A DNA stretch of 64,000 bases from Thermacetogenium phaeum DSM 12270 (GTDB lineage: Bacteria; Bacillota; DSM-12270; Thermacetogeniales; Thermacetogeniaceae), in the NCBI RefSeq assembly GCF_000305935.1, contig NC_018870.1, forward strand, positions 1,071,942 through 1,135,941, written 5' to 3'. Made by a program: the position numbers and the translations under genes. This document shows, one piece after another, positions 1 to 64,000 of this stretch; the stretch's first letter is position 1; every line of letters begins with the position of its first letter. Below the pieces are notes generated by a model. That model saw nothing but the letters and a program-made list of their open reading frames with translations. It did no database searches and was not told where the DNA came from.

Positions 1-257
1 GGTTTCATTATCTGCAAAACGTTTTTCGAAAAAGGAGCCCTGGGAGGAATTATCTGCCATCTTTCAGGTCAAGAGTTGTCATGATAGTTCATGAAAACAT
101 AGTAGCTGCAAGAGAAAGAGATTTCCGGAACTTTCGAATGAGAAGATTATTTCTGTGCAGAATTATGTGCTTCGAAATTTTTGCCTCGGAAAGCATTATA
201 GCTTTCCGCGGAAACCGTTGTGCGGTAAGACTTGGAACCATCCAGTCCGATGCGGGT
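1..257 (+). other. Possible CRISPR leader / no gene seen
   Basis: This stretch runs from the window edge to the first repeat. It has moderate AT content and no convincing gene: the only forward reading frame runs into the repeats and has no recognisable domain. By position and repeat orientation it is where a leader would be expected. I see no clear promoter motif. Confidence 0.3.
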
Positions 258-811
258 GTTGCACTCATAACCCCGATGAAAAGGGGACTGAATTAATTGT
301 GGTGAACAAGCATGGGAGCTGAGGGTGAAAAGGTTGCACTCATAACCCCGATGAAAAGGGGACTGAATTTGTCGTTCCGTTCCAGTAAAATGAGTCAAAT
401 CCAACGTTGCACTCATAACCCCGATGAAAAGGGGACTGAATTTCGATCTGTGTCTGCAACTCATCAAACAGCTTTTGCTCGTTGCACTCATAACCCCGAT
501 GAAAAGGGGACTGAAATCTGGGCAACGAACCGTTGAAGATTTACGTTCAACTCCTGTTGCACTCATAACCCCGATGAAAAGGGGACTGAAATTTGCCGAC
601 AAAAAAGCGAAAGGGAAGCTGACGTTGGAAGTTGCACTCATAACCCCGATGAAAAGGGGACTGAAATCTCGTCATCCACCGCACCGAAAAGACGACATAT
701 CAAGTTGCACTCATAACCCCGATGAAAAGGGGACTGAAATGTTATCTACGCCGTGCTCTTTGAGTATTTCCACGAAGTTGCACTCATAACCCCGATGAAA
801 AGGGGACTGAA
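258..811. CRISPR. CRISPR array, 8 repeats and 7 spacers
   Basis: Eight identical 35-base repeats start at 258, 333, 406, 481, 556, 631, 704 and 777. They begin GTTGCACTCATAACCCCGAT and end GGGGACTGAA. The base after the repeat is T in the first three copies and A in the last five, so the repeat can be read as 36 bases. The seven spacers are 38 or 40 bases long and all differ. The inner CCCC/GGGG can form a short hairpin around GATGAAAA. If the GAAA end is the 3' end, as is usual for type I and III repeats, transcription runs left to right and the leader lies in 1-257. No cas gene is visible in the window, so the type cannot be assigned here; cas genes may lie to the left of the edge. Confidence 0.97.
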
Positions 812-880
812 AGATAATTGACCATGATGAACCGATTAAAAAAACTCGATGAAAAGGGAAATGGAGACTTTAGAAATATA

Positions 881-911
881 TCCCGGCAAAGTATTTTGCC
901 GGGATTTTTTT
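881..911 (+). terminator. Rho-independent terminator before the intron
   Basis: A 10-base stem TCCCGGCAAA / TTTGCCGGGA is followed by seven T. It lies about 70 bases after the last CRISPR repeat and could end the array transcript. The group II intron begins directly after its T run, which is the target preference known for class C group II introns. Confidence 0.85.
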
Positions 912-2802
912 GTGCGCCCGGCATGGGCGTTAACTTGGTGGTGAAAGTCCACTGCAGGCGAGGCAGCACGAGTCTGCTAGCCGAAGGCAAGGGTGTCCAT
1001 CGCGAGGTGGGATCTGAAGGAAGCCGGAGGCAAAGCCACGGCCTGATGAACAAGAACCCCATAAGAGGCTAAGTCGCTCGGATGAGCTGGCGAAACACAG
1101 CGAAATCCCAGGCTGCCAAGGGGCGGCGGAGTATATGGGGCAGGCGCGGGGCGAAGGTTAACGTTCTTACCCGGGGAGGCCTGCCGGGGAAGCCAGGGAG
1201 AGCTGGTAACCCGTGTCGAAAGGCACGGCTGAGCCGGCAGGAGTCAGCAGAAGGCATAGTACCCTAGGTGTCATGGACTCTGGGGGGAAGGCCTGAACAT
1301 CAAGTCAGAGGTGAGACCGATGAGTTCGCGAGAAGGGCGAAGACAGCAGAAAACCCCGGGAGGGGCCTGCCTGCGGGAGGAAGTGGTGAAGCCACGGGGG
1401 ACTGCGGGAGGGCCGAGTTCTTCTCCGGCACGAGGCGGGGCGGCACCTCGCGGAGGACAGGGTAGCGGCCTGATGGAGCAGGTGGTGGAAAGAAGCAACA
1501 TGCTGGCTGCATTGAAGCGGGTAGAGCGGAACGGAGGTGCGCCCGGCATAGACGGAGTTCCGACCGAACGGTTAAGGGACCAAATCCGTGCCGAATGGCG
1601 GCGCATTCGGGAAGAACTGCTCGCGGGAACCTATAGGCCCGAGCCCGTGCGCCGGGTCGAAATCCCGAAACCCGGGGGAGGCGAACGGCTACTAGGGATA
1701 CCCACCGTAATGGACCGCCTGATCCAGCAGGCGCTTCTGCAGGTATTGACGCCCATCTTCGATCCGCAATTTTCGGATAGCAGTTACGGGTTTCGTCCTG
1801 GGAGGAGAGCCCACGATGCGGTGAAGAGAGCGCGTCAATACGTAGAAGAAGGATACGAGTGGGCAGTAGACCTGGACATCGAGAAATTCTTTGACCGGGT
1901 CAACCACGACATCCTCATGGCCCGGGTGGCCCGGAGAGTGACGGATAAGAGGGTACTCACACTCATTCGCCGCTATCTCCAGGCAGGCGTCATGGTAAAC
2001 GGAGTGGTCATGGAAACGGCAGAAGGGACGCCGCAGGGCGGGCCATTAAGCCCACTCCTGGCCAACATCCTCCTCGACGACCTGGACAAAGAGCTGGAGA
2101 AGAGAGGTCACAAATTCGTCCGATACGCCGACGACTGCAACATCTACGTCAAAAGCAAGCGGGCGGGCGAGAGGGTCATGGCCAGCGTTCGTAACTTCCT
2201 GCAGGAGCGGCTAAAGCTCAAAATCAACGAGCAGAAAAGTGCGGTGGATCGGCCGTGGAAACTGAAATTCCTGGGGTTCAGCATGTATAAGCCCAAGGGG
2301 GGAGTAATCCTTATCCGCCTGGCGTCACAGACCATCGACCGGGTGAAAGCGAAAATCCGGGGGATAACAGCCCGGAACAAGCCCATAAGCATGGACGAGC
2401 GCATAGAACGCCTGAACACCTATCTGGGCGGCTGGATAGGATACTTTGCCCTGGCCGACACACCCAGCGTATTCAAAGACATAGAAGGCTGGATGCGGAG
2501 GAGGCTGCGCATGTGCCTCTGGAAGCAGTGGAAGCGGGTTCGGACGCGCTACCGCGAACTACGGGCATTAGGGCTGCCGGAGTGGGTGGTGCATCATTTT
2601 GCCAATGCCCGCAAAGGGCCGTGGCGGATGGCACACGGGCCAATGAATAGAGCCCTGGGCAACGCCTATTGGCAGTCCCATGGCCTGATGAGCTTAACCG
2701 AACGCTACCATAGACTTCGTCAAGCTTGGTGAACCGCCGGATGCGGGCCCGCATGTCCGGTGGTGTGAGAGGACGGGGGCTAGCCGCCCCCTCCTACTCA
2801 AT
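912..2802 (+). mobile_element. Group II intron, bacterial class C (IIC)
   Basis: The left end starts GTGCGCCCGG, matching the GUGYG rule for group II introns. It continues with a folded, gene-free 5' part (912-1319, domains I-III) and then the maturase gene. After the maturase stop come a domain V-like hairpin (about 2733-2770, with GATGCGGG facing CCGCATGT) and a domain VI helix (2772-2798, GACGGGGG facing CCCCCTCC). The right end is placed at the AT of CTACTCAAT (2801-2802) by the AY rule. It sits immediately downstream of a terminator hairpin, as class C introns do. All the parts needed for splicing and mobility appear intact. Confidence 0.9.
1320..2732 (+). CDS. ltrA: Group II intron reverse transcriptase/maturase
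   Basis: This 470-residue protein is encoded inside the intron and promotes its splicing and retromobility. The reverse transcriptase core shows the usual order of blocks: GIDGV near the start, PKPGG, YGFRPGR, the block DLDIEKFFDRVNHD with the first catalytic Asp, TPQGGPLSPLLANI, and the catalytic YADD in RYADDCNIYV. The maturase (X) domain follows, with W..RRLRMCLWKQWKR and the class C signature NRALGNAYWQSHGL near the C-terminus. No HNH endonuclease domain is present, as expected for class C. I chose ATG 1320 because AGAGGTG lies 7 bases upstream; a GTG at 1311 is also in frame. The gene is intact. It is not fused to Cas1, so closeness to the CRISPR array is probably chance. Confidence 0.93.
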   Translation: MSSREGRRQQKTPGGACLREEVVKPRGTAGGPSSSPARGGAAPRGGQGSGLMEQVVERSNMLAALKRVERNGGAPGIDGVPTERLRDQIRAEWRRIREELLAGTYRPEPVRRVEIPKPGGGERLLGIPTVMDRLIQQALLQVLTPIFDPQFSDSSYGFRPGRRAHDAVKRARQYVEEGYEWAVDLDIEKFFDRVNHDILMARVARRVTDKRVLTLIRRYLQAGVMVNGVVMETAEGTPQGGPLSPLLANILLDDLDKELEKRGHKFVRYADDCNIYVKSKRAGERVMASVRNFLQERLKLKINEQKSAVDRPWKLKFLGFSMYKPKGGVILIRLASQTIDRVKAKIRGITARNKPISMDERIERLNTYLGGWIGYFALADTPSVFKDIEGWMRRRLRMCLWKQWKRVRTRYRELRALGLPEWVVHHFANARKGPWRMAHGPMNRALGNAYWQSHGLMSLTERYHRLRQAW

Positions 2803-3215
2803 AGAGTTCCTATACCGCTAATAAATTTTTTTGAGGAGTAGGCAGGTAATGGGTTAACAAGTTAGCAGAAGACCGCTCAAAGGTCGTGCAGCGCGCTTGC
2901 GTCTTTCTCCAGAACTATTTTCTCAAGTTCTGTGAAGGAGACTATTGGTATCGGAGACTCCCGCAAATAAGGCGTTAGAAGTTTTTGAGGCCCTTTCCGC
3001 AAGTGCACAGCTTGTGGACTTAATCGGTGAGCTGCTCAGGATGTGTCTGAGAGGGTGGAGCCAGGGGCACCAAAGGGTCTTGGAGAAGACGGGCAAAGAG
3101 ATTGGCCTGCCGGAGGCAGATGTGCTTGTCAAAATACTCCAGCGGACACGGAGGTCGGCTCGGAGAAGCTGTCCGAATTCTCAAGGCAGACCCTCACGCC
3201 GCCGGCGGCGGCACA

Positions 3216-3475
3216 ACAGAGGATGAAAATACCCGTCGGGTCTGCCGGCGAGCGACCTATGGAAGGCCGGGTAACAGGACAGGCGAAGCGAGGATGACAG
3301 GTCGGGATGCGAGTACAGACACCTTAAGAGTTTCGATGGAATGGATTTGCTGCGAGGCCAAACGCTGCGATTGGCAGAAGCAATTCGTAACATGTTACGC
3401 AGCATCCCAGAGCTGTCCCGAAGCGAGCCGTCGTCCTGTCCGGCCTGGAATCGGGAGTCGAGCGGTAGACCGGCA
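3216..3475 (+). repeat. Unnamed diverged repeat, copy A
   Basis: The stretch from about 3216 to 3475 aligns by eye with the complement of 13715-13974. Best-kept blocks are GCGAGCGAC-TATGGA (copy A 3249-3263), CCGGGTAACA (3268-3277), an ATTCGTAACATGTTACGCAGC-like block near 3385-3405, and GAAGCGAGCCG through GAGTCGAGCGG near 3420-3462. Similarity is at the DNA level and is not kept in one reading frame, which suggests an RNA or DNA element and not a protein gene. I do not recognise the family. Confidence 0.5.
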
Positions 3476-3629
3476 GGGTATGCGATCTATTCTCAAGGCA
3501 GGAGAGCGAAATCATGGAAAACGTCCGGCAGTACAAAATAGAGCGGGCCTAGGAGTGAGGCCGTTGATACAGACATTGTACCTGCTGTTGCCGGGCCTGG
3601 CGCTGATCGGAGTGACGCTGTTTCCGGTG

Positions 3630-3875
3630 GGCATCCCTGATGAACGCTTCGGAGGTCAGGAGGCTCCCCTTTAAGGATGGCATTGCCTTTGCGATAGGCC
3701 GCAACCCCTTGCGGTTCAAGAAGGTTTCGTACAAGGAGCATCCCCTGGCTTACTGCATGTCCCCTGTCAGAAGTACGTGTCGCTAAGAGAGAGGGGCGTT
3801 GAGGCGAAAGACATCCTGGTTGATGCCGCTCCGTCATCAGACGGGTGGGAGGGGTTTATCGACCAGGTTTCATAA
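3630..3875 (+). pseudogene. Frameshifted 3' end of an unidentified gene
   Basis: One frame reads a protein-like stretch (FKDGIAFAIGRNPLRFKKV, then SYKEHPLAYCMSP) that hits a stop near 3784. Just before that, another frame takes over (QKYVSLRERGVEAKDILVDA, then APSSDGWEGFIDQVS) and ends at a stop at 3873. Together they look like the end of one protein interrupted by a frameshift. I do not recognise the family, and there is no start or ribosome binding site nearby. Confidence 0.3.
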
Positions 3876-3965
3876 CGGAAGTAAAAATTTTTACTATGGT
3901 TAATGAGTCTGATATAAAATAATTAAGAAGTAGCACGAAATCCTTTTGCCGGAGGATAACTTATC

Positions 3966-4878
3966 ATGAAGTTAAGTGTCAATTGTATACCCTGTTTGAT
4001 TAATCAGGCTGTTACTCAGGCTAAATTTCATCTTGATGATGAAGAGCAGCAGTTTGCTTTGGTTGAAAAAGTGATGAAAGAACTGCTTTCTGCTGAAAGA
4101 AGATGTGCTCCTTGTGTCGCCCAAAAGATCCAGCGGGTATTGAGGGAATCTCTTCAGAACCCTGATCCCTATAAGGCACAGAAAACCTTCTACAATAAGG
4201 AGATGCTCAAGCTGGAGGAAGCTTTTCAAAAAGCGGTAGCGGCGGTTTCGGCTGACCCGCTGGAACAAGGACTTAGACTGGCAGTAGCCGGCAATATTAT
4301 TGACTTTGGTCCCTACCACGACCTGTCACCGGAAAAGGTTCTGAAGGTTGTACAGGAAACCGTGAAAAAGGATTATAAAAAAAGAGATGCTTATAAAATT
4401 AAAGGAAAAATTAAGCAAGGCCCAGAAACTTCTTTATCTGGGGGATAATGCTGGAGAGATTGTTTTTGATAAATTGTTTATTAAAAAGATTAAAGATGTT
4501 TACAGAAATCTTGACATTTTTTTTGCGACGCGCGGTTACCCGACTTTAAACGATGTAACAGAAGAAGATGCCTATGCTGTAGGAATGGACAGGTGTGCCA
4601 AGATTGTCAACAATGGTACAGATATCCCTGGGACAATCTTGGAAGCATGTTCTTCTCAGTTTCTAAAAGTTTTTCACGAGGCAGATTTTGTGATTGCCAA
4701 GGGTCAGGGAAACTTTGAGTCGCTGTACGGCGAGTGCGAAAAGGATATTTGCTTTATTTTTCTTTGCAAATGCAGCCTTTTTGAAGAGCGGCTGGGCGTT
4801 CGGAAGCACGATATCGTTTTGATGTTCAACCGGCCTCTTATTCTAACTTCAAAGCTCCAGCAAACTGCTCCGCAGTAA
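3966..4878 (+). pseudogene. DUF89 (ARMT1-like) protein gene with one frameshift
   Basis: Two adjoining frames together make an almost full-length DUF89 protein; members of this family are metal-dependent damage-control phosphatases. The first frame (3966 to about 4383) starts MKLSVNCIPCLINQA with the family's Cys pair and contains AVAGNIIDFGPY. The second frame (about 4387-4878) has the metal site YLGDNAGEIVFD, then GYPTLNDVTEEDA, NNGTDIPGTILEACS and VIAKGQGNFESLYGE. The break is a +1 shift at a run of seven A (4377-4383). The gene has GGAGG eight bases before ATG 3966. Such a shift may be a true inactivation, a sequencing error, or a slippery site. The last 30 residues diverge from what I know of the family. 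Confidence 0.8.
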
Positions 4879-5017
4879 CAGTGGTAATAATATTTTGATC
4901 ACTTGGGATCCATTCGGGATCTACTGTTTATACCCAGCGGAGTTTTACGAAAAAGCAGAATATCTTATGGAAGCTCTACCATTTTGTGCTTGATGTCCAA
5001 AATTAGGGGGCAAACCG
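4879..5017 (+). other. Short debris between two broken genes
   Basis: A single frame reads a protein-like tail (WDPFGIYCLYPAEFYEKAEY, then LMEALPFCA and a stop at about 4995) with no start codon or ribosome binding site. It may be the end of an otherwise deleted gene. I cannot assign a family. Confidence 0.25.
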
Positions 5018-5410
5018 GAACTAAACGGTTTTGAGACGTCAAGATTATTGGAGCTTGAATGGCGGCAAGCATAGGTAAAAAAGATTTAAAAGAATGTATA
5101 GGTATGGGTCAAACAATTTATCAAACTCGACCAGAACGAACGAATTCAGGAGAACCCAAATAATCAGTACAACCACAAAGATTGAGATGAAAGCCCAAGA
5201 GCTCCCGAAAGTTGCAATCTTATCAGCAATCCGCTGGCCAAAAGTCAGTTGTTCAGAAAAGTCTTTAACTACATTTCTTGAGATAGGGATTCTCTCGGCG
5301 AGATAATGAGCAACTCTCTTTTCTCGTTCACTTAGATGTTTATATTTTGTGCGAAAGAGCTTTTTTGATATTTTGCCAACCTTCTGGTTTATTGTGTTAT
5401 CCTTTTGCAC
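5018..5410 (-). pseudogene. Broken DUF1003 membrane protein gene
   Basis: Read from 5410 downward, the frame gives a DUF1003 protein: HLSEREKRVAHYLAERIP, then the core FGQRIADKIATFGSSWAF and two predicted membrane segments (IFVVVLIIWVLLNSF and YLYILLNL). At a run of six T (complement of 5077-5082) the frame shifts. The family's next segment continues in another frame as MLAAIQAPIILTSQNR (about 5072-5025) and then stops resembling the family. The gene is therefore frameshifted and also lacks its usual C-terminal part. DUF1003 proteins are inner-membrane proteins of unknown function. Confidence 0.75.
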
Positions 5411-5533
5411 TGCAGTCTAACCTTTATAATTTATTTTGTTATTGTTGCTGTCCTAAACAGGAGTGGACAACCGGCAGCAGAACGGTTTTCCGTGTCTTAT
5501 GTAATTTGCCAAGTTTACAGGATTGTGAGAGGC

Positions 5534-5662
5534 ATGTTCAGGACGGTCAAGACAAATCTCCTGCGGTTTGCTTCGGTGCTGCTCCTGGTCGTTGCGGCAA
5601 CGGGAGTAAGCGCTACTTGCTGGTTCCACTGGTATCAGCCAAAACTGCCGGAAAAGGGATAA
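5534..5662 (+). CDS. AgrD-like cyclic lactone autoinducer peptide
   Basis: This 42-residue peptide has the layout of AgrD-type precursors: a basic start (MFRTVKTNLLRF), a hydrophobic amphipathic stretch (ASVLLLVVAATGVSA), then TCWFHWYQPKLPEKG. The Cys followed by aromatic residues and YQPxxP matches the Clostridia 'cyclic lactone autoinducer peptide' family, where Cys forms the thiolactone and the YQPxxP tail is needed for processing. No AgrB protease or AgrC/AgrA pair is visible nearby, so it is an orphan here. ATG 5534 has a poorly spaced binding site; GTG 5525 in the same frame is an alternative start. A terminator follows at 5682. Confidence 0.75.
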   Translation: MFRTVKTNLLRFASVLLLVVAATGVSATCWFHWYQPKLPEKG

Positions 5663-5681
5663 CCGATATTTTCTTTAAGTT

Positions 5682-5716
5682 GCCCGTCCTGGTTCAAAAA
5701 CGGGCTGTTTCTGTTT
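5682..5716 (+). terminator. Terminator after the autoinducer gene
   Basis: A 6-base stem GCCCGT / ACGGGC is followed by TGTTTCTGTTT. It lies 20 bases after the stop of the AgrD-like gene, supporting that gene as its own short transcript. Confidence 0.6.
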
Positions 5717-6055
5717 AACTTGTATCACCAGGTTGAACAAAAAATTATAGATTAAAGAAAGAGTTGGTTATTTGCTTGGGAGGCCAGTATAATTCGTATA
5801 GTAATGGTAGCAACCAATGCCAAAATGATAAAATATGGAGGTGATTATAAAGAAGAGAATATAAAATGGAACGTAAATATTTAATAAATTCTCCCCGTGT
5901 AGAGAGAAATTCGTAAATATTGCGCAAACTTCCATATAGAAGCAAATGGAAAAAACCGAAGGGTCAACCTGGAAAAGGCCCTGGGAATTCTGAGGGCGCG
6001 TTAATTCCTTCGTTCCGGCCGGTATCCGCTACACCCGGAACCGGTGCCCTGGCGC
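5717..6055. other. Intergenic stretch, no convincing gene
   Basis: No gene of supportable length is seen. A promoter-like pair TTGGTT (5764) and TATAAT (5788-5793), 18 bases apart, is followed by a strong GGAGGTGAT ribosome binding site near 5838. The only frames after it are tiny: an 8-codon frame from GTG and a 16-codon frame from ATG 5866 starting MERKYLINSP. This may be the start of a lost gene. Confidence 0.35.
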
Positions 6056-6092
6056 AAAACAGGCCCTCGGGTTACGACTCCGAAGGGCCTGT
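6056..6092 (-). terminator. Terminator of the left gas vesicle operon
   Basis: A perfect 9-base stem ACAGGCCCT / AGGGCCTGT is followed on the minus strand by TTTT. It sits just after the gvpG stop and closes the leftward gvp transcript. Confidence 0.8.
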
Positions 6093-6104
6093 TTCGTTCG
6101 GGTG

Positions 6105-6341
6105 CTACGGGTTGTCCTCTGTCTCCCGTTCCAGGGCCTGAAGGCGCTCCACCAGACGGCGGTAGCTTTCCTCGTATTCCTCCTGCTCGATATCGCCTAG
6201 TTCATAGGAGAGTTGCAGTTCCAGCAGTTTGGAGCGGAGGTAATCGGCATCCTCCAGCTCCTGCCGGACGGCGTCGTCGATTTTCTCGGCGATGGCCAGA
6301 AGACCGCGCAGGGGCAGCAGTAGAAGATCGTCGATGATCAT
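6105..6341 (-). CDS. gvpG: Gas vesicle protein GvpG
   Basis: This 78-residue protein matches GvpG, a small accessory protein needed for gas vesicle assembly. It shows the typical hydrophobic start (IIDDLLLLPLRGLLAIAEKI) followed by a charged helical part rich in Glu (QLSYELGDIEQEEYEESY) and ends in an acidic tail. The length is normal for the family (about 80-90). It is the last gene of the leftward operon and lies 24 bases downstream of a gvpF/L gene, the usual neighbour. A GGGAGGGA binding site precedes ATG 6341. Confidence 0.9.
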   Translation of the reverse strand: MIIDDLLLLPLRGLLAIAEKIDDAVRQELEDADYLRSKLLELQLSYELGDIEQEEYEESYRRLVERLQALERETEDNP

Positions 6342-6365
6342 CGTCCATCCCTCCCGGCGGTGGTA

Positions 6366-7112
6366 TCAATCCGACTCCAGGTCGACGAAGTTATAGGGGG
6401 GCCAGGGGCCGGAGTATTTAAAGTCGAATCGCTCCCGGAACCGTTCGTAGAGGGCATTGACCTGTTCGTCGAAGAGCAGTTCCTTTTCTTTTTCCACCAG
6501 AAAGGCGGCATTCAGGACCATGCGTTCGTTCAGGGGTTTGTTGAGGCGGGTGTTCACGGCCGTTTTTTCGAGGGGTTCCAGGATTTGGGGAGTATAAATA
6601 GAGCGCAGCTCCAGTACGGCTTCTTCCACCCTCTGGCCCAGGAGAATGGCGGAATGGTAGGCAGATTCCGGAGGAAGCGCCTGGATCTCCTCCTTTATCC
6701 GGGCTAGTTCCGGGTACCTGCTTTCCAGTTCCGCCGCCAGGCACTCCTTTTTCCAGATAACCTTCAATCCCAGTTCAATCCTGTTCCGGATCTGCGAGAA
6801 AATTCTCTTGATTTCCTGGTAGCGGGAGGCCAGCATTTGTACCGCCTCCTCTTCCTCCTTGAAAACGGTGCCGAATCTGAGGGGGATGACGTTGAATTGC
6901 TCGCCGAGGCGGGTTACCGTTTGGCTGTGGCTGCGGGCGTTTTCGGGGGTGGGGGTATAGGTGAAATCGGATATGATGCCGGCGATCAGGGTGATATCCT
7001 TGTAGGTGATGGGAATCAGTTCCCGTCCGGAGTCCCCGGTGAGGGAGTCCGGCGGTGTGGACGGCGGTGTCTCCACGATGCCGTAGGCATAGTAGAGTTT
7101 CGGGGACGGCAT
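6366..7112 (-). CDS. gvpF: Gas vesicle protein GvpF/GvpL
   Basis: This 248-residue protein belongs to the GvpL/GvpF family, accessory proteins that bind GvpA and other Gvp proteins during assembly. The N-terminal domain starts with KLYYAYGIV and contains the conserved NVIPLRFGTVF segment (about residues 74-84). The C-terminal domain ends with the family's closing motif FKYSGPWPPYNFVDLE. It shares the GPWPPYxF ending with the second copy at 14087-14923, but the two are otherwise quite different, so they probably have separate F and L roles; which is which cannot be settled from sequence. AGGAGG lies before ATG 7112. Confidence 0.92.
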   Translation of the reverse strand: MPSPKLYYAYGIVETPPSTPPDSLTGDSGRELIPITYKDITLIAGIISDFTYTPTPENARSHSQTVTRLGEQFNVIPLRFGTVFKEEEEAVQMLASRYQEIKRIFSQIRNRIELGLKVIWKKECLAAELESRYPELARIKEEIQALPPESAYHSAILLGQRVEEAVLELRSIYTPQILEPLEKTAVNTRLNKPLNERMVLNAAFLVEKEKELLFDEQVNALYERFRERFDFKYSGPWPPYNFVDLESD

Positions 7113-7190
7113 GACAGGCTCCTCCTTACCGAAAAAATTGTCGAGACGCCTTGTCTCGACAACCCGCTTGGGACCGGAAGTGATGCGGGG

Positions 7191-7421
7191 CTAGGCGGCG
7201 GCGATCGCCTGGGGCGGAGCGGCCAGCCTGGTGAGTCCGATCGCCTCTGCGTACTTCAGGTAGGTCTCCACTCCGGCCACGACCACACGGGCCTCCACGG
7301 AGAGCAGCTCGATCCCGACCAGCGCCACCTTGATCCAGGCGTCGATCACCAGCCCTTTGTCCAGGATGCGGTCGATTACCTCGACCAGACTGTTGGCGTC
7401 CGTGCTTTTGGTAACGGCCAT
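7191..7421 (-). CDS. gvpA: Major gas vesicle shell protein GvpA, copy 1
   Basis: This 76-residue protein is the small hydrophobic subunit that builds the gas vesicle wall. It has the near-invariant GvpA pattern: [18 protein letters not shown], then [20 protein letters not shown], then KYAEAIGL and a short Ala/Pro tail. ATG 7421 is chosen because GAGGAGG lies 8 bases upstream; a longer frame adds only MRRIS. It differs from the second copy (15328-15555) at about a dozen positions, mostly conservative (for example WIKVALV versus WVRVTLL). It lies between gvpK and gvpF/L in the leftward operon, with about 120 bases on its upstream side that could hold a promoter. Confidence 0.96.
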
Positions 7422-7541
7422 TGAAATCCTCCTCACCTGAGAATTTGATACCTCAAAACCTTATATCCGCCGATCACCTTACCTCAGAAGCAGATGTCTT
7501 GACCGGTTGCCTGAATATTCAAGTTTATGGCCTGGAGGGGG

Positions 7542-7853
7542 TCAGGTGGCGTCTTCGGCCCAGCGCTCCGGATTCAGCATGCGATCCAGCACGTCGTCCA
7601 CCAGATCGTCCAGGCTCAGGCGGATGTTTCGCACGGTGGTGGTGATGCCGTTCTCTTCTTTTATCCTTTCCAGGGCTTCCCCCAGGTCCATCAGCGCCTC
7701 GCCGAGGCTTATGATCTCCTCCTCCCCCAGGTTGCCGGATTCCATCCGCCTGAGCGCCTGCAGCTCCAGCAGATCTTTTATGATCTCCACCAGGGCCACC
7801 ACCAGTCCCAGCAAACCTTCCTTGAGATTATCCTCGTTGATCTGGATTGGCAA
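7542..7853 (-). CDS. gvpK: Gas vesicle protein GvpK
   Basis: This 103-residue protein matches GvpK, an essential minor gas vesicle protein. The recognisable parts are the hydrophobic helix GLLGLVVALVEIIKDLLELQALRRME, with the LQALRRME signature, followed by the helical LGEALMDLGEALERIKEENG and a C-terminal RLSLDDLVDDVLDRMLNPE. Length is typical. It overlaps the 3' end of the preceding gvpJ/S-like gene by 26 bases, which indicates translational coupling. Confidence 0.93.
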   Translation of the reverse strand: MPIQINEDNLKEGLLGLVVALVEIIKDLLELQALRRMESGNLGEEEIISLGEALMDLGEALERIKEENGITTTVRNIRLSLDDLVDDVLDRMLNPERWAEDAT

Positions 7854-8058
7854 CTTTACTCCCCCTCACCCAGTCCTTCTCCATAAAGCCGTATTCTATC
7901 ATCGTCTCTACGGCAGCAACAACTGCCCGGAGATTTATTCCTATCAACGGGATGTTGGCGACCCCGATGACCAGATCGAGATGGAGAACCAGTCCCTTGT
8001 TGAGCAGTCTGTCCAGAACATCGGCGAGTGCACCCGGTCCTTCCCTCGTTGGGTCCAC
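7828..8058 (-). CDS. GvpA-fold minor gas vesicle protein (GvpJ/GvpS-like)
   Basis: The frame encodes a GvpA-like core: LADVLDRLLNKGLVLHLDLV, then IGVANIPLIGINLRAVVAAV and ETMIEYGFMEKDW. This pattern is found in the minor proteins GvpJ, GvpM and GvpS, which are thought to shape or nucleate the vesicle. I chose GTG 8058 (76 residues), with GGTGG upstream. The frame stays open to ATG 8205, which would add MSWISDKEAYYDTEPL and a further stretch containing NPHERLLTDLNRC; whether that extension is translated is unclear. It is the first gene of the leftward operon and overlaps gvpK. Confidence 0.82.
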   Translation of the reverse strand: MDPTREGPGALADVLDRLLNKGLVLHLDLVIGVANIPLIGINLRAVVAAVETMIEYGFMEKDWVRGSKVANPDQRG

Positions 8059-8253
8059 TGTAAGACCACCACCAGATGATTGCGTTGAACAGCGGTTGAG
8101 GTCGGTCAAGAGCCTCTCATGGGGGTTGAAAGCGGTCTGAACCGGCCAGGCGATCGACAAAGGCTCAGTATCATAATATGCTTCCTTATCGCTTATCCAT
8201 GACATGACCCTGGGCGGGAGATAAAATAATTTGCTCTTGACGGGGCTCGGGTT

Positions 8254-8283
8254 TTGAACATCGCCGGGGGTCCTGCATATATT
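8254..8283 (+). promoter_or_regulatory. Candidate promoter in the divergent gvp intergenic region
   Basis: TTGAAC (8254-8259) and TATATT (8278-8283) are 18 bases apart, about 120 bases before the rightward coiled-coil gene. The leftward operon must also start in this region, but I see no clear minus-strand promoter. Confidence 0.4.
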
Positions 8284-8404
8284 GTATTGTACGGTTCCTT
8301 CTGAAAACGGCACAGGCGGTTCGGAGGTAGAGGATGAAGGCCGTAGGCGACGGAATGGCTCGGAACCGCATGGTACGGTAAATAACTTTGAGGGGTGAGG
8401 ATTG

Positions 8405-8701
8405 ATGAGCAGTCTGGTCGAAAACATGGAAGAGCTGGCCTCCGAAATAATCTCCTCGTTCAGAAACCGGAGAAAGAATCTCCATGAGCTGCAGGAGGAA
8501 GTCAAGAACCTTTTGAGACTGTTCGAAACGGAGAGGCTGGAGATGAGGGCCGGGCTCCAAAAAGAGCTCCACGATTTCATAAACGATCTGGAAGTCAGGG
8601 TGAATAAGCTCCTGGCGGAGTTCGAGGAGGAGAGGTACAGAGCCGAGCAGATATGGATGGAAATGGAGAATAAGATGGAGCATTTGAGAAGGGTGAAATG
8701 A
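8405..8701 (+). CDS. Coiled-coil protein of the gas vesicle cluster
   Basis: This 98-residue protein is almost entirely one predicted charged helix (for example RNRRKNLHELQEEVKNLLRL, then LEVRVNKLLAEFEEERYRAE). Heptad spacing of Leu is seen throughout. I do not recognise a named family. Its place, divergent from the gvpJ/S-K-A-F-G operon and ahead of gvpN, suggests a role in gas vesicle formation, in the way that several small helical proteins (GvpP, GvpQ, GvpT types) accompany Bacillus gas vesicle genes; that is inference. AGGGGTGAGG precedes ATG 8405. Confidence 0.75.
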   Translation: MSSLVENMEELASEIISSFRNRRKNLHELQEEVKNLLRLFETERLEMRAGLQKELHDFINDLEVRVNKLLAEFEEERYRAEQIWMEMENKMEHLRRVK

Positions 8702-8856
8702 CGTTCCCGGCGGTTTCCCGATACCGGGCGGTGTTGCGGTGGCCGTCGGTTTGCTTATCCGATGCCGGGTGAAACCGGCCGGCTGGTGTTTCAAATGGGA
8801 TCTCCTGAAATGCCCGGGAACCTTCCTTCCCGGGCAAAAACTGGTGAGGTGAGAAG

Positions 8857-9831
8857 ATGAACCAGCGGATACTATTGACATCGCAGTTTCCGGATATCTC
8901 CGGAGACTTTGTTATAACGGAGCACCTTCAGAAGTTGATCGACAGGGCGCTGTCGTATTTAAAGGCGGGTTTCCCGGTGCATTTTCAGGGGCCTTCCGGA
9001 ACGGGTAAGACCGCTTTGGCGTTTTATCTGGCCCGCCGCCTGGATCGCCCGGTTATGCCGATCCACGGCGATTCCGAACTGGATTCCGGCGATATCGTGG
9101 GAGGCCCGTCCGGCTACAGCCATACCCTGTATATCGATAATTTCGTTCATTCGGTGCTCAAAAGGAAGGAAGAGTGGGAACGGCAGTGGATAGTAGGGCG
9201 CCTGACCATGGCGTGCAGGGAAGGCATGACCCTGGTTTACGACGAATTCACCCGTTCGCATCCTGAGGTCAACAACGTCCTATTATCGGTGCTGGAGGAG
9301 GGGGTGCTGCAGCTACCCGGGGTTAAAGCCGGTGAAAAGTACGTGCGGGTGCACCCGGGTTTTAGGGCCATTTTTACCAGCAATCCCGAGGAATACGCCG
9401 GTGTTTACAAGAGCCAGGATGCCCTGCGCGACCGGATGATCACCATTGAGCTGGGGCAAATGGATCTGGAGACCGAGATCAGGATCACCGCCCGGAGGTC
9501 AGGTCTCGCCGAGGATCAGGCTACGGTGGTTGTGAATGTGGTCAGGAACTTTGCCGGTGCCTTTCCGGGCTTCACCAGCACTCAGCGCCGGAGCATCATG
9601 ATCGCCAAGCTCGTCAGGGAGCAGGCCCTTTCCTTTGACAGCCCGCTCTTTCAGGAGGTTTGCCTGGACGTCCTGGGTTCCGAAGTGACCCGCAAGAACG
9701 GCAACCCCGTGCCGCGAGAGGTGCTGGAAAAGAAGATGGCGGCGGTGATTGCCGGGGTATTATCACCGGAAGGGAGGCAGGAGGATGAGCCCTCTTACAG
9801 AGGCTTTCGATTCGGCGGCTTTATCAAGTAG
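8857..9831 (+). CDS. gvpN: Gas vesicle protein GvpN, AAA+ ATPase
   Basis: This 324-residue MoxR-type AAA+ ATPase is GvpN, which acts on GvpA assembly and lets vesicles grow to full size. Walker A is GPSGTGKT (residues 45-52), Walker B is LVYDEF (126-131), and a sensor-1-like TSNP stands at 174-177. The family signature GDSELDSGDIVGG, then YIDNFVHSVLKRKE, follows Walker A. The C-terminal helical lid includes TSTQRRSIMIAKLVR. The start is ATG 8857 with GAGGTGAG upstream. The downstream small gene begins inside its last 47 bases. Confidence 0.94.
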   Translation: MNQRILLTSQFPDISGDFVITEHLQKLIDRALSYLKAGFPVHFQGPSGTGKTALAFYLARRLDRPVMPIHGDSELDSGDIVGGPSGYSHTLYIDNFVHSVLKRKEEWERQWIVGRLTMACREGMTLVYDEFTRSHPEVNNVLLSVLEEGVLQLPGVKAGEKYVRVHPGFRAIFTSNPEEYAGVYKSQDALRDRMITIELGQMDLETEIRITARRSGLAEDQATVVVNVVRNFAGAFPGFTSTQRRSIMIAKLVREQALSFDSPLFQEVCLDVLGSEVTRKNGNPVPREVLEKKMAAVIAGVLSPEGRQEDEPSYRGFRFGGFIK

Positions 9832-10021
9832 GTGGGGTAGCGACGGCGTCTATTTCGAACTGTACAAACTGGCCTCGGAACAAAAGCGGCTGGGGAAGCT
9901 GCGCCTGAATCTGGAAAGGCGGATGAGGTCCATCGACGACAGGCTGGCGGAGATAGCCCTTGCCATGCAGAGGCTGCAATCGCACCCCTGTTTGGCGAAA
10001 CAGAACCGAACGGAGGTGTAG
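9785..10021 (+). CDS. Small helical protein between gvpN and gvpH
   Basis: This 78-residue protein starts inside the end of gvpN (GGGAGGCAGGAGG precedes ATG 9785), so translation is probably coupled. The middle is a predicted coiled coil (KLASEQKRLGKLRLNLERRM, then SIDDRLAEIALAMQRL) with a short polar tail containing one Cys. I do not recognise a named Gvp family. Its tight position between gvpN and the Hsp20-like gene argues for a gas vesicle accessory role. Confidence 0.75.
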   Translation: MSPLTEAFDSAALSSRWGSDGVYFELYKLASEQKRLGKLRLNLERRMRSIDDRLAEIALAMQRLQSHPCLAKQNRTEV

Positions 10022-10027
10022 AGCGGG

Positions 10028-10549
10028 GTGTGGGATAAGCTCTTTAAGGAAGTCGGGGATTTGTTGCGTTTTATCCAACAGGCGGGAGAAGAAGGGGTGG
10101 AAATCAGCCGGAGGGGTACACTCGGACCCTCCTCCGGCAAGGCTCCCGCAGTCTACGACTTTCATCTGAAAATGGGTTCCCTGGCCCCTCCGGGGGCAGG
10201 GGAGAAGGGCCGGGCCGGCGGCCGGGTGTCGTACGAGGGGGATGCCTGCGGCCCCCGGGCGGTGGAACCGGTGGTGGATCTTTTCGAGGATCCGGGTTGG
10301 TTGATCGTCGTCGCCCAGTTGCCGGGGACGGCGGAGCAGGAGCTGAAGCTGGTCGTGGAGGGGAGTGCGCTGGTCATCGGGGGAGGGGAAGGAGAGCGAA
10401 GGTATACCTGTCGGGTTCCCCTGCCCTTTCCTCCCGTCCTTGAAAGGTGCCAGGTATCTTTCACGAACGGGGTGCTGGAGTTGCGCATTCCGACGGAAAA
10501 CGGGGCGGAGCAGGGCTCCGCGAAGGGGGACGACCCTTGGCCGAGCTGA
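10028..10549 (+). CDS. gvpH: Hsp20/alpha-crystallin family protein, GvpH-like
   Basis: This 173-residue protein has an alpha-crystallin domain from about residue 76 (VEPVVDLFEDPGWLIVVAQL) to 160 (VSFTNGVLELRIPTE). The N-terminal half is a helix followed by a Gly/Pro-rich linker. In gas vesicle clusters such Hsp20-like proteins are called GvpH and are thought to act as chaperones for the aggregation-prone shell proteins. GTG 10028 is used, with GGAGGT about ten bases upstream. The end overlaps the start of the Cdc48-like gene by 13 bases. Confidence 0.82.
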   Translation: MWDKLFKEVGDLLRFIQQAGEEGVEISRRGTLGPSSGKAPAVYDFHLKMGSLAPPGAGEKGRAGGRVSYEGDACGPRAVEPVVDLFEDPGWLIVVAQLPGTAEQELKLVVEGSALVIGGGEGERRYTCRVPLPFPPVLERCQVSFTNGVLELRIPTENGAEQGSAKGDDPWPS

Positions 10550-12660
10550 TCTTGACGGCGGCGGAGGCGATGGCGAAGGATGTCGGCCGGGGGAACGTCC
10601 GCATCGACCCGGCTGATATGGCCGCGGCCGGCCTGGTGGCCGGGGATGTGGTGGAGATCACCTGCAAGCGAAGCACCGTGGCCCGGGTGCTGCCGGCCTA
10701 CCCAGAATTCCGCGGCCGGGGGCTGATGCAGATCGACGGCATAACCCGGCAGAATGCGGGAATCGGCCTGGGAGAAAAGGGGCGGATTCGCCGGGTTGAG
10801 GTGCGGCCCGCGTTGCAGCTGGTTTTGCTGGCCAGGCAGGGCCCCGGCCCCTTTGAAAAGGAGGGACGGCAGTTGAGCCGGCTCTTGCTGGGGGTTCCCG
10901 TTGTCAAGGGGGACGGCGTCAGGATCGAGTACTTCGGCTCGGCCCTGGATTTTACGGTGCTCGAGACGGTGCCGGCGGGACCCGTGCTCATCGAGGCCGC
11001 CACGGGGGTTAAGGTGAAGCTGGAAAAAAGGGACGGCGAAGGACAGGCTTCCGTCAGCTACGAGGATATCGGCGGTTTGGGCAAAGAGATCCGCAAGATC
11101 CGGGAGATGCTGGAGCTACCTTTAAAATATCCGGAGGTCTTCGCCCACCTGGGGATCGACCCCCCCAGGGGTGTCCTGCTTTATGGGCCTCCCGGTACCG
11201 GCAAGACCCTGATCGCCCGGGCGGTGGCCCATGAAACCAACGCCTGTTTTCTCCACGTGAACGGGCCCGAGATCATTCACAAGTACTATGGGGAAAGCGA
11301 GGCCAGGCTCCGGGAGATATTCGAGAAGGCGCGCGCCAACGCTCCCAGTATCATTTTTCTCGACGAGATCGATGCGGTGGCCCCCAGGCGGGAAGAGGTG
11401 CACGGGGAGGTGGAAAAGAGGGTCGTGGCCCAGCTCCTGGCGTTGATGGACGGCCTGGAGTCCCGGGGACAGGTGGTGGTGATCGGGGCCACCAACATCC
11501 CCAACGCCCTGGATCCGGCCCTACGCAGGCCCGGCCGCTTCGACCGGGAGATCGCCATCGGAGTTCCGGATCAGAACGGCCGGCTGGAGATACTGCAGAT
11601 CCATACCCGGGGGATGCCGCTGGCGAAGGACGTCCTGCTGGAGGAGATTGCCGGGCTCACCCACGGCTTTGTGGGGGCGGATCTGCAGGCCCTGTGCAAG
11701 GAGGCGGCCATGCTGGCCCTCCGCCAGGCCCTGCCGCAGCTGGAGGGGGGCAGCCCCGGAGGGACCTCGCTGGAGATCGTGGACCGGTTGCAGGTGTGCC
11801 GGAGGCATTTCCTCCAGGCCCTGAACGAGGTGGAGCCCTCCGCCCTCCGCGAGGTTTATGTGGAGATCCCCCATGTCGAGTGGGAGGAGGTCGGGGGGCT
11901 GGAGGAGATCAAACGGGAACTGAGGGAGGCGGTGGAATGGCCGCTCTTTTACCCCGAGCTCTTGAGAGAGGCCGGGGTGGTGCCGGCCAAAGGCATACTC
12001 CTGGTCGGCCCGCCGGGGACGGGGAAAACCCTGCTGGCGCGGGCCGTGGCCTCGGCCAGCAAGGCCAATTTCATCTCGGTCAAGGGCCCCGAACTCTTTT
12101 CCAAATGGGTGGGGGAATCGGAAAGGGCGGTGCGTCAGATCTTCCGGAAGGCGCGCCAGGCCACCCCCTGTATCGTTTTCTTCGATGAGATCGACGCCCT
12201 GGTGAGCTCCCGCGGCTCCGACGGCGATCCGACCTCGGACAAGGTGCTGGGCCAGCTGCTGACGGAGATCGACGGCATCGAAGGGCTGCGGGGGATAATC
12301 GTCCTGGCGGCAACCAACCGGCCGGACCGCATCGATCCGGCGCTGCTGAGGCCCGGCAGGTTCGATCTGGTTCTGACCCTGCCTCTGCCGGACCTGCGGT
12401 CCCGGGAGCAGATCCTGAGGATTCATACCGCAGGCAAGCCTCTGGCCGGGGATGTCGACCTGGCCGAACTGGCCGGGGAAACCGAAGGGTTTTCAGGGGC
12501 CGACCTCCGGTACGTCTGCTGGCGGGCCTCCTGGCTGGCGATCAGGAGGTTTCTCGCAGCGAATTACCGGGAGGGAGGGGCAAAGCGGGTTCCCCTCCAG
12601 GTCGAGAAGGAGGACTTCCAGCATGCCCTCGCCCTTTTAAAGGCCGGAGGCCGGGTATAA
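10537..12660 (+). CDS. Cdc48/p97-like double AAA+ ATPase in the gas vesicle cluster
   Basis: This 707-residue protein has the full Cdc48/VAT layout. An N-terminal double-psi-barrel type substrate domain (about 1-160, with [20 protein letters not shown]) is followed by two AAA+ rings. D1 has GPPGTGKT (217-224) and IIFLDEID (272-279). D2 has GPPGTGKT (491-498) and IVFFDEID (546-553). Each ring has its arginine-finger motif (RRPGRF and LRPGRF). Enzymes of this kind unfold or pull apart proteins in an ATP-driven way. I chose TTG 10537, which overlaps the gvpH stop, because the longer frame would begin inside gvpH. Location makes a role in gas vesicle assembly or turnover likely; the substrate is unknown. 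Confidence 0.9.
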
Positions 12661-12673
12661 GGGGGGCGGCGCC

Positions 12674-12714
12674 AAAAAGGCCCTCCCGCCGGTAAAGGGG
12701 CGGGAGGGCCTTTT
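12674..12714. terminator. Bidirectional terminator
   Basis: A 10-base G+C stem GGCCCTCCCG / CGGGAGGGCC has AAAAA on its left and TTTT on its right. It can end both the rightward gvpN-cdc48 operon and the leftward gene at 12728-13090. Confidence 0.85.
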
Positions 12715-12727
12715 CATGAGGCGTCGA

Positions 12728-13090
12728 CTAATCGATCTCTTTATCCTGTTCTGCAATCCAGAGCACGATGCGGCGGAACCTGTTGAATTCTACGAATATC
12801 TCCGGAGAGAGCAGGAGGATGTTTCCGTAGAACTTGATCCACTCGGGAGTCACCTTCATGAAGGCGAATCCTCCGTCTTGTAATCTGACGATCCAGAAGA
12901 TCTTGTGCCTGGTGGCGACGAAGAAGCTGTCGGTCACATACCCGCTGCCGGAGGCTCCCTCTTTCCCGGGCTCGAAGTCGAAGGCAAACGCCTTCGGCGG
13001 CCTCTTGGTCCTTTCCAGGGCTTTCAAAACTTCCGCCAGATCGGCGAGTTCCTCCGATTCGATGTTTTCGTAATCGATGACGGCTTCCAT
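12728..13090 (-). CDS. Hypothetical protein in the gas vesicle cluster
   Basis: This 120-residue acidic protein has no domain I recognise. It begins MEAVIDYENIESEELADLAE and has a helical start, then a beta-rich middle (SGYVTDSFFVATRHKIFWIV, then RLQDGGFAFMKVTPEWIKFY). It has no membrane segment or signal peptide. The run AAAGGGGGT lies 7 bases before ATG 13090; ATG 13096 is two codons upstream. It is transcribed alone, leftward, between the gvpN operon and the zinc-ribbon gvpJ gene. Position is the only hint of function. Confidence 0.7.
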   Translation of the reverse strand: MEAVIDYENIESEELADLAEVLKALERTKRPPKAFAFDFEPGKEGASGSGYVTDSFFVATRHKIFWIVRLQDGGFAFMKVTPEWIKFYGNILLLSPEIFVEFNRFRRIVLWIAEQDKEID

Positions 13091-13253
13091 ATTCATACCC
13101 CCTTTGGTGGTTTTACTACCATTATATTCCATGATCGTGTAAAAGGTGCTGAATTATACCCCGCAGGCGTGACGTTTTTCCGTACCAGTCATCGGCCCGG
13201 CCGTTGCAGGCATATAATTAGTAGGGTCAACCACCGGGAAGGGGGAGGAAAAG

Positions 13254-13628
13254 ATGGCTGCGCGGCTGGAACCGACCAGGGAGCGGGGATCAACCCTGGC
13301 CGATGTGGTGGAGCTGATTCTGGATAAGGGGCTTGTGATCAATGCCGATATCACGGTATCGGTGGCCGGCGTGGAGCTCCTGGGTATAAAAATAAAGGCG
13401 GCTCTGGCCTCCTTTGAGACTGCCGCCCGATTCGGCCTGGAGTTTCCTTCGGGGGTGAACCGGGAGACTGCGGCCTGGCGCGAGGCCGAAACGGTCAAGG
13501 AAATGTGTCCCCAGTGCGGTAAACGGGTGAATGTCTATGAGCTGCTGAACGACCAGTGCCCGTGGTGCGGCTGGGAGAGCGCCCGGGCCCGACAGAACAA
13601 ACTGCAGGCGATGCCGCTTCCCAGATAA
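13254..13628 (+). CDS. gvpJ: GvpJ-like protein fused to a zinc ribbon
   Basis: Residues 14-62 of this 124-residue protein are a GvpA/GvpJ-type core: [20 protein letters not shown], then TVSVAGVELLGIKIKAALAS. The rest (about 82-110) carries two Cys pairs, CPQC (85-88) and CPWC (102-105), separated by KRVNVYELLND, which is the layout of a metal-binding zinc ribbon. GvpJ proteins I know carry charged helical tails at this place, so the fusion is unusual. It may give a docking site for another protein. GGGAGG precedes ATG 13254. It is transcribed toward the gvpL gene, 460 bases away. Confidence 0.85.
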   Translation: MAARLEPTRERGSTLADVVELILDKGLVINADITVSVAGVELLGIKIKAALASFETAARFGLEFPSGVNRETAAWREAETVKEMCPQCGKRVNVYELLNDQCPWCGWESARARQNKLQAMPLPR

Positions 13629-13714
13629 ATGCCGGCGCCGTCACCGGCAGGGTAACGCAAAGGCGGTTTATCCTTGCGCCGGCTACCGGATTCCGGTTGG
13701 GCTTCAACGGTTGT

Positions 13715-13974
13715 TTCCGCTCGCTCCTGTTGCGCCCCGGACATCACCCAGGGCTCGCCCGGACCGATTCTAAGGCGGCTGCGGAACCATGTTGTAATTC
13801 GCCGCTAAAAGGCCGATCTCGTATGATGTCCTTGACAGCTTCTCAAGGTATGCAAGCGGTACCAGTCCTCGCCGCCTGAACCGGTGGCTTCGCTTGTGCC
13901 CGGTGATGTTACCCGGTTCTCCATAAGTCGCTCGCAGGGAACAACCTTGCGCCGGTGGTATGTAAACCTCCTGT
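13715..13974 (-). repeat. Unnamed diverged repeat, copy B
   Basis: The complement of this stretch aligns with copy A (3216-3475). Shared blocks include ACAGGAGG at the 13974 end, GCGAGCGACTTATGGA (about 13920-13935), CCGGGTAACA, a CTTGAGAAG block that matches CTTAAGAG in copy A, and ATTACAACATGGTTCCGCAGC (about 13778-13799). A minus-strand frame runs through it (13770-14009, with RATYGEPGNITG), but copy A does not keep that frame, so I do not call a gene. It fills most of the 460-base gap between the zinc-ribbon gvpJ and gvpL genes. Confidence 0.5.
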
Positions 13975-14086
13975 TTCGCACCGGATGCCGTTAGCCGCTC
14001 CTCAGTCAAGGAAGGGTAACAACTTCGCGGGGTGACGGGCCGGCTGGGATAAACCGGACATTTTTAGGACAAGGGGGGAAAATCGG

Positions 14087-14923
14087 ATGAGTGAGGATCT
14101 GGCCGTGGCCGGCGGCAATAATCAAGGAGTTGCCACGGTCCCGGGCGGACGTTATGTCTATTGCGTGGCTCCGGTCGTTGATTTGGAGGGCAAAGGGTTG
14201 CAGGGGATTGACGGGAATCGCGTCTATCAGATAGCCTTTCGGGATATCGGTGCCCTGGTGCACGATTGCCCCGATGTCCCTTATCAGGGGGGGGATGAGC
14301 AGGTAAGGGCATGGCTTCTGGCACATCACCGGGTGATCGAGGCGGTCTGGGATGCGGCGGGGACGGTGCTTCCCATGACCTTTGACATGATCATCAAGGG
14401 GGATGCGGGGTGTACTGCCGGCGACCGGGTGGTGCGCTGGCTCGAGGACAATTACGAGGCCTTTAAGAACAGGCTGGAGTTCTTTCGCCGTAAGGCGGAA
14501 CTGAGAATCCGGGTTATCTGGGAGCGGGGACCGTTATTGAGGATAGCGGCCTGTGAGGATCCGGAAGTGAAACGGCTGCAGGTGGAAATGGAAGGCAAGC
14601 CCCAGGGTATGGCCTTTTTTTATAAACGCAAGATCGAGAAACGGATTAGAGAGGTGGTCGACGGGCTTGCCGACGGCATCTACCGGGATTGTCTGAACAG
14701 GCTCCGGCCTTTGGTGGCAGCATGTCGGGAGGAGAAACCCAGGCGCCTGGAGGGGAAGGAAATGCTGTTAAACCTCTCCGTTCTCGCGGAGGAGGCGAGG
14801 ATCGAAGATATCGGCAACCTCTTGGGGGAAATCCAGGAGCGGGAGGGATTTGAGGTGATCTTTACGGGGCCCTGGCCTCCTTACAGTTTTGCGGCGGAGG
14901 AGGTCGGGGCGGAGATTAATTAG
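14087..14923 (+). CDS. gvpL: Gas vesicle protein GvpL/GvpF, second copy
   Basis: This 278-residue GvpL/GvpF-family protein begins with GGRYVYCVAPVV, typical of the N-terminal domain, and has the conserved VLPMTFDMIIKG segment in place of the VIPLRFGTVF of the other copy. A middle FFRRKAELRIRVIWERG segment follows, and the protein closes with FEVIFTGPWPPYSF. The N-terminus carries about 20 extra polar residues. Together with 6366-7112 it gives the usual pair of F/L accessory proteins. AGGGGGGAAAA precedes ATG 14087. It is followed directly by a small helical gene. Confidence 0.92.
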   Translation: MSEDLAVAGGNNQGVATVPGGRYVYCVAPVVDLEGKGLQGIDGNRVYQIAFRDIGALVHDCPDVPYQGGDEQVRAWLLAHHRVIEAVWDAAGTVLPMTFDMIIKGDAGCTAGDRVVRWLEDNYEAFKNRLEFFRRKAELRIRVIWERGPLLRIAACEDPEVKRLQVEMEGKPQGMAFFYKRKIEKRIREVVDGLADGIYRDCLNRLRPLVAACREEKPRRLEGKEMLLNLSVLAEEARIEDIGNLLGEIQEREGFEVIFTGPWPPYSFAAEEVGAEIN

Positions 14924-14938
14924 AAAGGGGTGAGAGAG

Positions 14939-15184
14939 GTGAAGGAGTGTACCGATGTAAAGAAGGAGGCAAAGGGGGCGATTATACGCCTGGCCAGGCA
15001 CCTGGAGGCCACGGGCCACGCCTGCGAAGCCCGGGATCTGTATCTGAAATTGATGAATGAGTATCCGGAGAGCGAGGAGGCCTTCGAGGCCAGGAAGTCG
15101 CTCTTGTCGCAGGCGCGGGAATACGAGCGGCGGGGGATGGTTCACAACGCCCTGGATATCTACCGGATACTGTTGCTGGGATAA
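14939..15184 (+). CDS. Small TPR-like helical protein
   Basis: This 81-residue protein is built of short amphipathic helices with tetratricopeptide-like spacing: GHACEARDLYLKLMNEYPES, then EAFEARKSLLSQAREYERRG and MVHNALDIYRILLLG. Ala/Tyr/Pro placement fits about two TPR units, suggesting protein binding. GTG 14939 is used because AAAGGGG lies 8 bases upstream; GTG 14930 is also in frame. It lies 15 bases after gvpL and is probably in the same transcript. No named Gvp family is recognised. Confidence 0.72.
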   Translation: MKECTDVKKEAKGAIIRLARHLEATGHACEARDLYLKLMNEYPESEEAFEARKSLLSQAREYERRGMVHNALDIYRILLLG

Positions 15185-15243
15185 TCTACGCGGTTCCGCA
15201 ATAGAGGGTTGGGTCTTCGGGACGACGCGGAAAAGGTAGCCGT

Positions 15244-15286
15244 TAAAAGAAAAGGCTGCCCGGGGGAATGGTTTGAGGGCAGCCTT
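15244..15286 (-). terminator. Terminator after gvpA copy 2
   Basis: A perfect 10-base stem AAGGCTGCCC / GGGCAGCCTT is followed on the minus strand by TTCTTTT. It lies about 40 bases after the second gvpA stop, and the same stem could also slow the rightward gvpL transcript. Confidence 0.85.
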
Positions 15287-15327
15287 GACGGTTCTTCTCC
15301 GGCGTATTGCACCACCTGATCGTGGAA

Positions 15328-15555
15328 TTAGGCGGCTATAACGGGCGGAGGCGAGGCGAGTTTGGTCAGGCCGATGGCTTCCGCATACTTTAAGTAGGTT
15401 TCGACTCCCGCCACAACCACTCTGGCTTCCACTGACAGCAGCTCAATACCCAGTAGCGTAACCCTTACCCAGGCATCGATAACCAGACCTTTATCGAGGA
15501 TGCGGTCTATGACTTCTACCAGGCTGTTGGCGTCGGTGCTTTTTTGGATTGCCAT
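15328..15555 (-). CDS. gvpA: Major gas vesicle shell protein GvpA, copy 2
   Basis: This 75-residue GvpA shares the core [16 protein letters not shown] and [20 protein letters not shown] with copy 1 and has the same kind of Ala/Pro tail. Changes lie mainly at the N-terminus (MAIQKSTD versus MAVTKSTD), the segment after the first helix ([10 protein letters not shown]) and the tail. It stands alone: its own terminator follows, and it is on the opposite strand from gvpL. A single-gene transcript would allow the shell protein to be made in large amounts. GAGGAGG lies about 11 bases before ATG 15555, longer than usual. Confidence 0.96.
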
Positions 15556-15670
15556 ATTATACCATTCCTCCTCTTGCGTAATAGACTGGCAAGGTGCTGT
15601 TTATTTCTATTCCCAATATATGAGGAACGTTGGCGATGTGTTCACCGTCCGGGTAGAAATTTGGGCGCAT

Positions 15671-15702
15671 TAAAAACTTTCGGCCGGAGTTGCCTCCGGC
15701 CG
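15671..15702 (-). terminator. Terminator after the efflux pseudogene
   Basis: The stem CGGCCGGAG / CTCCGGCCG with a tiny loop is followed on the minus strand by AAAGTTTTT. It is the original end of the leftward macA/macB-like operon. Confidence 0.6.
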
Positions 15703-15711
15703 TTCTTCCTG

Positions 15712-16844
15712 CTATTCGTAGCTCAGGGCCTCCGCCGGTTTCAGGCCGGCCGGGTAATAACCGAAAAAGATCCCTACCATCAGCGCGAAGGCCACGGATA
15801 TGAAGAGACGATGATGGTGTCCCTCTCCTGCAGGCCGCTCTTGATCTCCACGTTCAGGTCGTAGGAGATGCCGGTCTCTACCTGCTGCAGCTGGGGCTTC
15901 CCGTGCTGCATTACCACCACGAAGCCGGAGCCGGTGGCGGAGACCGGGTCGCTTGAGGATGTGCTCTCTCCGCCGGTCCGGGAGTTCGAACTTCAGTTGC
16001 TGCTGCTAACCGTACCGGTGGCGTAAAGCCGGCTGCCGTCACCGTCCCCGGTCTGGGTGCCGGAGCGCCGGTTGCCGCCGTTGCTCATCGCCGTGGTCAC
16101 CATATAGGTCCTGGCAAAGTCCAGGCCTCCTGGGGCACTGTGAGCACATGGCTTGCGGAATCGACGATGATCTTGATGCTGGCCGGGAGACCGCTCTTGA
16201 GCAGACTGTAATCGTCGATGGAGATCTTGGCGTCGAACATCTGCACGTTGCTGACGGTGGTGGCCATCGGGGCGAGGTAGGCGATCTCCCCCGTAAAGTT
16301 TTCGTCCGGGTAGGTATCCACCGTGAAGGTGACCTTCTGGCCGGTTTTCACCTTGCTGGTATCGGGCCTCGTTGATCTTGGCGGAGAGCTGCAGCTCCGT
16401 GGAGGAAAGGTAGATGTAGAACTGGCTGCTGTCACTGCTGCTGCCGGAGGATACCGCCCCGCCTCCCGTCCACTGCCCGACATTGCCGTTGATCTCGGCC
16501 ACGTAGCCGTCGAAACGGGCGATGATCCGGGCGTTGTCCAGGTTCTCCCGGGCCTGTTCCAGATAGGACCGGGCGGTTTGCAGGTTGGCCAGGACGATTC
16601 TGAGGTCGGCTTCGTGGCTGGTGGCTACCAGATTGCTATGGTCGCTCTGATATTTGGCCGGGGCCGACTGGTAGCTCTCCCTGCTGCTCTTTAGTTCGGC
16701 CTTGGAGATCACCCCGGCCTCGTACAGGGCCTGGTTTTGATCCAGGGGCCTTGGTGTTGTCCAGGGCGATCGGTGACCACCAGCTTATCGTAATTGGCCT
16801 GGGCGACGGTCAGGGACGCCTGAGCCCTGCTCGTAGGCGTGCTT
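15712..16844 (-). pseudogene. Wrecked macA/macB-type efflux operon
   Basis: Read leftward, pieces of a HlyD/MacA-type membrane fusion protein are found in several frames: LDQNQALYEAGVISKAELKS; the coiled-coil part ANLQTARSYLEQARENLDNA; the lipoyl part ARFDGYVAEINGNVGQW; then in another frame the barrel part KVKTGQKVTFTVDTYPDENF. The tail GISYDLNVEIKSGLQERDTI runs straight into the last 30 residues of a MacB/FtsX-type permease, SVAFALMVGIFFGYYPAGLK then PAEALSYE. At least three frameshifts and a deletion of almost all of macB are implied. The 5' end is cut by a group II intron remnant. Confidence 0.85.
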
Positions 16845-16876
16845 GGGACGGGGTTAGCCGCCCCCTCCTACCCGAT
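16845..16876 (-). mobile_element. Remnant of a group II intron (domain VI only)
   Basis: The plus-strand sequence GGGACGGGGTTAGCCGCCCC then CTCCTACCCGAT copies the 3' end of the intact intron at 2771-2802 (GGACGGGGGCTAGCCGCCCC then CTCCTACTCAAT), with few changes. In the remnant's own 5'-to-3' sense it lies on the plus strand, opposite to the efflux pseudogene it interrupts. Nothing of domains I-V remains. It marks an old insertion followed by deletion. Orientation is listed by the pseudogene it disrupts. Confidence 0.7.
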
Positions 16877-16935
16877 ATTGAACGCTGCTTCGGGGAGAAG
16901 GGAGCGATCGACACTCCTGGATGAAATCTTCTTTG

Positions 16936-16965
16936 TTGACAAAGAGAAAACAGCCGGTCTATAAT
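16936..16965 (+). promoter_or_regulatory. Sigma-A type promoter of the ytr-like operon
   Basis: TTGACA (16936-16941) and TATAAT (16960-16965) are perfect consensus boxes 18 bases apart. Directly after the -10 box stands a direct repeat AACTGTATT / AACTGTAAT (about 16968-16985), a candidate operator for the GntR regulator encoded next; YtrA-type regulators usually repress their own operon. Confidence 0.75.
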
Positions 16966-17014
16966 ATAACTGTATTAACTGTAATAGTATAAATAATACG
17001 AGGAGGAGGTGTCT

Positions 17015-17398
17015 ATGTTACAGCTGGATTACGGAGATCGGCGGCCTCTCTACGAACAAATCAAGGAAAAAATAAAAACTCTGATTATCAGCGGGGTTTT
17101 AAAACCTAATGAGCGAATACCGTCGGTGCGGGAACTGGCGCAGTTATTGACAGTCAATCCCAACACCATTCAAAAGGCCTACAAGGACCTGGAAGCGGAG
17201 GGATTCATCTACTCTGTTCGGGCCAAAGGCAGCTTTGTCGCTCACCTCGACCGGTCGAGCAATTACCACCGGCGGGAGGAACTGAGGCGGCAATTGGAAA
17301 AAATTGTGGCAGAGATGCTCTATCTTAACGAACCAATAGAACAGTTGATAGAGACCATCTATGCCGTTAAGAGAAAAGGGGGTCTGCTTGATGATTGA
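17015..17398 (+). CDS. GntR family regulator, YtrA type
   Basis: This 127-residue protein is a short GntR-family regulator of the YtrA group. A winged helix-turn-helix fills residues 1-75: PLYEQIKEKIKTLIISGVLK, then RIPSVRELAQLLTVNPNTIQ and KAYKDLEAEGFIYSVRAKGS. The C-terminal helical part (about 76-127) is short, as in YtrA. AGGAGGAGG precedes ATG 17015. The stop overlaps the start of the ABC ATPase gene, so the regulator and transporter are made together. It likely represses the operon through the repeat after the promoter and responds to an unknown signal; in Bacillus such systems respond to cell-wall antibiotics. Confidence 0.9.
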   Translation: MLQLDYGDRRPLYEQIKEKIKTLIISGVLKPNERIPSVRELAQLLTVNPNTIQKAYKDLEAEGFIYSVRAKGSFVAHLDRSSNYHRREELRRQLEKIVAEMLYLNEPIEQLIETIYAVKRKGGLLDD

Positions 17399-18290
17399 GG
17401 TGAGAGGGCTTACCAAGAGCTTTGGTAAATTGAAGGCCTTGGTGAACGTCGATATCAGTATTGAAAAAGGTGCCATTTACGGATTACTCGGCCCTAACGG
17501 TGCCGGTAAAACCACCCTCATCAAACACCTGGCAGGTGTCTACCGGCAGGATGCCGGGACGGTTGCCGTTGACGGGCAGCCGGTTTACGAAAACCCGGCC
17601 GTTAAGTCGTTTCTGGTTTATATACCCGATGAGCTTTATTTCTTCTCCCAATACAGTATTGAAGAGACGGCTAGGTTTTACGCCACCCTTTACCCGAACT
17701 GGAATTGGGAAAGATACCACCTCTTAAAACAGGTATTTTCCATCGACCCTCAGAGGAGAATCACCCGTTTATCCAGAGGAATGCAAAAACAGGTGGCCTT
17801 CTGGCTGGGCATCTCCACCATGCCCCGGGTGATGCTTCTCGATGAGCCGGTCGACGGTCTGGACCCGGTGATGCGGAAAAAGGTCTGGAACTTAGTTCTG
17901 CAGGATGTCGCCGAGCGCCAAACAACGGTGCTGGTTTCCTCCCATAACCTGCGGGAGCTGGAGGATGTCTGTGACCATGTGGGCATTTTGCATAACGGCA
18001 GCGTACTGGTAGAAAGGGATCTCGATGATTTAAAGACGGATGTTCATAAGCTCCAGCTGGCCTTTACCGGGGAGGTACCCGCGGATCTCCTGGAGACGGG
18101 GACGCTTCTACACCGTCAGCAAAGCGGCAGCATCCTGCAGATAATTGTCAAGGGGGATAAGGACCGCATTCTGTCGGAGGTGCGGCGGGCTGAACCGGTT
18201 ATCCTGGATATCCTGCCGCTGACACTGGAGGAGATTTTTATCTACGAGTTGGGGGGAAGGGGATATGACATTCAAAGTATTCTTATTTAA
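17391..18290 (+). CDS. ABC transporter ATP-binding protein
   Basis: This 299-residue protein is the energising subunit of an ABC transporter. Walker A is GPNGAGKTT, the signature motif is the variant LSRGMQKQ, Walker B is RVMLLDEP followed by the D-loop VDGLDP, and the switch His is in VLVSSHNLRELE. ATG 17391 overlaps the regulator's stop. A C-terminal domain of about 90 residues follows the ATPase core, as in YtrB/YtrE and antibiotic exporters. It lies directly before, and overlaps by 26 bases, the large permease gene, so the two form one transporter. Confidence 0.92.
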   Translation: MIEVRGLTKSFGKLKALVNVDISIEKGAIYGLLGPNGAGKTTLIKHLAGVYRQDAGTVAVDGQPVYENPAVKSFLVYIPDELYFFSQYSIEETARFYATLYPNWNWERYHLLKQVFSIDPQRRITRLSRGMQKQVAFWLGISTMPRVMLLDEPVDGLDPVMRKKVWNLVLQDVAERQTTVLVSSHNLRELEDVCDHVGILHNGSVLVERDLDDLKTDVHKLQLAFTGEVPADLLETGTLLHRQQSGSILQIIVKGDKDRILSEVRRAEPVILDILPLTLEEIFIYELGGRGYDIQSILI

Positions 18291-20286
18291 TAAAGGAGTG
18301 ATTGTCAGCGATCTCAAGCGGTTCTGGTGGATCAGCGTTTTGTATGGCCTGGTCCTGCTTTTGCTCCTGCCTTTTCACCACATGATGCAGATTGTATCAG
18401 TCGATAGCGAATGGATGTCGGAAGCGCTGAAAAGATCACTGGACATTTTCTCCGGGCAGGGCGGGCTGCAGGCACTCCTCATTTGCACCGTGCCCGTTAT
18501 CCTGGCGGTGCTGATTTTTCAGTATTTGCACAGCGTCCGGGCGACCGGGGTGATGCACAGCCTGCCTCTTGACCGCAAATCCCTGTTCTTAAGCCACTGC
18601 TCGTCGGGGCTGGTGCTGTTGCTTCTGCCCGTCCTGGTCACCGGATTGGCGCTGGTCGCCCTGAATATGACGACCACTTTAAAGGACTATTACTCACTCC
18701 TGAACATCCTGGAATGGGTGGGGATCACAGCTCTCATCGACGTATTGGTATTTGCGATCGCCGTTTTTGTAGGGATGTTCACGGGCAGTGCCGCAGCCCA
18801 CATCGCCTTCACCTATATTCTGCAGGTTCTGCCCACCGGGTTAAATATTCTGTTGGCCGAGAATCTCCGGCATCTGGTGCACGGCTACGCCGACATCAGT
18901 ACTCCGACCAAGCTGAAGTATAACTTTCCGCTGCTGCTGTTTACCGGCGGGATCAGTAGTGATTATTTTACTGCCGGAACCGTTGCGGTTTATCTCCTGG
19001 GGATCGCCCTGTTTCTGGCTGCTGCTGCCTATGTCTATAAATTAAGGCACGCCGAAGCGGCCGGTGAGGTCATCGCTTTTCCGATCCTGCGCCCGGTTTT
19101 TAAATACGGTGTAACCGCTTGCACCATGCTGCTGGCAGGAGCCTATTTTGCCGGTGCGTACAACGGTGCTTTACCCGTTATCGTTTGGGGATACCTGCTG
19201 GGCTCTTTGTTGGGTTACCTGACGGCCGAAGCTCTGCTGCAGAAGTCTTTGAGAGTCTGGTCTTCTTACAGGGGGTATCTGGGATATGCTGCCGTGGTGG
19301 CGGTTTTGCTGGTCGGGGTTGCCACCGATGTCACCGGCTATGAACATCGTGTCCCCGAACCGGATAGCGTCAAGAAGGTCTACTTCGGCAGCAGTCTCGG
19401 CCCCTGGATTGAAGTGGAAAAGAATGATGCAACCGCAACAAAGCGAAGTGTTGCGCCAATAGAGCGAGGCGGGGAGTATATGGGCGGGAGCTTCTTTGAA
19501 GAGAGGAGCAACATCGAGAACATCATTCTCCTGCACCGGCGGCTGGTGCAGGAGCGCCACGACACCAGTAAGGAATGGCAAAAACACTATATTATTTATT
19601 TACTGGATAACGGGTCTTACCTGGCTCGCCAGTATTCGATCGATGAAAAGCGGCACGCTTCACTGCTCAGACCCATCTACGAGTCCCTGGAGTATAAGCA
19701 GGCCAGATTTCCGATTACAACCCAGGACCCGGCCGCAATCAAGTGGATCGAAATCGGAGATCACAGGGCCAACAAAGGAGCGGCCGTTCTGACGGACAGG
19801 GCCGAGATCAGAGAATTCGTTGCCCGGTTGATGAAGGATGTGCTTGCTGCAACATTCGAGGAAATGACCGCCGACCGAGAGGAATATATATATGCCGACA
19901 TCATGATTGATATCGGTATGGAAAAGGGAGTGGTACATCATTACACCATTCTTCCCGGTTACAGTTCGGTTATCTCCTGGCTCAAGGAGAAGGGGTATTA
20001 TGAAAAAGTGGTGCTTCGGCCGGAGGAAATCCAATATGTCAAACTGGAAAGAGCTGTACCGGCAGCGGATAACGGCGGATTAAAGTGGGTTGAAGTGAGG
20101 GACCGCCGGTTAATCGAGGAATTGATCTCGTTGCAGGGCCCCGCTGACTCCATCGGCCCGCGAGATACAATCATGGCGACATTTTTCGGTGAAACAGCCG
20201 CAGGCCCTTTCCAGTACCATCGTACAATACACCGGGATTGGCCGGTTTCGGAAGCCCTGCAAAAATATATTTCAAAACTGGATTAG
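18265..20286 (+). CDS. ABC transporter permease with large extracytoplasmic part
   Basis: This 673-residue membrane protein is the partner of the preceding ATPase. The first 360 residues hold multiple membrane segments, for example WWISVLYGLVLLLLLPF, LLICTVPVILAVLIFQYL and GLVLLLLPVLVTGLALVAL. The remaining 310 residues are soluble and begin after a last segment near AAVVAVLLVGVATDV, with VKKVYFGSSLGPWIEVEKND. This layout matches ABC-2 permeases carrying a DUF6449-type domain that go with YtrA regulators. Substrate unknown. A terminator follows at 20329. Confidence 0.83.
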   Translation: MTFKVFLFNKGVIVSDLKRFWWISVLYGLVLLLLLPFHHMMQIVSVDSEWMSEALKRSLDIFSGQGGLQALLICTVPVILAVLIFQYLHSVRATGVMHSLPLDRKSLFLSHCSSGLVLLLLPVLVTGLALVALNMTTTLKDYYSLLNILEWVGITALIDVLVFAIAVFVGMFTGSAAAHIAFTYILQVLPTGLNILLAENLRHLVHGYADISTPTKLKYNFPLLLFTGGISSDYFTAGTVAVYLLGIALFLAAAAYVYKLRHAEAAGEVIAFPILRPVFKYGVTACTMLLAGAYFAGAYNGALPVIVWGYLLGSLLGYLTAEALLQKSLRVWSSYRGYLGYAAVVAVLLVGVATDVTGYEHRVPEPDSVKKVYFGSSLGPWIEVEKNDATATKRSVAPIERGGEYMGGSFFEERSNIENIILLHRRLVQERHDTSKEWQKHYIIYLLDNGSYLARQYSIDEKRHASLLRPIYESLEYKQARFPITTQDPAAIKWIEIGDHRANKGAAVLTDRAEIREFVARLMKDVLAATFEEMTADREEYIYADIMIDIGMEKGVVHHYTILPGYSSVISWLKEKGYYEKVVLRPEEIQYVKLERAVPAADNGGLKWVEVRDRRLIEELISLQGPADSIGPRDTIMATFFGETAAGPFQYHRTIHRDWPVSEALQKYISKLD

Positions 20287-20328
20287 TGCCGATCACATCT
20301 TCAAAACGCCTACAAGACCGATATCAGG

Positions 20329-20355
20329 CCGGGAGTATGAACTCCCGGTTTTTTT
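20329..20355 (+). terminator. Terminator of the ytr-like operon
   Basis: An 8-base stem CCGGGAGT / ACTCCCGG with a TATG loop is followed by seven T. Confidence 0.9.
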
Positions 20356-20549
20356 GCGACTATTGCTGCCCTTCGGCAGACAAAAAAGGGGGGCTCCTTC
20401 GCCCTACCGTTTCTCCAATCCCAAAGGACCGACCGCCGAGAGGCCTCAACTCATCCTTGCTGTAGCCGGGTTTACGAATCGCTGCCAGGGGTATTATCCC
20501 CCTTCCCCGGTAAAAATAAAAGATAAAAAAGGGAAGAAGGTGGACTCTG

Positions 20550-21377
20550 GTGCGCCCTCTCTGGCAGGGTTCGATCAGCTTCGGGCTGGTGAGCATCCCC
20601 GTGAAAGTGTTTCCGGCGCTTGAAGACCGCAGCATTAAATTTCGCTTTTTACACAACGAGTGCCATACTCCCTTGATTTACGAGCGTAAGTGTCCGCACT
20701 GCAACCGCGCGGTTGCCATGGAAGAAATAGTGAGGGCCTATGAGTATGAAAAGGGGAGGTTTGTGGTTATCGAGGAGGAGCTCTTAAATGTTCCCGGAGA
20801 GCCGCTGCATACCGTCGAAATCCTGGATTTTGTCCGCCTGGCGGAGATCGATCCCATTTATTTTGCCAGGCCCTACTACCTGGCTCCCGGTCTGGGCGGG
20901 GAGAAGGCGTACGCTTTGCTGCACAGGACGATGCAGGAGCAGGGACAGGTAGCCGTCGCCAGGACGAGGCTGCGCAGCAAAGAATCACTCGTTGCCCTGA
21001 GAGTATTCCGGCAGGTGCTGTTGATGTCCCAGATGTACTATCATGATGAAATCCGCCCTGTGGACGCCGTCTTGCTTCCCGGAAAAAATGTGGAATTAAC
21101 GGCCACGGAACTGAAGATGGCATCTGAACTGATCGGCAATCTGTCCGGGAGTTTTCAGCCGGAAAAATATCAGGATCAATACCGGAAGAGGCTGGAGGAG
21201 GCCATAGCTGCCAAGATTGCCGGGGAGGAGGTAAAGATTGCTCCGGCTGCCCCGGCGGCAAAAGTTGTCGATTTGGTGGAAGCACTGAAGGCCAGTCTGG
21301 AAATGACGAAGGAAAAAAGGGATGAGAAAGTAAGAAAAAGAAGGAAGAAAAAAGAGGCGGCTGCCGGTAATAGATAA
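20550..21377 (+). CDS. ku: Ku protein, DNA end binding for non-homologous end joining
   Basis: This 275-residue protein is a bacterial Ku, a homodimeric ring that binds broken DNA ends and recruits LigD. It starts RPLWQGSISFGLVSIPVKVF, the hallmark of the family. The Ku core continues with KCPHCNRAVAMEEIVRAYEY, then FVRLAEIDPIYFARPYYLAP and MSQMYYHDEIRPVDAVLLPG. The C-terminus is Lys-rich, as in many bacterial Ku proteins that bind DNA with their tail. GTG 20550 has GAAGGTGG upstream. No ligD gene lies next to it. A 190-base gap separates it from the preceding terminator. Confidence 0.95.
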   Translation: MRPLWQGSISFGLVSIPVKVFPALEDRSIKFRFLHNECHTPLIYERKCPHCNRAVAMEEIVRAYEYEKGRFVVIEEELLNVPGEPLHTVEILDFVRLAEIDPIYFARPYYLAPGLGGEKAYALLHRTMQEQGQVAVARTRLRSKESLVALRVFRQVLLMSQMYYHDEIRPVDAVLLPGKNVELTATELKMASELIGNLSGSFQPEKYQDQYRKRLEEAIAAKIAGEEVKIAPAAPAAKVVDLVEALKASLEMTKEKRDEKVRKRRKKKEAAAGNR

Positions 21378-21505
21378 GAGGCATCTACCCCCTTTACCTC
21401 TTCTGCCAGAAGAAGTATACTTGGTTAACGGGTGGCATATTATCCCATTGATCCGGTGTGCCGTTTACCGGCATCTCTCTAAGCCATAGTCGGGGAGGAG
21501 ATTGG

Positions 21506-22603
21506 GTGGAAGACCGCTACTACTGGGCCGCATTACAGATCAGCCTGGAGTTAGGGAGCCACAGCCTCTTTAGTCTCTACCGGTATTTTCCGGCGGGGGA
21601 GGCCGTTTTCCGGTCTGACGAAAAGGATATCAAAAGGGTGCCCAACCTGTCCCCACAGGTTGCCGAAAGGATCATCCGTTATCGCCGGAATGTGGAACCG
21701 GAGAGGGTGGCAGAGGAGTTGCTGAAGAAGGGGATCAGGGTAACCCTTTTGGGGGAGGCGGATTACCCGGCGATGCTTTCTAATATCATGGAGCCGCCGG
21801 TGATCCTCTATACGAAGGGTGAACTACCGGATCCCCAACTGCCGCTGATAGCCGTAGTGGGGGCGCGCAGGGCCACGCCGTATGGGAAAGTGGTAGCCCG
21901 CAAACTCGCCCGGGAACTGGTGGAGGCAGGGTGGGGTGTCGTTAGCGGAATGGCCAGGGGTATTGATACTGCCGCCCACGAGGGAGCTCTAGAAGGAAAC
22001 GGTTATACCCTGGCGGTTTTCGGTTGTGGGATTAACATTTGCTACCCCCGGGAGAACCGGAGGCTCATGGAGAGCATCAGGGATAAGGGCTGTCTGCTCA
22101 GCGAGTTTCCCCCCGATACCCCTCCTCTGGCAAGGAATTTCCCCATCAGAAACAGGATTATCAGCGGGTGTGCTCTGGGAACCGTCGTGGTGGAGGCAGG
22201 GGAGAAAAGCGGATCGCTGATAACAGCAGGTTTTGCTCTGGAGCAGGGACGGGAGGTTTTTGCTGTACCGGGGCCTGTGACGAGTGCTAACAGCCGGGGG
22301 GCGCACAGATTGATCAAGCAGGGGGCCAAGCTTGTGGAAACCGTTTCCGACATTCTGGAGGAATTCCCGTATATCAAGCGGATGCAGGCGGTATCTCAAC
22401 CTCCGGAGAAGAAAGAGACCAACCTGACGCTCGAAGAGGCTGCCGTTTTCCAGCACTTAAGCCTCGAGCCTGTGTCCCTTGAGCATTTAGCAGAGAGGGC
22501 GGGTCTGCCTGTTTCCGTTGTCGGGGCTGTCCTAACGATGCTGGAAATTAAGGGCCTGGTGCAGAGGCTGCCGGGGCCGTTTTATATAAAGTCCGACGTG
22601 TAA
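21506..22603 (+). CDS. dprA: DNA processing protein DprA/Smf
   Basis: This 365-residue protein is DprA, which loads RecA on incoming single-stranded DNA during transformation. The Rossmann-fold core has VVGARRATPYGKVVARKLAR, then VSGMARGIDTAAHEGAL, AVFGCGINICYPRENRRL and SEFPPDTPPLARNFPIRNRI. A winged-helix-like C-terminal domain follows (about 300-365). GTG 21506 is chosen because GGGGAGGAG lies upstream, giving a start VEDRYYWAAL like other family members; the frame extends 16 codons further up without support. It lies 25 bases before topA, the common Firmicutes order. Confidence 0.94.
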   Translation: MEDRYYWAALQISLELGSHSLFSLYRYFPAGEAVFRSDEKDIKRVPNLSPQVAERIIRYRRNVEPERVAEELLKKGIRVTLLGEADYPAMLSNIMEPPVILYTKGELPDPQLPLIAVVGARRATPYGKVVARKLARELVEAGWGVVSGMARGIDTAAHEGALEGNGYTLAVFGCGINICYPRENRRLMESIRDKGCLLSEFPPDTPPLARNFPIRNRIISGCALGTVVVEAGEKSGSLITAGFALEQGREVFAVPGPVTSANSRGAHRLIKQGAKLVETVSDILEEFPYIKRMQAVSQPPEKKETNLTLEEAAVFQHLSLEPVSLEHLAERAGLPVSVVGAVLTMLEIKGLVQRLPGPFYIKSDV

Positions 22604-22627
22604 TTATAATCATAAAGGGGAAATAAC

Positions 22628-24706
22628 ATGGCAAAAGTACTCGTTATTGTAGAATCACCGGCAAAGGCGCGCGCCATCACCAAATTCTTAGGGCGAAAGT
22701 ATGCTGTCAAGGCGTCGCTGGGGCATGTGCGCGATCTCCCCAAAAGCCAGCTCGGCGTAGACGTGGAGAACGGATATCAGCCAAAATACATTACGATCCG
22801 TGGAAAAGGAGATGTTATCAAGGAACTGCGCGGGGCGGCAAAGAAAGCGGAAACCGTCTTGCTGGGTCCGGACCCGGACCGCGAGGGGGAGGCCATCGCC
22901 TGGCATCTGATGGAAATACTTGGGTTGCCTCCGGAAACCCCCTGCCGAATCGAGTTTCACGAAATAACCAAAAGTGCTCTGGAAAAGGCAGTCAAGGAGC
23001 CGCGCCTCATCGACAAGGCGCGGGTTGATGCCCAACAGTGCAGGCGGGTGCTTGATCGGCTGGTGGGCTACAAGCTGAGCCCTTTACTCTGGAGGAAGAT
23101 CAAGCGGGGATTGAGCGCGGGGCGGGTGCAGTCGGTGGCTGTGCGCCTGATCTGCGACCGGGAAAAGGAGATTGCCGATTTTCAGCCGGAGGAATATTGG
23201 ACAATTACCGGCCACTTCCGTACCGAAGAGAGCACCATCGAGGCTAATCTGATCCGCAGGGGGAAGGAAAAGGTCTCCCTGCCTACCGTTGAGGATGTTA
23301 ACAGGGTGCTTGCCGAACTGGAAGGCGCCAGCTTTGTCGTGAGTAAGATCGAGAAGAAGGAACGCAAGCGCAACCCTTCTCCCCCCTTCACCACAAGCAC
23401 CCTGCAGCAGGAGGCGAGCAGGAAGCTGAATTTTCCGGTCAAGAAGACGATGCTCGTCGCTCAGCAGCTGTATGAGGGATTGGATCTGGGCAGCGAAGGG
23501 ATAGTAGGTTTGATCACCTATATGCGAACGGATTCTACAAGGATTGCGGAGACGGCCAGTGACGCTGCCCGGGCCTACATTGCTATGAAAATCGGGCAGG
23601 AATACCTTCCGGAGAAAGCTCCGGTCTATAAGGGGAAGGGGCGCTCTCAAGATGCCCATGAGGCCATCCGCCCCACAGACATCTACCGAGAGCCGGATCA
23701 GATTAAGAATTATTTGACGCGCGACCAGTACAGATTATACAAACTGATCTGGGAGCGCTTCCTGGCGAGCCAGATGAAACCGGCCGTCATTGAAGTAACA
23801 ACCGTGGAGATTGAGGGGAAGGAGTACATTTTTCGGACCAGCGGCTCGGTGGTGCGCTTTCCGGGATATTTGCGGGTCTCAGCTGATGCAGACGAGGTGG
23901 ACTCTCTCCTTCCTGAACTGGAGGAGGGGGAGCGTTTGGAACTTGTTAAACTGGAACCAAAGCAGCACTTTACACAGCCACCATCGCGCTATACTGAGGC
24001 TACTTTGGTGAAAGCCCTCGAGGAGAATGGTATCGGCAGGCCGAGCACATATGCTCCCATTATCGCCACCATTCAAAGCCGCGGGTATGTGGTCAAGGAG
24101 GATAAACAGCTCCGCCCGACGGAACTGGGACAGATCGTGGTCGACCTTCTGAAGGAATATTTTCCCAAAATAATAGATGTGGAATTTACTGCTCAGATGG
24201 AAGAAAAACTGGACCAGGTGGAGGAAGGTGTATACTCCTGGCAGGAAGTAGTGGATGATTTTTACCTTCCTTTCCAGGAAGACCTCCTCCAGGCGGAAAG
24301 AGAAATAGCGGTGATCCCGATAGAAGAGGAGTGCAGCGAGGAAAAGTGTCCGAAGTGCGGCCGGAACCTCAAGATAAAACAGGGAAGGTACGGAAAGTTC
24401 CTGGCTTGCCCGGGCTTCCCCGAGTGCCGGTACACCAAACAGTTTTATGAGGATGCCGGAGTGTCCTGCCCGCGCTGCGGCGGAAGAATTGTTATACGAA
24501 GGTCGCGGCGAGGGAGGAAATTTTACGGCTGCATCAATTACCCCGAATGTGATTTTACCTGCTGGGATGAGCCCGCAGCCAAAAACTGCCCGGAGTGCGG
24601 CTGTTTTCTGGTTTATCGTGGCAGTGGGAAAAAGAAGCTGGTTTGCCCGGATTGCGGGCAGACCTATCAGGAAGAACAATTGACGGAAGCGGAGGGGGTA
24701 AAATAA
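22628..24706 (+). CDS. topA: DNA topoisomerase I
   Basis: This 692-residue type IA topoisomerase relaxes negative supercoils. The TOPRIM domain starts KVLVIVESPAKARAI and carries the acidic triad in GPDPDREGEAIAWH (about 80-93). The catalytic Tyr is residue 298 in GLITYMRTDSTR. The C-terminus (about 575-680) has three Cys-rich zinc modules, beginning CPKCGRNL, CPRCGGRI and CPECGCFL. Length is normal for Firmicutes. The stop overlaps the trmFO start by one base. Confidence 0.97.
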   Translation: MAKVLVIVESPAKARAITKFLGRKYAVKASLGHVRDLPKSQLGVDVENGYQPKYITIRGKGDVIKELRGAAKKAETVLLGPDPDREGEAIAWHLMEILGLPPETPCRIEFHEITKSALEKAVKEPRLIDKARVDAQQCRRVLDRLVGYKLSPLLWRKIKRGLSAGRVQSVAVRLICDREKEIADFQPEEYWTITGHFRTEESTIEANLIRRGKEKVSLPTVEDVNRVLAELEGASFVVSKIEKKERKRNPSPPFTTSTLQQEASRKLNFPVKKTMLVAQQLYEGLDLGSEGIVGLITYMRTDSTRIAETASDAARAYIAMKIGQEYLPEKAPVYKGKGRSQDAHEAIRPTDIYREPDQIKNYLTRDQYRLYKLIWERFLASQMKPAVIEVTTVEIEGKEYIFRTSGSVVRFPGYLRVSADADEVDSLLPELEEGERLELVKLEPKQHFTQPPSRYTEATLVKALEENGIGRPSTYAPIIATIQSRGYVVKEDKQLRPTELGQIVVDLLKEYFPKIIDVEFTAQMEEKLDQVEEGVYSWQEVVDDFYLPFQEDLLQAEREIAVIPIEEECSEEKCPKCGRNLKIKQGRYGKFLACPGFPECRYTKQFYEDAGVSCPRCGGRIVIRRSRRGRKFYGCINYPECDFTCWDEPAAKNCPECGCFLVYRGSGKKKLVCPDCGQTYQEEQLTEAEGVK

Positions 24707-26010
24707 TGTCGGTGCTGGTAGTCGTCGGTGGCGGTTTGGCCGGAACGGAGGCGGCCTGGCAGGCAAGCCGACTCGGTATCCAGGTCACCCTTTACGAAAT
24801 GCGCCCGCTCAAACAGACACCTGCCCATCAAACCCACCTGCTTGCCGAGCTGGTTTGCAGCAACTCTCTCCGGGCGGCAGCCCTGACCAATGCCGTCGGG
24901 CTGCTCAAAGAGGAAATGAGGATGGCCGGCTCCCTGGTTATCCGGTGTGCCGATAGCAATTCTGTTCCCGCCGGTGGGGCTTTAGCCGTAGACAGAAGGC
25001 GCTTCTCTCAGGCAGTGACCGACGCCATTGCCGGCAATCCCCGGATCACTCTGATACGAAAGGAGATCGAGGAAATTCCGACCTTTCGCCCCCTGGTAAT
25101 TGCTACTGGCCCGCTGACTTCGGAAGCCTTCAGCCGGAGTCTGGCGGCGTTTACGGGGGAAGAATACCTCTCTTTTTACGATGCTGTTGCTCCGATCGTC
25201 ACCGCGGAGTCGCTGAACATGGCTGTTCTCTTCCGGCAATCCCGGTATGGAAAGGGGGAGGCGGCTTACCTGAATGCGCCTATGAATCAGGAGGAGTACC
25301 GGCGCTTTTGGGAAGCCCTCGTCTCTGCCGAGGTCAAAGAGCCGAAGGCTTTTGAACAGGGGTGTTTTTTTGAGGGGTGTTTGCCTGTAGAAGTGATGGC
25401 CCGGCGGGGCTTTGACACTCTTCGTTATGGGCCCCTCAAGCCGGTAGGGCTGATCGATCCCCGGACGGGGAAGGAGCCGTATGCCGTCGTGCAGTTGAGG
25501 CAGGATAATGCAGAGGGCACCATTTACAATCTGGTCGGTTTTCAGACACAGCTTAAGTGGAAGGAGCAGAAGCGGGTTTTTCGCCTCATTCCGGGGCTGG
25601 AAAGGGCTGAGTTCGTGCGTTATGGGGTGATACACCGGAATACCTTCCTTAAGGGGCCGCGGGTTCTGCTGCCTACCCTTCAGATGAGAAAGGACCCGGC
25701 CGTTCTCTGCGCCGGTCAGCTGACGGGTGTGGAGGGTTATGTGGAATCTGCGGCCAGCGGCTTCATTGCCGGAGTCAACGCCGCCCGCATAGCCCTGGGT
25801 AAAGAACCGCTGGCGCCTCCTGCCGAAACTGCGCACGGTGCCCTCTGCCATTATGTCGGCACCTCTCAAAGCCCCGATTTTCAGCCGATGAATGTCAACT
25901 TCGGGATCTTTCCTCCTCTGCCGCAAAGAGTGCGCCGCCTGGATAAAAAGGCGGCTTTAGCCAAAAGAGCCCTGGATTCCTGGTCCTGCTTTCTCGCCAG
26001 GATTTTCTAA
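24706..26010 (+). CDS. trmFO: tRNA (uracil-54-C5)-methyltransferase TrmFO
   Basis: This 434-residue flavoprotein uses methylenetetrahydrofolate and FAD to methylate U54 in the T-loop of tRNA. The FAD-binding start VVVGGGLAGTEAAWQASRLG is clear. Family motifs CSNSLRAAALTNAVGLLKEE, TGPLTSEAF and QTQLKWKEQKRVFRLIPGL follow. ATG 24706 overlaps the topA stop, with GGAGGGGG upstream. The C-terminus (about residues 380-420) keeps the usual HYVGTSQSPDFQPMNVNFGI. Confidence 0.96.
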   Translation: MSVLVVVGGGLAGTEAAWQASRLGIQVTLYEMRPLKQTPAHQTHLLAELVCSNSLRAAALTNAVGLLKEEMRMAGSLVIRCADSNSVPAGGALAVDRRRFSQAVTDAIAGNPRITLIRKEIEEIPTFRPLVIATGPLTSEAFSRSLAAFTGEEYLSFYDAVAPIVTAESLNMAVLFRQSRYGKGEAAYLNAPMNQEEYRRFWEALVSAEVKEPKAFEQGCFFEGCLPVEVMARRGFDTLRYGPLKPVGLIDPRTGKEPYAVVQLRQDNAEGTIYNLVGFQTQLKWKEQKRVFRLIPGLERAEFVRYGVIHRNTFLKGPRVLLPTLQMRKDPAVLCAGQLTGVEGYVESAASGFIAGVNAARIALGKEPLAPPAETAHGALCHYVGTSQSPDFQPMNVNFGIFPPLPQRVRRLDKKAALAKRALDSWSCFLARIF

Positions 26011-26070
26011 AATACTTGCCGGAATACCCTTCTTGTGCTAGCATTCTGAATAATGAGGTAATTTCTTATT

Positions 26071-27000
26071 ATGAAAAAATGGAAGTATTTTTGTGATGAA
26101 TTTAAAAAATATTTGAAGATCCAGAAAAACCTGAGCGACAAGACCGTAATCAACTACATGTCCGATCTCCACCACTTCCGATGCTGGCTCGCTTCAAATT
26201 ACGATCTCCGGGACCCGCTGGAGGTAACGACAAGGCATATCAGGGGTTATCTCGTCAGTTTATACGAGGGGGGTTATGCGCGGAGCACTGTTGCCCGCCA
26301 TCTGTCCTGTTTGCGCACATTTTATAAATATCTGACCCGGATCAATGCCGTTTCTGCAAACCCGCTCACCCTTGTGCACAGTCCCAGGAAGGCCAGATAC
26401 CTCCCACGGTTTTTATATCTCGATGAGGTTGTGAGGCTGTTGGATGCTGTTGGTGACGGCAGTGCCATTGCCCTTCGCGACCGGGCGCTCTTGGAGCTTC
26501 TTTACAGTTCCGGCCTTCGCGTCAGCGAAGTGGTGCAGCTCAATATCGGGGATGTTGACTTTTCCCTGCGGTCTCTGCGTGTCAAAGGAAAGGGGGGGAG
26601 GGAGCGGATCGTTCCTTTCGGAAACCCGGCTGCGATTGCTCTGAACAAGTATCTGCGGACGGCGCGGCCGCAGCTTGCGGGGTCGCCAAACCCCAGTCCC
26701 GGTGCTCCTTTCTTTGTCAACTGGAGGGGCAAACGCCTGACCACGAGAGGGCTATACGGAATTATTGTAGGCTACTTGCACAAGGTGGCACCGGATCGGA
26801 ACCTGACTCCCCATTCACTGCGCCATACCTTTGCCACCCACCTACTGGAGGGGGGAGCAGATCTGCGCTCTGTACAGGAGTTACTGGGCCATGCCCGGAT
26901 GTCCAGCACACAGATATACACTCATATTACGGGAGAGCGAATTAAGGCGGTTTACGAAAGGGCGCATCCCAGGGCTAAAGAACATGGAAAAGGGGGTTAA
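26071..27000 (+). CDS. xerC: Tyrosine recombinase XerC
   Basis: This 309-residue site-specific recombinase resolves chromosome dimers. The N-terminal SAM-like core domain (about 1-95) is followed by the catalytic domain with Arg in [12 protein letters not shown], Lys in [15 protein letters not shown], HxxR in [12 protein letters not shown], His in [14 protein letters not shown], whose Tyr is the nucleophile. It heads the xerC-hslV-hslU-codY cluster that is standard in Firmicutes (codV in Bacillus). ATG 26071 has a weak binding site (GAGGTAA). Confidence 0.94.
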
Positions 27001-27005
27001 GATCC

Positions 27006-27536
27006 TTGTTTGCGGCGACAACGGTGATCTGTGTGCGAAAAGATGGGAAGGTTGCTATCGGCGGGGACGGACAGGTCACCTTTGCCAGCAATGTGATCTT
27101 GAAAGCACATGCCTGCAAGGTGAGAAAGATGTACCATGACCGCGTCCTGGCGGGATTCGCGGGATCGGTTGCCGATTCCTTGACGCTCTTTGATAAATTT
27201 GAGCGGAAGCTGGAAGAATACCGGGGCAATCTGCTGCGGGCTGCGGTGGAACTGGCGCGGGACTGGCGTCTCGACCGCATCCTGCGCCGTTTGGAGGCCC
27301 TTCTGGTGGTAGCGGACCTTGAGCACCTCCTGGTCATCTCGGGAAGCGGTGAGGTCATCGAGCCCGATGATGGGATTGCGGCGGTCGGTTCAGGGGGGCC
27401 TTACGCTCTGGCGGCGGCGCGAGCACTGCTGCGCCACAGCGACCTGGATGCGGCGGGGATTGTCCGCGCTGCCCTGGAGATTGCCTCTTCGATATGTATC
27501 TATACGAATGACCACATTACCGTAGAAACATTATAA
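27006..27536 (+). CDS. hslV: ATP-dependent protease subunit HslV
   Basis: This 176-residue protein is the peptidase of the HslUV complex. After removal of MFAAT or MFAA, the catalytic N-terminal Thr is exposed ([20 protein letters not shown]). Other family landmarks are [20 protein letters not shown] and [21 protein letters not shown] 27006 is used, with AAGGGGGT about 8 bases upstream, and lies 5 bases after xerC. Length is normal. Confidence 0.95.
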
Positions 27537-27551
27537 GGGGTGAAGGTTTAA

Positions 27552-28946
27552 GTGGAGGAATTGACCCCGCGACAGATCGTTGCCGAGCTCGACCGGTATA
27601 TCGTCGGCCAGCGGGAGGCCAAAAAGGCGGTTGCCATTGCCTTGCGCAACAGATACCGGAGGCGCCTCCTGCCGCCGGAATTGCGGGATGAGATAATGCC
27701 GAAAAACATCCTCATGATCGGGCCTACCGGAGTCGGGAAGACGGAGATAGCCAGGCGGCTGGCCAGGCTGGTTAATGCCCCTTTTGTCAAGGTAGAAGCG
27801 ACTAAATTCACAGAAGTCGGCTATGTTGGACGGGACGCCGAATCTATGGTGCGCGACCTTGTGGAGGTCGCCATCAGAATGGTGAAGAAGGAGAAAATGT
27901 CCGAAGTGTCAGAAAAGGCGGCCAGGCTGGCGGAGGAGCGCATTTTGGAGATTCTGGCTCCTTCCCCCAAACGCAGGAGGCCGGCGAAGAACCCCCTGGA
28001 AGCCCTTTTCGGGGAGATGGGGGAGAGTGCGAGCGAAGTTGATGACACCGTGGAGAGCCAGAGCAGCAGGCAACTGCGTGAAAGGATCGCAGCGGAACTG
28101 CGCTCCGGCGCCCTGGAGGACCGCCAGATCGAGATTGAGATCGAAGAAACGCCTCAGAAGACTCTAGAAGTCTTTACTTTGGGCGGAATGGAAGAGATGG
28201 GGATTAATCTCCAGGACATGCTCGGCAGCTTTCTTCCCAGGAAAAAGAAGAAGCGCCGGGTGACCGTCAGGGAGGCGCGCCGCATCCTTGCCCAGGAGGA
28301 AGCCCAGAAGCTAATCGACATGGATGAGGTTGTATCTCAGGCCATTGAGCGGGCGGAACAGACGGGGATTATCTTTCTGGACGAAATAGATAAGATCGCC
28401 GGAAGGGAGAATTCCTACGGCCCCGATGTTTCTCGCGGCGGAGTACAGCGTGACATTCTGCCGGTTATTGAGGGTTCGACGGTGATGACAAAGTACGGCC
28501 CGGTCAAAACAGATTATATTTTGTTCATCGCCGCGGGGGCCTTTCATGTATCCAAACCCTCTGATTTGATTCCGGAACTTCAGGGGCGTTTTCCCATTCG
28601 GGTGGAACTGGAACCTCTAGGGAAGGAGGATTTTTTGAGGATCCTTACCGAGCCCGATAACTCTCTTATCCGACAGTACACGGAGCTGCTGCGAACAGAG
28701 GAAATTGATGTCGAGTTTACGCCTGATGCCCTGGCCAAAATCGCTGAAATGGCCAATTTGGTGAACACCAGAACGGAAAATATCGGCGCCAGGCGTCTCC
28801 ATACCATTATGGAAAAGGTTATCGAGGACATATCTTTCCAGGCACCGGATCTGCCGCAGCAGAGGATCGTTATCGACAAGGAATATGTGTCCGAACGCTT
28901 AGCCGATATTGTCGCCGATAAGGATCTAAGCAGTTATATTCTCTAG
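27552..28946 (+). CDS. hslU: HslU ATPase, unfoldase of the HslUV protease
   Basis: This 464-residue AAA+ ATPase feeds unfolded substrates to HslV. Walker A is GPTGVGKTE (about residues 57-65), Walker B is [12 protein letters not shown], and the I-domain lies between them (about 105-245). The C-terminal sensor-2 region has [14 protein letters not shown], and the end, SSYIL, is the family's tail that inserts into HslV. GTG 27552 has AGGGGTGAAGG upstream. Confidence 0.96.
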
Positions 28947-28961
28947 GTTTAAAAGCGGGGG

Positions 28962-29768
28962 ATGGGAGAGATGGAAAACTTGCTGGATAAGACCCGCGCC
29001 ATCAAGGACTTATTGTTAGGCGGCGGGGGGCCGGATGCCTTTGAAGTGATCGTCCGGGTTTTAAGCAAACAAATAGGCGCCAATGTTTATCTTGTTGGGC
29101 GGCGGGGTAAGATCCTGGGTTACCACTTCCTCGAAGATTCCCAATGCGAAAAGATCGAGGAAATCCTTAATTATAGTGAACGCTTTCCGGAAAGCTACAA
29201 CCGCACACTGCTTTCGATTATGGAAACGCAGCCAAATCTGGTTTACTCGGGGAAAAAGCAGTGTCTGTTTGCACCTGAAGATTGTCCTTTCTCGGATAGG
29301 TTTGTAACCGTCATTCCCATTTACGGTGGTGGGGAGCGCCTGGGAAACATGCTGATAATGAGAATGAAGAGCAGTTTCACCATTGAGGAACTGTTCCTTG
29401 CCGAGTACGGCGCCCTGACAGTGGGAATGGAGGTCATGCGCATCAAAGCCGAGCGGGCGGAGATGGACACGAGGAAAAGGGCTTCCGTACAGATAGCTTT
29501 GAGCACCCTTTCCTTTTCCGAACTGAAAGCCGCCGAGCATGTCTTTCGAGAGCTGGGAGGTCGTGAGGGCTTGATTGTGGCCAGCCGCGTTGCCGACAGG
29601 ACAGGGATTACCCGTTCGGTGATCGTTAACTCCTTACGCAAACTCGAAAGCGCCGGTGTCATTAAAACCAGGTCGCTGGGAATGAAAGGTACTTACATAA
29701 GCATAATCAATGAAAACTTGCCGGTCGAACTAAAGAACTGGCTCAGTAGAAAAGGAATGGAAATTTAG
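28962..29768 (+). CDS. codY: Global transcriptional regulator CodY
   Basis: This 268-residue protein is CodY, which senses branched-chain amino acids and GTP and represses stationary-phase genes in low-GC Gram-positives. An N-terminal GAF domain (about 1-160) begins LLDKTRAIKDLLLGGGG. A winged helix at the C-terminus contains ASRVADRTGITRSVIVNSLR, then KLESAGVIKTRSLGMKGTYI, the conserved DNA-binding part. ATG 28962 follows GCGGGG closely; ATG 28971 is an alternative start. It ends the xerC operon and is followed by a terminator. Confidence 0.96.
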   Translation: MGEMENLLDKTRAIKDLLLGGGGPDAFEVIVRVLSKQIGANVYLVGRRGKILGYHFLEDSQCEKIEEILNYSERFPESYNRTLLSIMETQPNLVYSGKKQCLFAPEDCPFSDRFVTVIPIYGGGERLGNMLIMRMKSSFTIEELFLAEYGALTVGMEVMRIKAERAEMDTRKRASVQIALSTLSFSELKAAEHVFRELGGREGLIVASRVADRTGITRSVIVNSLRKLESAGVIKTRSLGMKGTYISIINENLPVELKNWLSRKGMEI

Positions 29769-29794
29769 TTTAGGACCAACGCATTAGTAAAAAT

Positions 29795-29832
29795 GCGGTG
29801 TCAAAAATTTTTTTGACACCGCCTTACTTTTT
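29795..29832 (+). terminator. Terminator after codY
   Basis: A long stem GCGGTGTCAAAAA / TTTTTTGACACCGC is followed by CTTACTTTTT. It closes the xerC-hslVU-codY operon. Confidence 0.85.
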
Positions 29833-29899
29833 GTCGAGATAAGAAGGATAATTACCGATTTTCCGCATCAAGACAAATCTTATTTAAACCTCGATGAAG

Positions 29900-31650
29900 A
29901 GGATTTTTTAAAAAAGTTTAGGTTCAAGAGGATCGGATTTAGCTTCAACCAGTATCCATGTTAGCCAACTCCATTGGTTTGACTTTCAAGGCATCTAATA
30001 TATCATGCATAAACGGCTTGATATTACCGATCTGCTGAACTACCTGACCATTGACGGTCAGGGTGACAATGGCCGGCATGCGGAACATAAAAAGCGCCTG
30101 CTTGGCCGATTTAGCGAGCCCTTCTTGCTGGCAGACATACTCGATCAGGGCATAGACTATAAGGGCGATGATATTGACCAGAACCAGGGATCTGATCCGA
30201 TCGTCTGACTGCAGGAACACCGGCCTGATCTTGAGGGTGCTCTTCGTCGTCCGGAATCGGGCTTCCACCCGGTGGCGGGACTTGTACCCCTCCAGCACTT
30301 GGTTTGCATCGTGGGTCGCTCTCGCCAGGCTGGTGGCCAGGATGTACTTCCCCAGGAGGCGGTGCTGCTGCTCCAGCATCTCCGGGTTGTAGCTCCAGCT
30401 AAGGTCGAGACTGCCGTTTTCGCCCTCAAGACTGATGTCAAACAGCGGTCGCAGGTTGCCGTGGCCTTCGAAGGCCTTGTTGATCTGGCCGATCACGTAC
30501 TCCCTATTCTTGAACTTGCGGATGTTTAAGGAGCCCTTTATCTTGTCGAGTCTCTTAGCTATTTTATCGAGCTGTTTATCAAGGGTCTTGCGCTGCTGTT
30601 CATAGAGTTCCTCGCTCTTTACGACCACCGCCCTGCAGGTGTAATGCCTGCCATCGTGGGTGAAGCTGTAGGTGGTGTCGATCCCGGAGTAGCCGCCCTT
30701 GCCCTTGGCCGAGGTGTAGGCCAGGGGCTGGAACTGTTCCTCGGGGAAGCTGAGGATGAATTCCCTGTCCTTGCAGGCAAGCGGCCCCAGGAACTTCATC
30801 TTTTTTCTGAGCAGTGCAGCCAGATTGGGCTTGGTCATCATCGCCCGGTCGCCGATGATTAAAAAGTCTTTCTTTTTGAGCCGCTTCTTCAGCGTCTCCA
30901 GGTTCTTTAAGGCCTCTTTCTGGTCGGAGGCGTTGCCGGGGAGGAGGCGGTGGCATAGGGGAATGCCCCCCTTGGCCGTCACGTTCAGTTCCACCACCGC
31001 CTGCTTCTTGTCCTTCTTCTGGTCACGACTGTAGCCGAGCCTGATCAGTTCGCTTTCGTCGTAGTCCCCTTCAAAGTAGAAAGAGGTGAGGTCCCAGAGT
31101 ATCTGGTCTGTATCGATTTTGCCGAAGCGGGAAAGAACACTGAGCACGATGGCTTCTTCGATATCGTTTTCGTAGGGAGCAATTGCATCCAGCGCCCTTC
31201 CCACCCTGTCGTCGTTCAGCTTATCAGGCGGTATCCCGTAGAGTTCCAGGACGCCTCTTGCCTCAGCCCATTCTTCAATGTACAGAAGCGGGCAGGGATC
31301 GTTGAGACGGTTTAGAACCAGTTGCTCGATCACCTGGCCATGGGTTAGCCCTCCCTCGACATTACGTTTCATGGGCACGATCCTGTCCACGATATCCCGG
31401 ATGCCCAGGGCCCGGAGGAACGGACCCAGCAGGTAGAGGGAGCCGATCGTCTTCATGGTATCGATATTGATGTTAATCCCTGGTATGCTCTGAAAACGGT
31501 TGACGGGCTTTCCCTGAAACAGGCCGGAGTAATTTCTTCTCTTGTAGGACATAAGGCGCACCTTCCTTTAAAAAATGCCGGTTTTATAGGAAATTCGCGC
31601 CTTGTTAAAGATTTCCTCCTTTCTTGAGAAAAATTTTTAAAAAATTTTTC
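29900..31650 (-). mobile_element. IS1634-like insertion sequence
   Basis: A single transposase gene (29945-31561) is flanked by imperfect inverted AT-rich ends: plus-strand ATTTTTTAAAAAAGTTTAGG then TTCAAGAGG (about 29904-29932), and on the complement AATTTTTTAAAAATTTTTCT then CAAGAAAGG (about 31645-31615). The exact ends and a target duplication cannot be set from this copy alone. It lies between the codY terminator and flgB. Confidence 0.7.
29945..31561 (-). CDS. IS1634/IS4-family transposase
   Basis: This 538-residue DDE transposase matches the IS1634 group. It begins with a segment of the DUF4277 type (IDTMKTIGSLYLLGPFLRAL, then DIVDRIVPMKRNVEGGLTHG). The catalytic part shows QILWDLTSFYFEGDYDES (first Asp region), FLIIGDRAMMTKPNLAALL (second Asp), and the C-terminal YKSRHRVEARFRTTKSTLKI (Glu region, Y-2-R-4-E like). 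The frame is full length and undamaged, so the element may still be active. AGGAAGGTGCG precedes the start. Confidence 0.93.
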   Translation of the reverse strand: MRLMSYKRRNYSGLFQGKPVNRFQSIPGININIDTMKTIGSLYLLGPFLRALGIRDIVDRIVPMKRNVEGGLTHGQVIEQLVLNRLNDPCPLLYIEEWAEARGVLELYGIPPDKLNDDRVGRALDAIAPYENDIEEAIVLSVLSRFGKIDTDQILWDLTSFYFEGDYDESELIRLGYSRDQKKDKKQAVVELNVTAKGGIPLCHRLLPGNASDQKEALKNLETLKKRLKKKDFLIIGDRAMMTKPNLAALLRKKMKFLGPLACKDREFILSFPEEQFQPLAYTSAKGKGGYSGIDTTYSFTHDGRHYTCRAVVVKSEELYEQQRKTLDKQLDKIAKRLDKIKGSLNIRKFKNREYVIGQINKAFEGHGNLRPLFDISLEGENGSLDLSWSYNPEMLEQQHRLLGKYILATSLARATHDANQVLEGYKSRHRVEARFRTTKSTLKIRPVFLQSDDRIRSLVLVNIIALIVYALIEYVCQQEGLAKSAKQALFMFRMPAIVTLTVNGQVVQQIGNIKPFMHDILDALKVKPMELANMDTG

Positions 31651-31815
31651 GCCTGATTAAAAATTGCTTAGTACGGAAGATGGGTAATTAAAGATCAAAT
31701 AGAAAGTATTACTAATATATATCAATATAATGCAGGGTTCTCGACTTGTCAGTCCTATTGAATTGTTATCGATTTTTACCACTAATCCCAGACGGATGAA
31801 AGGCGGGTAGAGCAG
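31562..31815 (+). promoter_or_regulatory. AT-rich region upstream of the flagellar operon
   Basis: No gene is seen. The left half holds the end of the insertion sequence. A TATAAT box stands at 31726-31731 without a clear -35 box. Since the insertion sequence separates flgB from codY, this region must supply the start of the flagellar transcript. Confidence 0.4.
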
Positions 31816-32214
31816 ATGATTGCCGATTTGGGGCAGCCATTGGTTCCCCTCTTACAAAAAGCCCTCGATGCCGGTTGGTTGCGGCAGCAGGTGATCAGCT
31901 ATAACATCGCCAATGCCAGTACGCCCAATTACAAGAGATGGGATGTGGATTTCGGAAAGATTTTCAAAGAAAAGGCGGCCTGCAGCCTTCCTCTGGCCCG
32001 GACGCATCACGCCCATTTCGCAGAAAAGGAGAGTGGGATTTCCGGGCTGATCTACCGGGATCTGCAGTCGCGGCTGAGAAATGACGGGAATAATGTCGAT
32101 CCCGATGCGGAAATGGCTTTACAGGCGGCCACAGTCTTGCAGTATAATCTCCTGACGCGCCTGGTCAGCGACCACCTCAACATGTTGCGCACGGCCATTA
32201 CAGAAGGGAGATGA
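31816..32214 (+). CDS. flgB: Flagellar basal body rod protein FlgB
   Basis: This 132-residue protein forms part of the proximal rod. The family signature is VISYNIANASTPNYKRWDVD near residue 27-46 (NIANxxTPxYK). The C-terminal helix VLQYNLLTRLVSDHLNMLRT is typical. It is the first gene of the long flagellar/chemotaxis operon, and its stop overlaps the flgC start. Confidence 0.94.
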   Translation: MIADLGQPLVPLLQKALDAGWLRQQVISYNIANASTPNYKRWDVDFGKIFKEKAACSLPLARTHHAHFAEKESGISGLIYRDLQSRLRNDGNNVDPDAEMALQAATVLQYNLLTRLVSDHLNMLRTAITEGR

Positions 32215-32660
32215 TGGCAATGGGTTTGTTTACAGGCTTTCAGATCAGCGGCAGCGGCCTGACCGCCCAGCGCCTGCGCCTGGATGTCATCGCCGGCAAT
32301 ATCGCCAATGCGGAAACGACGCGCTCTGGCGAGGTGGATGCCGACGGACGTCCGCTTCCCTACCGGAGGAAAATGGTGGTATTGGAGGCGGGCAGACCTT
32401 TTGATTATTACCTGGGCAAGAAAGACCCGTGTGGTGTTCGCGTCAGGGGGATTGTCGAGGATGCTGCGCCGCCCCGCCTGGTGTACAATCCGGATCATCC
32501 CGATGCCGATCCCCAGGGTTATGTGCGCATGCCCAATGTGAATGTCCTCGAGGAAATGGTTGACCTGATCGATGCAACCAGAGCTTATGAAGCGAATGTC
32601 GCAGCACTCAATGCCACAAAAGAAATGTGCCTGCGTGCCCTGGATATCGGCCGCCGGTAA
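32211..32660 (+). CDS. flgC: Flagellar basal body rod protein FlgC
   Basis: This rod protein of up to 149 residues has the start FQISGSGLTAQRLRLDVIAG followed by NIANAETTRSGEV, and ends with YVRMPNVNVLEEMVDLIDAT, then RAYEANVAALNATKEMCLRA, all typical FlgC landmarks. Three ATG codons (32211, 32214, 32220) compete; GAAGGGAG upstream fits 32214 or 32220 best. It forms the rod with FlgB and is anchored by FliE, encoded next. Confidence 0.95.
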   Translation: MMAMGLFTGFQISGSGLTAQRLRLDVIAGNIANAETTRSGEVDADGRPLPYRRKMVVLEAGRPFDYYLGKKDPCGVRVRGIVEDAAPPRLVYNPDHPDADPQGYVRMPNVNVLEEMVDLIDATRAYEANVAALNATKEMCLRALDIGRR

Positions 32661-32680
32661 GTTAACAGGGAGGTGGTTTA

Positions 32681-32980
32681 ATGGATCTCCTGATAACGGA
32701 AAAACTGGGAACGCCGGGTTTGCTCTTGAAGACGAGAGAACGTTCTGGAGCGGAAGCGGAAATCCCGTTTCTGGAATATTACTGGCGCGCTCTGCAGGAT
32801 GTCAATGATCTGCAAAGAGAGGCGGAAAGGAAGGCTGAAGAGGTGGTAGCAGGTAATGCCCAAAGTTTTCACGAGGTTGTAATCGCAATGGAGAAAGCGG
32901 CACTCGGTCTGCAGTTGTTGGCGAGATTCCAGAATAAAGCCGTCGAGGCCTATCAGGAAATCATGCGCCTGCAGTTATAA
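32681..32980 (+). CDS. fliE: Flagellar hook-basal body protein FliE
   Basis: This 99-residue protein joins the rod to the MS ring. The C-terminal two-thirds carry the family pattern: FLEYYWRALQDVNDLQREAE, then VIAMEKAALGLQLLARFQNK and AVEAYQEIMRLQL at the end. GGGAGGTGG precedes ATG 32681. It lies 20 bases after flgC and 3 bases before fliF. Confidence 0.94.
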   Translation: MDLLITEKLGTPGLLLKTRERSGAEAEIPFLEYYWRALQDVNDLQREAERKAEEVVAGNAQSFHEVVIAMEKAALGLQLLARFQNKAVEAYQEIMRLQL

Positions 32981-32983
32981 GAA

Positions 32984-34543
32984 TTGGGTTGGTCGGTCGT
33001 GAAGGAGGCAGTTCTCAGGCAAAAGGACAAGATTATCCAATTTTGGAACAGGCTCTCCGGAAAGCAGAGGATCTTCTTCTGTACCGGGGTGGCTGTAATT
33101 GCCGTCGTTGCCCTGTTGCTGACCATATTTGCCGGAAGGCCGAAATTTGTACCTCTCTACACTAACCTTGATCCCCAGGATGCCGCCTCCATTACGGAGT
33201 ACCTGAAGGAGAAGAAGATTCTCTATAAACTAGAGAATGGGGGAGCAACTATTCTCGTGCCGGAAGCGCAGAAGGATGAGCTGAGGCTTTCCCTTGCCAA
33301 CGAGGGCATTCCCAAGGGGGGGAGTGTGGGCTTTGAGTCCTTTAACCAGACGCGCTTTGGAGAAACAGAAAGTGAGCGCAGGGTGAGGTACCTCGTGGCT
33401 CTGCAAGGGGAACTGGAGCGGACGATCAGCAAACTGGATCCTGTTGAAGATGTCCGTGTCCATATAGTCATCCCGGAACCATCCCTTTTCCTGGAAAACG
33501 AGGCTGAAGCCACGGCGGCAGTTCTCGTTAAGTTAAAACCGGGCTCGAGCCTCAAGGAGGAGCAGGTTTACGGGATCATGCACCTGGTGGCGAGCGGGGT
33601 TGAAGGTCTGAAGAGTGAAAACGTAACGGTGGTAGACACTAAAGGGAATATCCTTTCCGGAGGAGCGCCAAGCGAGGCGGTGCAGTCTGCCAGGATGACG
33701 ACCGATCAGATGGAAATCGAACGGGAGTACGAAAAAAACCTGGAAAGATCCCTTAAGGGGATGCTTGAGCAGATTGTCGGGCAGGGTAAAGCGGTTGTGC
33801 GCGCCAACGCCACCCTTGATTTCGATCGGGTGGAGATTCGCAGGGAAACCTTTGGGGATAAGACGATAAGAAGCCAACAGGTGGAGGAGGAGAACACAAC
33901 CTCCGGTGGTCTGCCGCCTGCCGGTACTGCAGGAACACCGGCCAATATTCCCACCTACGAAGAAATTGGGGGTGGGGCGGCTCCATCCCAAACGCAGATC
34001 AACAGGACGACAACCAACTATGAGATCGACAAAGAGGATGAGTACAGGGTGGTTGCCCCAGGAGCGGTGAAACAGCTTTCCCTGTCCGTTGTGCTGGACG
34101 GGGAACTGGACCCCCTGCGCCAGCAGGAGATTACCGATTTGGTAAGCGCAGCCGCCGGCCTGCAACCGGAGCGGGGGGATCAGCTGACTGTGGCCAGTAT
34201 CCCCTTCGATCGCACCTGGTCGCAGAATATGGAAAGAGAGATGGCGGAAAGGGAGAAGCGTCGGCAATGGCTGATTTACGGGATTGCCGGGTTGATTTTG
34301 ATAAGCCTCCTTGTCTTGCTCGCCGTTTTGGCGAATAGAAGACGGGAGCGCAGAGTTGCCCTTGACCGGCTCGCAGGAACGCAGCTTACCGTGGAGGAGG
34401 CCCTGGCGGCCCAGGAACCCGAGCTTACCCAAGAGGAAAAGGAGAGAGCCCGGATTTTAGAGCAACTGCAGCGCCAGGTGCGACAGAACCCAGAACAGGT
34501 TGCTCAGGTGTTAAGAGCCTGGTTGGCCGAAGAGCAGAGGTGA
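32984..34543 (+). CDS. fliF: Flagellar MS-ring protein FliF
   Basis: This 519-residue inner-membrane protein forms the MS ring. Two membrane segments frame the periplasmic ring domains: IFFCTGVAVIAVVALLLTIF (about 30-50) and WLIYGIAGLILISLLVLLAV (about 427-447). Between them stand FVPLYTNLDPQDAASITEYL, GSVGFESFNQTRFGETESER and VVDTKGNILS. The C-terminus ends with a FliG-binding helix (QNPEQVAQVLRAWLAEEQR). The start may be TTG 32984 or GTG 32999; neither has a strong binding site. Confidence 0.95.
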   Translation: MGWSVVKEAVLRQKDKIIQFWNRLSGKQRIFFCTGVAVIAVVALLLTIFAGRPKFVPLYTNLDPQDAASITEYLKEKKILYKLENGGATILVPEAQKDELRLSLANEGIPKGGSVGFESFNQTRFGETESERRVRYLVALQGELERTISKLDPVEDVRVHIVIPEPSLFLENEAEATAAVLVKLKPGSSLKEEQVYGIMHLVASGVEGLKSENVTVVDTKGNILSGGAPSEAVQSARMTTDQMEIEREYEKNLERSLKGMLEQIVGQGKAVVRANATLDFDRVEIRRETFGDKTIRSQQVEEENTTSGGLPPAGTAGTPANIPTYEEIGGGAAPSQTQINRTTTNYEIDKEDEYRVVAPGAVKQLSLSVVLDGELDPLRQQEITDLVSAAAGLQPERGDQLTVASIPFDRTWSQNMEREMAEREKRRQWLIYGIAGLILISLLVLLAVLANRRRERRVALDRLAGTQLTVEEALAAQEPELTQEEKERARILEQLQRQVRQNPEQVAQVLRAWLAEEQR

Positions 34544-34550
34544 CGACGGG

Positions 34551-35552
34551 ATGAAGAATTTGACGGGAAGCAAGAAAGCGGCGATCCTGTTAATATCCCT
34601 GGGGCCCGAGCTCTCATCGCTGCTCTTTAAACATCTTTCGGAAGAAGAAGTGGAAAAGTTGACCCTGGAAATAGCCAACATCAGAAGGGTTCCTCAAGAG
34701 GAAAGGGATGAAATCTTCCAGGAGTTTTATCAAATGTGGCTGGCCAGCGACTACATCAGCCAGGGGGGGATTGAGTACGCCAGAGAACTCCTGGAAAAAG
34801 CCTTTGGGGAGAAGAAGGCGTCGGAGATCATCGGTCGCCTGACGGCAACCCTCCAGGTGCGGCCCTTTGATTTTATCAGGAAGGCGGATCCCAGTCAGTT
34901 GATCAACTTTATTCAAAACGAGCATCCACAGACCATTGCACTGATCCTGGCTTATCTGGAACCCGATCAGGCGGCGTCTGTGCTCTCGGCGCTGCCGCCG
35001 GAGCTGCAGGTCGATGTGGCGAGAAGAATAGCCTTGATGGATCGGACGACACCGGAGGTGCTGAGAGAGGTGGAAAAGGTCCTGGAGCGTAAGCTCTCAT
35101 CAGTGATGTCCCAGGATTATACGACCGCAGGAGGGGTTCAGGCGCTCGTCGAGGTTCTCAACAGGGTTGACCGGGCGACCGAAAAAACCATTATTGAAAC
35201 ACTGGAAATTCAGGACCCTGAGCTGGCGGATAATGTCAAAAAGTTGCTCTTCGTCTTTGAAGACATCGTCCAGCTTGATGACCGCTCCGTACAGCTGATT
35301 CTCAGGGAGGTTGATTCCCATGACCTCGCCCTTGCCCTGAAAGGCGCGGGGGAGGAGGTAATGAGCAAGATCGAACGCAACATTTCTAAGCGGGCTGCCC
35401 AGATGCTGAAAGAGGACATTCAGTATATGGGACCGGTGCGGCTGCGCGATGTGGAAGAGGCGCAGCAGAGGATTGTCGCCGTGATACGCTCCTTGGAAGA
35501 ACAGGGTCAGATCATCATCACCAGGGGTGGGAAGGATGAGATCATTGTCTAA
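34551..35552 (+). CDS. fliG: Flagellar motor switch protein FliG
   Basis: This 333-residue protein couples the MS ring to the stator and sets rotation direction. N-terminal domain: GSKKAAILLISLGPELSSLL. Middle domain: EHPQTIALILAYLEPDQAAS, with the EHPQTIA motif. The C-terminal torque domain has the charged DRSVQLILREVDSHDLALAL, then GAGEEVMSKIERNISKRAAQ. Length is normal. It lies 7 bases after fliF and overlaps the fliH start. Confidence 0.96.
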   Translation: MKNLTGSKKAAILLISLGPELSSLLFKHLSEEEVEKLTLEIANIRRVPQEERDEIFQEFYQMWLASDYISQGGIEYARELLEKAFGEKKASEIIGRLTATLQVRPFDFIRKADPSQLINFIQNEHPQTIALILAYLEPDQAASVLSALPPELQVDVARRIALMDRTTPEVLREVEKVLERKLSSVMSQDYTTAGGVQALVEVLNRVDRATEKTIIETLEIQDPELADNVKKLLFVFEDIVQLDDRSVQLILREVDSHDLALALKGAGEEVMSKIERNISKRAAQMLKEDIQYMGPVRLRDVEEAQQRIVAVIRSLEEQGQIIITRGGKDEIIV

Positions 35553-36300
35553 GGTGATCAAGGCCAGCTGCTTCTCCTTATCCTCCCCCCGGGTGGTCCG
35601 GGCGCGGGCAGAAAAGCCATTGCCTCGCATGGGGGATGGAGAGGAGGCTTTTTTGGACCCCGCGGAAGCCCGGAGGATCGTTGCCGAAACAGAAGAGATG
35701 GTGCAGCATCTCCTGAATGAGGCCAGGGAGCGGGCGGAGAAGGTGCTGTCCGAAGCCCGTCTGGAAGCGGAGCGGATCCTGCAGGAGGCCCGGGAGAAGA
35801 GCTGTGCCCTGCAGGAGGAGGCGAGAGAAAAAGGCTATCAAGAGGGGTTGCAGGCCGCCCGGGAGTCGCTGCGGGAGGAACGGAAAAAACTGGAGGAAGA
35901 AATAGCCAGCATCAAGGAAAGTCTGGAAACAGAAAAAAAGAGGATCATCCGGGAACTGGAGCCCGAACTGCTGGAGTTGGCGACGGTGATAGCCAGGAGG
36001 GTTCTTCATGCCGAGCTTACCATTGCTCCGGATCAGATCGCTGCCATTGCCAGAGCTGTTCTCGAGAGGGCGCAGGGTGCCGGTGAAACTGTGCTGAAGG
36101 TCAACTCCGGTGATTATGATGCCATCAGCGGCTTGCTTGCCGGAGAAGCACAGAAGGGGGGTGCGGTCAGGGTGGAGGTTGATAACTCCCTGCCGATGGG
36201 CTGCCTGGCGGAAACCCCCTTCGGTACCGTTGACGGCACTGTTGAGGGGCAGTTGCAGGAGGTGATCGGCGACCTCCAGGAGGTGAGCCGGACTGATTAG
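35536..36300 (+). CDS. fliH: Flagellar export regulator FliH
   Basis: This 254-residue protein regulates the export ATPase FliI. It has a long charged coiled coil (about 45-140: QHLLNEARERAEKVLSEARL, EAERILQEAREKSCALQEEA) followed by a V-ATPase-E-like C-terminal domain (ELATVIARRVLHAELTIAPD). GGTGGGAAGG precedes ATG 35536, inside the end of fliG; the frame also extends three codons further up. It is upstream of its partner fliI. Confidence 0.92.
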   Translation: MRSLSKVIKASCFSLSSPRVVRARAEKPLPRMGDGEEAFLDPAEARRIVAETEEMVQHLLNEARERAEKVLSEARLEAERILQEAREKSCALQEEAREKGYQEGLQAARESLREERKKLEEEIASIKESLETEKKRIIRELEPELLELATVIARRVLHAELTIAPDQIAAIARAVLERAQGAGETVLKVNSGDYDAISGLLAGEAQKGGAVRVEVDNSLPMGCLAETPFGTVDGTVEGQLQEVIGDLQEVSRTD

Positions 36301-36322
36301 CCTGAAGAAGTACATCCGGCGG

Positions 36323-37624
36323 ATGGAAGAGTTCGAACCCATCAAATGTCGGGGAAGAATCGAGCAGATTGTCGGCTTGACCATTGAGGGGCGGGGGCCG
36401 CGAGGTAATATCGGGGAGCTCTGTTTTATTGCTGCTCCCGAGGGTCGAATTAAGGCCGAGATCGTCGGGTTCCGGGGTGAACACACCATTCTCATGCCCC
36501 TTGGTGAAATGGGAAGGGTGGGGCCCGGCTGTGAGATCGTCGCCTCGGGGGATTTGTTTAAAATCGGAGTGGGGCCGGGCCTCAAAGGCCGGGTGCTCGA
36601 CGGTCTGGGGCGCCCGCTGGACGGCCTTCCCCCCGTTGTTGCCGAGAGGTGGATTCCGGTCACGGCTGTAGCCCGCAATCCCCTGGAAAGGGAGAGGATC
36701 CGGGAGGCCCTGCCTTTAGGGATCAAGGCCATCGACGGACTCCTGACCTGCGGCAAGGGTCAGCGGCTGGGTATTTTCGCCGGAAGTGGGGTAGGAAAAA
36801 GCGTTCTCCTGGGGATGATTGCCCGCAATACGGAGGCGGATGTCAACGTCATCGCCCTGATTGGGGAGCGGGGGCGTGAGGTTAGGGATTTTATTGAAAG
36901 GGATCTGGGAAGTGAAGGGCTGCAGCGCTCGGTCGTTGTTGCGGCAACATCAGATCAGCCCGCCCTGGTGAGGATTAAAGGCGCTCTGGTGGCGACGGCC
37001 ATCGCGGAGTATTTTCGCGATGAGGGGCAGGACGTGCTGCTGATGATGGACTCGGTAACCAGGTTTGCAATGGCCCAGAGAGAGGTCGGCCTCGCTGTTG
37101 GCGAGCCGCCGGCCACCAGAGGTTATACCCCGTCGGTGTTTGCCCTACTGCCGAAGTTGCTGGAAAGGGCGGGGACATCGCGCAAGGGTACCATTACCGG
37201 GCTTTATTCGGTTCTGGTTGACGGTGACGACCTCAATGAGCCCATTGCCGACGCTGTTCGGGGAACTCTGGACGGGCATATTGTTTTATCGCGGGAGCTG
37301 GCGGCGCAGAACCATTATCCGGCGATCGATGTTTTGAATTCGGTAAGCAGAGTGATGATCGATATCGTCTCCCCTCAGCACCTATCCAGCGCCGCGGCCA
37401 TGCGGAATATTCTGGCGACGTACAGGGAGGCCAGGGATATAATCGAGATCGGTGCCTATAAAAGCGGCACCAATCCGAAAATTGATGAGGCCATCAGGAT
37501 GTGGGACCGCTGCCTTTCTTTCCTCAGGCAGGGGGTGCAGGAGAGATATGACTACCAGGATGTGGTGGCGCAGCTGACAGAGCTGTTTCCCGAAAGAAGG
37601 GAAGAAGGGAGAGCCTCTCTTTGA
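36323..37624 (+). CDS. fliI: Flagellum-specific ATPase FliI
   Basis: This protein, at least 433 residues, is the F1-beta-like ATPase of the flagellar type III export apparatus. Walker A lies in GIFAGSGVGKSVLLGMIARN, followed by VIALIGERGREVRDFIERDL, then LLMMDSVTRFAMAQREVGLA (Walker B) and GEPPATRGYTPSVFALLPKL. ATG 36323 has no ribosome binding site. AGGAGGTGA at 36278-36286 points to CTG 36293 or ATT 36296, which would add LISLKKYIRR; that extension looks family-like. The stop overlaps fliJ. Confidence 0.95.
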   Translation: MEEFEPIKCRGRIEQIVGLTIEGRGPRGNIGELCFIAAPEGRIKAEIVGFRGEHTILMPLGEMGRVGPGCEIVASGDLFKIGVGPGLKGRVLDGLGRPLDGLPPVVAERWIPVTAVARNPLERERIREALPLGIKAIDGLLTCGKGQRLGIFAGSGVGKSVLLGMIARNTEADVNVIALIGERGREVRDFIERDLGSEGLQRSVVVAATSDQPALVRIKGALVATAIAEYFRDEGQDVLLMMDSVTRFAMAQREVGLAVGEPPATRGYTPSVFALLPKLLERAGTSRKGTITGLYSVLVDGDDLNEPIADAVRGTLDGHIVLSRELAAQNHYPAIDVLNSVSRVMIDIVSPQHLSSAAAMRNILATYREARDIIEIGAYKSGTNPKIDEAIRMWDRCLSFLRQGVQERYDYQDVVAQLTELFPERREEGRASL

Positions 37625-38061
37625 AGCGCTTTCGTTTTCGGCTGCAGAAGTATTTAAACCTGAAAGTACAGCAAGAAAGGCTGGCGCGCCTGAAAGTGGC
37701 CCGGGCGCGGGCAGCATATATGCTTGAGGTAAACAGGCTTCAGGAAATTGAGGAGAAGACCGGAGAATTGCTGGCTCAGGGCAGGGAAGCACTCCGCGGC
37801 TCCATTCTCCCGGAGCTTCTCGTTCTCTGCTCGAGTTGTCTCCAGGTGCAGGAGAGGCTTGCCTGTGAGCAGCAGGCGGCGGTGGAGCGGGCGAAGGATC
37901 AGCTCAGAGAGGAGCAGCGCGCCCTCCTTCGGGTGCGGCAGGACCGCAGGCTCCTGGAACGCCTGCGCCAGCGCCGCTGGGAGGCTTATTACGCGGAGTT
38001 TCTGCGCTCTGAGCAAAAAACTCTCGATGAAATCGGCAGTATTCTGTTTACCAGAAGGTAG
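37621..38061 (+). CDS. fliJ: Flagellar export chaperone FliJ
   Basis: This 146-residue protein is almost all coiled coil, as FliJ should be. It starts KRFRFRLQKYLNLKVQQERL and continues with long Arg/Glu/Leu-rich helices. FliJ is the central stalk of the export ATPase and helps with chaperone recycling. TTG 37621 overlaps the fliI stop by four bases, suggesting translational coupling. Confidence 0.88.
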   Translation: MKRFRFRLQKYLNLKVQQERLARLKVARARAAYMLEVNRLQEIEEKTGELLAQGREALRGSILPELLVLCSSCLQVQERLACEQQAAVERAKDQLREEQRALLRVRQDRRLLERLRQRRWEAYYAEFLRSEQKTLDEIGSILFTRR

Positions 38062-38070
38062 GATGAAGGC

Positions 38071-38604
38071 ATGGAAAGGTTCTTCCCGGCGTCAGGAAAA
38101 GTAATCGCCATCTGTTTGCTGGTTATTCTCCTGGGAGGAATAGCCGCTGCCTCTACGACCGGCTGGATCGATCTCAAGGGCCTCATAGCCAAGGTCCTCC
38201 CTGAGCAGCAGGAAAAGGGCGAACAGGGGGAAGAAAAAGCGAAATCACTGGCAGAGGAGAACGAGCGCCTAAAGGAGCGCCTGAAACAACTGGAGCAGCA
38301 GCTTCAAAAGGAAAGAGAGCTGAGGATGAGCCTCGAAGAAAGAATTAACAGCGCCGAGACCGGGAGTGAGCAGGAGGCGAAAACAACCGGTTATCGCGCT
38401 CTGGGAGAGTATTATTCCGGGATGAAGCCCACAGCTGCTGCGGCCATTCTGGAACGGCTGGATCTGGCAGTGGTTGCGGAGATCCTGCAGGGCATGGATG
38501 AGGAGGAGGCGGGCAAGATTTTAGCCGCGATGGAACCGGAAAGGGCGGCCCAATTGACGGAGGTGATGGCGGAAGGCGCCGCTCTTGAAGGTGAAATACA
38601 GTAG
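38071..38604 (+). CDS. MotE-like protein with MgtE-type intracellular domain
   Basis: This 177-residue protein has one N-terminal membrane segment (VIAICLLVILLGGIAAASTT), a coiled coil (about 55-105: AEENERLKERLKQLEQQLQK), and a C-terminal MgtE-N-like helical domain (YYSGMKPTAAAAILERLDLA, then VVAEILQGMDEEEAGKILAA). This arrangement matches MotE/YlxF, found between fliJ and fliK in many Firmicutes and linked to stator or rod assembly. It lies 9 bases after fliJ. Confidence 0.85.
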   Translation: MERFFPASGKVIAICLLVILLGGIAAASTTGWIDLKGLIAKVLPEQQEKGEQGEEKAKSLAEENERLKERLKQLEQQLQKERELRMSLEERINSAETGSEQEAKTTGYRALGEYYSGMKPTAAAAILERLDLAVVAEILQGMDEEEAGKILAAMEPERAAQLTEVMAEGAALEGEIQ

Positions 38605-38624
38605 CGACGAAAGGGGGTGAAAAG

Positions 38625-39944
38625 ATGGATCAACTTTTCCCGGTTTGCTGCAAGCTTTCATCTCCTGCGGCACTCCGGGGGTGCGGAGAGAGGACGCCGC
38701 CGGATGATGCTTTTGGAGAGGTGCTTGACCGCCTGCTGGGACAGGGGCTCTTACCCGAGTCGCCGCAGAGCAAAGCTGCCCTCGGAACAACTTCCGGACT
38801 AAACGCTTCGTTGGAGGGAAAGGAAGGCAAAGGTGAGATTGAGGAACGGCTCACCGTAGAGGATGAGGAGACGGTCGGGCGGCAGCTGCAAGCGGAGGTG
38901 TCGGCCGGCGGGAGTATCTTCCTGAACGGCATTGTTACACCCTTCCGGGAGGTCGAACCGGCTGCAGCATTATCGGAAGGAGAAGGGCTTTTCTGGGAAG
39001 TTGCTTCTCCGGATGGGAAGGTATCCGGCCGGCCCACCGGCGTTCAGCCCCTTACTGAGGGAATCCCCGGCAGCATCAGCGAGGATGCCTCTCCGAAAAA
39101 AGGCAGTCTGTTATTTCCGGATGATCTGTTTAAGGATGGGGCGAACAAGACACGGGGAGAGATGTCGGTGCAAACCGACGGGCGGAAAACCGTTGAAACT
39201 GTTGCCGCAATTGGAAAAACTGCTGTCGGGCTGGGGCAGACAGGCCCTCCTTCGGGCGGGAGTACCGCTCTCGAAGTGGAGTCGGAACAGTTGATGCGGC
39301 AGAAGGGGGAGGCAGCAGATCAAAGGGGATTGCCGAAAGTGCAGGAAGGCCTTTCCTTAACCGAGCTGCCAAAGGAGACGGGAGCCGTTACCGGGCGGGT
39401 TTTTCCCGAGGCGCCGAACGTCCTCAAGCCCGATCCTGGTGAGATGATTAGGACTCCCGGGGAGCGTTTTGGGGAGCCGGGAATCGAAGAAGCGAACTTT
39501 GGGAGGCATATCGGCAGGGAGATCGTCAACCAGGTTGTAGAGAAGGCGCACCTGTTTCTGGGGAAGGATCGGGCAGCCCTCAGGCTGCAGCTCAAGCCGG
39601 AATTCCTCGGCCACCTGGACCTGACCATCAGTGTGGAAAAGGGGCTGGTTCATGCTCATTTCCGTGCCGAGAATGCCGCGGTAGCCGGCCTGATCGAAGG
39701 GCGCCTCCAGGAGCTGCGCCATTCTCTGGAGCAGCAGGGTATTTCCTGGCAGCAGTTGAGCGTCTCTGTAGAGAGCCGGTCGGGGTCCCAGGGTTTTTCG
39801 TATCCCGGTTTCAGCGATGGCACTTTGAATTACGGTTCTCCCGGTTACGGGGAGTGGATGACGCCTGCGGCCGGGCCCGACGAGGCCGAAGAGGCGGAGG
39901 CGGTCGTCCGGCATGACAGGGGTTTGGTGGATTATCTGGTTTAA
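38625..39944 (+). CDS. fliK: Flagellar hook-length control protein FliK
   Basis: This 439-residue protein measures hook length and triggers the export specificity switch. The first 290 residues are low-complexity and Gly/Glu/Ser-rich, as usual for the ruler part. The conserved C-terminal domain has LRLQLKPEFLGHLDLTISVE, then KGLVHAHFRAENAAVAGLIE and LRHSLEQQGISWQQLSVSVE. AAAGGGGGTGAAAAG precedes ATG 38625. It lies between motE and flgD, the usual place. Confidence 0.93.
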   Translation: MDQLFPVCCKLSSPAALRGCGERTPPDDAFGEVLDRLLGQGLLPESPQSKAALGTTSGLNASLEGKEGKGEIEERLTVEDEETVGRQLQAEVSAGGSIFLNGIVTPFREVEPAAALSEGEGLFWEVASPDGKVSGRPTGVQPLTEGIPGSISEDASPKKGSLLFPDDLFKDGANKTRGEMSVQTDGRKTVETVAAIGKTAVGLGQTGPPSGGSTALEVESEQLMRQKGEAADQRGLPKVQEGLSLTELPKETGAVTGRVFPEAPNVLKPDPGEMIRTPGERFGEPGIEEANFGRHIGREIVNQVVEKAHLFLGKDRAALRLQLKPEFLGHLDLTISVEKGLVHAHFRAENAAVAGLIEGRLQELRHSLEQQGISWQQLSVSVESRSGSQGFSYPGFSDGTLNYGSPGYGEWMTPAAGPDEAEEAEAVVRHDRGLVDYLV

Positions 39945-39963
39945 TCTCAAGGAGGTGAAAGCG

Positions 39964-40407
39964 ATGGCCGGAGTTGAAGCGGTTTCCGGGGCAGCGCAAC
40001 AGCCGGCAACATTGGAAAGGCGTTCTTTCAAAAGTGAGGATTTTTTCCAACTGTTGCTGGCCCAGTTGCGGCAGCAGGACCCCCTGGAGCCGGTTAAGAA
40101 CACGGAATTCATCGCCCATTTGGCACAGTTGAATGCCCTGGAGCAGCTCAAGAACCTGAACGGCTATTTTGAGCAGCTCCTAGCGATGCAGCAAACTGAA
40201 GGTTACAGAAATGAGCTGGGTTTTTCGGCCGGCCTGCTGGGACGCCTGGTGGAGGCGAGAAACCCAGAAACGGGTGATGTCATCAAAGGAATGGTGTTGG
40301 GCTTTTATCGAAAGGATGGGGTTATCTGGTTGCAGTTGGAGCAGATGGCATTCCCATTAGGTTGGGTCGAGAAGGTTGCGGTGGCGCCGGAGGGTGATTC
40401 CCGGTGA
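39964..40407 (+). CDS. flgD: Flagellar hook assembly scaffold FlgD
   Basis: This 147-residue protein caps the growing hook. The N-terminal signature is FFQLLLAQLRQQDPLEPVKN followed by TEFIAHLAQLNALEQLKNLN. It is a short FlgD: it has only a small beta-rich end (about 85-147, LGRLVEARNPETGDVIKGMV) in place of the full tudor/FnIII part of E. coli FlgD, as is common in Firmicutes. AAGGAGGTGAAAGCG precedes ATG 39964. Confidence 0.93.
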   Translation: MAGVEAVSGAAQQPATLERRSFKSEDFFQLLLAQLRQQDPLEPVKNTEFIAHLAQLNALEQLKNLNGYFEQLLAMQQTEGYRNELGFSAGLLGRLVEARNPETGDVIKGMVLGFYRKDGVIWLQLEQMAFPLGWVEKVAVAPEGDSR

Positions 40408-40769
40408 CTGAGAGGATCTACTTCCCCCAACCGATCCTGCCACCTGAGCAGGGCCGACCGCAAGGGGGTAGGGATGCGGTTAAAGACCTCTCTTTTGCCG
40501 ATATTCTGGCCCGGCAGTCGTTGAAGTTTTCCCGGCACGCTCAGGAGCGGATTGCCCGGAGGGAGATCTCCCTGGAGGCAGCGCACCTTGAGAGAATAGA
40601 GGCGGCGGTGGAAAAGGCGGCCGCCAAAGGGGCGCGGGATTCCCTCATTCTGGTGGACAACCTTGCCTTCATCGTCAGCATCCGGAACCGTACGGTTGTA
40701 ACGGCAATGGATGAAAAGAGTATGAAGGGTAATGTTTTTACGAATATCGACAGCGCCGTGATTATTTAA
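40404..40769 (+). CDS. Flagellar operon protein of the TIGR02530 type
   Basis: This 121-residue protein matches the conserved 'flagellar operon protein' that sits between flgD and flgE in Firmicutes. Landmarks are LKFSRHAQERIARREISLEA and SLILVDNLAFIVSIRNRTVV, then FTNIDSAVII at the end. GTG 40404 overlaps the flgD stop. Its exact role is unknown; position suggests hook assembly. Confidence 0.88.
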   Translation: MTERIYFPQPILPPEQGRPQGGRDAVKDLSFADILARQSLKFSRHAQERIARREISLEAAHLERIEAAVEKAAAKGARDSLILVDNLAFIVSIRNRTVVTAMDEKSMKGNVFTNIDSAVII

Positions 40770-40806
40770 GCGGGTAAATGGCCGGACCTCTTTTGGAGGG
40801 GGCCTG

Positions 40807-40832
40807 GGTTTACCGAACGACTGACGTAAACC
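40807..40832 (+). other. Hairpin in the leader of flgE
   Basis: A 7-base stem GGTTTAC / GTAAACC (40807-40813 and 40826-40832) lies shortly before the flgE ribosome binding site AAAAGGAGGT. It has no T run after it, so it may stabilise or process the hook mRNA and not terminate it. Confidence 0.45.
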
Positions 40833-40860
40833 ACCCGATTAAAAGGAGGTCGTTATCGAA

Positions 40861-42132
40861 ATGATGCGTTCGCTTTTTGCCGCTGTTTCCGGGTTAAAAA
40901 CCCACCAGCAGCGGATGGATGTTATCGGCAACAACATCGCCAATGTCAATACGCCGGGCTTCAAAAAGAGCCGGGTGACCTTTCAGGACATGCTCTACCA
41001 GACCATCAGGGGGGCCAGCCGCCCTGTGGAAGGAGGGCTTGGCGGCACCAATCCGATCCAGATGGGTCCCGGCGTCTCCATCGCCAGTATCGACACCATT
41101 TTCGGGATCACCAGCTTTCAGGATACGGGCAAAGCCACCGACCTGGGAATCGACGGTGAGGGTTTCTTCGTTTTAAGTGACGGCAGTAGGAACTATTACA
41201 CAAGGGTCGGCAATTTTGACTTCGACAGCGAGGGGAACCTGGTCAGCCTTTTGAACGGAATGCATGTAATGGGGTGGATGGCTCAGCCCGACGGCAGTAT
41301 AAAGACGGATGTCGAACCTGTTAATATTTGCATCAATATGAGTGAAACAGAACCGGCCAAGGCGACGGAAAACATCTATTTTGCCGGCAATCTGGATTCT
41401 AGGGTTCCCATATATGAAGATGATAACAAGACTCCGTCCTCCAAAATTATAGTGCGCCAGACGGTCTATGATTCCAAAGGGCAGGAATATATAGTGGCTA
41501 TTGAGCTGAAAAAAGTAGGCAATAATGAGTGGAGCTGGATACTCAATGCAAATTCGATAGTCAATTCGACAGGCGAAACTATTGAGGTAGGGGAACAGAG
41601 CGGTGTTCTCAAATTTGATACACAAGGAAAGATTCAATCATCGACAGAAACACCACATATTAGTTTCACACCCCCAGGATCAGATACGCTGAATATTGCT
41701 CTTGATTTTAAAGGATTGACGCAATACGGTTCAAACTCCACCGCTACCATCCAGAGACAGGATGGCTATACTGCCGGTACCCTGGAGAGCTACACCATAG
41801 ACCAGAGCGGGACGATAACCGGGGTCTTCACCAACGGGGTGACGCGCAGCCTCGCCCAGATCGCCCTGGCCCGCTTCTCCAACCCTGCCGGATTATACAA
41901 GAACGGGGGTTCCCTCTATTCGGAGACCAGCAATTCGGGGAAGCCGCTTCTCGGAACCGGAGGAGCGAGCGGTTTCGGATCGATAAGACCCGGTTCCCTG
42001 GAAATGTCCAATGTCGATCTTTCTTCGGAGTTTACCGAAATGATCATCACCCAGCGGGGATTTCAGGCCAATTCCCGGGTGATCACCGCATCTGATGAAA
42101 TGCTGCAGGAGCTGGTCAATCTTAAGCGTTAA
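40861..42132 (+). CDS. flgE: Flagellar hook protein FlgE
   Basis: This 423-residue protein builds the hook. The N-terminal D0 part has MRSLFAAVSGLKTHQQRMDV followed by IGNNIANVNTPGFKKSRVTF, and the end has SNVDLSSEFTEMIITQRGFQ then ANSRVITASDEMLQELVNLK. The middle (about 41330-41730) is clearly more AT-rich than its neighbours and encodes the surface D2 region, the least conserved part of hooks. AAGGAGGT precedes ATG 40861/40864. Confidence 0.96.
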   Translation: MMRSLFAAVSGLKTHQQRMDVIGNNIANVNTPGFKKSRVTFQDMLYQTIRGASRPVEGGLGGTNPIQMGPGVSIASIDTIFGITSFQDTGKATDLGIDGEGFFVLSDGSRNYYTRVGNFDFDSEGNLVSLLNGMHVMGWMAQPDGSIKTDVEPVNICINMSETEPAKATENIYFAGNLDSRVPIYEDDNKTPSSKIIVRQTVYDSKGQEYIVAIELKKVGNNEWSWILNANSIVNSTGETIEVGEQSGVLKFDTQGKIQSSTETPHISFTPPGSDTLNIALDFKGLTQYGSNSTATIQRQDGYTAGTLESYTIDQSGTITGVFTNGVTRSLAQIALARFSNPAGLYKNGGSLYSETSNSGKPLLGTGGASGFGSIRPGSLEMSNVDLSSEFTEMIITQRGFQANSRVITASDEMLQELVNLKR

Positions 42133-42220
42133 CAGAAAACCCCGGCGGGAAGGACAAGGGGCCCGGCTCCTTTGAGGCCAAGGGGCCCCCTACCCGGCGG
42201 GGGGTGAGGGGTGATGGGGC
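42133..42220 (+). other. GC-rich gap after flgE with a possible hairpin
   Basis: The gap holds CCCCGGCGGG and a facing CCCGGCGGGG, with an inner GGGGCCC / GGGGCCC palindrome. It may be an attenuator or processing site between the highly expressed hook gene and the rest of the operon; there is no T run. Confidence 0.35.
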
Positions 42221-42457
42221 TTGATACCGTTAACAGGGCTGAACGGCAAAGAGTTTTACGTAAACAGCGATCTTATCGAAGTCCTGGAGCGAACACCTGA
42301 TACCGTGGTGACCCTGACGACAGGGAAGAAGTTCATTGTCAAAGAGGATCCCCTGGAGATCATCGAACGCATTATCAGGTTTCGCAGGGAGAGCTGCCGA
42401 TCGTTGCCACCGGTGAAGGGGAGGTGTGGAGAGGATGCCTCAGGAGACAACAGGTGA
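42221..42457 (+). CDS. flbD: Flagellar protein FlbD
   Basis: This 78-residue protein is FlbD, a small conserved protein found after flgE in Firmicutes. The core is IPLTGLNGKEFYVNSDLIEV followed by LERTPDTVVTLTTGKKFIVK. The last 20 residues are an extra polar tail. TTG 42221 follows GTGAGGGGTGATGGGG. The end overlaps fliL by 23 bases. Function is not well defined. Confidence 0.9.
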   Translation: MIPLTGLNGKEFYVNSDLIEVLERTPDTVVTLTTGKKFIVKEDPLEIIERIIRFRRESCRSLPPVKGRCGEDASGDNR

Positions 42458-42938
42458 AGGAAGCCCTCGGAAGCAGACGGGTAAAGGGATCGTGATCGAT
42501 CAGAGGATCCTGCTGCTCGGTTTTGTCGCCGTAGCCGTATGCGCCGTGCTTACCCTGTTGACGGTGTTTTTTGCGATAAGGAATATGAGCCAGACGGAAA
42601 ACCGAACCTCTGCTCGGGGAAATAGCGCCGTTTCCCCGATCGGGCCTCTGTTCGAGGCGGGGGAGTTCACCACCAACCTGGCTCCGGGTGGGGAGAAGAA
42701 GCTCATCAAGGTGAAGGTCGTTTTCGAGTTGAGCAACAAGGACGTGGAAAAAGAAGTCAAGGAGAAGCTCCCCGTTTTAAACGACAAGATCATACTTTTT
42801 CTCAACAGCAAGACCGATGAGGAGCTGCGAGCGGAGAATCGATCTCAGCTCAAAGCAGAAATCATGGAGGCTTTGAATGATTCCTTGCAGACGGGGAAAA
42901 TTCGCAGCATCTACTTTTCCGATCTGGTAATGCAATAA
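42435..42938 (+). CDS. fliL: Flagellar basal body-associated protein FliL
   Basis: This 167-residue membrane protein forms a ring around the stator and supports torque. One membrane segment (ILLLGFVAVAVCAVLTLLTV, about 25-45) is followed by the extracytoplasmic domain, with FEAGEFTTNLAPGGEKKLIK and VKVVFELSNKDVEKEVKEKL, ending in IRSIYFSDLVMQ. GGAGAGG precedes ATG 42435, inside flbD; a GTG three codons upstream is less likely. Confidence 0.92.
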   Translation: MPQETTGEGSPRKQTGKGIVIDQRILLLGFVAVAVCAVLTLLTVFFAIRNMSQTENRTSARGNSAVSPIGPLFEAGEFTTNLAPGGEKKLIKVKVVFELSNKDVEKEVKEKLPVLNDKIILFLNSKTDEELRAENRSQLKAEIMEALNDSLQTGKIRSIYFSDLVMQ

Positions 42939-42958
42939 GCTCTTGAGGGGTGGTTTCC

Positions 42959-43960
42959 TTGGCAGAGATACTGTCTCAGGACGAGATCGATAAACTGCTG
43001 GCGGCACTGACATCGGGCGAAGTGAACCCCGATGAGCTGAAAGAGGAGGAAAAGGCGAAAAGGGTCAGGACTTATGATTTTAGGCGCCCTAATAAGTTTT
43101 CCAAGGAACAGATCAATTCCTTCGAGATTATTTACGACAATTTCGCCAGAACCGTGGCGACATTTCTCTCGGCACAGTTGAGGATATCGGTGCAGGTGTC
43201 TGTCATCTCCGTCGAGCAACTGACCTATGAGGAGTTCGTGCGTTCTCTTCCCGACCCCTCGGTGCTGGTCGTTTTCAGCATGAATCCCCTCCAGGGGAAC
43301 GGCATTTTGGAAATGCAGCCTTCTGTCGTTTTCAGTATCATAGAACGCCTGTTCGGAGGCTATGGTGGCTTTATTGTCGGCAACCGTGCCCTGACGGAGA
43401 TCGAACGAACGATCGTCGGGCGGGTATCCCAACAGATGCTGGACATTTTCCGGGAGGTTTGGGCGACGAATATTACCGAAATCAACCCCCAGGTAGAACT
43501 GATCGAGTCCAATCCTCAATTTGCCCAGATCGTTTCCCCTTCAGAAATGGTCATCCTGATCTCCCTGGCGACGAAGATCGGACGGACGGAGGGGATTACC
43601 CACTTCTGCCTGCCGTATATTGTGCTGGAGCCGGTTCTCGATCGCTTGAGCGCGCATTACTGGTTTGCCAAGGACATCAAAGGAGAGGACCCCGAACAGC
43701 GCCGTTTTCTCCAGCAGCAGATTGAATCCACTTCAATTCCCATCCGGGTCGTTCTGGGGAGGACGTCCATTACCGTCCAGGATTTGCTGGCCATCCAGGT
43801 GGGGGATGTCGTCCCGGTGGACCGCAGGATCGATCATGATATCGACGTCTACATCGGCAACCGAAGGAAGTTCGTTGCCAGGCCGGGGCGGCGAAGCAAC
43901 CGGCTCGCGGTTCAGATAACCGGATTTGTGGGAAAGGAGGGGTGTTCCATTGAACTATGA
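42959..43960 (+). CDS. fliM: Flagellar motor switch protein FliM
   Basis: This 333-residue protein of the C ring binds phosphorylated CheY. The N-terminal CheY-binding peptide is ILSQDEIDKLLAALTSGE. The middle domain starts YDFRRPNKFSKEQINSFEII and has EYGGFIVGNR-like GGYGGFIVGNRALTEIERTI. The C-terminal FliN-like domain has IQVGDVVPVDRRIDHDIDVY. TTG 42959 fits GAGGGG upstream; GTG 42950 in frame is less well placed. It overlaps the FliY frame by 11 bases. Confidence 0.95.
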   Translation: MAEILSQDEIDKLLAALTSGEVNPDELKEEEKAKRVRTYDFRRPNKFSKEQINSFEIIYDNFARTVATFLSAQLRISVQVSVISVEQLTYEEFVRSLPDPSVLVVFSMNPLQGNGILEMQPSVVFSIIERLFGGYGGFIVGNRALTEIERTIVGRVSQQMLDIFREVWATNITEINPQVELIESNPQFAQIVSPSEMVILISLATKIGRTEGITHFCLPYIVLEPVLDRLSAHYWFAKDIKGEDPEQRRFLQQQIESTSIPIRVVLGRTSITVQDLLAIQVGDVVPVDRRIDHDIDVYIGNRRKFVARPGRRSNRLAVQITGFVGKEGCSIEL

Positions 43961-45053
43961 AACTTTATCTCAGGAGGAAATTGACGCCCTTCTCAAGGGG
44001 GAAGGCGGCAATCAGAAGGCACAATTAACGGACCTGGAACTGGATACTTTGGGGGAGATATCCAACATTTTTATGGGGACGGCGGCCACGACCCTGTCCA
44101 GTTTGGTGGGCAAGAAAGTGGAGATTACCACCCCCAGGATCCAGGTCACAACATCCTCCCGGCTCCAGATCGAGCATCCTCTGCCTTATGTGGCTGTCAA
44201 GGTCAGATATACAGAGGGCTTAAAAGGCACCAACGTCCTCATTATCAAAATCCACGATGCGGGAGTAATAGTGGACTTAATGATGGGGGGGGATGGTAGC
44301 AATCCTCCGGAGGAACTAGAGGAGATTCATTTAAGTGCCATCAGTGAAGCCATGAATCAGATGATGGGTTCGGGAGCAACATCGATGTCTGAGGTTTTTC
44401 GAAAAAGGGTGAACATTTCACCTCCAACTGTCAGCGTCTTGAATTTCGCCGAAGAACGGCTCGATTTTAACGGCGGCAACGAGGCCGATGATGAGGAGTT
44501 GGTGAAGGTTCTCTTTCGCATGTACATTGAGAATGTCGTCGACAGTGAAGTGATGCAGATCACCCCTGTAAGTTTTGCCAAGCAAATAAGCAGTCAGCTG
44601 CTGGCAGAAGTCTCCGGCGAAGCCGGGCCGACGCCGGTGGCGGAGAGCGGGACAAAATCCGATAGTATTGCCGGCGATAGAGAGAAGGTTGCGCGACCTT
44701 CAGAGAATGGGGGGAATGGTGCGGGGGAGAGGGAGATTACCGTACAGCCAGTCCAGTTTGCTCCTCTGGAGGCGGCGCAGGCGCCCCAGGAGACCGGCAA
44801 TTTGTCGCTGATTCTGGATGTTCCGCTGGAATTTACGGTGGAACTTGGCCGTACTCAGAGGACGATCAAGGAGATTTTGGAGCTGGGACCCGGTGCTATT
44901 GTTGAGCTGGACAAGCTCGCAGGGGAAGCGGTGGATATCTTCGTCAACGGCAAGTCGATCGCCAAGGGGGAGGTCGTCGTGATCGACGAAAATTACGGGG
45001 TCCGCATCACGGAAATCTTAAGCTCGGCGGAAAGAATCAATAAGCTGCGCTGA
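43950..45053 (+). CDS. fliY: Flagellar motor switch phosphatase FliY (FliN-type)
   Basis: This 367-residue protein combines three parts. The N-terminal CheY-P-binding peptide LSQEEIDALLKGEG is followed by a CheC-like phosphatase domain (about 25-205) with two copies of the E-x3-N site (LGEISNIFMGTAATTLSSLV and ISEAMNQMMGSGATSMSEVF). After a linker, a FliN domain sits at the C-terminus (LSLILDVPLEFTVELGRTQR, then KGEVVVIDENYGVRITEI). FliY dephosphorylates CheY at the switch. TTG 43950 has AAAGGAGGGG upstream. Confidence 0.94.
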   Translation: MNYETLSQEEIDALLKGEGGNQKAQLTDLELDTLGEISNIFMGTAATTLSSLVGKKVEITTPRIQVTTSSRLQIEHPLPYVAVKVRYTEGLKGTNVLIIKIHDAGVIVDLMMGGDGSNPPEELEEIHLSAISEAMNQMMGSGATSMSEVFRKRVNISPPTVSVLNFAEERLDFNGGNEADDEELVKVLFRMYIENVVDSEVMQITPVSFAKQISSQLLAEVSGEAGPTPVAESGTKSDSIAGDREKVARPSENGGNGAGEREITVQPVQFAPLEAAQAPQETGNLSLILDVPLEFTVELGRTQRTIKEILELGPGAIVELDKLAGEAVDIFVNGKSIAKGEVVVIDENYGVRITEILSSAERINKLR

Positions 45054-45082
45054 CAGCGGCCGGGATGCAGGAGGGAGTAATC

Positions 45083-45445
45083 TTGGGAAAACGCATTCTC
45101 ATCGTAGATGACGCCGCTTTCATGCGGATGATGCTCAAAGACATTCTGACCAAGAACGGTTACGTGGTGGTCGGAGAGGCCGAAAACGGAATAGCTGCGG
45201 TTAATAAATACAAGGAGTTGCGCCCCGATCTGGTCACCATGGACATAACCATGCCGGAGATGGACGGAATCACCGCCTTAAGGGAAATCCGCAAATTCGA
45301 TGCCGATGCCAAAGTTATTATGTGCAGCGCCATGGGGCAGCAGGCAATGGTGATCGACTCTATCCAGGCCGGCGCCAAGGATTTCATCGTTAAACCTTTT
45401 CAGCCGGAAAGGGTTCTGGAGGCAGTTGCCAAGGCCATCCGGTGA
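45083..45445 (+). CDS. cheY: Chemotaxis response regulator CheY
   Basis: This 120-residue single-domain receiver carries the signal from CheA to the motor. The acidic pocket is in ILIVDDAAFMR (Asp 9 and 10), the phosphorylated Asp is 54 in VTMDITMPEMDG, Ser 82 stands in MCSAMGQQ, and Lys 104 in FIVKPFQ. TTG 45083 has CAGGAGGGAG upstream; ATG 45065 in frame is less well placed. It lies between fliY and fliO, the Bacillus-type order. Confidence 0.95.
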   Translation: MGKRILIVDDAAFMRMMLKDILTKNGYVVVGEAENGIAAVNKYKELRPDLVTMDITMPEMDGITALREIRKFDADAKVIMCSAMGQQAMVIDSIQAGAKDFIVKPFQPERVLEAVAKAIR

Positions 45446-45464
45446 GTCTGGAGGAACATTCGTG

Positions 45465-45971
45465 ATGCCAAAACCCCTTTTCCTGAATTCCTTTTGGCCC
45501 TTGTTTTTTTCTTCCGTTTCATCACAGTTTGAGTACCAGGAACCTATGCAGGTAGCGGCACCGGATATGGGTTCTCTGCTCCTGCGTCTAACTATTAGCC
45601 TGATCATTGTGATCGGTTTGGCCGTGCTGGTTATTAAGTTTTTACAAAGGCAGGCATCCTTTTCCGGAACCGGCCGCTGGATCAGAATTCTCGATCAGGT
45701 TGCTATCGGTCCCAACCGCGCCCTGATCCTGGCGGAGATAGCGGGGAAGATCTATGTCTTAGGTGTGACCGATCACAACATCACGAAATTGATGGAGATC
45801 AAAAATGCCTCTCAGGCAGATTTTCTGGCAGCTGAGGAACTGGATGCCGAAATCAGGTCTGCGGTTGCTGCCGGCAGAGGGCGGCTGCCCTTTTGGAAAA
45901 AGTCTTTCCGGGATGTTTTCTTGAACAGGAAAAACATTGAGGAAAGTTGTCACTCGGGGGAAGGGGACTGA
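45465..45971 (+). CDS. fliO: Flagellar biosynthesis protein FliO
   Basis: This 168-residue membrane protein helps FliP assembly in the export gate. One strong membrane segment ([20 protein letters not shown]) follows a short extracytoplasmic part. The cytoplasmic domain is typical: [20 protein letters not shown], then [26 protein letters not shown] precedes ATG 45465. It comes just before fliP. Confidence 0.88.
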
Positions 45972-45975
45972 TCTC

Positions 45976-46758
45976 ATGGGGGTGAGGAAGCGGTTTCTGA
46001 CCGCCGGACTGGTGGCGGCGATGGCGATCTGTGGGCTTGTCTGCTGGCTCTCTCTCGCACGAGAGGCGAGCGCTCAGTCGGTGCCTGTCCCCAGGGTCAA
46101 CATAGAGGTCGGTACCGCCCAGAATCCTCAGGAGGTATCCCAGAGCCTTCAGATTCTTTTGATCATTACTTTGCTGTCACTGGCGCCGGCGATTCTCATT
46201 ATGATGACTTCCTTTACCAGGATCATCGTCGTCTTCTCCTTTTTAAGAAGCGCTCTGGCCACACAACAGATGCCCCCCAATCAGGTGCTGATCGGGATTG
46301 CTTTGTTCTTAACGTTTTTTATCATGGCACCGACCTGGCAGGCGGTCAACCGCGATGCCCTGCAGCCTTTCCTGAGGGGGGAGATCGATCAAGAGGTGGC
46401 CTTTGAACGGGGGATGGAACCCATCCGCACTTTTATGTTCAAGCAGACAAGGGAAAAGGATCTGGCCCTCTTTGTCTCCTTGGCCAAAATACCCCGACCC
46501 CGCACTTATGAGGATATTCCGAACTATGTGCTTATACCTGCGTTTGCCATCAGCGAATTGAAAACCGCCTTTCAGATCGGTTTTATGATATATATTCCCT
46601 TTTTGGTGATCGATATGATCGTCGCCAGTACCCTGATGTCCATGGGAATGTTGATGCTGCCGCCGATGATGATCTCCCTTCCTTTCAAAATTCTGCTGTT
46701 TATTATGGTCGACGGCTGGCATTTACTGGTAAGATCCCTGATCCTGAGCTTTTCCTAA
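45976..46758 (+). CDS. fliP: Flagellar export gate protein FliP
   Basis: This 260-residue protein forms the export gate with FliQ and FliR. A cleavable signal sequence (about 1-34, [15 protein letters not shown] then REASAQ) precedes four membrane segments. Family landmarks are [40 protein letters not shown] and [20 protein letters not shown], then [20 protein letters not shown]. It lies 4 bases after fliO and 12 bases before fliQ. Confidence 0.96.
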
Positions 46759-46770
46759 AGGAGTGTCCAA

Positions 46771-47043
46771 ATGACGGAGAACGCGATCATCACTTTGGGG
46801 CGTGAGGCTCTGTACGCAGTGCTGTTGGTTTCGGCACCTCTCCTGGGGGTGAGTTTGTTGGTGGGGCTGGTCATTAGCATTTTTCAGGCAACAACCCAGA
46901 TCCAGGAGCAGACTTTAAGCTTCGTTCCCAAAATAATTGCCGTCCTGATAACGGCGGTTGCCTTTGCTCCCTGGATGCTGAAGATTTTAGTTTCCTTTAC
47001 CCAAGATATTCTGCTGAGCATTTATACGATGGGTGTCAGGTGA
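46771..47043 (+). CDS. fliQ: Flagellar export gate protein FliQ
   Basis: This 90-residue protein has the two membrane helices of FliQ: LYAVLLVSAPLLGVSLLVGL then VISIFQATTQIQEQTLSFVP, and IIAVLITAVAFAPWMLKILV. The QATTQIQEQTLSFVPK motif is diagnostic. AAAGGAG precedes ATG 46771. Normal length. Confidence 0.96.
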   Translation: MTENAIITLGREALYAVLLVSAPLLGVSLLVGLVISIFQATTQIQEQTLSFVPKIIAVLITAVAFAPWMLKILVSFTQDILLSIYTMGVR

Positions 47044-47069
47044 GCTTCTGCTAAGACGGGGAAGCGGCG

Positions 47070-47852
47070 ATGGACTTTATGAATTTGATCTTACAAAAAG
47101 CGGATTTCTTTCTGCTGATCTGGGGAAGGGTTGTCGGCCTATTTCTGGCGGCGATTCCTTTTAACAGCCGCAATCTGCCCATCCAGGTGAGGGTCTGGTT
47201 GGCCGCCCTTGTTGCCTTTTTTCTTGCCAGCGTTTATTCCCAACAATCGCCGCCGATAGCCGGGACTTTGGGGGGTTACCTGTTGCAGTTCCTCGGGGAG
47301 GTGCTGATCGGCCTGATGTTGGGGTTTCTCACCCAAATAACATTCGCCATTTTTCAGTATGCCGGACAGATCATCGATATGCAGATCGGCTATGGGATCG
47401 TCAATGTCATCGATCCCCAGTCCGGCGTCCAGGTTCCCGTTATCGGTACTTTCAAGTATCTGCTGGCAATTGTCCTGTTTTTATCAATAGACGGGCATCA
47501 CTATCTCCTGGCCGCCGTCGACAAAAGCTATCGCGTGCTGCCGGTCGGAGAGGTGCACTTGACGGGCTCCAGTTACTCCTTTCTCGTCGATCTGATGGGA
47601 GAGATGTTTACCGCTGCTTTTCAAATCGCTCTCCCCATTTTAGGAGCGCTGTTCATTGCCGATCTGGCCTTGGGGGTTGTTGCCCGGACCGTGCCCCAGA
47701 TAAACGTTTTCTTGATCGGGATGCCCTTGAAAATAGGGCTCGGGGTAGCTTTGATGCTTCTGTTGCTGCCGCTGTTGATCTGGATGTTCGGGCGCACATT
47801 TGCCGGACTTTTTGAAGACCTTAACAGGATATTGCTTATTCTAGGACGGTGA
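47070..47852 (+). CDS. fliR: Flagellar export gate protein FliR
   Basis: This 260-residue protein has about six membrane segments. Landmarks are FLLIWGRVVGLFLAAIPFNS near the start, then LGFLTQITFAIFQYAGQIID and MQIGYGIVNVIDPQSGVQVP. The C-terminus keeps ARTVPQINVFLIGMPLKIGL, the conserved FliR/SpaR motif. GGGGAAGCGGCG precedes ATG 47070. It lies 4 bases before flhB. Confidence 0.95.
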   Translation: MDFMNLILQKADFFLLIWGRVVGLFLAAIPFNSRNLPIQVRVWLAALVAFFLASVYSQQSPPIAGTLGGYLLQFLGEVLIGLMLGFLTQITFAIFQYAGQIIDMQIGYGIVNVIDPQSGVQVPVIGTFKYLLAIVLFLSIDGHHYLLAAVDKSYRVLPVGEVHLTGSSYSFLVDLMGEMFTAAFQIALPILGALFIADLALGVVARTVPQINVFLIGMPLKIGLGVALMLLLLPLLIWMFGRTFAGLFEDLNRILLILGR

Positions 47853-47856
47853 ACTG

Positions 47857-48954
47857 TTGTTGTTCCTGTCTGAACGATTCGATCTCCAGCTTTTTGCCGA
47901 GGAGCGCACCGAGAAGGCGACCCCCAAGCGCCGGGAAGAGGCCCGGAAAAGGGGGCAGGTGGCCCGAAGCATAGAAATCAACTCTGCGGTTATCCTGCTC
48001 TCGACCTTTCTGGCAATTAAAGTTTTAAGCCCCTGGTTGGGGATGCAGGTGGCCGGTTTCGGGGGCAGTATATTTAGAGATTTTCTGCTGCAGGATTTTG
48101 ATCAGAAAACCCTGCTTCACCTTCTTGTGTTAACGGCATTGTCCTTTTTTCAGGTTTGCCTGCCGGTGATGGCGGTTGCTCTGGGAGCGGGGCTGGTGGC
48201 TAATTATTTGCAGGTCGGTTTTCTCTTCACGGGGGCCCCGCTCACCCCCAGGCTCGAGCGGATCAATCCCATCAGCGGCTGGAAGCGCATATTTTCCCGT
48301 CGTGCCTTATTGGAGTTGGGAAAGGCCGTTGCCAAGGTGGTGATTATCGGCTACATTGTCTACAGCACCATCAAGGCAAATATCTATATCTTCCCCAGGC
48401 TTGTCGATATGAGCGTGGTCGATGCTGTAGGTCAAATTGGTGATTTGAGCAGCAAGATTATCTTAAAGATAGGTGTTTTCCTTCTCCTTCTGGCTGTAGT
48501 CGATTACATCTATCAGTACTGGGAACACAGTAAGTCTCTCCGCATGACTAAAAAGGAGCTGAAGGATGAGTATCGCCAGTATGAAGGGGATCCCCTGATC
48601 AAGGGGAGAATTCGCCAGAGACAGAGGCAGGTTTCTTATCACCGGATGATGCAACAGGTTCCTAAGGCCGATGTGGTGATCACCAACCCGACCCACTATG
48701 CGGTTGCGCTGCGCTACGAGCCGGAGGAGATGAATGCTCCGGTGGTGCTGGCCAAAGGGGTAGACGCTCTGGCCTTGCGGATCAGGGAAATTGCCAGCCA
48801 GCACGGGATCACCATTTACGAGGACCCTCCTCTGGCCCGGGTGTTATATCAGACTGTGGAAGTCGATCAGGTCATACCGCCCGAACTTTATGAGGCGGTA
48901 GCCGGCGTGCTGGCCTTTGTTTATCGCCTGCGACAGCGGCGGCGATTTCAATAG
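47857..48954 (+). CDS. flhB: Flagellar export switch protein FlhB
   Basis: This 365-residue protein controls export specificity. The start has LQLFAEERTEKATPKRREEA followed by RKRGQVARSIEINSA. Four membrane segments fill about 30-215. The cytoplasmic domain carries the self-cleavage motif NPTH (Asn 277, in DVVITNPTHYAVALRYEPEE), then KGVDALALRIREIASQHGIT and EDPPLARVLYQTVEVDQVIP. TTG 47857 is the start, 4 bases after fliR. Confidence 0.95.
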   Translation: MLFLSERFDLQLFAEERTEKATPKRREEARKRGQVARSIEINSAVILLSTFLAIKVLSPWLGMQVAGFGGSIFRDFLLQDFDQKTLLHLLVLTALSFFQVCLPVMAVALGAGLVANYLQVGFLFTGAPLTPRLERINPISGWKRIFSRRALLELGKAVAKVVIIGYIVYSTIKANIYIFPRLVDMSVVDAVGQIGDLSSKIILKIGVFLLLLAVVDYIYQYWEHSKSLRMTKKELKDEYRQYEGDPLIKGRIRQRQRQVSYHRMMQQVPKADVVITNPTHYAVALRYEPEEMNAPVVLAKGVDALALRIREIASQHGITIYEDPPLARVLYQTVEVDQVIPPELYEAVAGVLAFVYRLRQRRRFQ

Positions 48955-48970
48955 ATAGAGGTGAGTTGGA

Positions 48971-51037
48971 TTGGCAGGGGGATATCTTCTCAACAGCCGT
49001 CTTTTCCGGTACGGCGATGTTGCCGTGGCGGTGATCATCATCCTGTCGGTGGTGATGATGATCGTTCCCGTCTCGGCCGAATTCCTGAGCTTTTTGCTGA
49101 TCGTCAACATAACCGTATCCCTATTGATCCTGCTGGTTTCGCTTTTTATCCAGGAGTCCCTGGAGTTCTCGGTTTTTCCTACCTTGCTCTTGATTATGAC
49201 TCTTTTTCGCCTCTGTCTCAATGTCTCCACCACCCGGTTGATTCTTCTTCACGCTTATGCCGGTGAGGTTGTTCAGAAGTTCGGGGGTTTTGTGATCGGC
49301 GGGAATCCTGTAGTGGGATTTATCATCTTCATTATTCTCATCGTCATTCAGTTCATCGTTATCACCCGGGGAGCGGAACGTGTTTCCGAAGTCGCCGCCC
49401 GCTTTACTCTGGATGCTATGCCCGGGAAACAGATGAGCATCGATGCCGATCTCAATGCCGGTTTGATCACCGAGAACGAGGCCCGGCAAAGAAGACGCCA
49501 GATCCAGATGGAGGCGGATTTTTACGGGGCGATGGACGGCGCCAGCAAGTTCGTGCGGGGGGATGCCATCGCCGCCCTGGTGATCGTTGTGATCAATATT
49601 CTCGGCGGCTTTTTGGTAGGGATGCTTCAAAAGGGAATGTCTTTCCAGCAGGCTCTGGAAACCTATACTGTGCTTACCGTAGGTGACGGACTGGTGACGC
49701 AGATTCCCGCCCTCCTGGTTTCGACCTCGGCGGGGATTATCGTGACCAGGGCTGCGGCAGAGTCCAGTTTCGGCCTCGACCTTCTGAGGCAGCTTCTTCA
49801 ATATCCGAAGGCGCTTCTTATCGCAGGAGGGATCCTGGTTCTGCTGGCTGTTTTTGGACTTCCTTTCTTACCAATTCTCATTGTGACCGGATTGCTGGTG
49901 GGGTTGGGGATGACCCTCGACCGCTCCTTCCGGGAGGCCAGGATTCAGGAGGAAGAGAAGGAGCGCAGCCGGGAGCTGGAAGAGAGCAAGAAACCGGAGC
50001 ACACCTTTTCTCTCGTCCAGGTTGACCCGCTGGAAATAGAGCTCGGTTATAATCTGGTTCCCCTCGTGGACGCGGAGCAGGGAGGGGATCTGCTGGACCG
50101 GATCGTATCAATCAGGCGCCAGATAGCTCTGGAACTCGGCTTCGTGGTGCCGCCGGTGCGACTGCGGGACAATATGCAGCTGAGCCCCAACCATTATGTT
50201 ATTAAAGTCAAAGGGGTAGAAGTGGGGAGCGGGGATTTGATGTTGGATCACTACCTGGTTTTGGGTCCAGGTGTTCAGGAAAAGCTGGAGGGGCTCAAGA
50301 CGAAGGAGCCCACCTTCGGTCTGCCTGCTTTGTGGGTCCGCGGACACCGCCGTGAAGAGGCGGAACTGGCCGGTTTTACGGTAGTCGATCCGACATCGGT
50401 GCTGGCCACCCACCTGACCGAAGTTATTAAGAAGCATGCTCACCAAATAATCAGCCGACAGGATGTTCAAAATCTCCTGGACTATGTTAAAAAAACCCAT
50501 CCTGCCGTTGTTAACGAGCTTTATCCCGATTTGCTGAGTTTGGGGGAGATCCAGAGGGTGCTCGCCAATCTCCTGCAGGAGCGGGTTTCCATCAGGGACC
50601 TGGTGACCATCCTGGAAACTTTAGCCGATAATGCGCGGTCGACCAGGGATACCGATGTGCTGACAGAACAGGTGCGCCAGGCTCTGGGAAGGCAGATTGT
50701 CGTCCAGCATCTGGAAGGGGAGAAGCTCTATGTTTTGACCTTGGAACCGGAACTGGAGAAGAGTTTGAAGGAGGGAATTCAAAAAACAGAGCAGGGTTCC
50801 TATCTGGTTTTGGAGCCCCAGAAGGCCCAGCGCATCCTGGAGAGATTGCGGGAGGCCGCTAAGAGGGTTATGGAGGCGGGCCATCAGCCCATCGTCCTCT
50901 GCGCCCCCATAGTGAGACTGCACTTAAAGCGTTTGGCCGAAAGACTGATACCTGGGCTTGCCGTTCTGTCTTTCAATGAAATTCCACCGAACATCCAAGT
51001 AGAATCGCTGGGGATGGTGAGTATTCTTGAAAATTAG
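48971..51037 (+). CDS. flhA: Flagellar export protein FlhA
   Basis: This 688-residue protein is the export gate's large subunit. The first 325 residues have eight membrane segments; the highly conserved FHIPEP-type part includes LCLNVSTTRLILLHAYAGEV, GNPVVGFIIFIILIVIQFIV and ARFTLDAMPGKQMSIDADLN, with AGLITENEARQRRRQIQMEA. The cytoplasmic domain (about 330-688) binds chaperones. TTG 48971 has GAGGTGAG upstream. The end overlaps flhF. Confidence 0.96.
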   Translation: MAGGYLLNSRLFRYGDVAVAVIIILSVVMMIVPVSAEFLSFLLIVNITVSLLILLVSLFIQESLEFSVFPTLLLIMTLFRLCLNVSTTRLILLHAYAGEVVQKFGGFVIGGNPVVGFIIFIILIVIQFIVITRGAERVSEVAARFTLDAMPGKQMSIDADLNAGLITENEARQRRRQIQMEADFYGAMDGASKFVRGDAIAALVIVVINILGGFLVGMLQKGMSFQQALETYTVLTVGDGLVTQIPALLVSTSAGIIVTRAAAESSFGLDLLRQLLQYPKALLIAGGILVLLAVFGLPFLPILIVTGLLVGLGMTLDRSFREARIQEEEKERSRELEESKKPEHTFSLVQVDPLEIELGYNLVPLVDAEQGGDLLDRIVSIRRQIALELGFVVPPVRLRDNMQLSPNHYVIKVKGVEVGSGDLMLDHYLVLGPGVQEKLEGLKTKEPTFGLPALWVRGHRREEAELAGFTVVDPTSVLATHLTEVIKKHAHQIISRQDVQNLLDYVKKTHPAVVNELYPDLLSLGEIQRVLANLLQERVSIRDLVTILETLADNARSTRDTDVLTEQVRQALGRQIVVQHLEGEKLYVLTLEPELEKSLKEGIQKTEQGSYLVLEPQKAQRILERLREAAKRVMEAGHQPIVLCAPIVRLHLKRLAERLIPGLAVLSFNEIPPNIQVESLGMVSILEN

Positions 51038-52274
51038 GCGTTTTGTAGCAGATGATATGCAGCAGGCGCTGAGCCAAGTCAAGCATACATTCGGCAAGGA
51101 TGCCCTGATTTTGCAGACAAGAAAGTACCGCCGGGGCGGTTTCTTGGGTTTTTTCGGCCGGGAGATGGTGGAGGTGACCGCTGCCGTTGCCGATGATGAT
51201 GAGATGAACGGGCGGACGGCGCCGTTTTCTAAAGAGCCGGTCAGGAGGGCGGTAGAGCCGGTAGAGAGGGCACCTCTTTACAGAAATTATCCGGCAAAGG
51301 ATGAGGTTGATGATGATTTAGATGTGAAAGAGGAGTTAAGGGATATCAAGTTGATCCTCGGAAAGATGCTTTCAGAACTGGAAACAACCGGAGCAGAGGA
51401 AAGCGGCACTTATCCGGGACCTTTTCAGCAAATTTACCGCCAACTGAGGGCCAACGAAGTGGAGGAGAGGCTGGCCCGCAGGATCATCAATGAAGCAATG
51501 GAGCGCCTGCACCCCTCCAGCTGGGGGGAGGAAGCGGCTCTCTCCGCGGTCGAAGAAAGCATAGCGAAACGCCTTCTCCGTCCCCGCCCTATTGCTTTTA
51601 ACAAAGAGAATGAGAAGAAAAGGGTCGTTTTGGTGGGCCCCACCGGTGTTGGCAAGACAACCACCATCGCCAAGCTGGCAGCCATCTTTTCCATTCTGGA
51701 AAAGAAAAAAGTGGCTTTGGCGACTGTGGATACTTACCGCGTGGCTGCCGTCGACCAGCTGCAAACTTATGCCGATATCATTGCTCTACCTCTGGAAGTG
51801 ACCTACAGCCCCAAAGAACTGCAGCAGGCTCTCGCAAAACACGATGATAAGGATCTGGTTCTCATCGATACCGCAGGGAGAAGCCCTCTTGATGAAATGG
51901 CCATGACGGAATTAAAGGCTTTTCTGGACCCCTGCCCGAAGCTGGATATCTTTCTCGTCGTGGGAGCGAACACGAAGCAAGCCGATCTGTTGGAGACGAT
52001 TAAAAGATTCTCGGATCTTCCTGTCAAGCAGTTGATATTTACCAAACTCGATGAAACCCAAAGGCATGGTGTTATTCTCAACGTTGTCAACAGAATGCGC
52101 AAAGGGTTGGCCTATGTCACTACCGGACAAAGGGTGCCGGATGATATTGCCGTGCCTGATCCTCTGCAACTCGCAAGATTGATAATGAAGGTGAGTGATC
52201 TTGAACGACCAGGCCGAAAGGTTAAGATTCCTGGCCAGAACCCTACAGGATCAAGTCCGCAGCCAGGTTTTTGA
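51027..52274 (+). CDS. flhF: Flagellar GTPase FlhF
   Basis: This 415-residue SRP-type GTPase helps set flagellar position and number. The N-terminal B domain starts KIRRFVADDMQQALSQVKHT and is followed by a variable linker. The NG domain (about 170-385) has [16 protein letters not shown] (G1), DTYRVAAVDQLQTYA, then DLVLIDTAGRSP (G3) and IFTKLDETQRHGVILNV (G4). TTG 51027 overlaps the flhA end; the stop overlaps flhG. Confidence 0.95.
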   Translation: MKIRRFVADDMQQALSQVKHTFGKDALILQTRKYRRGGFLGFFGREMVEVTAAVADDDEMNGRTAPFSKEPVRRAVEPVERAPLYRNYPAKDEVDDDLDVKEELRDIKLILGKMLSELETTGAEESGTYPGPFQQIYRQLRANEVEERLARRIINEAMERLHPSSWGEEAALSAVEESIAKRLLRPRPIAFNKENEKKRVVLVGPTGVGKTTTIAKLAAIFSILEKKKVALATVDTYRVAAVDQLQTYADIIALPLEVTYSPKELQQALAKHDDKDLVLIDTAGRSPLDEMAMTELKAFLDPCPKLDIFLVVGANTKQADLLETIKRFSDLPVKQLIFTKLDETQRHGVILNVVNRMRKGLAYVTTGQRVPDDIAVPDPLQLARLIMKVSDLERPGRKVKIPGQNPTGSSPQPGF

Positions 52275-53100
52275 AGCCGTTCAGAACTGCCGGGTGATCG
52301 CGGTCACCAGTGGAAAAGGGGGAGTGGGGAAAACAAATCTGGCACTGGGACTGGCTCTCGCCCTGGCGAAAGCAAAATACCGCGTGCTGCTGTGGGACGC
52401 CGATCTCGGACTGGCCAATGTGGACATTATACTGGGGATCGTGCCGAAATACAATTTAACCCATGTCTTGAAAGGGGAAAGGTCGATCAGGGAGGTATTG
52501 ATCGAAGGACCTGCCGGCCTCCGGGTAATACCGGGTGGTTCGGGGATCGAGGAGATCGCCAATGTTGAACCCTTGGTCCTGACAAAAATCCTCCGGGAAA
52601 TGGCCGCTCTGGACAGCAAGCTGGATTATTTGTTTATTGACACCGGTGCCGGTATTACCAGGCAGGTTCTGGCCGTTGCTTTGGCGGCGACAGAGGTGAT
52701 GTTGGTGACAACACCAGAACCTACTGCTTTGACCGATGCCTACGGGATGATTAAAGTGCTGAAGAACCACCGCGGGGCGCACCGAATTAAACTGATCGTT
52801 AATATGGCGAAGAATGAGCGCGAGGGGGAGGCCGCAGCTGAGAAGCTTGTTCGTGTGGCGAGGCAATTCCTCGGTGTGGAACTAAAAGTCGTGGGGTATG
52901 TTCCGTACGACCGGGCGGTTCCGGATGCAGTTAAAAAAAACCAGCATTATTATCTGGCCTCTCCTCATGCTCCGGCGTCCCTCAGCACTTTAAAAATCGC
53001 TTCTTCTCTCGGAAAAATCAAAAAGGACGGCAACTCCGGACTGAAAGATTTTGTGGAACAGGTTGTCTCCTTTTTGCAGAAAAAACCCAGAGAAGGGTGA
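52195..53100 (+). CDS. flhG: MinD-like ATPase FlhG (YlxH)
   Basis: This protein of about 300 residues is FlhG/YlxH, the partner of FlhF. An N-terminal activating helix with Gln (DQAERLRFLARTLQ) matches the part that stimulates FlhF. The deviant Walker A is VTSGKGGVGKTNLALGLALA, followed by LLWDADLGLANVDIILGIVP and YLFIDTGAGI (Walker B). TTG 52201 (with AAGGTGAG upstream) and GTG 52195 are both possible starts, both inside the end of flhF. Confidence 0.95.
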   Translation: MILNDQAERLRFLARTLQDQVRSQVFEAVQNCRVIAVTSGKGGVGKTNLALGLALALAKAKYRVLLWDADLGLANVDIILGIVPKYNLTHVLKGERSIREVLIEGPAGLRVIPGGSGIEEIANVEPLVLTKILREMAALDSKLDYLFIDTGAGITRQVLAVALAATEVMLVTTPEPTALTDAYGMIKVLKNHRGAHRIKLIVNMAKNEREGEAAAEKLVRVARQFLGVELKVVGYVPYDRAVPDAVKKNQHYYLASPHAPASLSTLKIASSLGKIKKDGNSGLKDFVEQVVSFLQKKPREG

Positions 53101-53106
53101 AATGGA

Positions 53107-53769
53107 TTGACGGAAGCGGAATTGAGAATCAACAAAAGGGTCGTGATCAAGGTATCTCAAAAGGGTGCCTATAGTGGATGCTATCCCAGCAGGGTTGAGG
53201 ACATCTCTCCGAACCGGATCGTTTTGGCTGCTCCGCTGAAAGGCCAAAAAACGGTTCCGTTAGAGGAGGGGGAGGTAATTACCGTTGAATACTGTGGAAG
53301 TTCGGCAGTATACAGCTTTACAACCCGGATTGTCGGCACGGGTAAGGGCCATCTTCCCACGATCACGGTGGAGTCCCCGCAGATGATCAGGCGCCGGCAG
53401 CGGCGCAGTTTCCTGCGGATGAAGGCAAGAATTCCCGTGACTTTAACTCCGGTGAGTACCGGCGGCAATCTTTCTCCTCCTCCAATTTATCAGATGGAGA
53501 CTGTCGATATCAGCGGTGGTGGATTGATGCTGAAATCGCCCCTCCCTTTTCCGGAAGGGGAGAGCCTGGAGCTGGAGGTTTCACTGCCGCAGAGAGGGGT
53601 AGTTGAGGCTTTAGGAAAGGTTGTCCGGGTAGAGATGAAAAAGGGAGGGAGTTCTCCCTGTTATATGCTGGGGATCGAGTTCACGGTTATTAAGGAAGCG
53701 GAACGCCAGAAAATCGTTTCTTATGTTTATGAGCTGCAGCGCCGGATGCATAAACGGCGCATCTATTAG
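53107..53769 (+). CDS. PilZ domain protein, YcgR-like flagellar brake
   Basis: This 220-residue protein has a YcgR-type N-terminal domain (about 10-90, KVSQKGAYSGCYPSRVEDIS) and a C-terminal PilZ domain. The cyclic-di-GMP signature is intact: RRRQRRSFLRMKARIPV holds the RxxxR motif, and DISGGGLML the D/NxSxxG motif. Such proteins slow the motor when cyclic di-GMP is high. It lies between flhG and cheB, as in several Clostridia and Bacilli. TTG 53107 has GAAGGGTGAAA upstream. Confidence 0.92.
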   Translation: MTEAELRINKRVVIKVSQKGAYSGCYPSRVEDISPNRIVLAAPLKGQKTVPLEEGEVITVEYCGSSAVYSFTTRIVGTGKGHLPTITVESPQMIRRRQRRSFLRMKARIPVTLTPVSTGGNLSPPPIYQMETVDISGGGLMLKSPLPFPEGESLELEVSLPQRGVVEALGKVVRVEMKKGGSSPCYMLGIEFTVIKEAERQKIVSYVYELQRRMHKRRIY

Positions 53770-53799
53770 GAGGGTATCGGGATTATTAACACGATCAGG

Positions 53800-54846
53800 G
53801 TGCTTGTTGTCGATGACTCTGCTTTTATGAGAAAAATCATCTCTGACATGCTGGCGTCAGATCCGGCCATTGAGGTGGTCGGGACGGCTGCCAATGGTGC
53901 CGTGGCTCTGAAGCAAATTGCCGCTTTAGAGCCCGATGTGATTACGCTGGATGTGGAAATGCCGGTATTGGACGGGCTGCAGGCCCTGGAAAAGATCATG
54001 CAAGAGAAGCCCCTCCCCGTCGTGATGTTAAGCAGTTTTACGGAGGCCGGCGCGGAAACAACGATTAAAGCCCTGCAAAAAGGAGCTGTGGATTTTGTTG
54101 CCAAACCCTCGGGAACAACCCCGGTTGATTTGGAAAAGTTGCGGAGCAACCTCATAAGTAAGGTAAAAATCGCCTCCCAGGTGAAGGTCTCTTCTCGGCT
54201 GACGGGCTGGGGTGGGCTGCGACTGTTTAAACCGACGGGGAAAAGGAGGAGCGATCAGCTGCCTAAAAAGCTGGTGCTTGTAGGGGCGTCAACGGGTGGG
54301 CCAAAAGCCTTGAATGAGCTTTTGTCGAGACTGCCAGACGGTCTCCCCGCTGCTTTCCTTGTTGTGCAACACATGCCCGCCGGTTTTACCCGTTCCCTGG
54401 CGGAAAGGCTCGATCAAAATTCGCAGCTGCGGGTAAAAGAGGCGGAGGACGAAGAGAGGGTTGTGGCCGGAACGGTCTATATTGCACCCGGTGGTTATCA
54501 CCTCCGGGTAGAGCAGCCGCTGGCGGCTGGAAGTGAGCTGCGACTGCATTTGAAGAAGGGTGAACCGGTCAACGGTCACCGGCCCTCGGTCGATGTTCTG
54601 ATGCTGTCAGCGGCAAAATTGAAAGGGTTCGATTTAATAGGTGTCATTCTGACCGGAATGGGGCACGACGGTTGTCAGGGGATGAGGGCATTGAAAGAAA
54701 CGGGAGCGCGGACGATCGCGGAAGCCAGGGACACAGCTGTCGTCTATGGGATGCCCAGGGCTGTTGTGGAAGCTCAGCTGGCCGATCGGGTTCTGCCGCT
54801 TCCTTTTATAGCCTCTGAGATAATCCGCATGACCAATGAGAAATGA
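53800..54846 (+). CDS. cheB: Chemotaxis glutamate methylesterase CheB
   Basis: This protein, at least 348 residues, removes methyl groups from chemoreceptors and deamidates them. The receiver domain has VLVVDDSAFMRK and the phosphorylated Asp in VITLDVEMPVLDG. The esterase domain has the catalytic Ser in LVGASTGGPKALNEL, His in VVQHMPAGFTRSLAERLDQN and Asp in GVILTGMGHDGCQGM. GTG 53800 has no binding site near it, but AGGAGGG (53768-53774) is ideally placed for ATT 53782, which would add IINTIR, the expected first strand. The end overlaps the cheA frame. Confidence 0.95.
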   Translation: MLVVDDSAFMRKIISDMLASDPAIEVVGTAANGAVALKQIAALEPDVITLDVEMPVLDGLQALEKIMQEKPLPVVMLSSFTEAGAETTIKALQKGAVDFVAKPSGTTPVDLEKLRSNLISKVKIASQVKVSSRLTGWGGLRLFKPTGKRRSDQLPKKLVLVGASTGGPKALNELLSRLPDGLPAAFLVVQHMPAGFTRSLAERLDQNSQLRVKEAEDEERVVAGTVYIAPGGYHLRVEQPLAAGSELRLHLKKGEPVNGHRPSVDVLMLSAAKLKGFDLIGVILTGMGHDGCQGMRALKETGARTIAEARDTAVVYGMPRAVVEAQLADRVLPLPFIASEIIRMTNEK

Positions 54847-54872
54847 GATGGAGCGAAGAGGAGGGGTTTCAG

Positions 54873-56885
54873 ATGGATCTATCCCATTACATAGATCTTT
54901 TTATCGCCGAGGCCAATGAACACCTGGAGTCGCTCAACAATAACCTTCTGCAGCTGGAAAAAAATCCGGACGATACCGGCATCTTGAACGAGATTTTTCG
55001 AACTGCGCATACCCTCAAGGGTATGGCTGCAACTATGGGGTTTGAAAGGATCACTTCCCTCAGCCATGAGATGGAAAATGCTCTGGCGCTTTTTAAAAAC
55101 GGCAAGCTGGCTGTTACTCCGGAGGTAATTGATCTGCTTTTAAAGTGCCTCGACAACCTGGCAGAGATGCTGAAGGGAGTGGAGGAGAGGAGAGAAGACA
55201 CGGGGTTTTCTCCCGAACTGCTGACGGCGCTGCGGGAAATTGCTGCCAGCGGTGAGGCTGCTCCGTCCTTTTCGCAAGAGGGTTCTGCTTCGGAAGGGGA
55301 AATGGAATTCAATGAGTATGAAAAGAGCGTTTTGAACTCAGCCAGACAAAGCGATTACATTCCATACCGAATTAAGATCGATCTGGCTCCGGAAACGGTT
55401 ATGAAGTCGGTGCGTGCCTACATGGTGTTTCGCTGTCTGGAGGACTTCGGGCAGATCATCAAGTGCCTGCCTCCGGTTCAGGATTTGGAAGAGGAAAAGT
55501 TTGATAACAGTTTTCAAGTTGTGCTCGTTTCTCGTCACGAGGAAAGGGAAATAATTGAGGCCCTGGAAGGAATATCGGAGGTTAGAGTGGGGACCATTGA
55601 GAGGCTTACGGGGGATGATTCTTGTGGCGCCTCCAAAACGGAAGATGCCGGCAATAAGCGCTTGAGCGGAGCACCCTCTGTGTCGGTCAGAAGTGGTCAA
55701 AACAGTTCCCAAGACAACTTTACCTCCCACTCCCTGCATTTGAAAACCGTCCGCGTGGAGAGCGAGCGCCTTGACGATCTCATGAACCTGGTGGGGGAAC
55801 TGGTGATCAATAAAACAAGGCTGGAACAGATCGGTTCAACCCATCACCTGACCGACTTGCTGGATGCCATCGAGCAGATGGGAAGGTTGATCGCGGACCT
55901 GCAGACAATTGTGATGAAGGTGCGGATGGTTCCTGTCGGGCAGGTTTTTAACCGCTTCCCCAGAATGGTGCGCGACCTCAGCCGTGAGCTGAATAAGGAT
56001 GTCAGTTTTATTATGGAAGGGGAAGAGACCGAGCTGGACCGGACCTTAATCGATGAAATAGGGGAACCCCTGGTACACCTGATCAGAAATGCCCTCGACC
56101 ACGGGATCGAGACGATAGAGGAGAGGACTGCTAAGGGTAAGCCGGCAACCGCTCTGCTGCGCTTGGCCGCCCGGCAGGAGGGCAACAATGTCATTATTGA
56201 GGTGGAGGACGACGGGGCCGGTATGGATCTTGGTGCCATCCGGGAAAAGGCGGTGAGTAAAGGGTTCTTAACACCTAAAGAAGCCGAATTGCTTGGTGAT
56301 AAAGAGGTGTTGAACGTTATCTTCCAGCCGGGATTCAGCACCTGTGATGCTGTCAACGACATATCTGGCCGGGGCGTGGGGATGGATGTCGTAAAATCTA
56401 AGATCGAATCCCTCAACGGTCATGTGGATATTGAGACCAGAAAGGGCAGAGGCACCAAAGTGAAGATTGTACTCCCTTTAACTCTGGCCATCATCCAGGC
56501 GCTCCTGGTAACTGTAGGAGAAGAACACTATGCCATACCCTTGAATTACATAGATGAAACAACCTTTATCTTCCCGGATCAGATAAAAAAGGTTCAGAAT
56601 CAGGAAGTTATGCTTCTGCGCGGCAGTGTTCTCCCCCTGATCAGGCTTGACCAGAGGCTAGATGTTCCTGTTGTGAAGAAAACTGCCGAGGATGAGCTGT
56701 ATGTAGTAGTGGTACGCAAAGAGGAGCGGCGCGTTGGGCTGATAGTCGATCATCTCATAGGGCAGCAGGAAATTGTCATAAAGTCGCTAGGCAGTTTGCT
56801 TGCGGGCATTCCTGGTATTGCCGGTGCTACAATCCTGGGGAACGGCCAGGTCTCCGTGATTCTTGATATAGACAGCCTGATCTGA
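54873..56885 (+). CDS. cheA: Chemotaxis histidine kinase CheA
   Basis: This 670-residue kinase passes receptor signals to CheY and CheB. The phosphorylated His 46 is in IFRTAHTLKGMAATMGFERI (HPt domain). A CheY-binding P2-like part lies at about 165-250. Dimerisation starts near VRVESERLDDLMNLVGELVI. The ATP-binding domain has LIRNALDHGIE (N box), VEDDGAGMD (G1) and SGRGVGMDVVKSKIESLNGH (G2). A CheW-like P5 domain ends the protein. GAGGAGGGG precedes ATG 54873. Confidence 0.96.
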   Translation: MDLSHYIDLFIAEANEHLESLNNNLLQLEKNPDDTGILNEIFRTAHTLKGMAATMGFERITSLSHEMENALALFKNGKLAVTPEVIDLLLKCLDNLAEMLKGVEERREDTGFSPELLTALREIAASGEAAPSFSQEGSASEGEMEFNEYEKSVLNSARQSDYIPYRIKIDLAPETVMKSVRAYMVFRCLEDFGQIIKCLPPVQDLEEEKFDNSFQVVLVSRHEEREIIEALEGISEVRVGTIERLTGDDSCGASKTEDAGNKRLSGAPSVSVRSGQNSSQDNFTSHSLHLKTVRVESERLDDLMNLVGELVINKTRLEQIGSTHHLTDLLDAIEQMGRLIADLQTIVMKVRMVPVGQVFNRFPRMVRDLSRELNKDVSFIMEGEETELDRTLIDEIGEPLVHLIRNALDHGIETIEERTAKGKPATALLRLAARQEGNNVIIEVEDDGAGMDLGAIREKAVSKGFLTPKEAELLGDKEVLNVIFQPGFSTCDAVNDISGRGVGMDVVKSKIESLNGHVDIETRKGRGTKVKIVLPLTLAIIQALLVTVGEEHYAIPLNYIDETTFIFPDQIKKVQNQEVMLLRGSVLPLIRLDQRLDVPVVKKTAEDELYVVVVRKEERRVGLIVDHLIGQQEIVIKSLGSLLAGIPGIAGATILGNGQVSVILDIDSLI

Positions 56886-57079
56886 AGGATGGTGATCGCC
56901 TCTTTTTACCTTGTGCGGCCTGACCGAAGGGGCGATCCGCTAAAGGAGAGAGAGCCTTCGGCGATGCTGGGGGTTAGAAATATCAGACAGGGGGTTGGGA
57001 AGCTGGACGGGCGGCTTATCCTGAGCCCGTTCCGGCATTCCTGCTCAAAGATCCGGATTTGATTGGAATTTAAGGAGCG
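56886..57079. other. Gap between cheA and cheC, cheW missing
   Basis: This 194-base gap is unusual in an operon where genes overlap. It holds no frame with CheW-like sequence and no clear terminator; a weak repeat GGCGATC / GATCGCC (56895-56937) can form a hairpin. In Bacillus-type operons cheW lies here. Confidence 0.5.
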
Positions 57080-57709
57080 GTGATCGAATTGGGATACCCT
57101 TTATCGCTGACAGGTGTTCAGTTGGATGCCCTGCGGGAAGTCGGTAATATTGGGGCGGGGAACGCAGCTACAGCACTTTCCCAAATGCTCAATATGCGTG
57201 TGGAAATGAGCGTTCCCGAAGTGCAAATGCTTCCGATCAGCCGGGTGGCGGCAACAGTTGGAGGAGCGGACACTTATGTCGCCGGAATCTATCTTCAGAT
57301 CACCGGTTCGGCTCCGGGCAGCATATTATTTCTGCTGCCGCTGGCCGATGCCCGGCGTCTAGTTCGGGCGCTGTTGAAAGAGAACCTGCGGGATGATTCA
57401 ATTTGCTTTGGGGAACTGGGATGCTCCGCCTTGGTAGAACTCGGAAACATCATGACCGGTTCCTTTTTGAATGCGCTGGGGATGTTCACCTCTCTGAAGT
57501 ACATTCCAACTGTACCTTCCCTGTGCCTGGATATGGTCGGAGCGATCTTGGGGAGCGTTCTGCATTCACATGGGGTGGACAGCGATACCGTTTTTTTCAT
57601 CAAAACTGATTTTCGTTATCAGGGAGACTGTGGAGTGGGCTACCTGTTTTTTTTACCTGAGGCTGAGGCTTTAGTAGAGATCCTCAATTCGCTAGGGGTG
57701 TTTAAGTAG
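57080..57709 (+). CDS. cheC: CheY-P phosphatase CheC
   Basis: This 209-residue protein removes phosphate from CheY and is activated by CheD. Both active sites of the family are present: LREVGNIGAGNAATALSQML (Glu-x3-Asn) near residue 17-36 and ALVELGNIMTGSFLNAL near residue 118-134. The beta part has VPEVQMLPISRVAATVGGAD. GTG 57080 follows AAGGAGCG very closely; TTG 57089 in frame is an alternative. The end touches the cheD start. Confidence 0.93.
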   Translation: MIELGYPLSLTGVQLDALREVGNIGAGNAATALSQMLNMRVEMSVPEVQMLPISRVAATVGGADTYVAGIYLQITGSAPGSILFLLPLADARRLVRALLKENLRDDSICFGELGCSALVELGNIMTGSFLNALGMFTSLKYIPTVPSLCLDMVGAILGSVLHSHGVDSDTVFFIKTDFRYQGDCGVGYLFFLPEAEALVEILNSLGVFK

Positions 57710-58195
57710 TTGAACAATTGCATCAATGTCGAAATTGCCGAAATGAAAATTGCCAGAGCCCCCATCAACCTAATCAGCATTGGGATCGGATCATGTGTCG
57801 GCGTCTGTCTTTACGATCCGGTGGCCAGATTAGGCGGACTGGCCCATATTCTGCTTCCCGATTCCCGTCAGTCGCGAAATCCGGAAAATAAGGCGAAATT
57901 TGCTGATACGGCCATTCCTGCTCTGCTTGCCGATATGGTTGCGGCGGGGGCCATAAAAAGCAGAATCGTTGCCAAAATTGCCGGCGGGGCTCAGATGTTT
58001 GCCTTTGCTCAGGCTTTGGATTATATGCGTATCGGGGAGCGCAATGTAGAGGCCGCAATCGAAGCTCTCCGCAAAGCCGGGATACCTTTAATTGCCCGGG
58101 ACACGGGTAGCAATTATGGTCGCAGCATCAGGTTCAGCACCCTCACGGGAAAGGTTTACATAAAAACAATTGCTCACGGTGAAAAGGTGATATGA
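57710..58195 (+). CDS. cheD: Chemoreceptor glutamine deamidase CheD
   Basis: This 161-residue protein deamidates receptors and binds CheC. The catalytic Cys lies in IGIGSCVGVCLYDP and the catalytic His in LGGLAHILLPDS. The remaining core has KIAGGAQMFAFAQALDYMRI then GERNVEAAIEALRKAGIPLI. TTG 57710 follows the cheC stop directly, so the two are translationally coupled, in line with their physical complex. Confidence 0.95.
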   Translation: MNNCINVEIAEMKIARAPINLISIGIGSCVGVCLYDPVARLGGLAHILLPDSRQSRNPENKAKFADTAIPALLADMVAAGAIKSRIVAKIAGGAQMFAFAQALDYMRIGERNVEAAIEALRKAGIPLIARDTGSNYGRSIRFSTLTGKVYIKTIAHGEKVI

Positions 58196-58249
58196 ACCAA
58201 AAATGGGTTTTGCTACCTTCTTATACGGCGTTTTGTGTGTTTGACGGCC

Positions 58250-58510
58250 ATGGTAAAGGGGCTGTCACTGCCTGTAGCCCTGGGGAGAGGCGCTTTCTCA
58301 AGCCTGGTTCTTTTTATCGTCCTTATCCTGTTCCATTTGGGCTGGAAGGCTTGCCCATCCAAAGAAGAAAGAAAAGGGGATGCTTTAACCGACCGCCCGA
58401 GACCCGACCTGCAGATCGAATATGATTTAATCGAAAAGTTGGAAAACGATCCCGCTTGTAGCGCTGAATTGCTTAAAAAGATATCCGGTGAACCTCAGGT
58501 GGGAGAATGA
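58250..58510 (+). CDS. Small membrane protein between cheD and sigD
   Basis: This 86-residue protein has one predicted membrane segment (ALGRGAFSSLVLFIVLILFH) near the N-terminus, then a charged, probably cytoplasmic tail (RPDLQIEYDLIEKLENDPAC). I do not recognise the family. ATG 58250 or GTG 58235 could be the start; neither has a strong binding site. Its last four bases overlap the sigD start, so it belongs to the operon. A membrane protein here may affect sigma-D activity or chemotaxis, but that is only inference. Confidence 0.65.
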   Translation: MVKGLSLPVALGRGAFSSLVLFIVLILFHLGWKACPSKEERKGDALTDRPRPDLQIEYDLIEKLENDPACSAELLKKISGEPQVGE

Positions 58511-59307
58511 TGGGTGAAAAATCTTTAGACCAGCAGGAAATAAATTTGCTCTGGCAGGAATACAAAAAGAAAAAGGATATGCAAGCCCGGGAGAAGCTGA
58601 TCCTCCACTATACTTCCCTTGTCTGGTATGTTGCCGGGCGCCTCGCCGTTGGCCTGCAGGGTTACTTTGAGTTTGATGACATCATCAGCGCCGGTATTTG
58701 CGGGCTGATCAACGCGGTGGACCGGTTTAATCCCGATTTGGGGTATAAATTCGAGACATTTGCTATTGCCCGGATCCGGGGTGCGATTATCGACTGGTTG
58801 CGTTCTTTGAACTGGATGCCGCAGTCGCTGCAGAGGAAGTCCCGGGAGTTGGAGAATGCCCTGGTGTATCTGGAGCAGAAGCTGGGCAGGCATCCCGAGG
58901 ATGAGGAAGTTGCCGATTATTTGGGAATCACGCTGGAGCAGTTTCAGCAACTGGTACAACGGGTTGCTCCGATAACTCTGGTTTCTTTAGAAGACTACTG
59001 TCATGTTCCAGGTGAAGGGGGTGATGAACCCTGCCTGTTGCAGGAAGGCATCCCCGACCCCCAGGCAACAGACCCCGCCAGGAGTTTGGAGTTTCAAGAG
59101 GTGAAAAAAACCCTGGCCGAGGCCATTGCCAGGCTCCCGGAGAAGGAGAAGCTGGTAATAACGCTTTACTATTATGAAGGCCTGACTTTGAAGGAAATCG
59201 GCAAGGTTCTGGACGTTTCGGAGTCCAGGGTGTCCCAGTTGCATACAAAAGCGGTTTTAAGGCTGCGGGGCCGGCTAGGGAGGAGGAAAAAGGATTTAAT
59301 AGGTTAG
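58507..59307 (+). CDS. sigD: Flagellar sigma factor SigD (FliA, sigma-28)
   Basis: This 266-residue sigma factor directs late flagellar and motility genes. Region 2 has YFEFDDIISAGICGLINAVD followed by RFNPDLGYKFETFAIARIRG, then AIIDWLRSLNWMPQSLQRKS, a strong sigma-28 signature. Region 4 has RLPEKEKLVITLYYYEGLTL and KEIGKVLDVSESRVSQLHTK. ATG 58507 has GTGGGAG nearby. Its gene lies near the end of the operon, as in Bacillus, so sigma-D level depends on full-length transcription. Confidence 0.96.
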   Translation: MMGEKSLDQQEINLLWQEYKKKKDMQAREKLILHYTSLVWYVAGRLAVGLQGYFEFDDIISAGICGLINAVDRFNPDLGYKFETFAIARIRGAIIDWLRSLNWMPQSLQRKSRELENALVYLEQKLGRHPEDEEVADYLGITLEQFQQLVQRVAPITLVSLEDYCHVPGEGGDEPCLLQEGIPDPQATDPARSLEFQEVKKTLAEAIARLPEKEKLVITLYYYEGLTLKEIGKVLDVSESRVSQLHTKAVLRLRGRLGRRKKDLIG

Positions 59308-59382
59308 GCGGGGCAGAAAACCTTTCAGGAGGCAGGAAAAGAAGGGCGGAGGGAGAAATAATTATTGATGGGGGGGTTGGGA

Positions 59383-61008
59383 ATGACGGAGGTCCTGCCC
59401 GAGGCTGAAGGCTGGAACGCTGTGCGGAGCCTTGAGTTGACTGCGGATGGGATTTTTTTGACCGTTTTTCCCGCTCGGGAAGAAGGGAGAAAGGAAATTT
59501 TTACCCTTTTAAAAAAGGAGCTAACGGGGCGAGGTCTGAGACAGATCAACTGGGGGGAAGTCGAAAGGGCGTTTCGCAGGCAGTGTGCAAAGATGAAGAT
59601 CGCCCCTCCGCAGCCTCTGTCCAAAAACGGATTAGTCCTCATTGAGTTGAGCTCTGATGAAATGGAGGCATATGCTTATGCATTCCCCCCGCTGGATGAC
59701 GGCACACCTCTGACACTTGGTCAGATATATGCCGCGATCGAAAAGGCGGGAATTAACTACGGTTTGGATGATGAAGCGATCAGGTCACTGATCGGGATGA
59801 GGTATCCACAGTTAAGGGTTATAGCGCGGGGCAAGGCCGCCAGGGAAGGACGGGATGCCACTATTGAGTACTGTGTTCCGATCTCCCGCCCGTTTCTCAC
59901 ACCTAAGGAGTTGGAAAACGGCAGGGTTGACTTCTACAACTTGAACCTCGTTTATAATGTCAATAAAGGACAGGTGCTGGCCAGAAAAACCCCTTCGCTG
60001 CCGGGTGAAAGAGGCATGACGGTGACGGGTAAAACGATCAAACCGCACCCCGGTAAAGATATTCCCCTTCTTCCCGGCAGGAATACAGAAGTTATTGAGG
60101 AAGGCTGCACCCTCGTGGCGCAAGCCCCGGGACACGCTGTATTGGAGGGGGGCCGGATTCATGTTCTGCCCGTCTATGTTGTTGCCGGGGACGTGGATTT
60201 TTCCACGGGGAATATCAATTTTATCGGCAGCGTCCGCATCAACGGAAGTGTGAAGATGGGGTTCCATGTGCAGGCCGCAGGAGATGTGGAAGTTCGGCAG
60301 GCAGTCGAAGGAGGGATAGTTAAGGCGGGAGGAAATGTTTTTGTAAAGGAGGGGATTCGCGGGATAGGAAAAGGGCGTATCTCCGCAGGAGGGAGTGTTT
60401 ATGCCAGGTATCTGGAGAATGCTTATGTTGAGGCCGGTCAGGATGTGATTATCGGTGAATCGGTCATGCAGAGCACTATTTCTGCAGGTGGAAAAGTGAT
60501 AGTGAGAGGGAAGAGTGGGCAGCTGGTGGGCGGCTTCTGCTGCGCCGGGCGAGGGATTGAAGCTAAGAGTGTCGGTTCTCAGCTGGAGGTAGCTACTCTA
60601 CTGCAGGTTGGGATAAAACCGGATTTAATGGCAGAGATGAAGGCGATTATCCAGAAGGAAGCCGAAGTTAAAGCGCAGCTTGAGAGAATAACAAACACAT
60701 TACAGCGGCTGCCGAATGCACAGGCATCCAGGGAGAGGAAATTATCTGTTCAAGAAAAAATATTTTCGCGCAATTTGAGAGAGGCGCAGCAAAGACTACA
60801 AAGGCAGATACAGGAAATAGAAACGGAAAGAGAAGAGCTTTCGAGAAAAGTCAGGAGCCTGGCGGAAGGAAGGGTAAAGGTTCAAAACTACATCTATCCA
60901 GGAGTAACGATAAAAATCGGGGAGTTAAGCTACTATGTGAGGGATAAAATGCAGCATGTTGTTTTTCTGCAGGAAGGTGATGAAATAGCAATTTTGCCTT
61001 ACTGCTGA
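59383..61008 (+). CDS. FapA family protein (DUF342)
   Basis: This 541-residue protein belongs to the FapA/DUF342 family. After an N-terminal domain, a family core of beta-helix repeats rich in Gly and Val is seen: AGDVDFSTGNINFIGSVRIN, GSVKMGFHVQAAGDVEVRQA and AGGNVFVKEGIRGIGKGRIS. A coiled coil (about 425-500, QEKIFSRNLREAQQRLQRQI) and a small C-terminal end follow. Such proteins often follow sigD in Firmicutes flagellar operons and may organise the cell surface or polymers; the precise role is unknown. ATG 59383 lies after GGGGGGGTTGG. Confidence 0.88.
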   Translation: MTEVLPEAEGWNAVRSLELTADGIFLTVFPAREEGRKEIFTLLKKELTGRGLRQINWGEVERAFRRQCAKMKIAPPQPLSKNGLVLIELSSDEMEAYAYAFPPLDDGTPLTLGQIYAAIEKAGINYGLDDEAIRSLIGMRYPQLRVIARGKAAREGRDATIEYCVPISRPFLTPKELENGRVDFYNLNLVYNVNKGQVLARKTPSLPGERGMTVTGKTIKPHPGKDIPLLPGRNTEVIEEGCTLVAQAPGHAVLEGGRIHVLPVYVVAGDVDFSTGNINFIGSVRINGSVKMGFHVQAAGDVEVRQAVEGGIVKAGGNVFVKEGIRGIGKGRISAGGSVYARYLENAYVEAGQDVIIGESVMQSTISAGGKVIVRGKSGQLVGGFCCAGRGIEAKSVGSQLEVATLLQVGIKPDLMAEMKAIIQKEAEVKAQLERITNTLQRLPNAQASRERKLSVQEKIFSRNLREAQQRLQRQIQEIETEREELSRKVRSLAEGRVKVQNYIYPGVTIKIGELSYYVRDKMQHVVFLQEGDEIAILPYC

Positions 61009-61117
61009 GTGGGAGCCGCAGGAGATGCTCATTTGCTTGGCCTGTCACGGCATTATGTGAGTCCGAAAGACTGTGTCCTACCGGGTAAGAGAAACGGAAG
61101 GCGCAGGAGGGTTTGTG

Positions 61118-61447
61118 ATGACCTTAAAGGCGCTTGATCTTCAGGTCCTGTTTCCGAAAATTCAAGAGGTCGGACGGATCCAGCAGGTTCTGCAGGGAAA
61201 CGAGCTGGCTCAACAGCAGAGTTTTGCTGCCCATTTTCTTCAATATGCTGAAGCCGCTCAAAGGAAAATACAGCGTACCCCTCAAGCAAGGGAGGGGTTG
61301 ATCAGAGGCAGAAAAAGGAACGGCGATTCCCCTGCCCAGGAATCCGGGCAAAGAGCTGCCCGGGAAAAAGAAAGGCCGGATCACGATCTCGATCAAGGCC
61401 TGGAACAGATGCCCTCACCGGGTCACATTATCGATCTAAAAATATAG
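61118..61447 (+). CDS. Small conserved-type protein downstream of fapA
   Basis: This 109-residue protein begins MTLKALDLQVLFPKIQEVGR, has a helical Gln-rich middle and a very basic tail (RGRKRNGDSPAQESGQRAAR), ending GHIIDLKI. I do not recognise the family. Small proteins of this type, with a helical start and an IDLKI-like end, are common after sigD in Clostridia flagellar operons. GCAGGAGGG precedes ATG 61118. Confidence 0.7.
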   Translation: MTLKALDLQVLFPKIQEVGRIQQVLQGNELAQQQSFAAHFLQYAEAAQRKIQRTPQAREGLIRGRKRNGDSPAQESGQRAAREKERPDHDLDQGLEQMPSPGHIIDLKI

Positions 61448-61467
61448 GTTAGAGGTGTTGGACACAA

Positions 61468-62013
61468 ATGGAGCCTATTCTTGTCGTTTTATCACTGCTA
61501 ACTCTTTGTGTGATTTGCCTTGTGTTCCTTATTGTTTGGCGAGACCGCCGCGACCTAAAGCATCGGCAGCTTACCAGGGATATATCCAGGCTGGAAGAGA
61601 TTGTTGCCGAGGCTGCCCAACATAAAAAGGACATGGCGGAAATGCTGTCCGCTGCTAAAAGACAAACAGAACAGGCAGTTTCACGGATGGATAATCAGTT
61701 AAAGCAGGTGCGGGAATCGGTTGCTTCCCTGGAACAGCACCTCCGTAACAATCGCAATAATAAGGAGAGGGGTAAGGAAAAAGCCTCAAAGACTCAGGGA
61801 AGAGGAAAATCGCGTTCTGGCAACCCGAAACAAAAGGAGCGGGCTGCAGCAAAGGCCGATAAGGTTCCCAAAATCGATGATGGGGAGAAATACGCCAAGC
61901 TGGTGGAACTCGCCGAACAGGGGTTGAGCACCCAGGAAATCGCGAAACAACTAAACCTGGGTTATGATGAAGTAGAACTGGTTCTTGAGCTTAAAAGAAA
62001 GAACATAAGTTAG
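61468..62013 (+). CDS. Membrane-anchored coiled-coil protein, DUF6115/SwrB-like
   Basis: This 181-residue protein has an N-terminal membrane anchor (ILVVLSLLTLCVICLVFLIV), a coiled coil (about 35-95, DISRLEEIVAEAAQHKKDMA), a basic linker (RGKSRSGNPKQKERAAAKAD) and a C-terminal helix-turn-helix-like end (LAEQGLSTQEIAKQLNLGYD, then EVELVLELKRKN). This layout matches DUF6115-type proteins and SwrB, encoded last in the Bacillus fla/che operon, where it helps basal body maturation. GAGGTG lies 15 bases before ATG 61468. Confidence 0.8.
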   Translation: MEPILVVLSLLTLCVICLVFLIVWRDRRDLKHRQLTRDISRLEEIVAEAAQHKKDMAEMLSAAKRQTEQAVSRMDNQLKQVRESVASLEQHLRNNRNNKERGKEKASKTQGRGKSRSGNPKQKERAAAKADKVPKIDDGEKYAKLVELAEQGLSTQEIAKQLNLGYDEVELVLELKRKNIS

Positions 62014-62021
62014 GATGCTAC

Positions 62022-62046
62022 GGCGCCTTATTGCGAGGCGCCTTTT
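62022..62046 (+). terminator. Terminator at the end of the flagellar operon
   Basis: A perfect 7-base stem GGCGCCT / AGGCGCC with an 7-base loop is followed by TTTTA. It lies 8 bases after the last operon gene. Confidence 0.8.
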
Positions 62047-62049
62047 AGT

Positions 62050-62236
62050 TCCCCCACATTGCCTGTCGAGCCGAGTGGGAACAAAACCCACGCTGCCTAA
62101 CCAGGAGCCGGACAGAACGACAGGGTAGTACGAGAGGGGGGACCTGTCCTTAGAGACGAGATCTGCCGGCATCCGAAGTTGAGACCGGGAACGCGTGGTG
62201 GGGTCGGGTACTACCTGCCAGATTTCCGCCTTTTTT
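62050..62236 (+). ncRNA. Candidate structured RNA with a sarcin-ricin-like hairpin
   Basis: No gene is seen. The stretch can form a hairpin GTGGG / CCCAC (about 62075-62091), then a 6-base stem GACAGG (62119-62124) / CCTGTC (62143-62148). The loop of that stem contains TAGTACGAGAGG (62126-62137), the same 12 bases as the sarcin-ricin loop of 23S rRNA. Part of the same segment, GGTAGTAC (62124-62131), can instead pair perfectly with GTACTACC (62208-62215), so two folds exclude each other. A T6 run (62231-62236) ends the stretch. It may be an independent small RNA or a control element. I do not recognise a named RNA family. Confidence 0.5.
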
Positions 62237-62237
62237 G

Positions 62238-62267
62238 TTGCTTGCAATCGATCATATGTGTTATACT
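62238..62267 (+). promoter_or_regulatory. Promoter of rpsB-tsf-pyrH
   Basis: TTGCTT (62238-62243) and TATACT (62262-62267) lie 18 bases apart, about 20 bases before the folded rpsB leader. The spacing and the position after the upstream T run fit a sigma-A promoter. Confidence 0.65.
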
Positions 62268-62286
62268 ATCGGTTGGCAAAAACACA

Positions 62287-62344
62287 CGCCGCTAGCAGTG
62301 GGATGGTGGTCCCCTTGATGGGGTCCATCCTGCTATGAATGGCG
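62287..62344 (+). promoter_or_regulatory. Folded rpsB (S2) mRNA leader
   Basis: Nested stems make one long hairpin: CGCC / GGCG (62287-62290 and 62341-62344), TAGCA / TGCTA (62293-62297 and 62331-62335), GGATGG / CCATCC (62301-62306 and 62325-62330), and CCCC / GGGG around a TTGAT loop. It ends 28 bases before the rpsB start. Leaders before rpsB are known to bind S2 and repress translation in other bacteria, so autoregulation is likely here; the exact leader class is not identified. Confidence 0.65.
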
Positions 62345-62372
62345 GTGGAGGAAAAACCAAAGGAGGATCTCA

Positions 62373-63122
62373 ATGGCAATAATATCCATGAAGCAGCTGC
62401 TGGAAGCAGGGGTACACTTCGGACACCAGACTAGGCGCTGGAATCCTAAAATGGCTCCCTACATCTTTACAGAGCGGAACGGAATCTACATCATCGATCT
62501 CCAGAAGACGGTCAAGAAAATGGAGGAGGCTTACAACTTCATCAAAGAAGTGGTAAGCGAGGGAAAAAGCGTGCTTTTCGTGGGGACCAAAAAACAGGCC
62601 CAGGATTCTGTCAGAGAAGAAGCAGAAAGATGTGGAATGTTTTATGTGAATGTAAGATGGCTGGGGGGAATGCTCACCAATTTCCAGACCATAAGAAAAC
62701 GGATTGAGCGGCTGCGTGAGCTCGAAAAGATGGAGGAGACGGGGCATTTTGAACTGCTTCCCAAAAAAGAGGTTACCAAACTCCAGGCGGAAAAGGAAAA
62801 GCTGCTTCGCTTTTTGGGGGGAATTAAGGATATGGATGAACTTCCGGGGGCGCTCTTTATTGTCGATACCCGGAAGGAGCATATTGCTGTTTGTGAAGCC
62901 AGAAAACTGGGAATACCTACAGTAGGGATAGTCGATACAAACTGCGACCCGGATGAAATCGATTATGTTATTCCCGGCAATGATGATGCAATCAGAGCTG
63001 TGCGCCTGTTAACTTCCAAAATTGCCGATGCTGTTCTCGAAGCCAAGCAGGGAGAACAGGACCAAGAACATGACCAAGAACAGGAGCAAGAACAGGAACA
63101 AGAGTTAACCGATCAAGTTTAA
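62373..63122 (+). CDS. rpsB: 30S ribosomal protein S2
   Basis: This 249-residue ribosomal protein starts [20 protein letters not shown], followed by [20 protein letters not shown], the standard S2 beginning. Later landmarks are [40 protein letters not shown] and [20 protein letters not shown]. The last 20 residues form an unusual Glu/Gln/Asp tail (a run of EQ and DQ units) beyond the normal fold. AAAGGAGG precedes ATG 62373. It heads the rpsB-tsf-pyrH operon. Confidence 0.97.
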
Positions 63123-63143
63123 GAGGGAAGTGGAGGGATTTCT

Positions 63144-63740
63144 TTGATAAAGGCTGAACAGGTTAAAGAGTTGCGTGAGCGCACAGGTGCCGGAATGATG
63201 GACTGTAAGAAAGCCCTTACGGAAACAAACGGAGACCTGGAGAAGGCGATTATTTACCTGCGCGAACACGGCCTTGCGGCGGCGGCTAAGAAGGCGGGAA
63301 GGGCGACCAAAGACGGAAAGATTGAAGCCTATATCCATGCTGGGGGGAAGCTGGGCGTCCTCATTGAGGTCAACTGTGAGACCGATTTTGTCGCTAAAAC
63401 AGAAGATTACCAGCACCTCTGCCGGGAACTGGCAATGCAGGTGGCTGCGGCCAACCCTCTCTTTGTAGACCGTCAAGACGTGCCGCCAGAGCGAATTGAG
63501 AATGAAAAAAAGATTTATGAAACTCAGGCCAGAAACGAGGGGAAACCCGAAAAGGTAATTGAGAAGATTGTATCCGGAAGGCTGGAGAAGTTCTACCAGG
63601 AGGTTTGCCTTCTCGATCAGCCTTACATCAGGGATCCAGACCGCACCGTTAGGGAACTCATTAATGAGTACATCGCTAAGTTAGGGGAAAATATCGTTGT
63701 TCGCCGTTTTTGCCGCTTCCGTTTGGGCGAAGAAGGGTAA
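63144..63740 (+). CDS. tsf: Translation elongation factor Ts
   Basis: This 198-residue protein recycles EF-Tu from GDP to GTP form. The N-terminal UBA-like domain has VKELRERTGAGMMDCKKALT then ETNGDLEKAIIYLREHG. The core starts GKIEAYIHAGGKLGVLIEVN followed by CETDFVAKT, the classic EF-Ts signature. It is the short form usual in Gram-positive Clostridia. TTG 63144 has GGGAAGTGGAGGG upstream. Confidence 0.97.
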   Translation: MIKAEQVKELRERTGAGMMDCKKALTETNGDLEKAIIYLREHGLAAAAKKAGRATKDGKIEAYIHAGGKLGVLIEVNCETDFVAKTEDYQHLCRELAMQVAAANPLFVDRQDVPPERIENEKKIYETQARNEGKPEKVIEKIVSGRLEKFYQEVCLLDQPYIRDPDRTVRELINEYIAKLGENIVVRRFCRFRLGEEG

Positions 63741-63808
63741 AATCTGATCCAGAGAAAGGATTTTACGCTTCAACGTAGAATGAATTTTTGAGAACAGGAG
63801 GTTTTCTT

Positions 63809-64000
63809 TTGGAAACCCCTAAATACCGAAGAATTGTATTGAAACTGAGCGGAGAGGCCCTCGCCGGAGAGAAGGGGTTCGGTATCGACCACGATATACT
63901 AAAAGCAATTTCCCTAGAGGTCAAAGAAATTAGAGACAGGGGAGTTCAAGTCGCCATTGTTGTAGGTGGCGGCAACATCTGGCGAGGGGTAACTGGAAGC
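63809..64000 (+). CDS. pyrH: Uridylate kinase PyrH, 5' part
   Basis: The first 64 codons of UMP kinase are present before the window ends. [20 protein letters not shown] with the conserved KLSGEAL, then [13 protein letters not shown]-like [17 protein letters not shown], are diagnostic. The enzyme makes UDP from UMP and ATP. TTG 63809 has AGGAGG 8 bases upstream. It follows tsf, the usual order. Confidence 0.95.

What the first reader, a model, noticed from the sequence alone, without database searches (positions are those of the whole stretch)
13254..13628. GvpJ-like protein carrying a C-terminal zinc ribbon
The GvpA-type core ends near residue 62 and two CxxC pairs (85-88, 102-105) follow in one intact frame. 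GvpJ proteins are minor shell or tip proteins, usually with charged tails. A metal ribbon at the tip could dock another protein or sense metal or redox state.
Basis: partly seen in the sequence, partly recalled or inferred. Interest (0 to 1): 0.6.

Follow-up and report, generated by a model that had tools for sequence, protein, structure and literature searches.

The report
Gas-vesicle protein with zinc ribbon tail
This gene encodes a gas-vesicle assembly protein (GvpJ) whose tail is a small, probably zinc-binding domain; the tail is conserved in many bacteria and archaea, although the laboratory models of gas-vesicle assembly lack it and I found no paper describing it.

Summary
The ORF at 13254-13628 (+) is real. 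It has a GvpA-type core (Pfam 2.9e-15) followed by C85/C88 and C102/C105, in a complete gvp gene set.

The ribbon is not a local oddity. Eighty loci from many phyla encode 60-78% identical full-length relatives, and all 81 sequences keep the four Cys plus W75, P86, K90, L97, W104 and G106. AlphaFold gives residues 81-110 a pLDDT of about 93-95.

Synteny (F-G-J-K-L-M) and a single clade of ribbonless haloarchaeal proteins suggest this is the ortholog of Halobacterium GvpJ, whose ribbon was replaced by another tail. Bacillus/Streptomyces-type GvpJ is a separate clade with a coiled-coil-like tail. In the survey loci read, both CxxC pairs are present or neither; one MAG copy is cut by a stop.

The same ribbon recurs in gvp clusters on GvpM-type paralogs with PH domains and on tandem-ribbon proteins encoded beside gvpJ.

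Best explanation: a structural Zn(Cys)4 docking module joining shell-like GvpJ to the GvpK/GvpL-centred assembly complex. The ribbon fold is strongly predicted; bound zinc and the partner are inferred. Tip location and metal or redox sensing are unsupported. Novelty: new variant of a known kind.

The parts
13254..13628 (+). gvpJ with C-terminal zinc ribbon (Jz), 124 aa
13241..13249 (+). Shine-Dalgarno-like gggggagga upstream of the ATG
   Evidence: read directly
13293..13409 (+). GvpA-type core as matched by Pfam (residues 14-52); conserved core runs to about residue 68
13494..13583 (+). zinc ribbon, residues 81-110: CPxC - 13 residues - CPWC, invariant C85 C88 C102 C105
   Evidence: (pLDDT about 93-95)
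13581..13610 (+). predicted basic helix after the ribbon (residues 110-119)
14087..14923 (+). GvpL (NCBIfam GvpL 2.8e-51, 174.7 bits, under the cut-off of 200), next gene downstream of gvpJ
14930..15184 (+). 84-aa TPR-like protein following gvpL
   Evidence: weak YbgF match 9e-5
15328..15555 (-). GvpA, second copy
   Evidence: 1.4e-35, above cut-off
7191..7436 (-). GvpA, first copy
7542..7853 (-). GvpK
   Evidence: 2.8e-19
7828..8580 (-). GvpM-type paralog without ribbon; GvpA core at residues 184-222 of this ORF, so the true start is probably further in
6366..7112 (-). GvpF/L-type protein
6105..6341 (-). GvpG
8857..9831 (+). GvpN-type AAA ATPase
   Evidence: cluster position
10028..10549 (+). 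Hsp20-like protein (GvpH-type)
10447..12660 (+). CDC48-type double AAA ATPase of the gvp cluster (start codon uncertain)

Best explanation
The ORF is the GvpJ of this gvp cluster, from a widespread subfamily in which the hydrophobic GvpA-like core ends in a Cys4 zinc ribbon. The core would insert in, or pack against, the growing GvpA shell. The ribbon, folded around one structural zinc, would stay in the cytosol and act as a rigid docking knob that recruits the accessory assembly complex, most likely GvpL, with GvpK/GvpM and possibly GvpG or the Hsp20-like GvpH. In Halobacterium the same position is held by a different hydrophilic tail, and in Bacillus/Streptomyces-type GvpJ by a coiled-coil-like tail. 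Shown here: intact gene, conserved invariant ribbon, synteny, co-occurrence, predicted fold. Inferred: zinc as the metal, cytosolic exposure, partner identity, docking itself.
For: All 81 relatives from many bacterial and archaeal phyla keep C85/C88/C102/C105, W75, P86, K90, L97, W104 and G106. Ribbon pLDDT is about 93-95, with NZF-like local matches. In 37 loci with about 8 kb on both sides, gvpK and gvpL are present in 37/37, GvpA in only 14/37 and GvpN in 22/37. GvpG is directly upstream in 47 of 83 loci. The F-G-Jz-K-L-M order matches H. salinarum F-G-H-I-J-K-L-M. Jz-M-K-L runs occur without GvpA nearby. Tail swapping: in the survey loci, J tails carry either both CxxC pairs or none, with acidic or coiled-coil-like tails in the ribbonless forms. 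In H. salinarum the C-terminal half J47-114 binds GvpG, GvpH and GvpL, and loss of the last five residues abolishes vesicles (PMC8716928). C-terminal GFP and apoferritin on B. megaterium GvpJ are tolerated, so that terminus is accessible (PMC11223475).
Against: No metal or interaction was measured. Halobacterium's tail is not homologous to the ribbon, so transferring its partners is an inference from position. In this window gvpK and gvpM lie in a separate minus-strand group. The Foldseek E-values for the ribbon are not significant. The core itself is poorly modelled (pLDDT about 50), as expected for a shell protein predicted alone.
Confidence: 0.6

Rival explanations
1. The ribbon is a homotypic or heterotypic oligomerisation element: ribbons of GvpJ, ribbon-bearing GvpM paralogs and tandem-ribbon proteins pair with each other to build the nucleus.
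For: The same ribbon model finds 27 core-linker-ribbon paralog ORFs and 21 tandem-ribbon ORFs in gvp loci; several tandem-ribbon ORFs start within about 60 bases of the gvpJ stop.
Against: The window's genome has only this one such ribbon: a whole-genome search finds itself (E 2e-26) and then 0.036, so a second ribbon protein is not required. Homotypic pairing is not excluded.
Confidence: 0.17
2. The ribbon senses metal or redox state and gates gas-vesicle assembly.
For: Cys4 sites can be redox- or metal-labile (general knowledge).
Against: It is equally invariant in methanogens and sulfate reducers (anaerobes) and in actinobacteria such as Actinomadura and Sinomonas (aerobes) (lifestyles from general knowledge); the same position carries tails without CxxC elsewhere.
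Confidence: 0.07
3. The ribbon plus basic helix binds nucleic acid, for example to couple assembly to translation.
For: Weak matches to ribosomal and RNA-polymerase ribbons; the post-ribbon helix is often basic.
Against: All such matches are far below cut-offs and are common for any Cys4 ribbon; the constant companions are assembly proteins, not RNA factors.
Confidence: 0.08
4. The CxxC pairs are coincidental or decaying and have no function.
For: None found, beyond one metagenome copy (L179) with a stop inside the ribbon.
Against: Invariance over many phyla and two domains; purifying selection.
Confidence: 0.01

Closest known systems
Halobacterium salinarum GvpJ
   Same: GvpA-type core about 60% identical, same place in the gene order F-G-(H-I)-J-K-L-M
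   Different: Its C-terminal half is hydrophilic and the protein has no cysteine (PMC8716928); other haloarchaeal relatives have long, mostly acidic tails
Bacillus/Streptomyces-type GvpJ (DWW type)
   Same: GvpA-type core with an extra C-terminal tail
   Different: Separate clade (100/100), core ends in D/NWW, coiled-coil-like tail, no CxxC
Natronococcus occultus WP_015323277 and Natrinema zhouii WP_226778695, annotated only as 'gas vesicle protein'
   Same: 61-64% identical including the full ribbon
   Different: Lie in short Jz-K-L-M runs without gvpA in the stretch read
NZF (RanBP2-type) zinc fingers, e.g. Nup153 ZnF3 3gj4 and Trabid NZF1 5af6
   Same: Local fold, rmsd 1.3-1.5 A over 29 columns, four-Cys protein-binding knuckles
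   Different: Not significant by Foldseek E-value; in GvpJ the second CxxC is followed by a helix; no sign of homology

Membership tests
GvpA/GvpJ gas vesicle family (PF00741) | Gas_vesicle domain above the Pfam gathering score | tested here: met
   56.5 bits against 25
GvpJ (haloarchaeal type) | Best match to the GvpJ model rather than GvpA or GvpM | tested here: met
   GvpJ 99.9 bits, GvpM 54.1, GvpA 37-49
GvpJ (haloarchaeal type) | Score above NCBIfam NF046090 cut-off of 125 | tested here: not met
   99.9 bits; the model is 73 positions long and made for halophiles. I therefore call it a GvpJ variant, not a member of that curated family
GvpJ (haloarchaeal type) | Conserved place between G and K-L-M in gvp clusters | tested here: inconclusive
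   Met in relatives; in the window itself K, M and G lie in a minus-strand group and only L follows gvpJ
GvpJ (haloarchaeal type) | Essential for vesicle formation | not testable with these tools
   needs genetics
Cys4 zinc ribbon | Two invariant CxxC knuckles in a compact predicted fold | tested here: met
Cys4 zinc ribbon | Match to a curated ribbon family above its cut-off | tested here: not met
   best 17.7 bits against 27.6
Cys4 zinc ribbon | Bound zinc, four Cys within bonding distance | not testable with these tools
   no coordinates returned; NZF-like local fold is indirect support

The most novel reading that the evidence does not exclude
Many gvp clusters carry an undescribed adaptor layer built on one zinc-ribbon module: ribbon GvpJ, GvpM-type shell paralogs with PH domains and a ribbon, and tandem-ribbon linkers. 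These would tether the nascent vesicle to the assembly complex and, through the PH domains, to a membrane or another protein scaffold.
Probability: 0.3. Interest if true: 0.72.

Novelty: new variant of a known kind. Interest (0 to 1): 0.5.

Why it matters
What GvpJ does in gas-vesicle assembly is open, and the models in use carry other tails: hydrophilic in Halobacterium (PMC8716928), coiled-coil-like in Bacillus-type relatives, repeats in Anabaena (PMC10903477). A compact, invariant ribbon gives a folded handle: four Cys-to-Ser changes should show whether the GvpJ tail recruits the accessory complex. It also suggests that one adaptor module is reused on other shell paralogs, and could be a handle for functionalising gas vesicles used as acoustic reporters.

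Tried and rejected
Literature: no paper in the held library joins 'GvpJ' or 'gas vesicle' with 'zinc ribbon'. 'Gas vesicle' with 'zinc finger' and GvpA returned four haloarchaeal papers whose titles and abstracts are on other subjects; they were not read. Subscription journals are mostly not held. Rejected: chance or decay (conservation), a lineage-specific oddity (many phyla), a requirement for a second ribbon partner (none in this genome). The promoter scan around the gene gave one site, on the other strand, below shuffled expectation. The tree of 70 core columns does not resolve the backbone, so loss of the ribbon in haloarchaea is suggested, not proven. The 80 loci are biased towards ribbon carriers because ribbon peptides were among the search patterns; some searches were used for frequency instead.

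Full report
Observation. The ORF at 13254-13628 (+) is intact, 124 aa, preceded by a Shine-Dalgarno-like gggggagga. Pfam Gas_vesicle covers residues 14-52 (E 2.9e-15), and the best NCBIfam model is haloarchaeal GvpJ (99.9 bits, below its cut-off of 125). Its only cysteines are C85, C88, C102 and C105. The window holds a full gvp set: two gvpA, gvpF, gvpG, gvpK, a gvpM-type gene, gvpN, an Hsp20-like gene, a CDC48-type ATPase and gvpL.

Conservation. A scan of one genome per species found 185 confirmed relatives, of which the best 80 were kept. They are 60-78% identical over nearly the whole length, in records labelled Chloroflexi/Anaerolineae, Atribacteria, Actinomycetota, Desulfobacteraceae, Bacillota, Methanophagales, Bathyarchaeia, Thaumarchaeota and others. 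All 81 aligned sequences have the four Cys; W75, P86, K90, L97, W104 and G106 are also invariant. The scan used ribbon peptides among its patterns, so it overstates frequency.

Surveys less dependent on the ribbon. Whole genomes were searched with the full protein, where a core-only match also counts. By my count of the match tables, ribbon GvpJ is present in 3 of the 300 genomes searched in the window's phylum, 17 of 345 in the phylum of Methanothrix, 7 of 297 in that of Actinomadura, 4 of 247 in that of an uncultured Desulfobacteraceae and 4 of 251 in that of an Anaerolineales MAG. The same surveys show ribbonless GvpJ: about 28 genomes in the Methanothrix phylum, whose 13 tails that I read are long, mostly acidic and without CxxC, and a DWW type in the bacterial phyla. 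In the loci, tails had both CxxC pairs or none; elsewhere L179 has an in-frame stop within the ribbon and L158 ends right after the core. Of 20 genomes of the window's family, one other has gvpJ and it has the ribbon, with purifying selection on both parts.

Relation to known GvpJ. Gene order in relatives is typically F-G-Jz-K-L-M, as in H. salinarum F-G-H-I-J-K-L-M. In a tree of the cores, the ribbonless haloarchaeal proteins form one clade (100/100) placed among ribbon GvpJ, and the DWW type another (100/100); the backbone is unresolved. Natronococcus occultus and Natrinema zhouii, both haloarchaea, carry a ribbon GvpJ. The simplest reading is ribbon replacement in most haloarchaea.

Structure. 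AlphaFold with 77 aligned sequences gives residues 81-110 a pLDDT of about 93-95 and the pattern strand-knuckle-strand-helix-knuckle-helix; the core is modelled poorly. Foldseek finds NZF-type fingers at 1.3-1.5 A over 29 columns, with E-values that are not significant. Cys-Cys distances could not be measured.

The ribbon elsewhere in gvp clusters. A ribbon-only HMM matched 27 ORFs with a GvpA core, a long linker and a C-terminal ribbon, and 21 ORFs with two ribbons and no core (a few are the same place held twice as loci from two searches). The long ones match PH/GRAM families; a model shows two strand-rich domains and a ribbon of the same pattern, and Foldseek finds tandem PH proteins such as BBS5 (5e-9). 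Bathyarchaeia have a second small ribbon GvpJ. The window's genome has none of these: its ribbon finds itself and then only E 0.036.

Mechanism. In 37 loci with about 8 kb on both sides, gvpK and gvpL are always present but GvpA in 14, and some loci hold only Jz-M-K-L. In H. [quoted passage not shown] In B. megaterium deleting GvpJ, GvpK or GvpS abolishes the GvpA2-GvpL interaction (PMC11445434), and tagged GvpJ is tightly bound near the polarity-inversion point (PMC11223475). I therefore favour a zinc-folded docking knob for the GvpK/GvpL-centred complex. Zinc, exposure and partner are inferred. Sensing is disfavoured because the ribbon is equally invariant in anaerobes and aerobes.

Novelty. 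The fold is ordinary and the family known; the conserved combination, its reach and the shared ribbon on PH-bearing paralogs were not found described in the held library, which lacks most subscription papers.

Noticed in passing
L018:10460-11554, L010:10979-12085, L011:7740-8828 and about 24 more: GvpM-type paralogs of about 250-420 aa: GvpA core, PH/GRAM-like domain(s), C-terminal ribbon like that of GvpJ.
   Followed up: partly
L008:2780-3214, L005:2027-2398, L019:6038-6433, L031:8409-8834, L065:4557-5012: Tandem double-ribbon proteins encoded directly downstream of ribbon gvpJ.
   Followed up: partly
L207, L208, L209, L028, L211: Short Jz-(M)-K-L runs without gvpA nearby, in haloarchaeal plasmids, a Streptomyces plasmid, Actinomadura and the window's family relative; in the last two genomes a GvpA-type gene lies on another contig.
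   Followed up: partly
L071:1373-1702, L042:7652-7978, L026:7643-7981: Second small ribbon-bearing GvpJ-like gene just upstream of the main one in Bathyarchaeia and a Nanoarchaeota-labelled MAG.
   Followed up: no
L124 (haloarchaeal-type GvpJ): The tail of this otherwise ribbonless GvpJ holds a different Cys/His stretch (CKALTASGERCSRPAKDDGFCHQH), perhaps another small metal site.
   Followed up: no
12728-13132 (-): 134-aa ORF with no Pfam or NCBIfam match, divergent to gvpJ; the loci held show it only in the window and in L081, which overlaps the window.
   Followed up: no
8402-8701 (+): 99-aa ORF, probably coiled coil, upstream of gvpN; relatives in about ten of the loci held.
   Followed up: no
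L179: Ribbon gvpJ of a metagenome genome with an in-frame TAG just after the third Cys; sequencing error or pseudogene.
   Followed up: no
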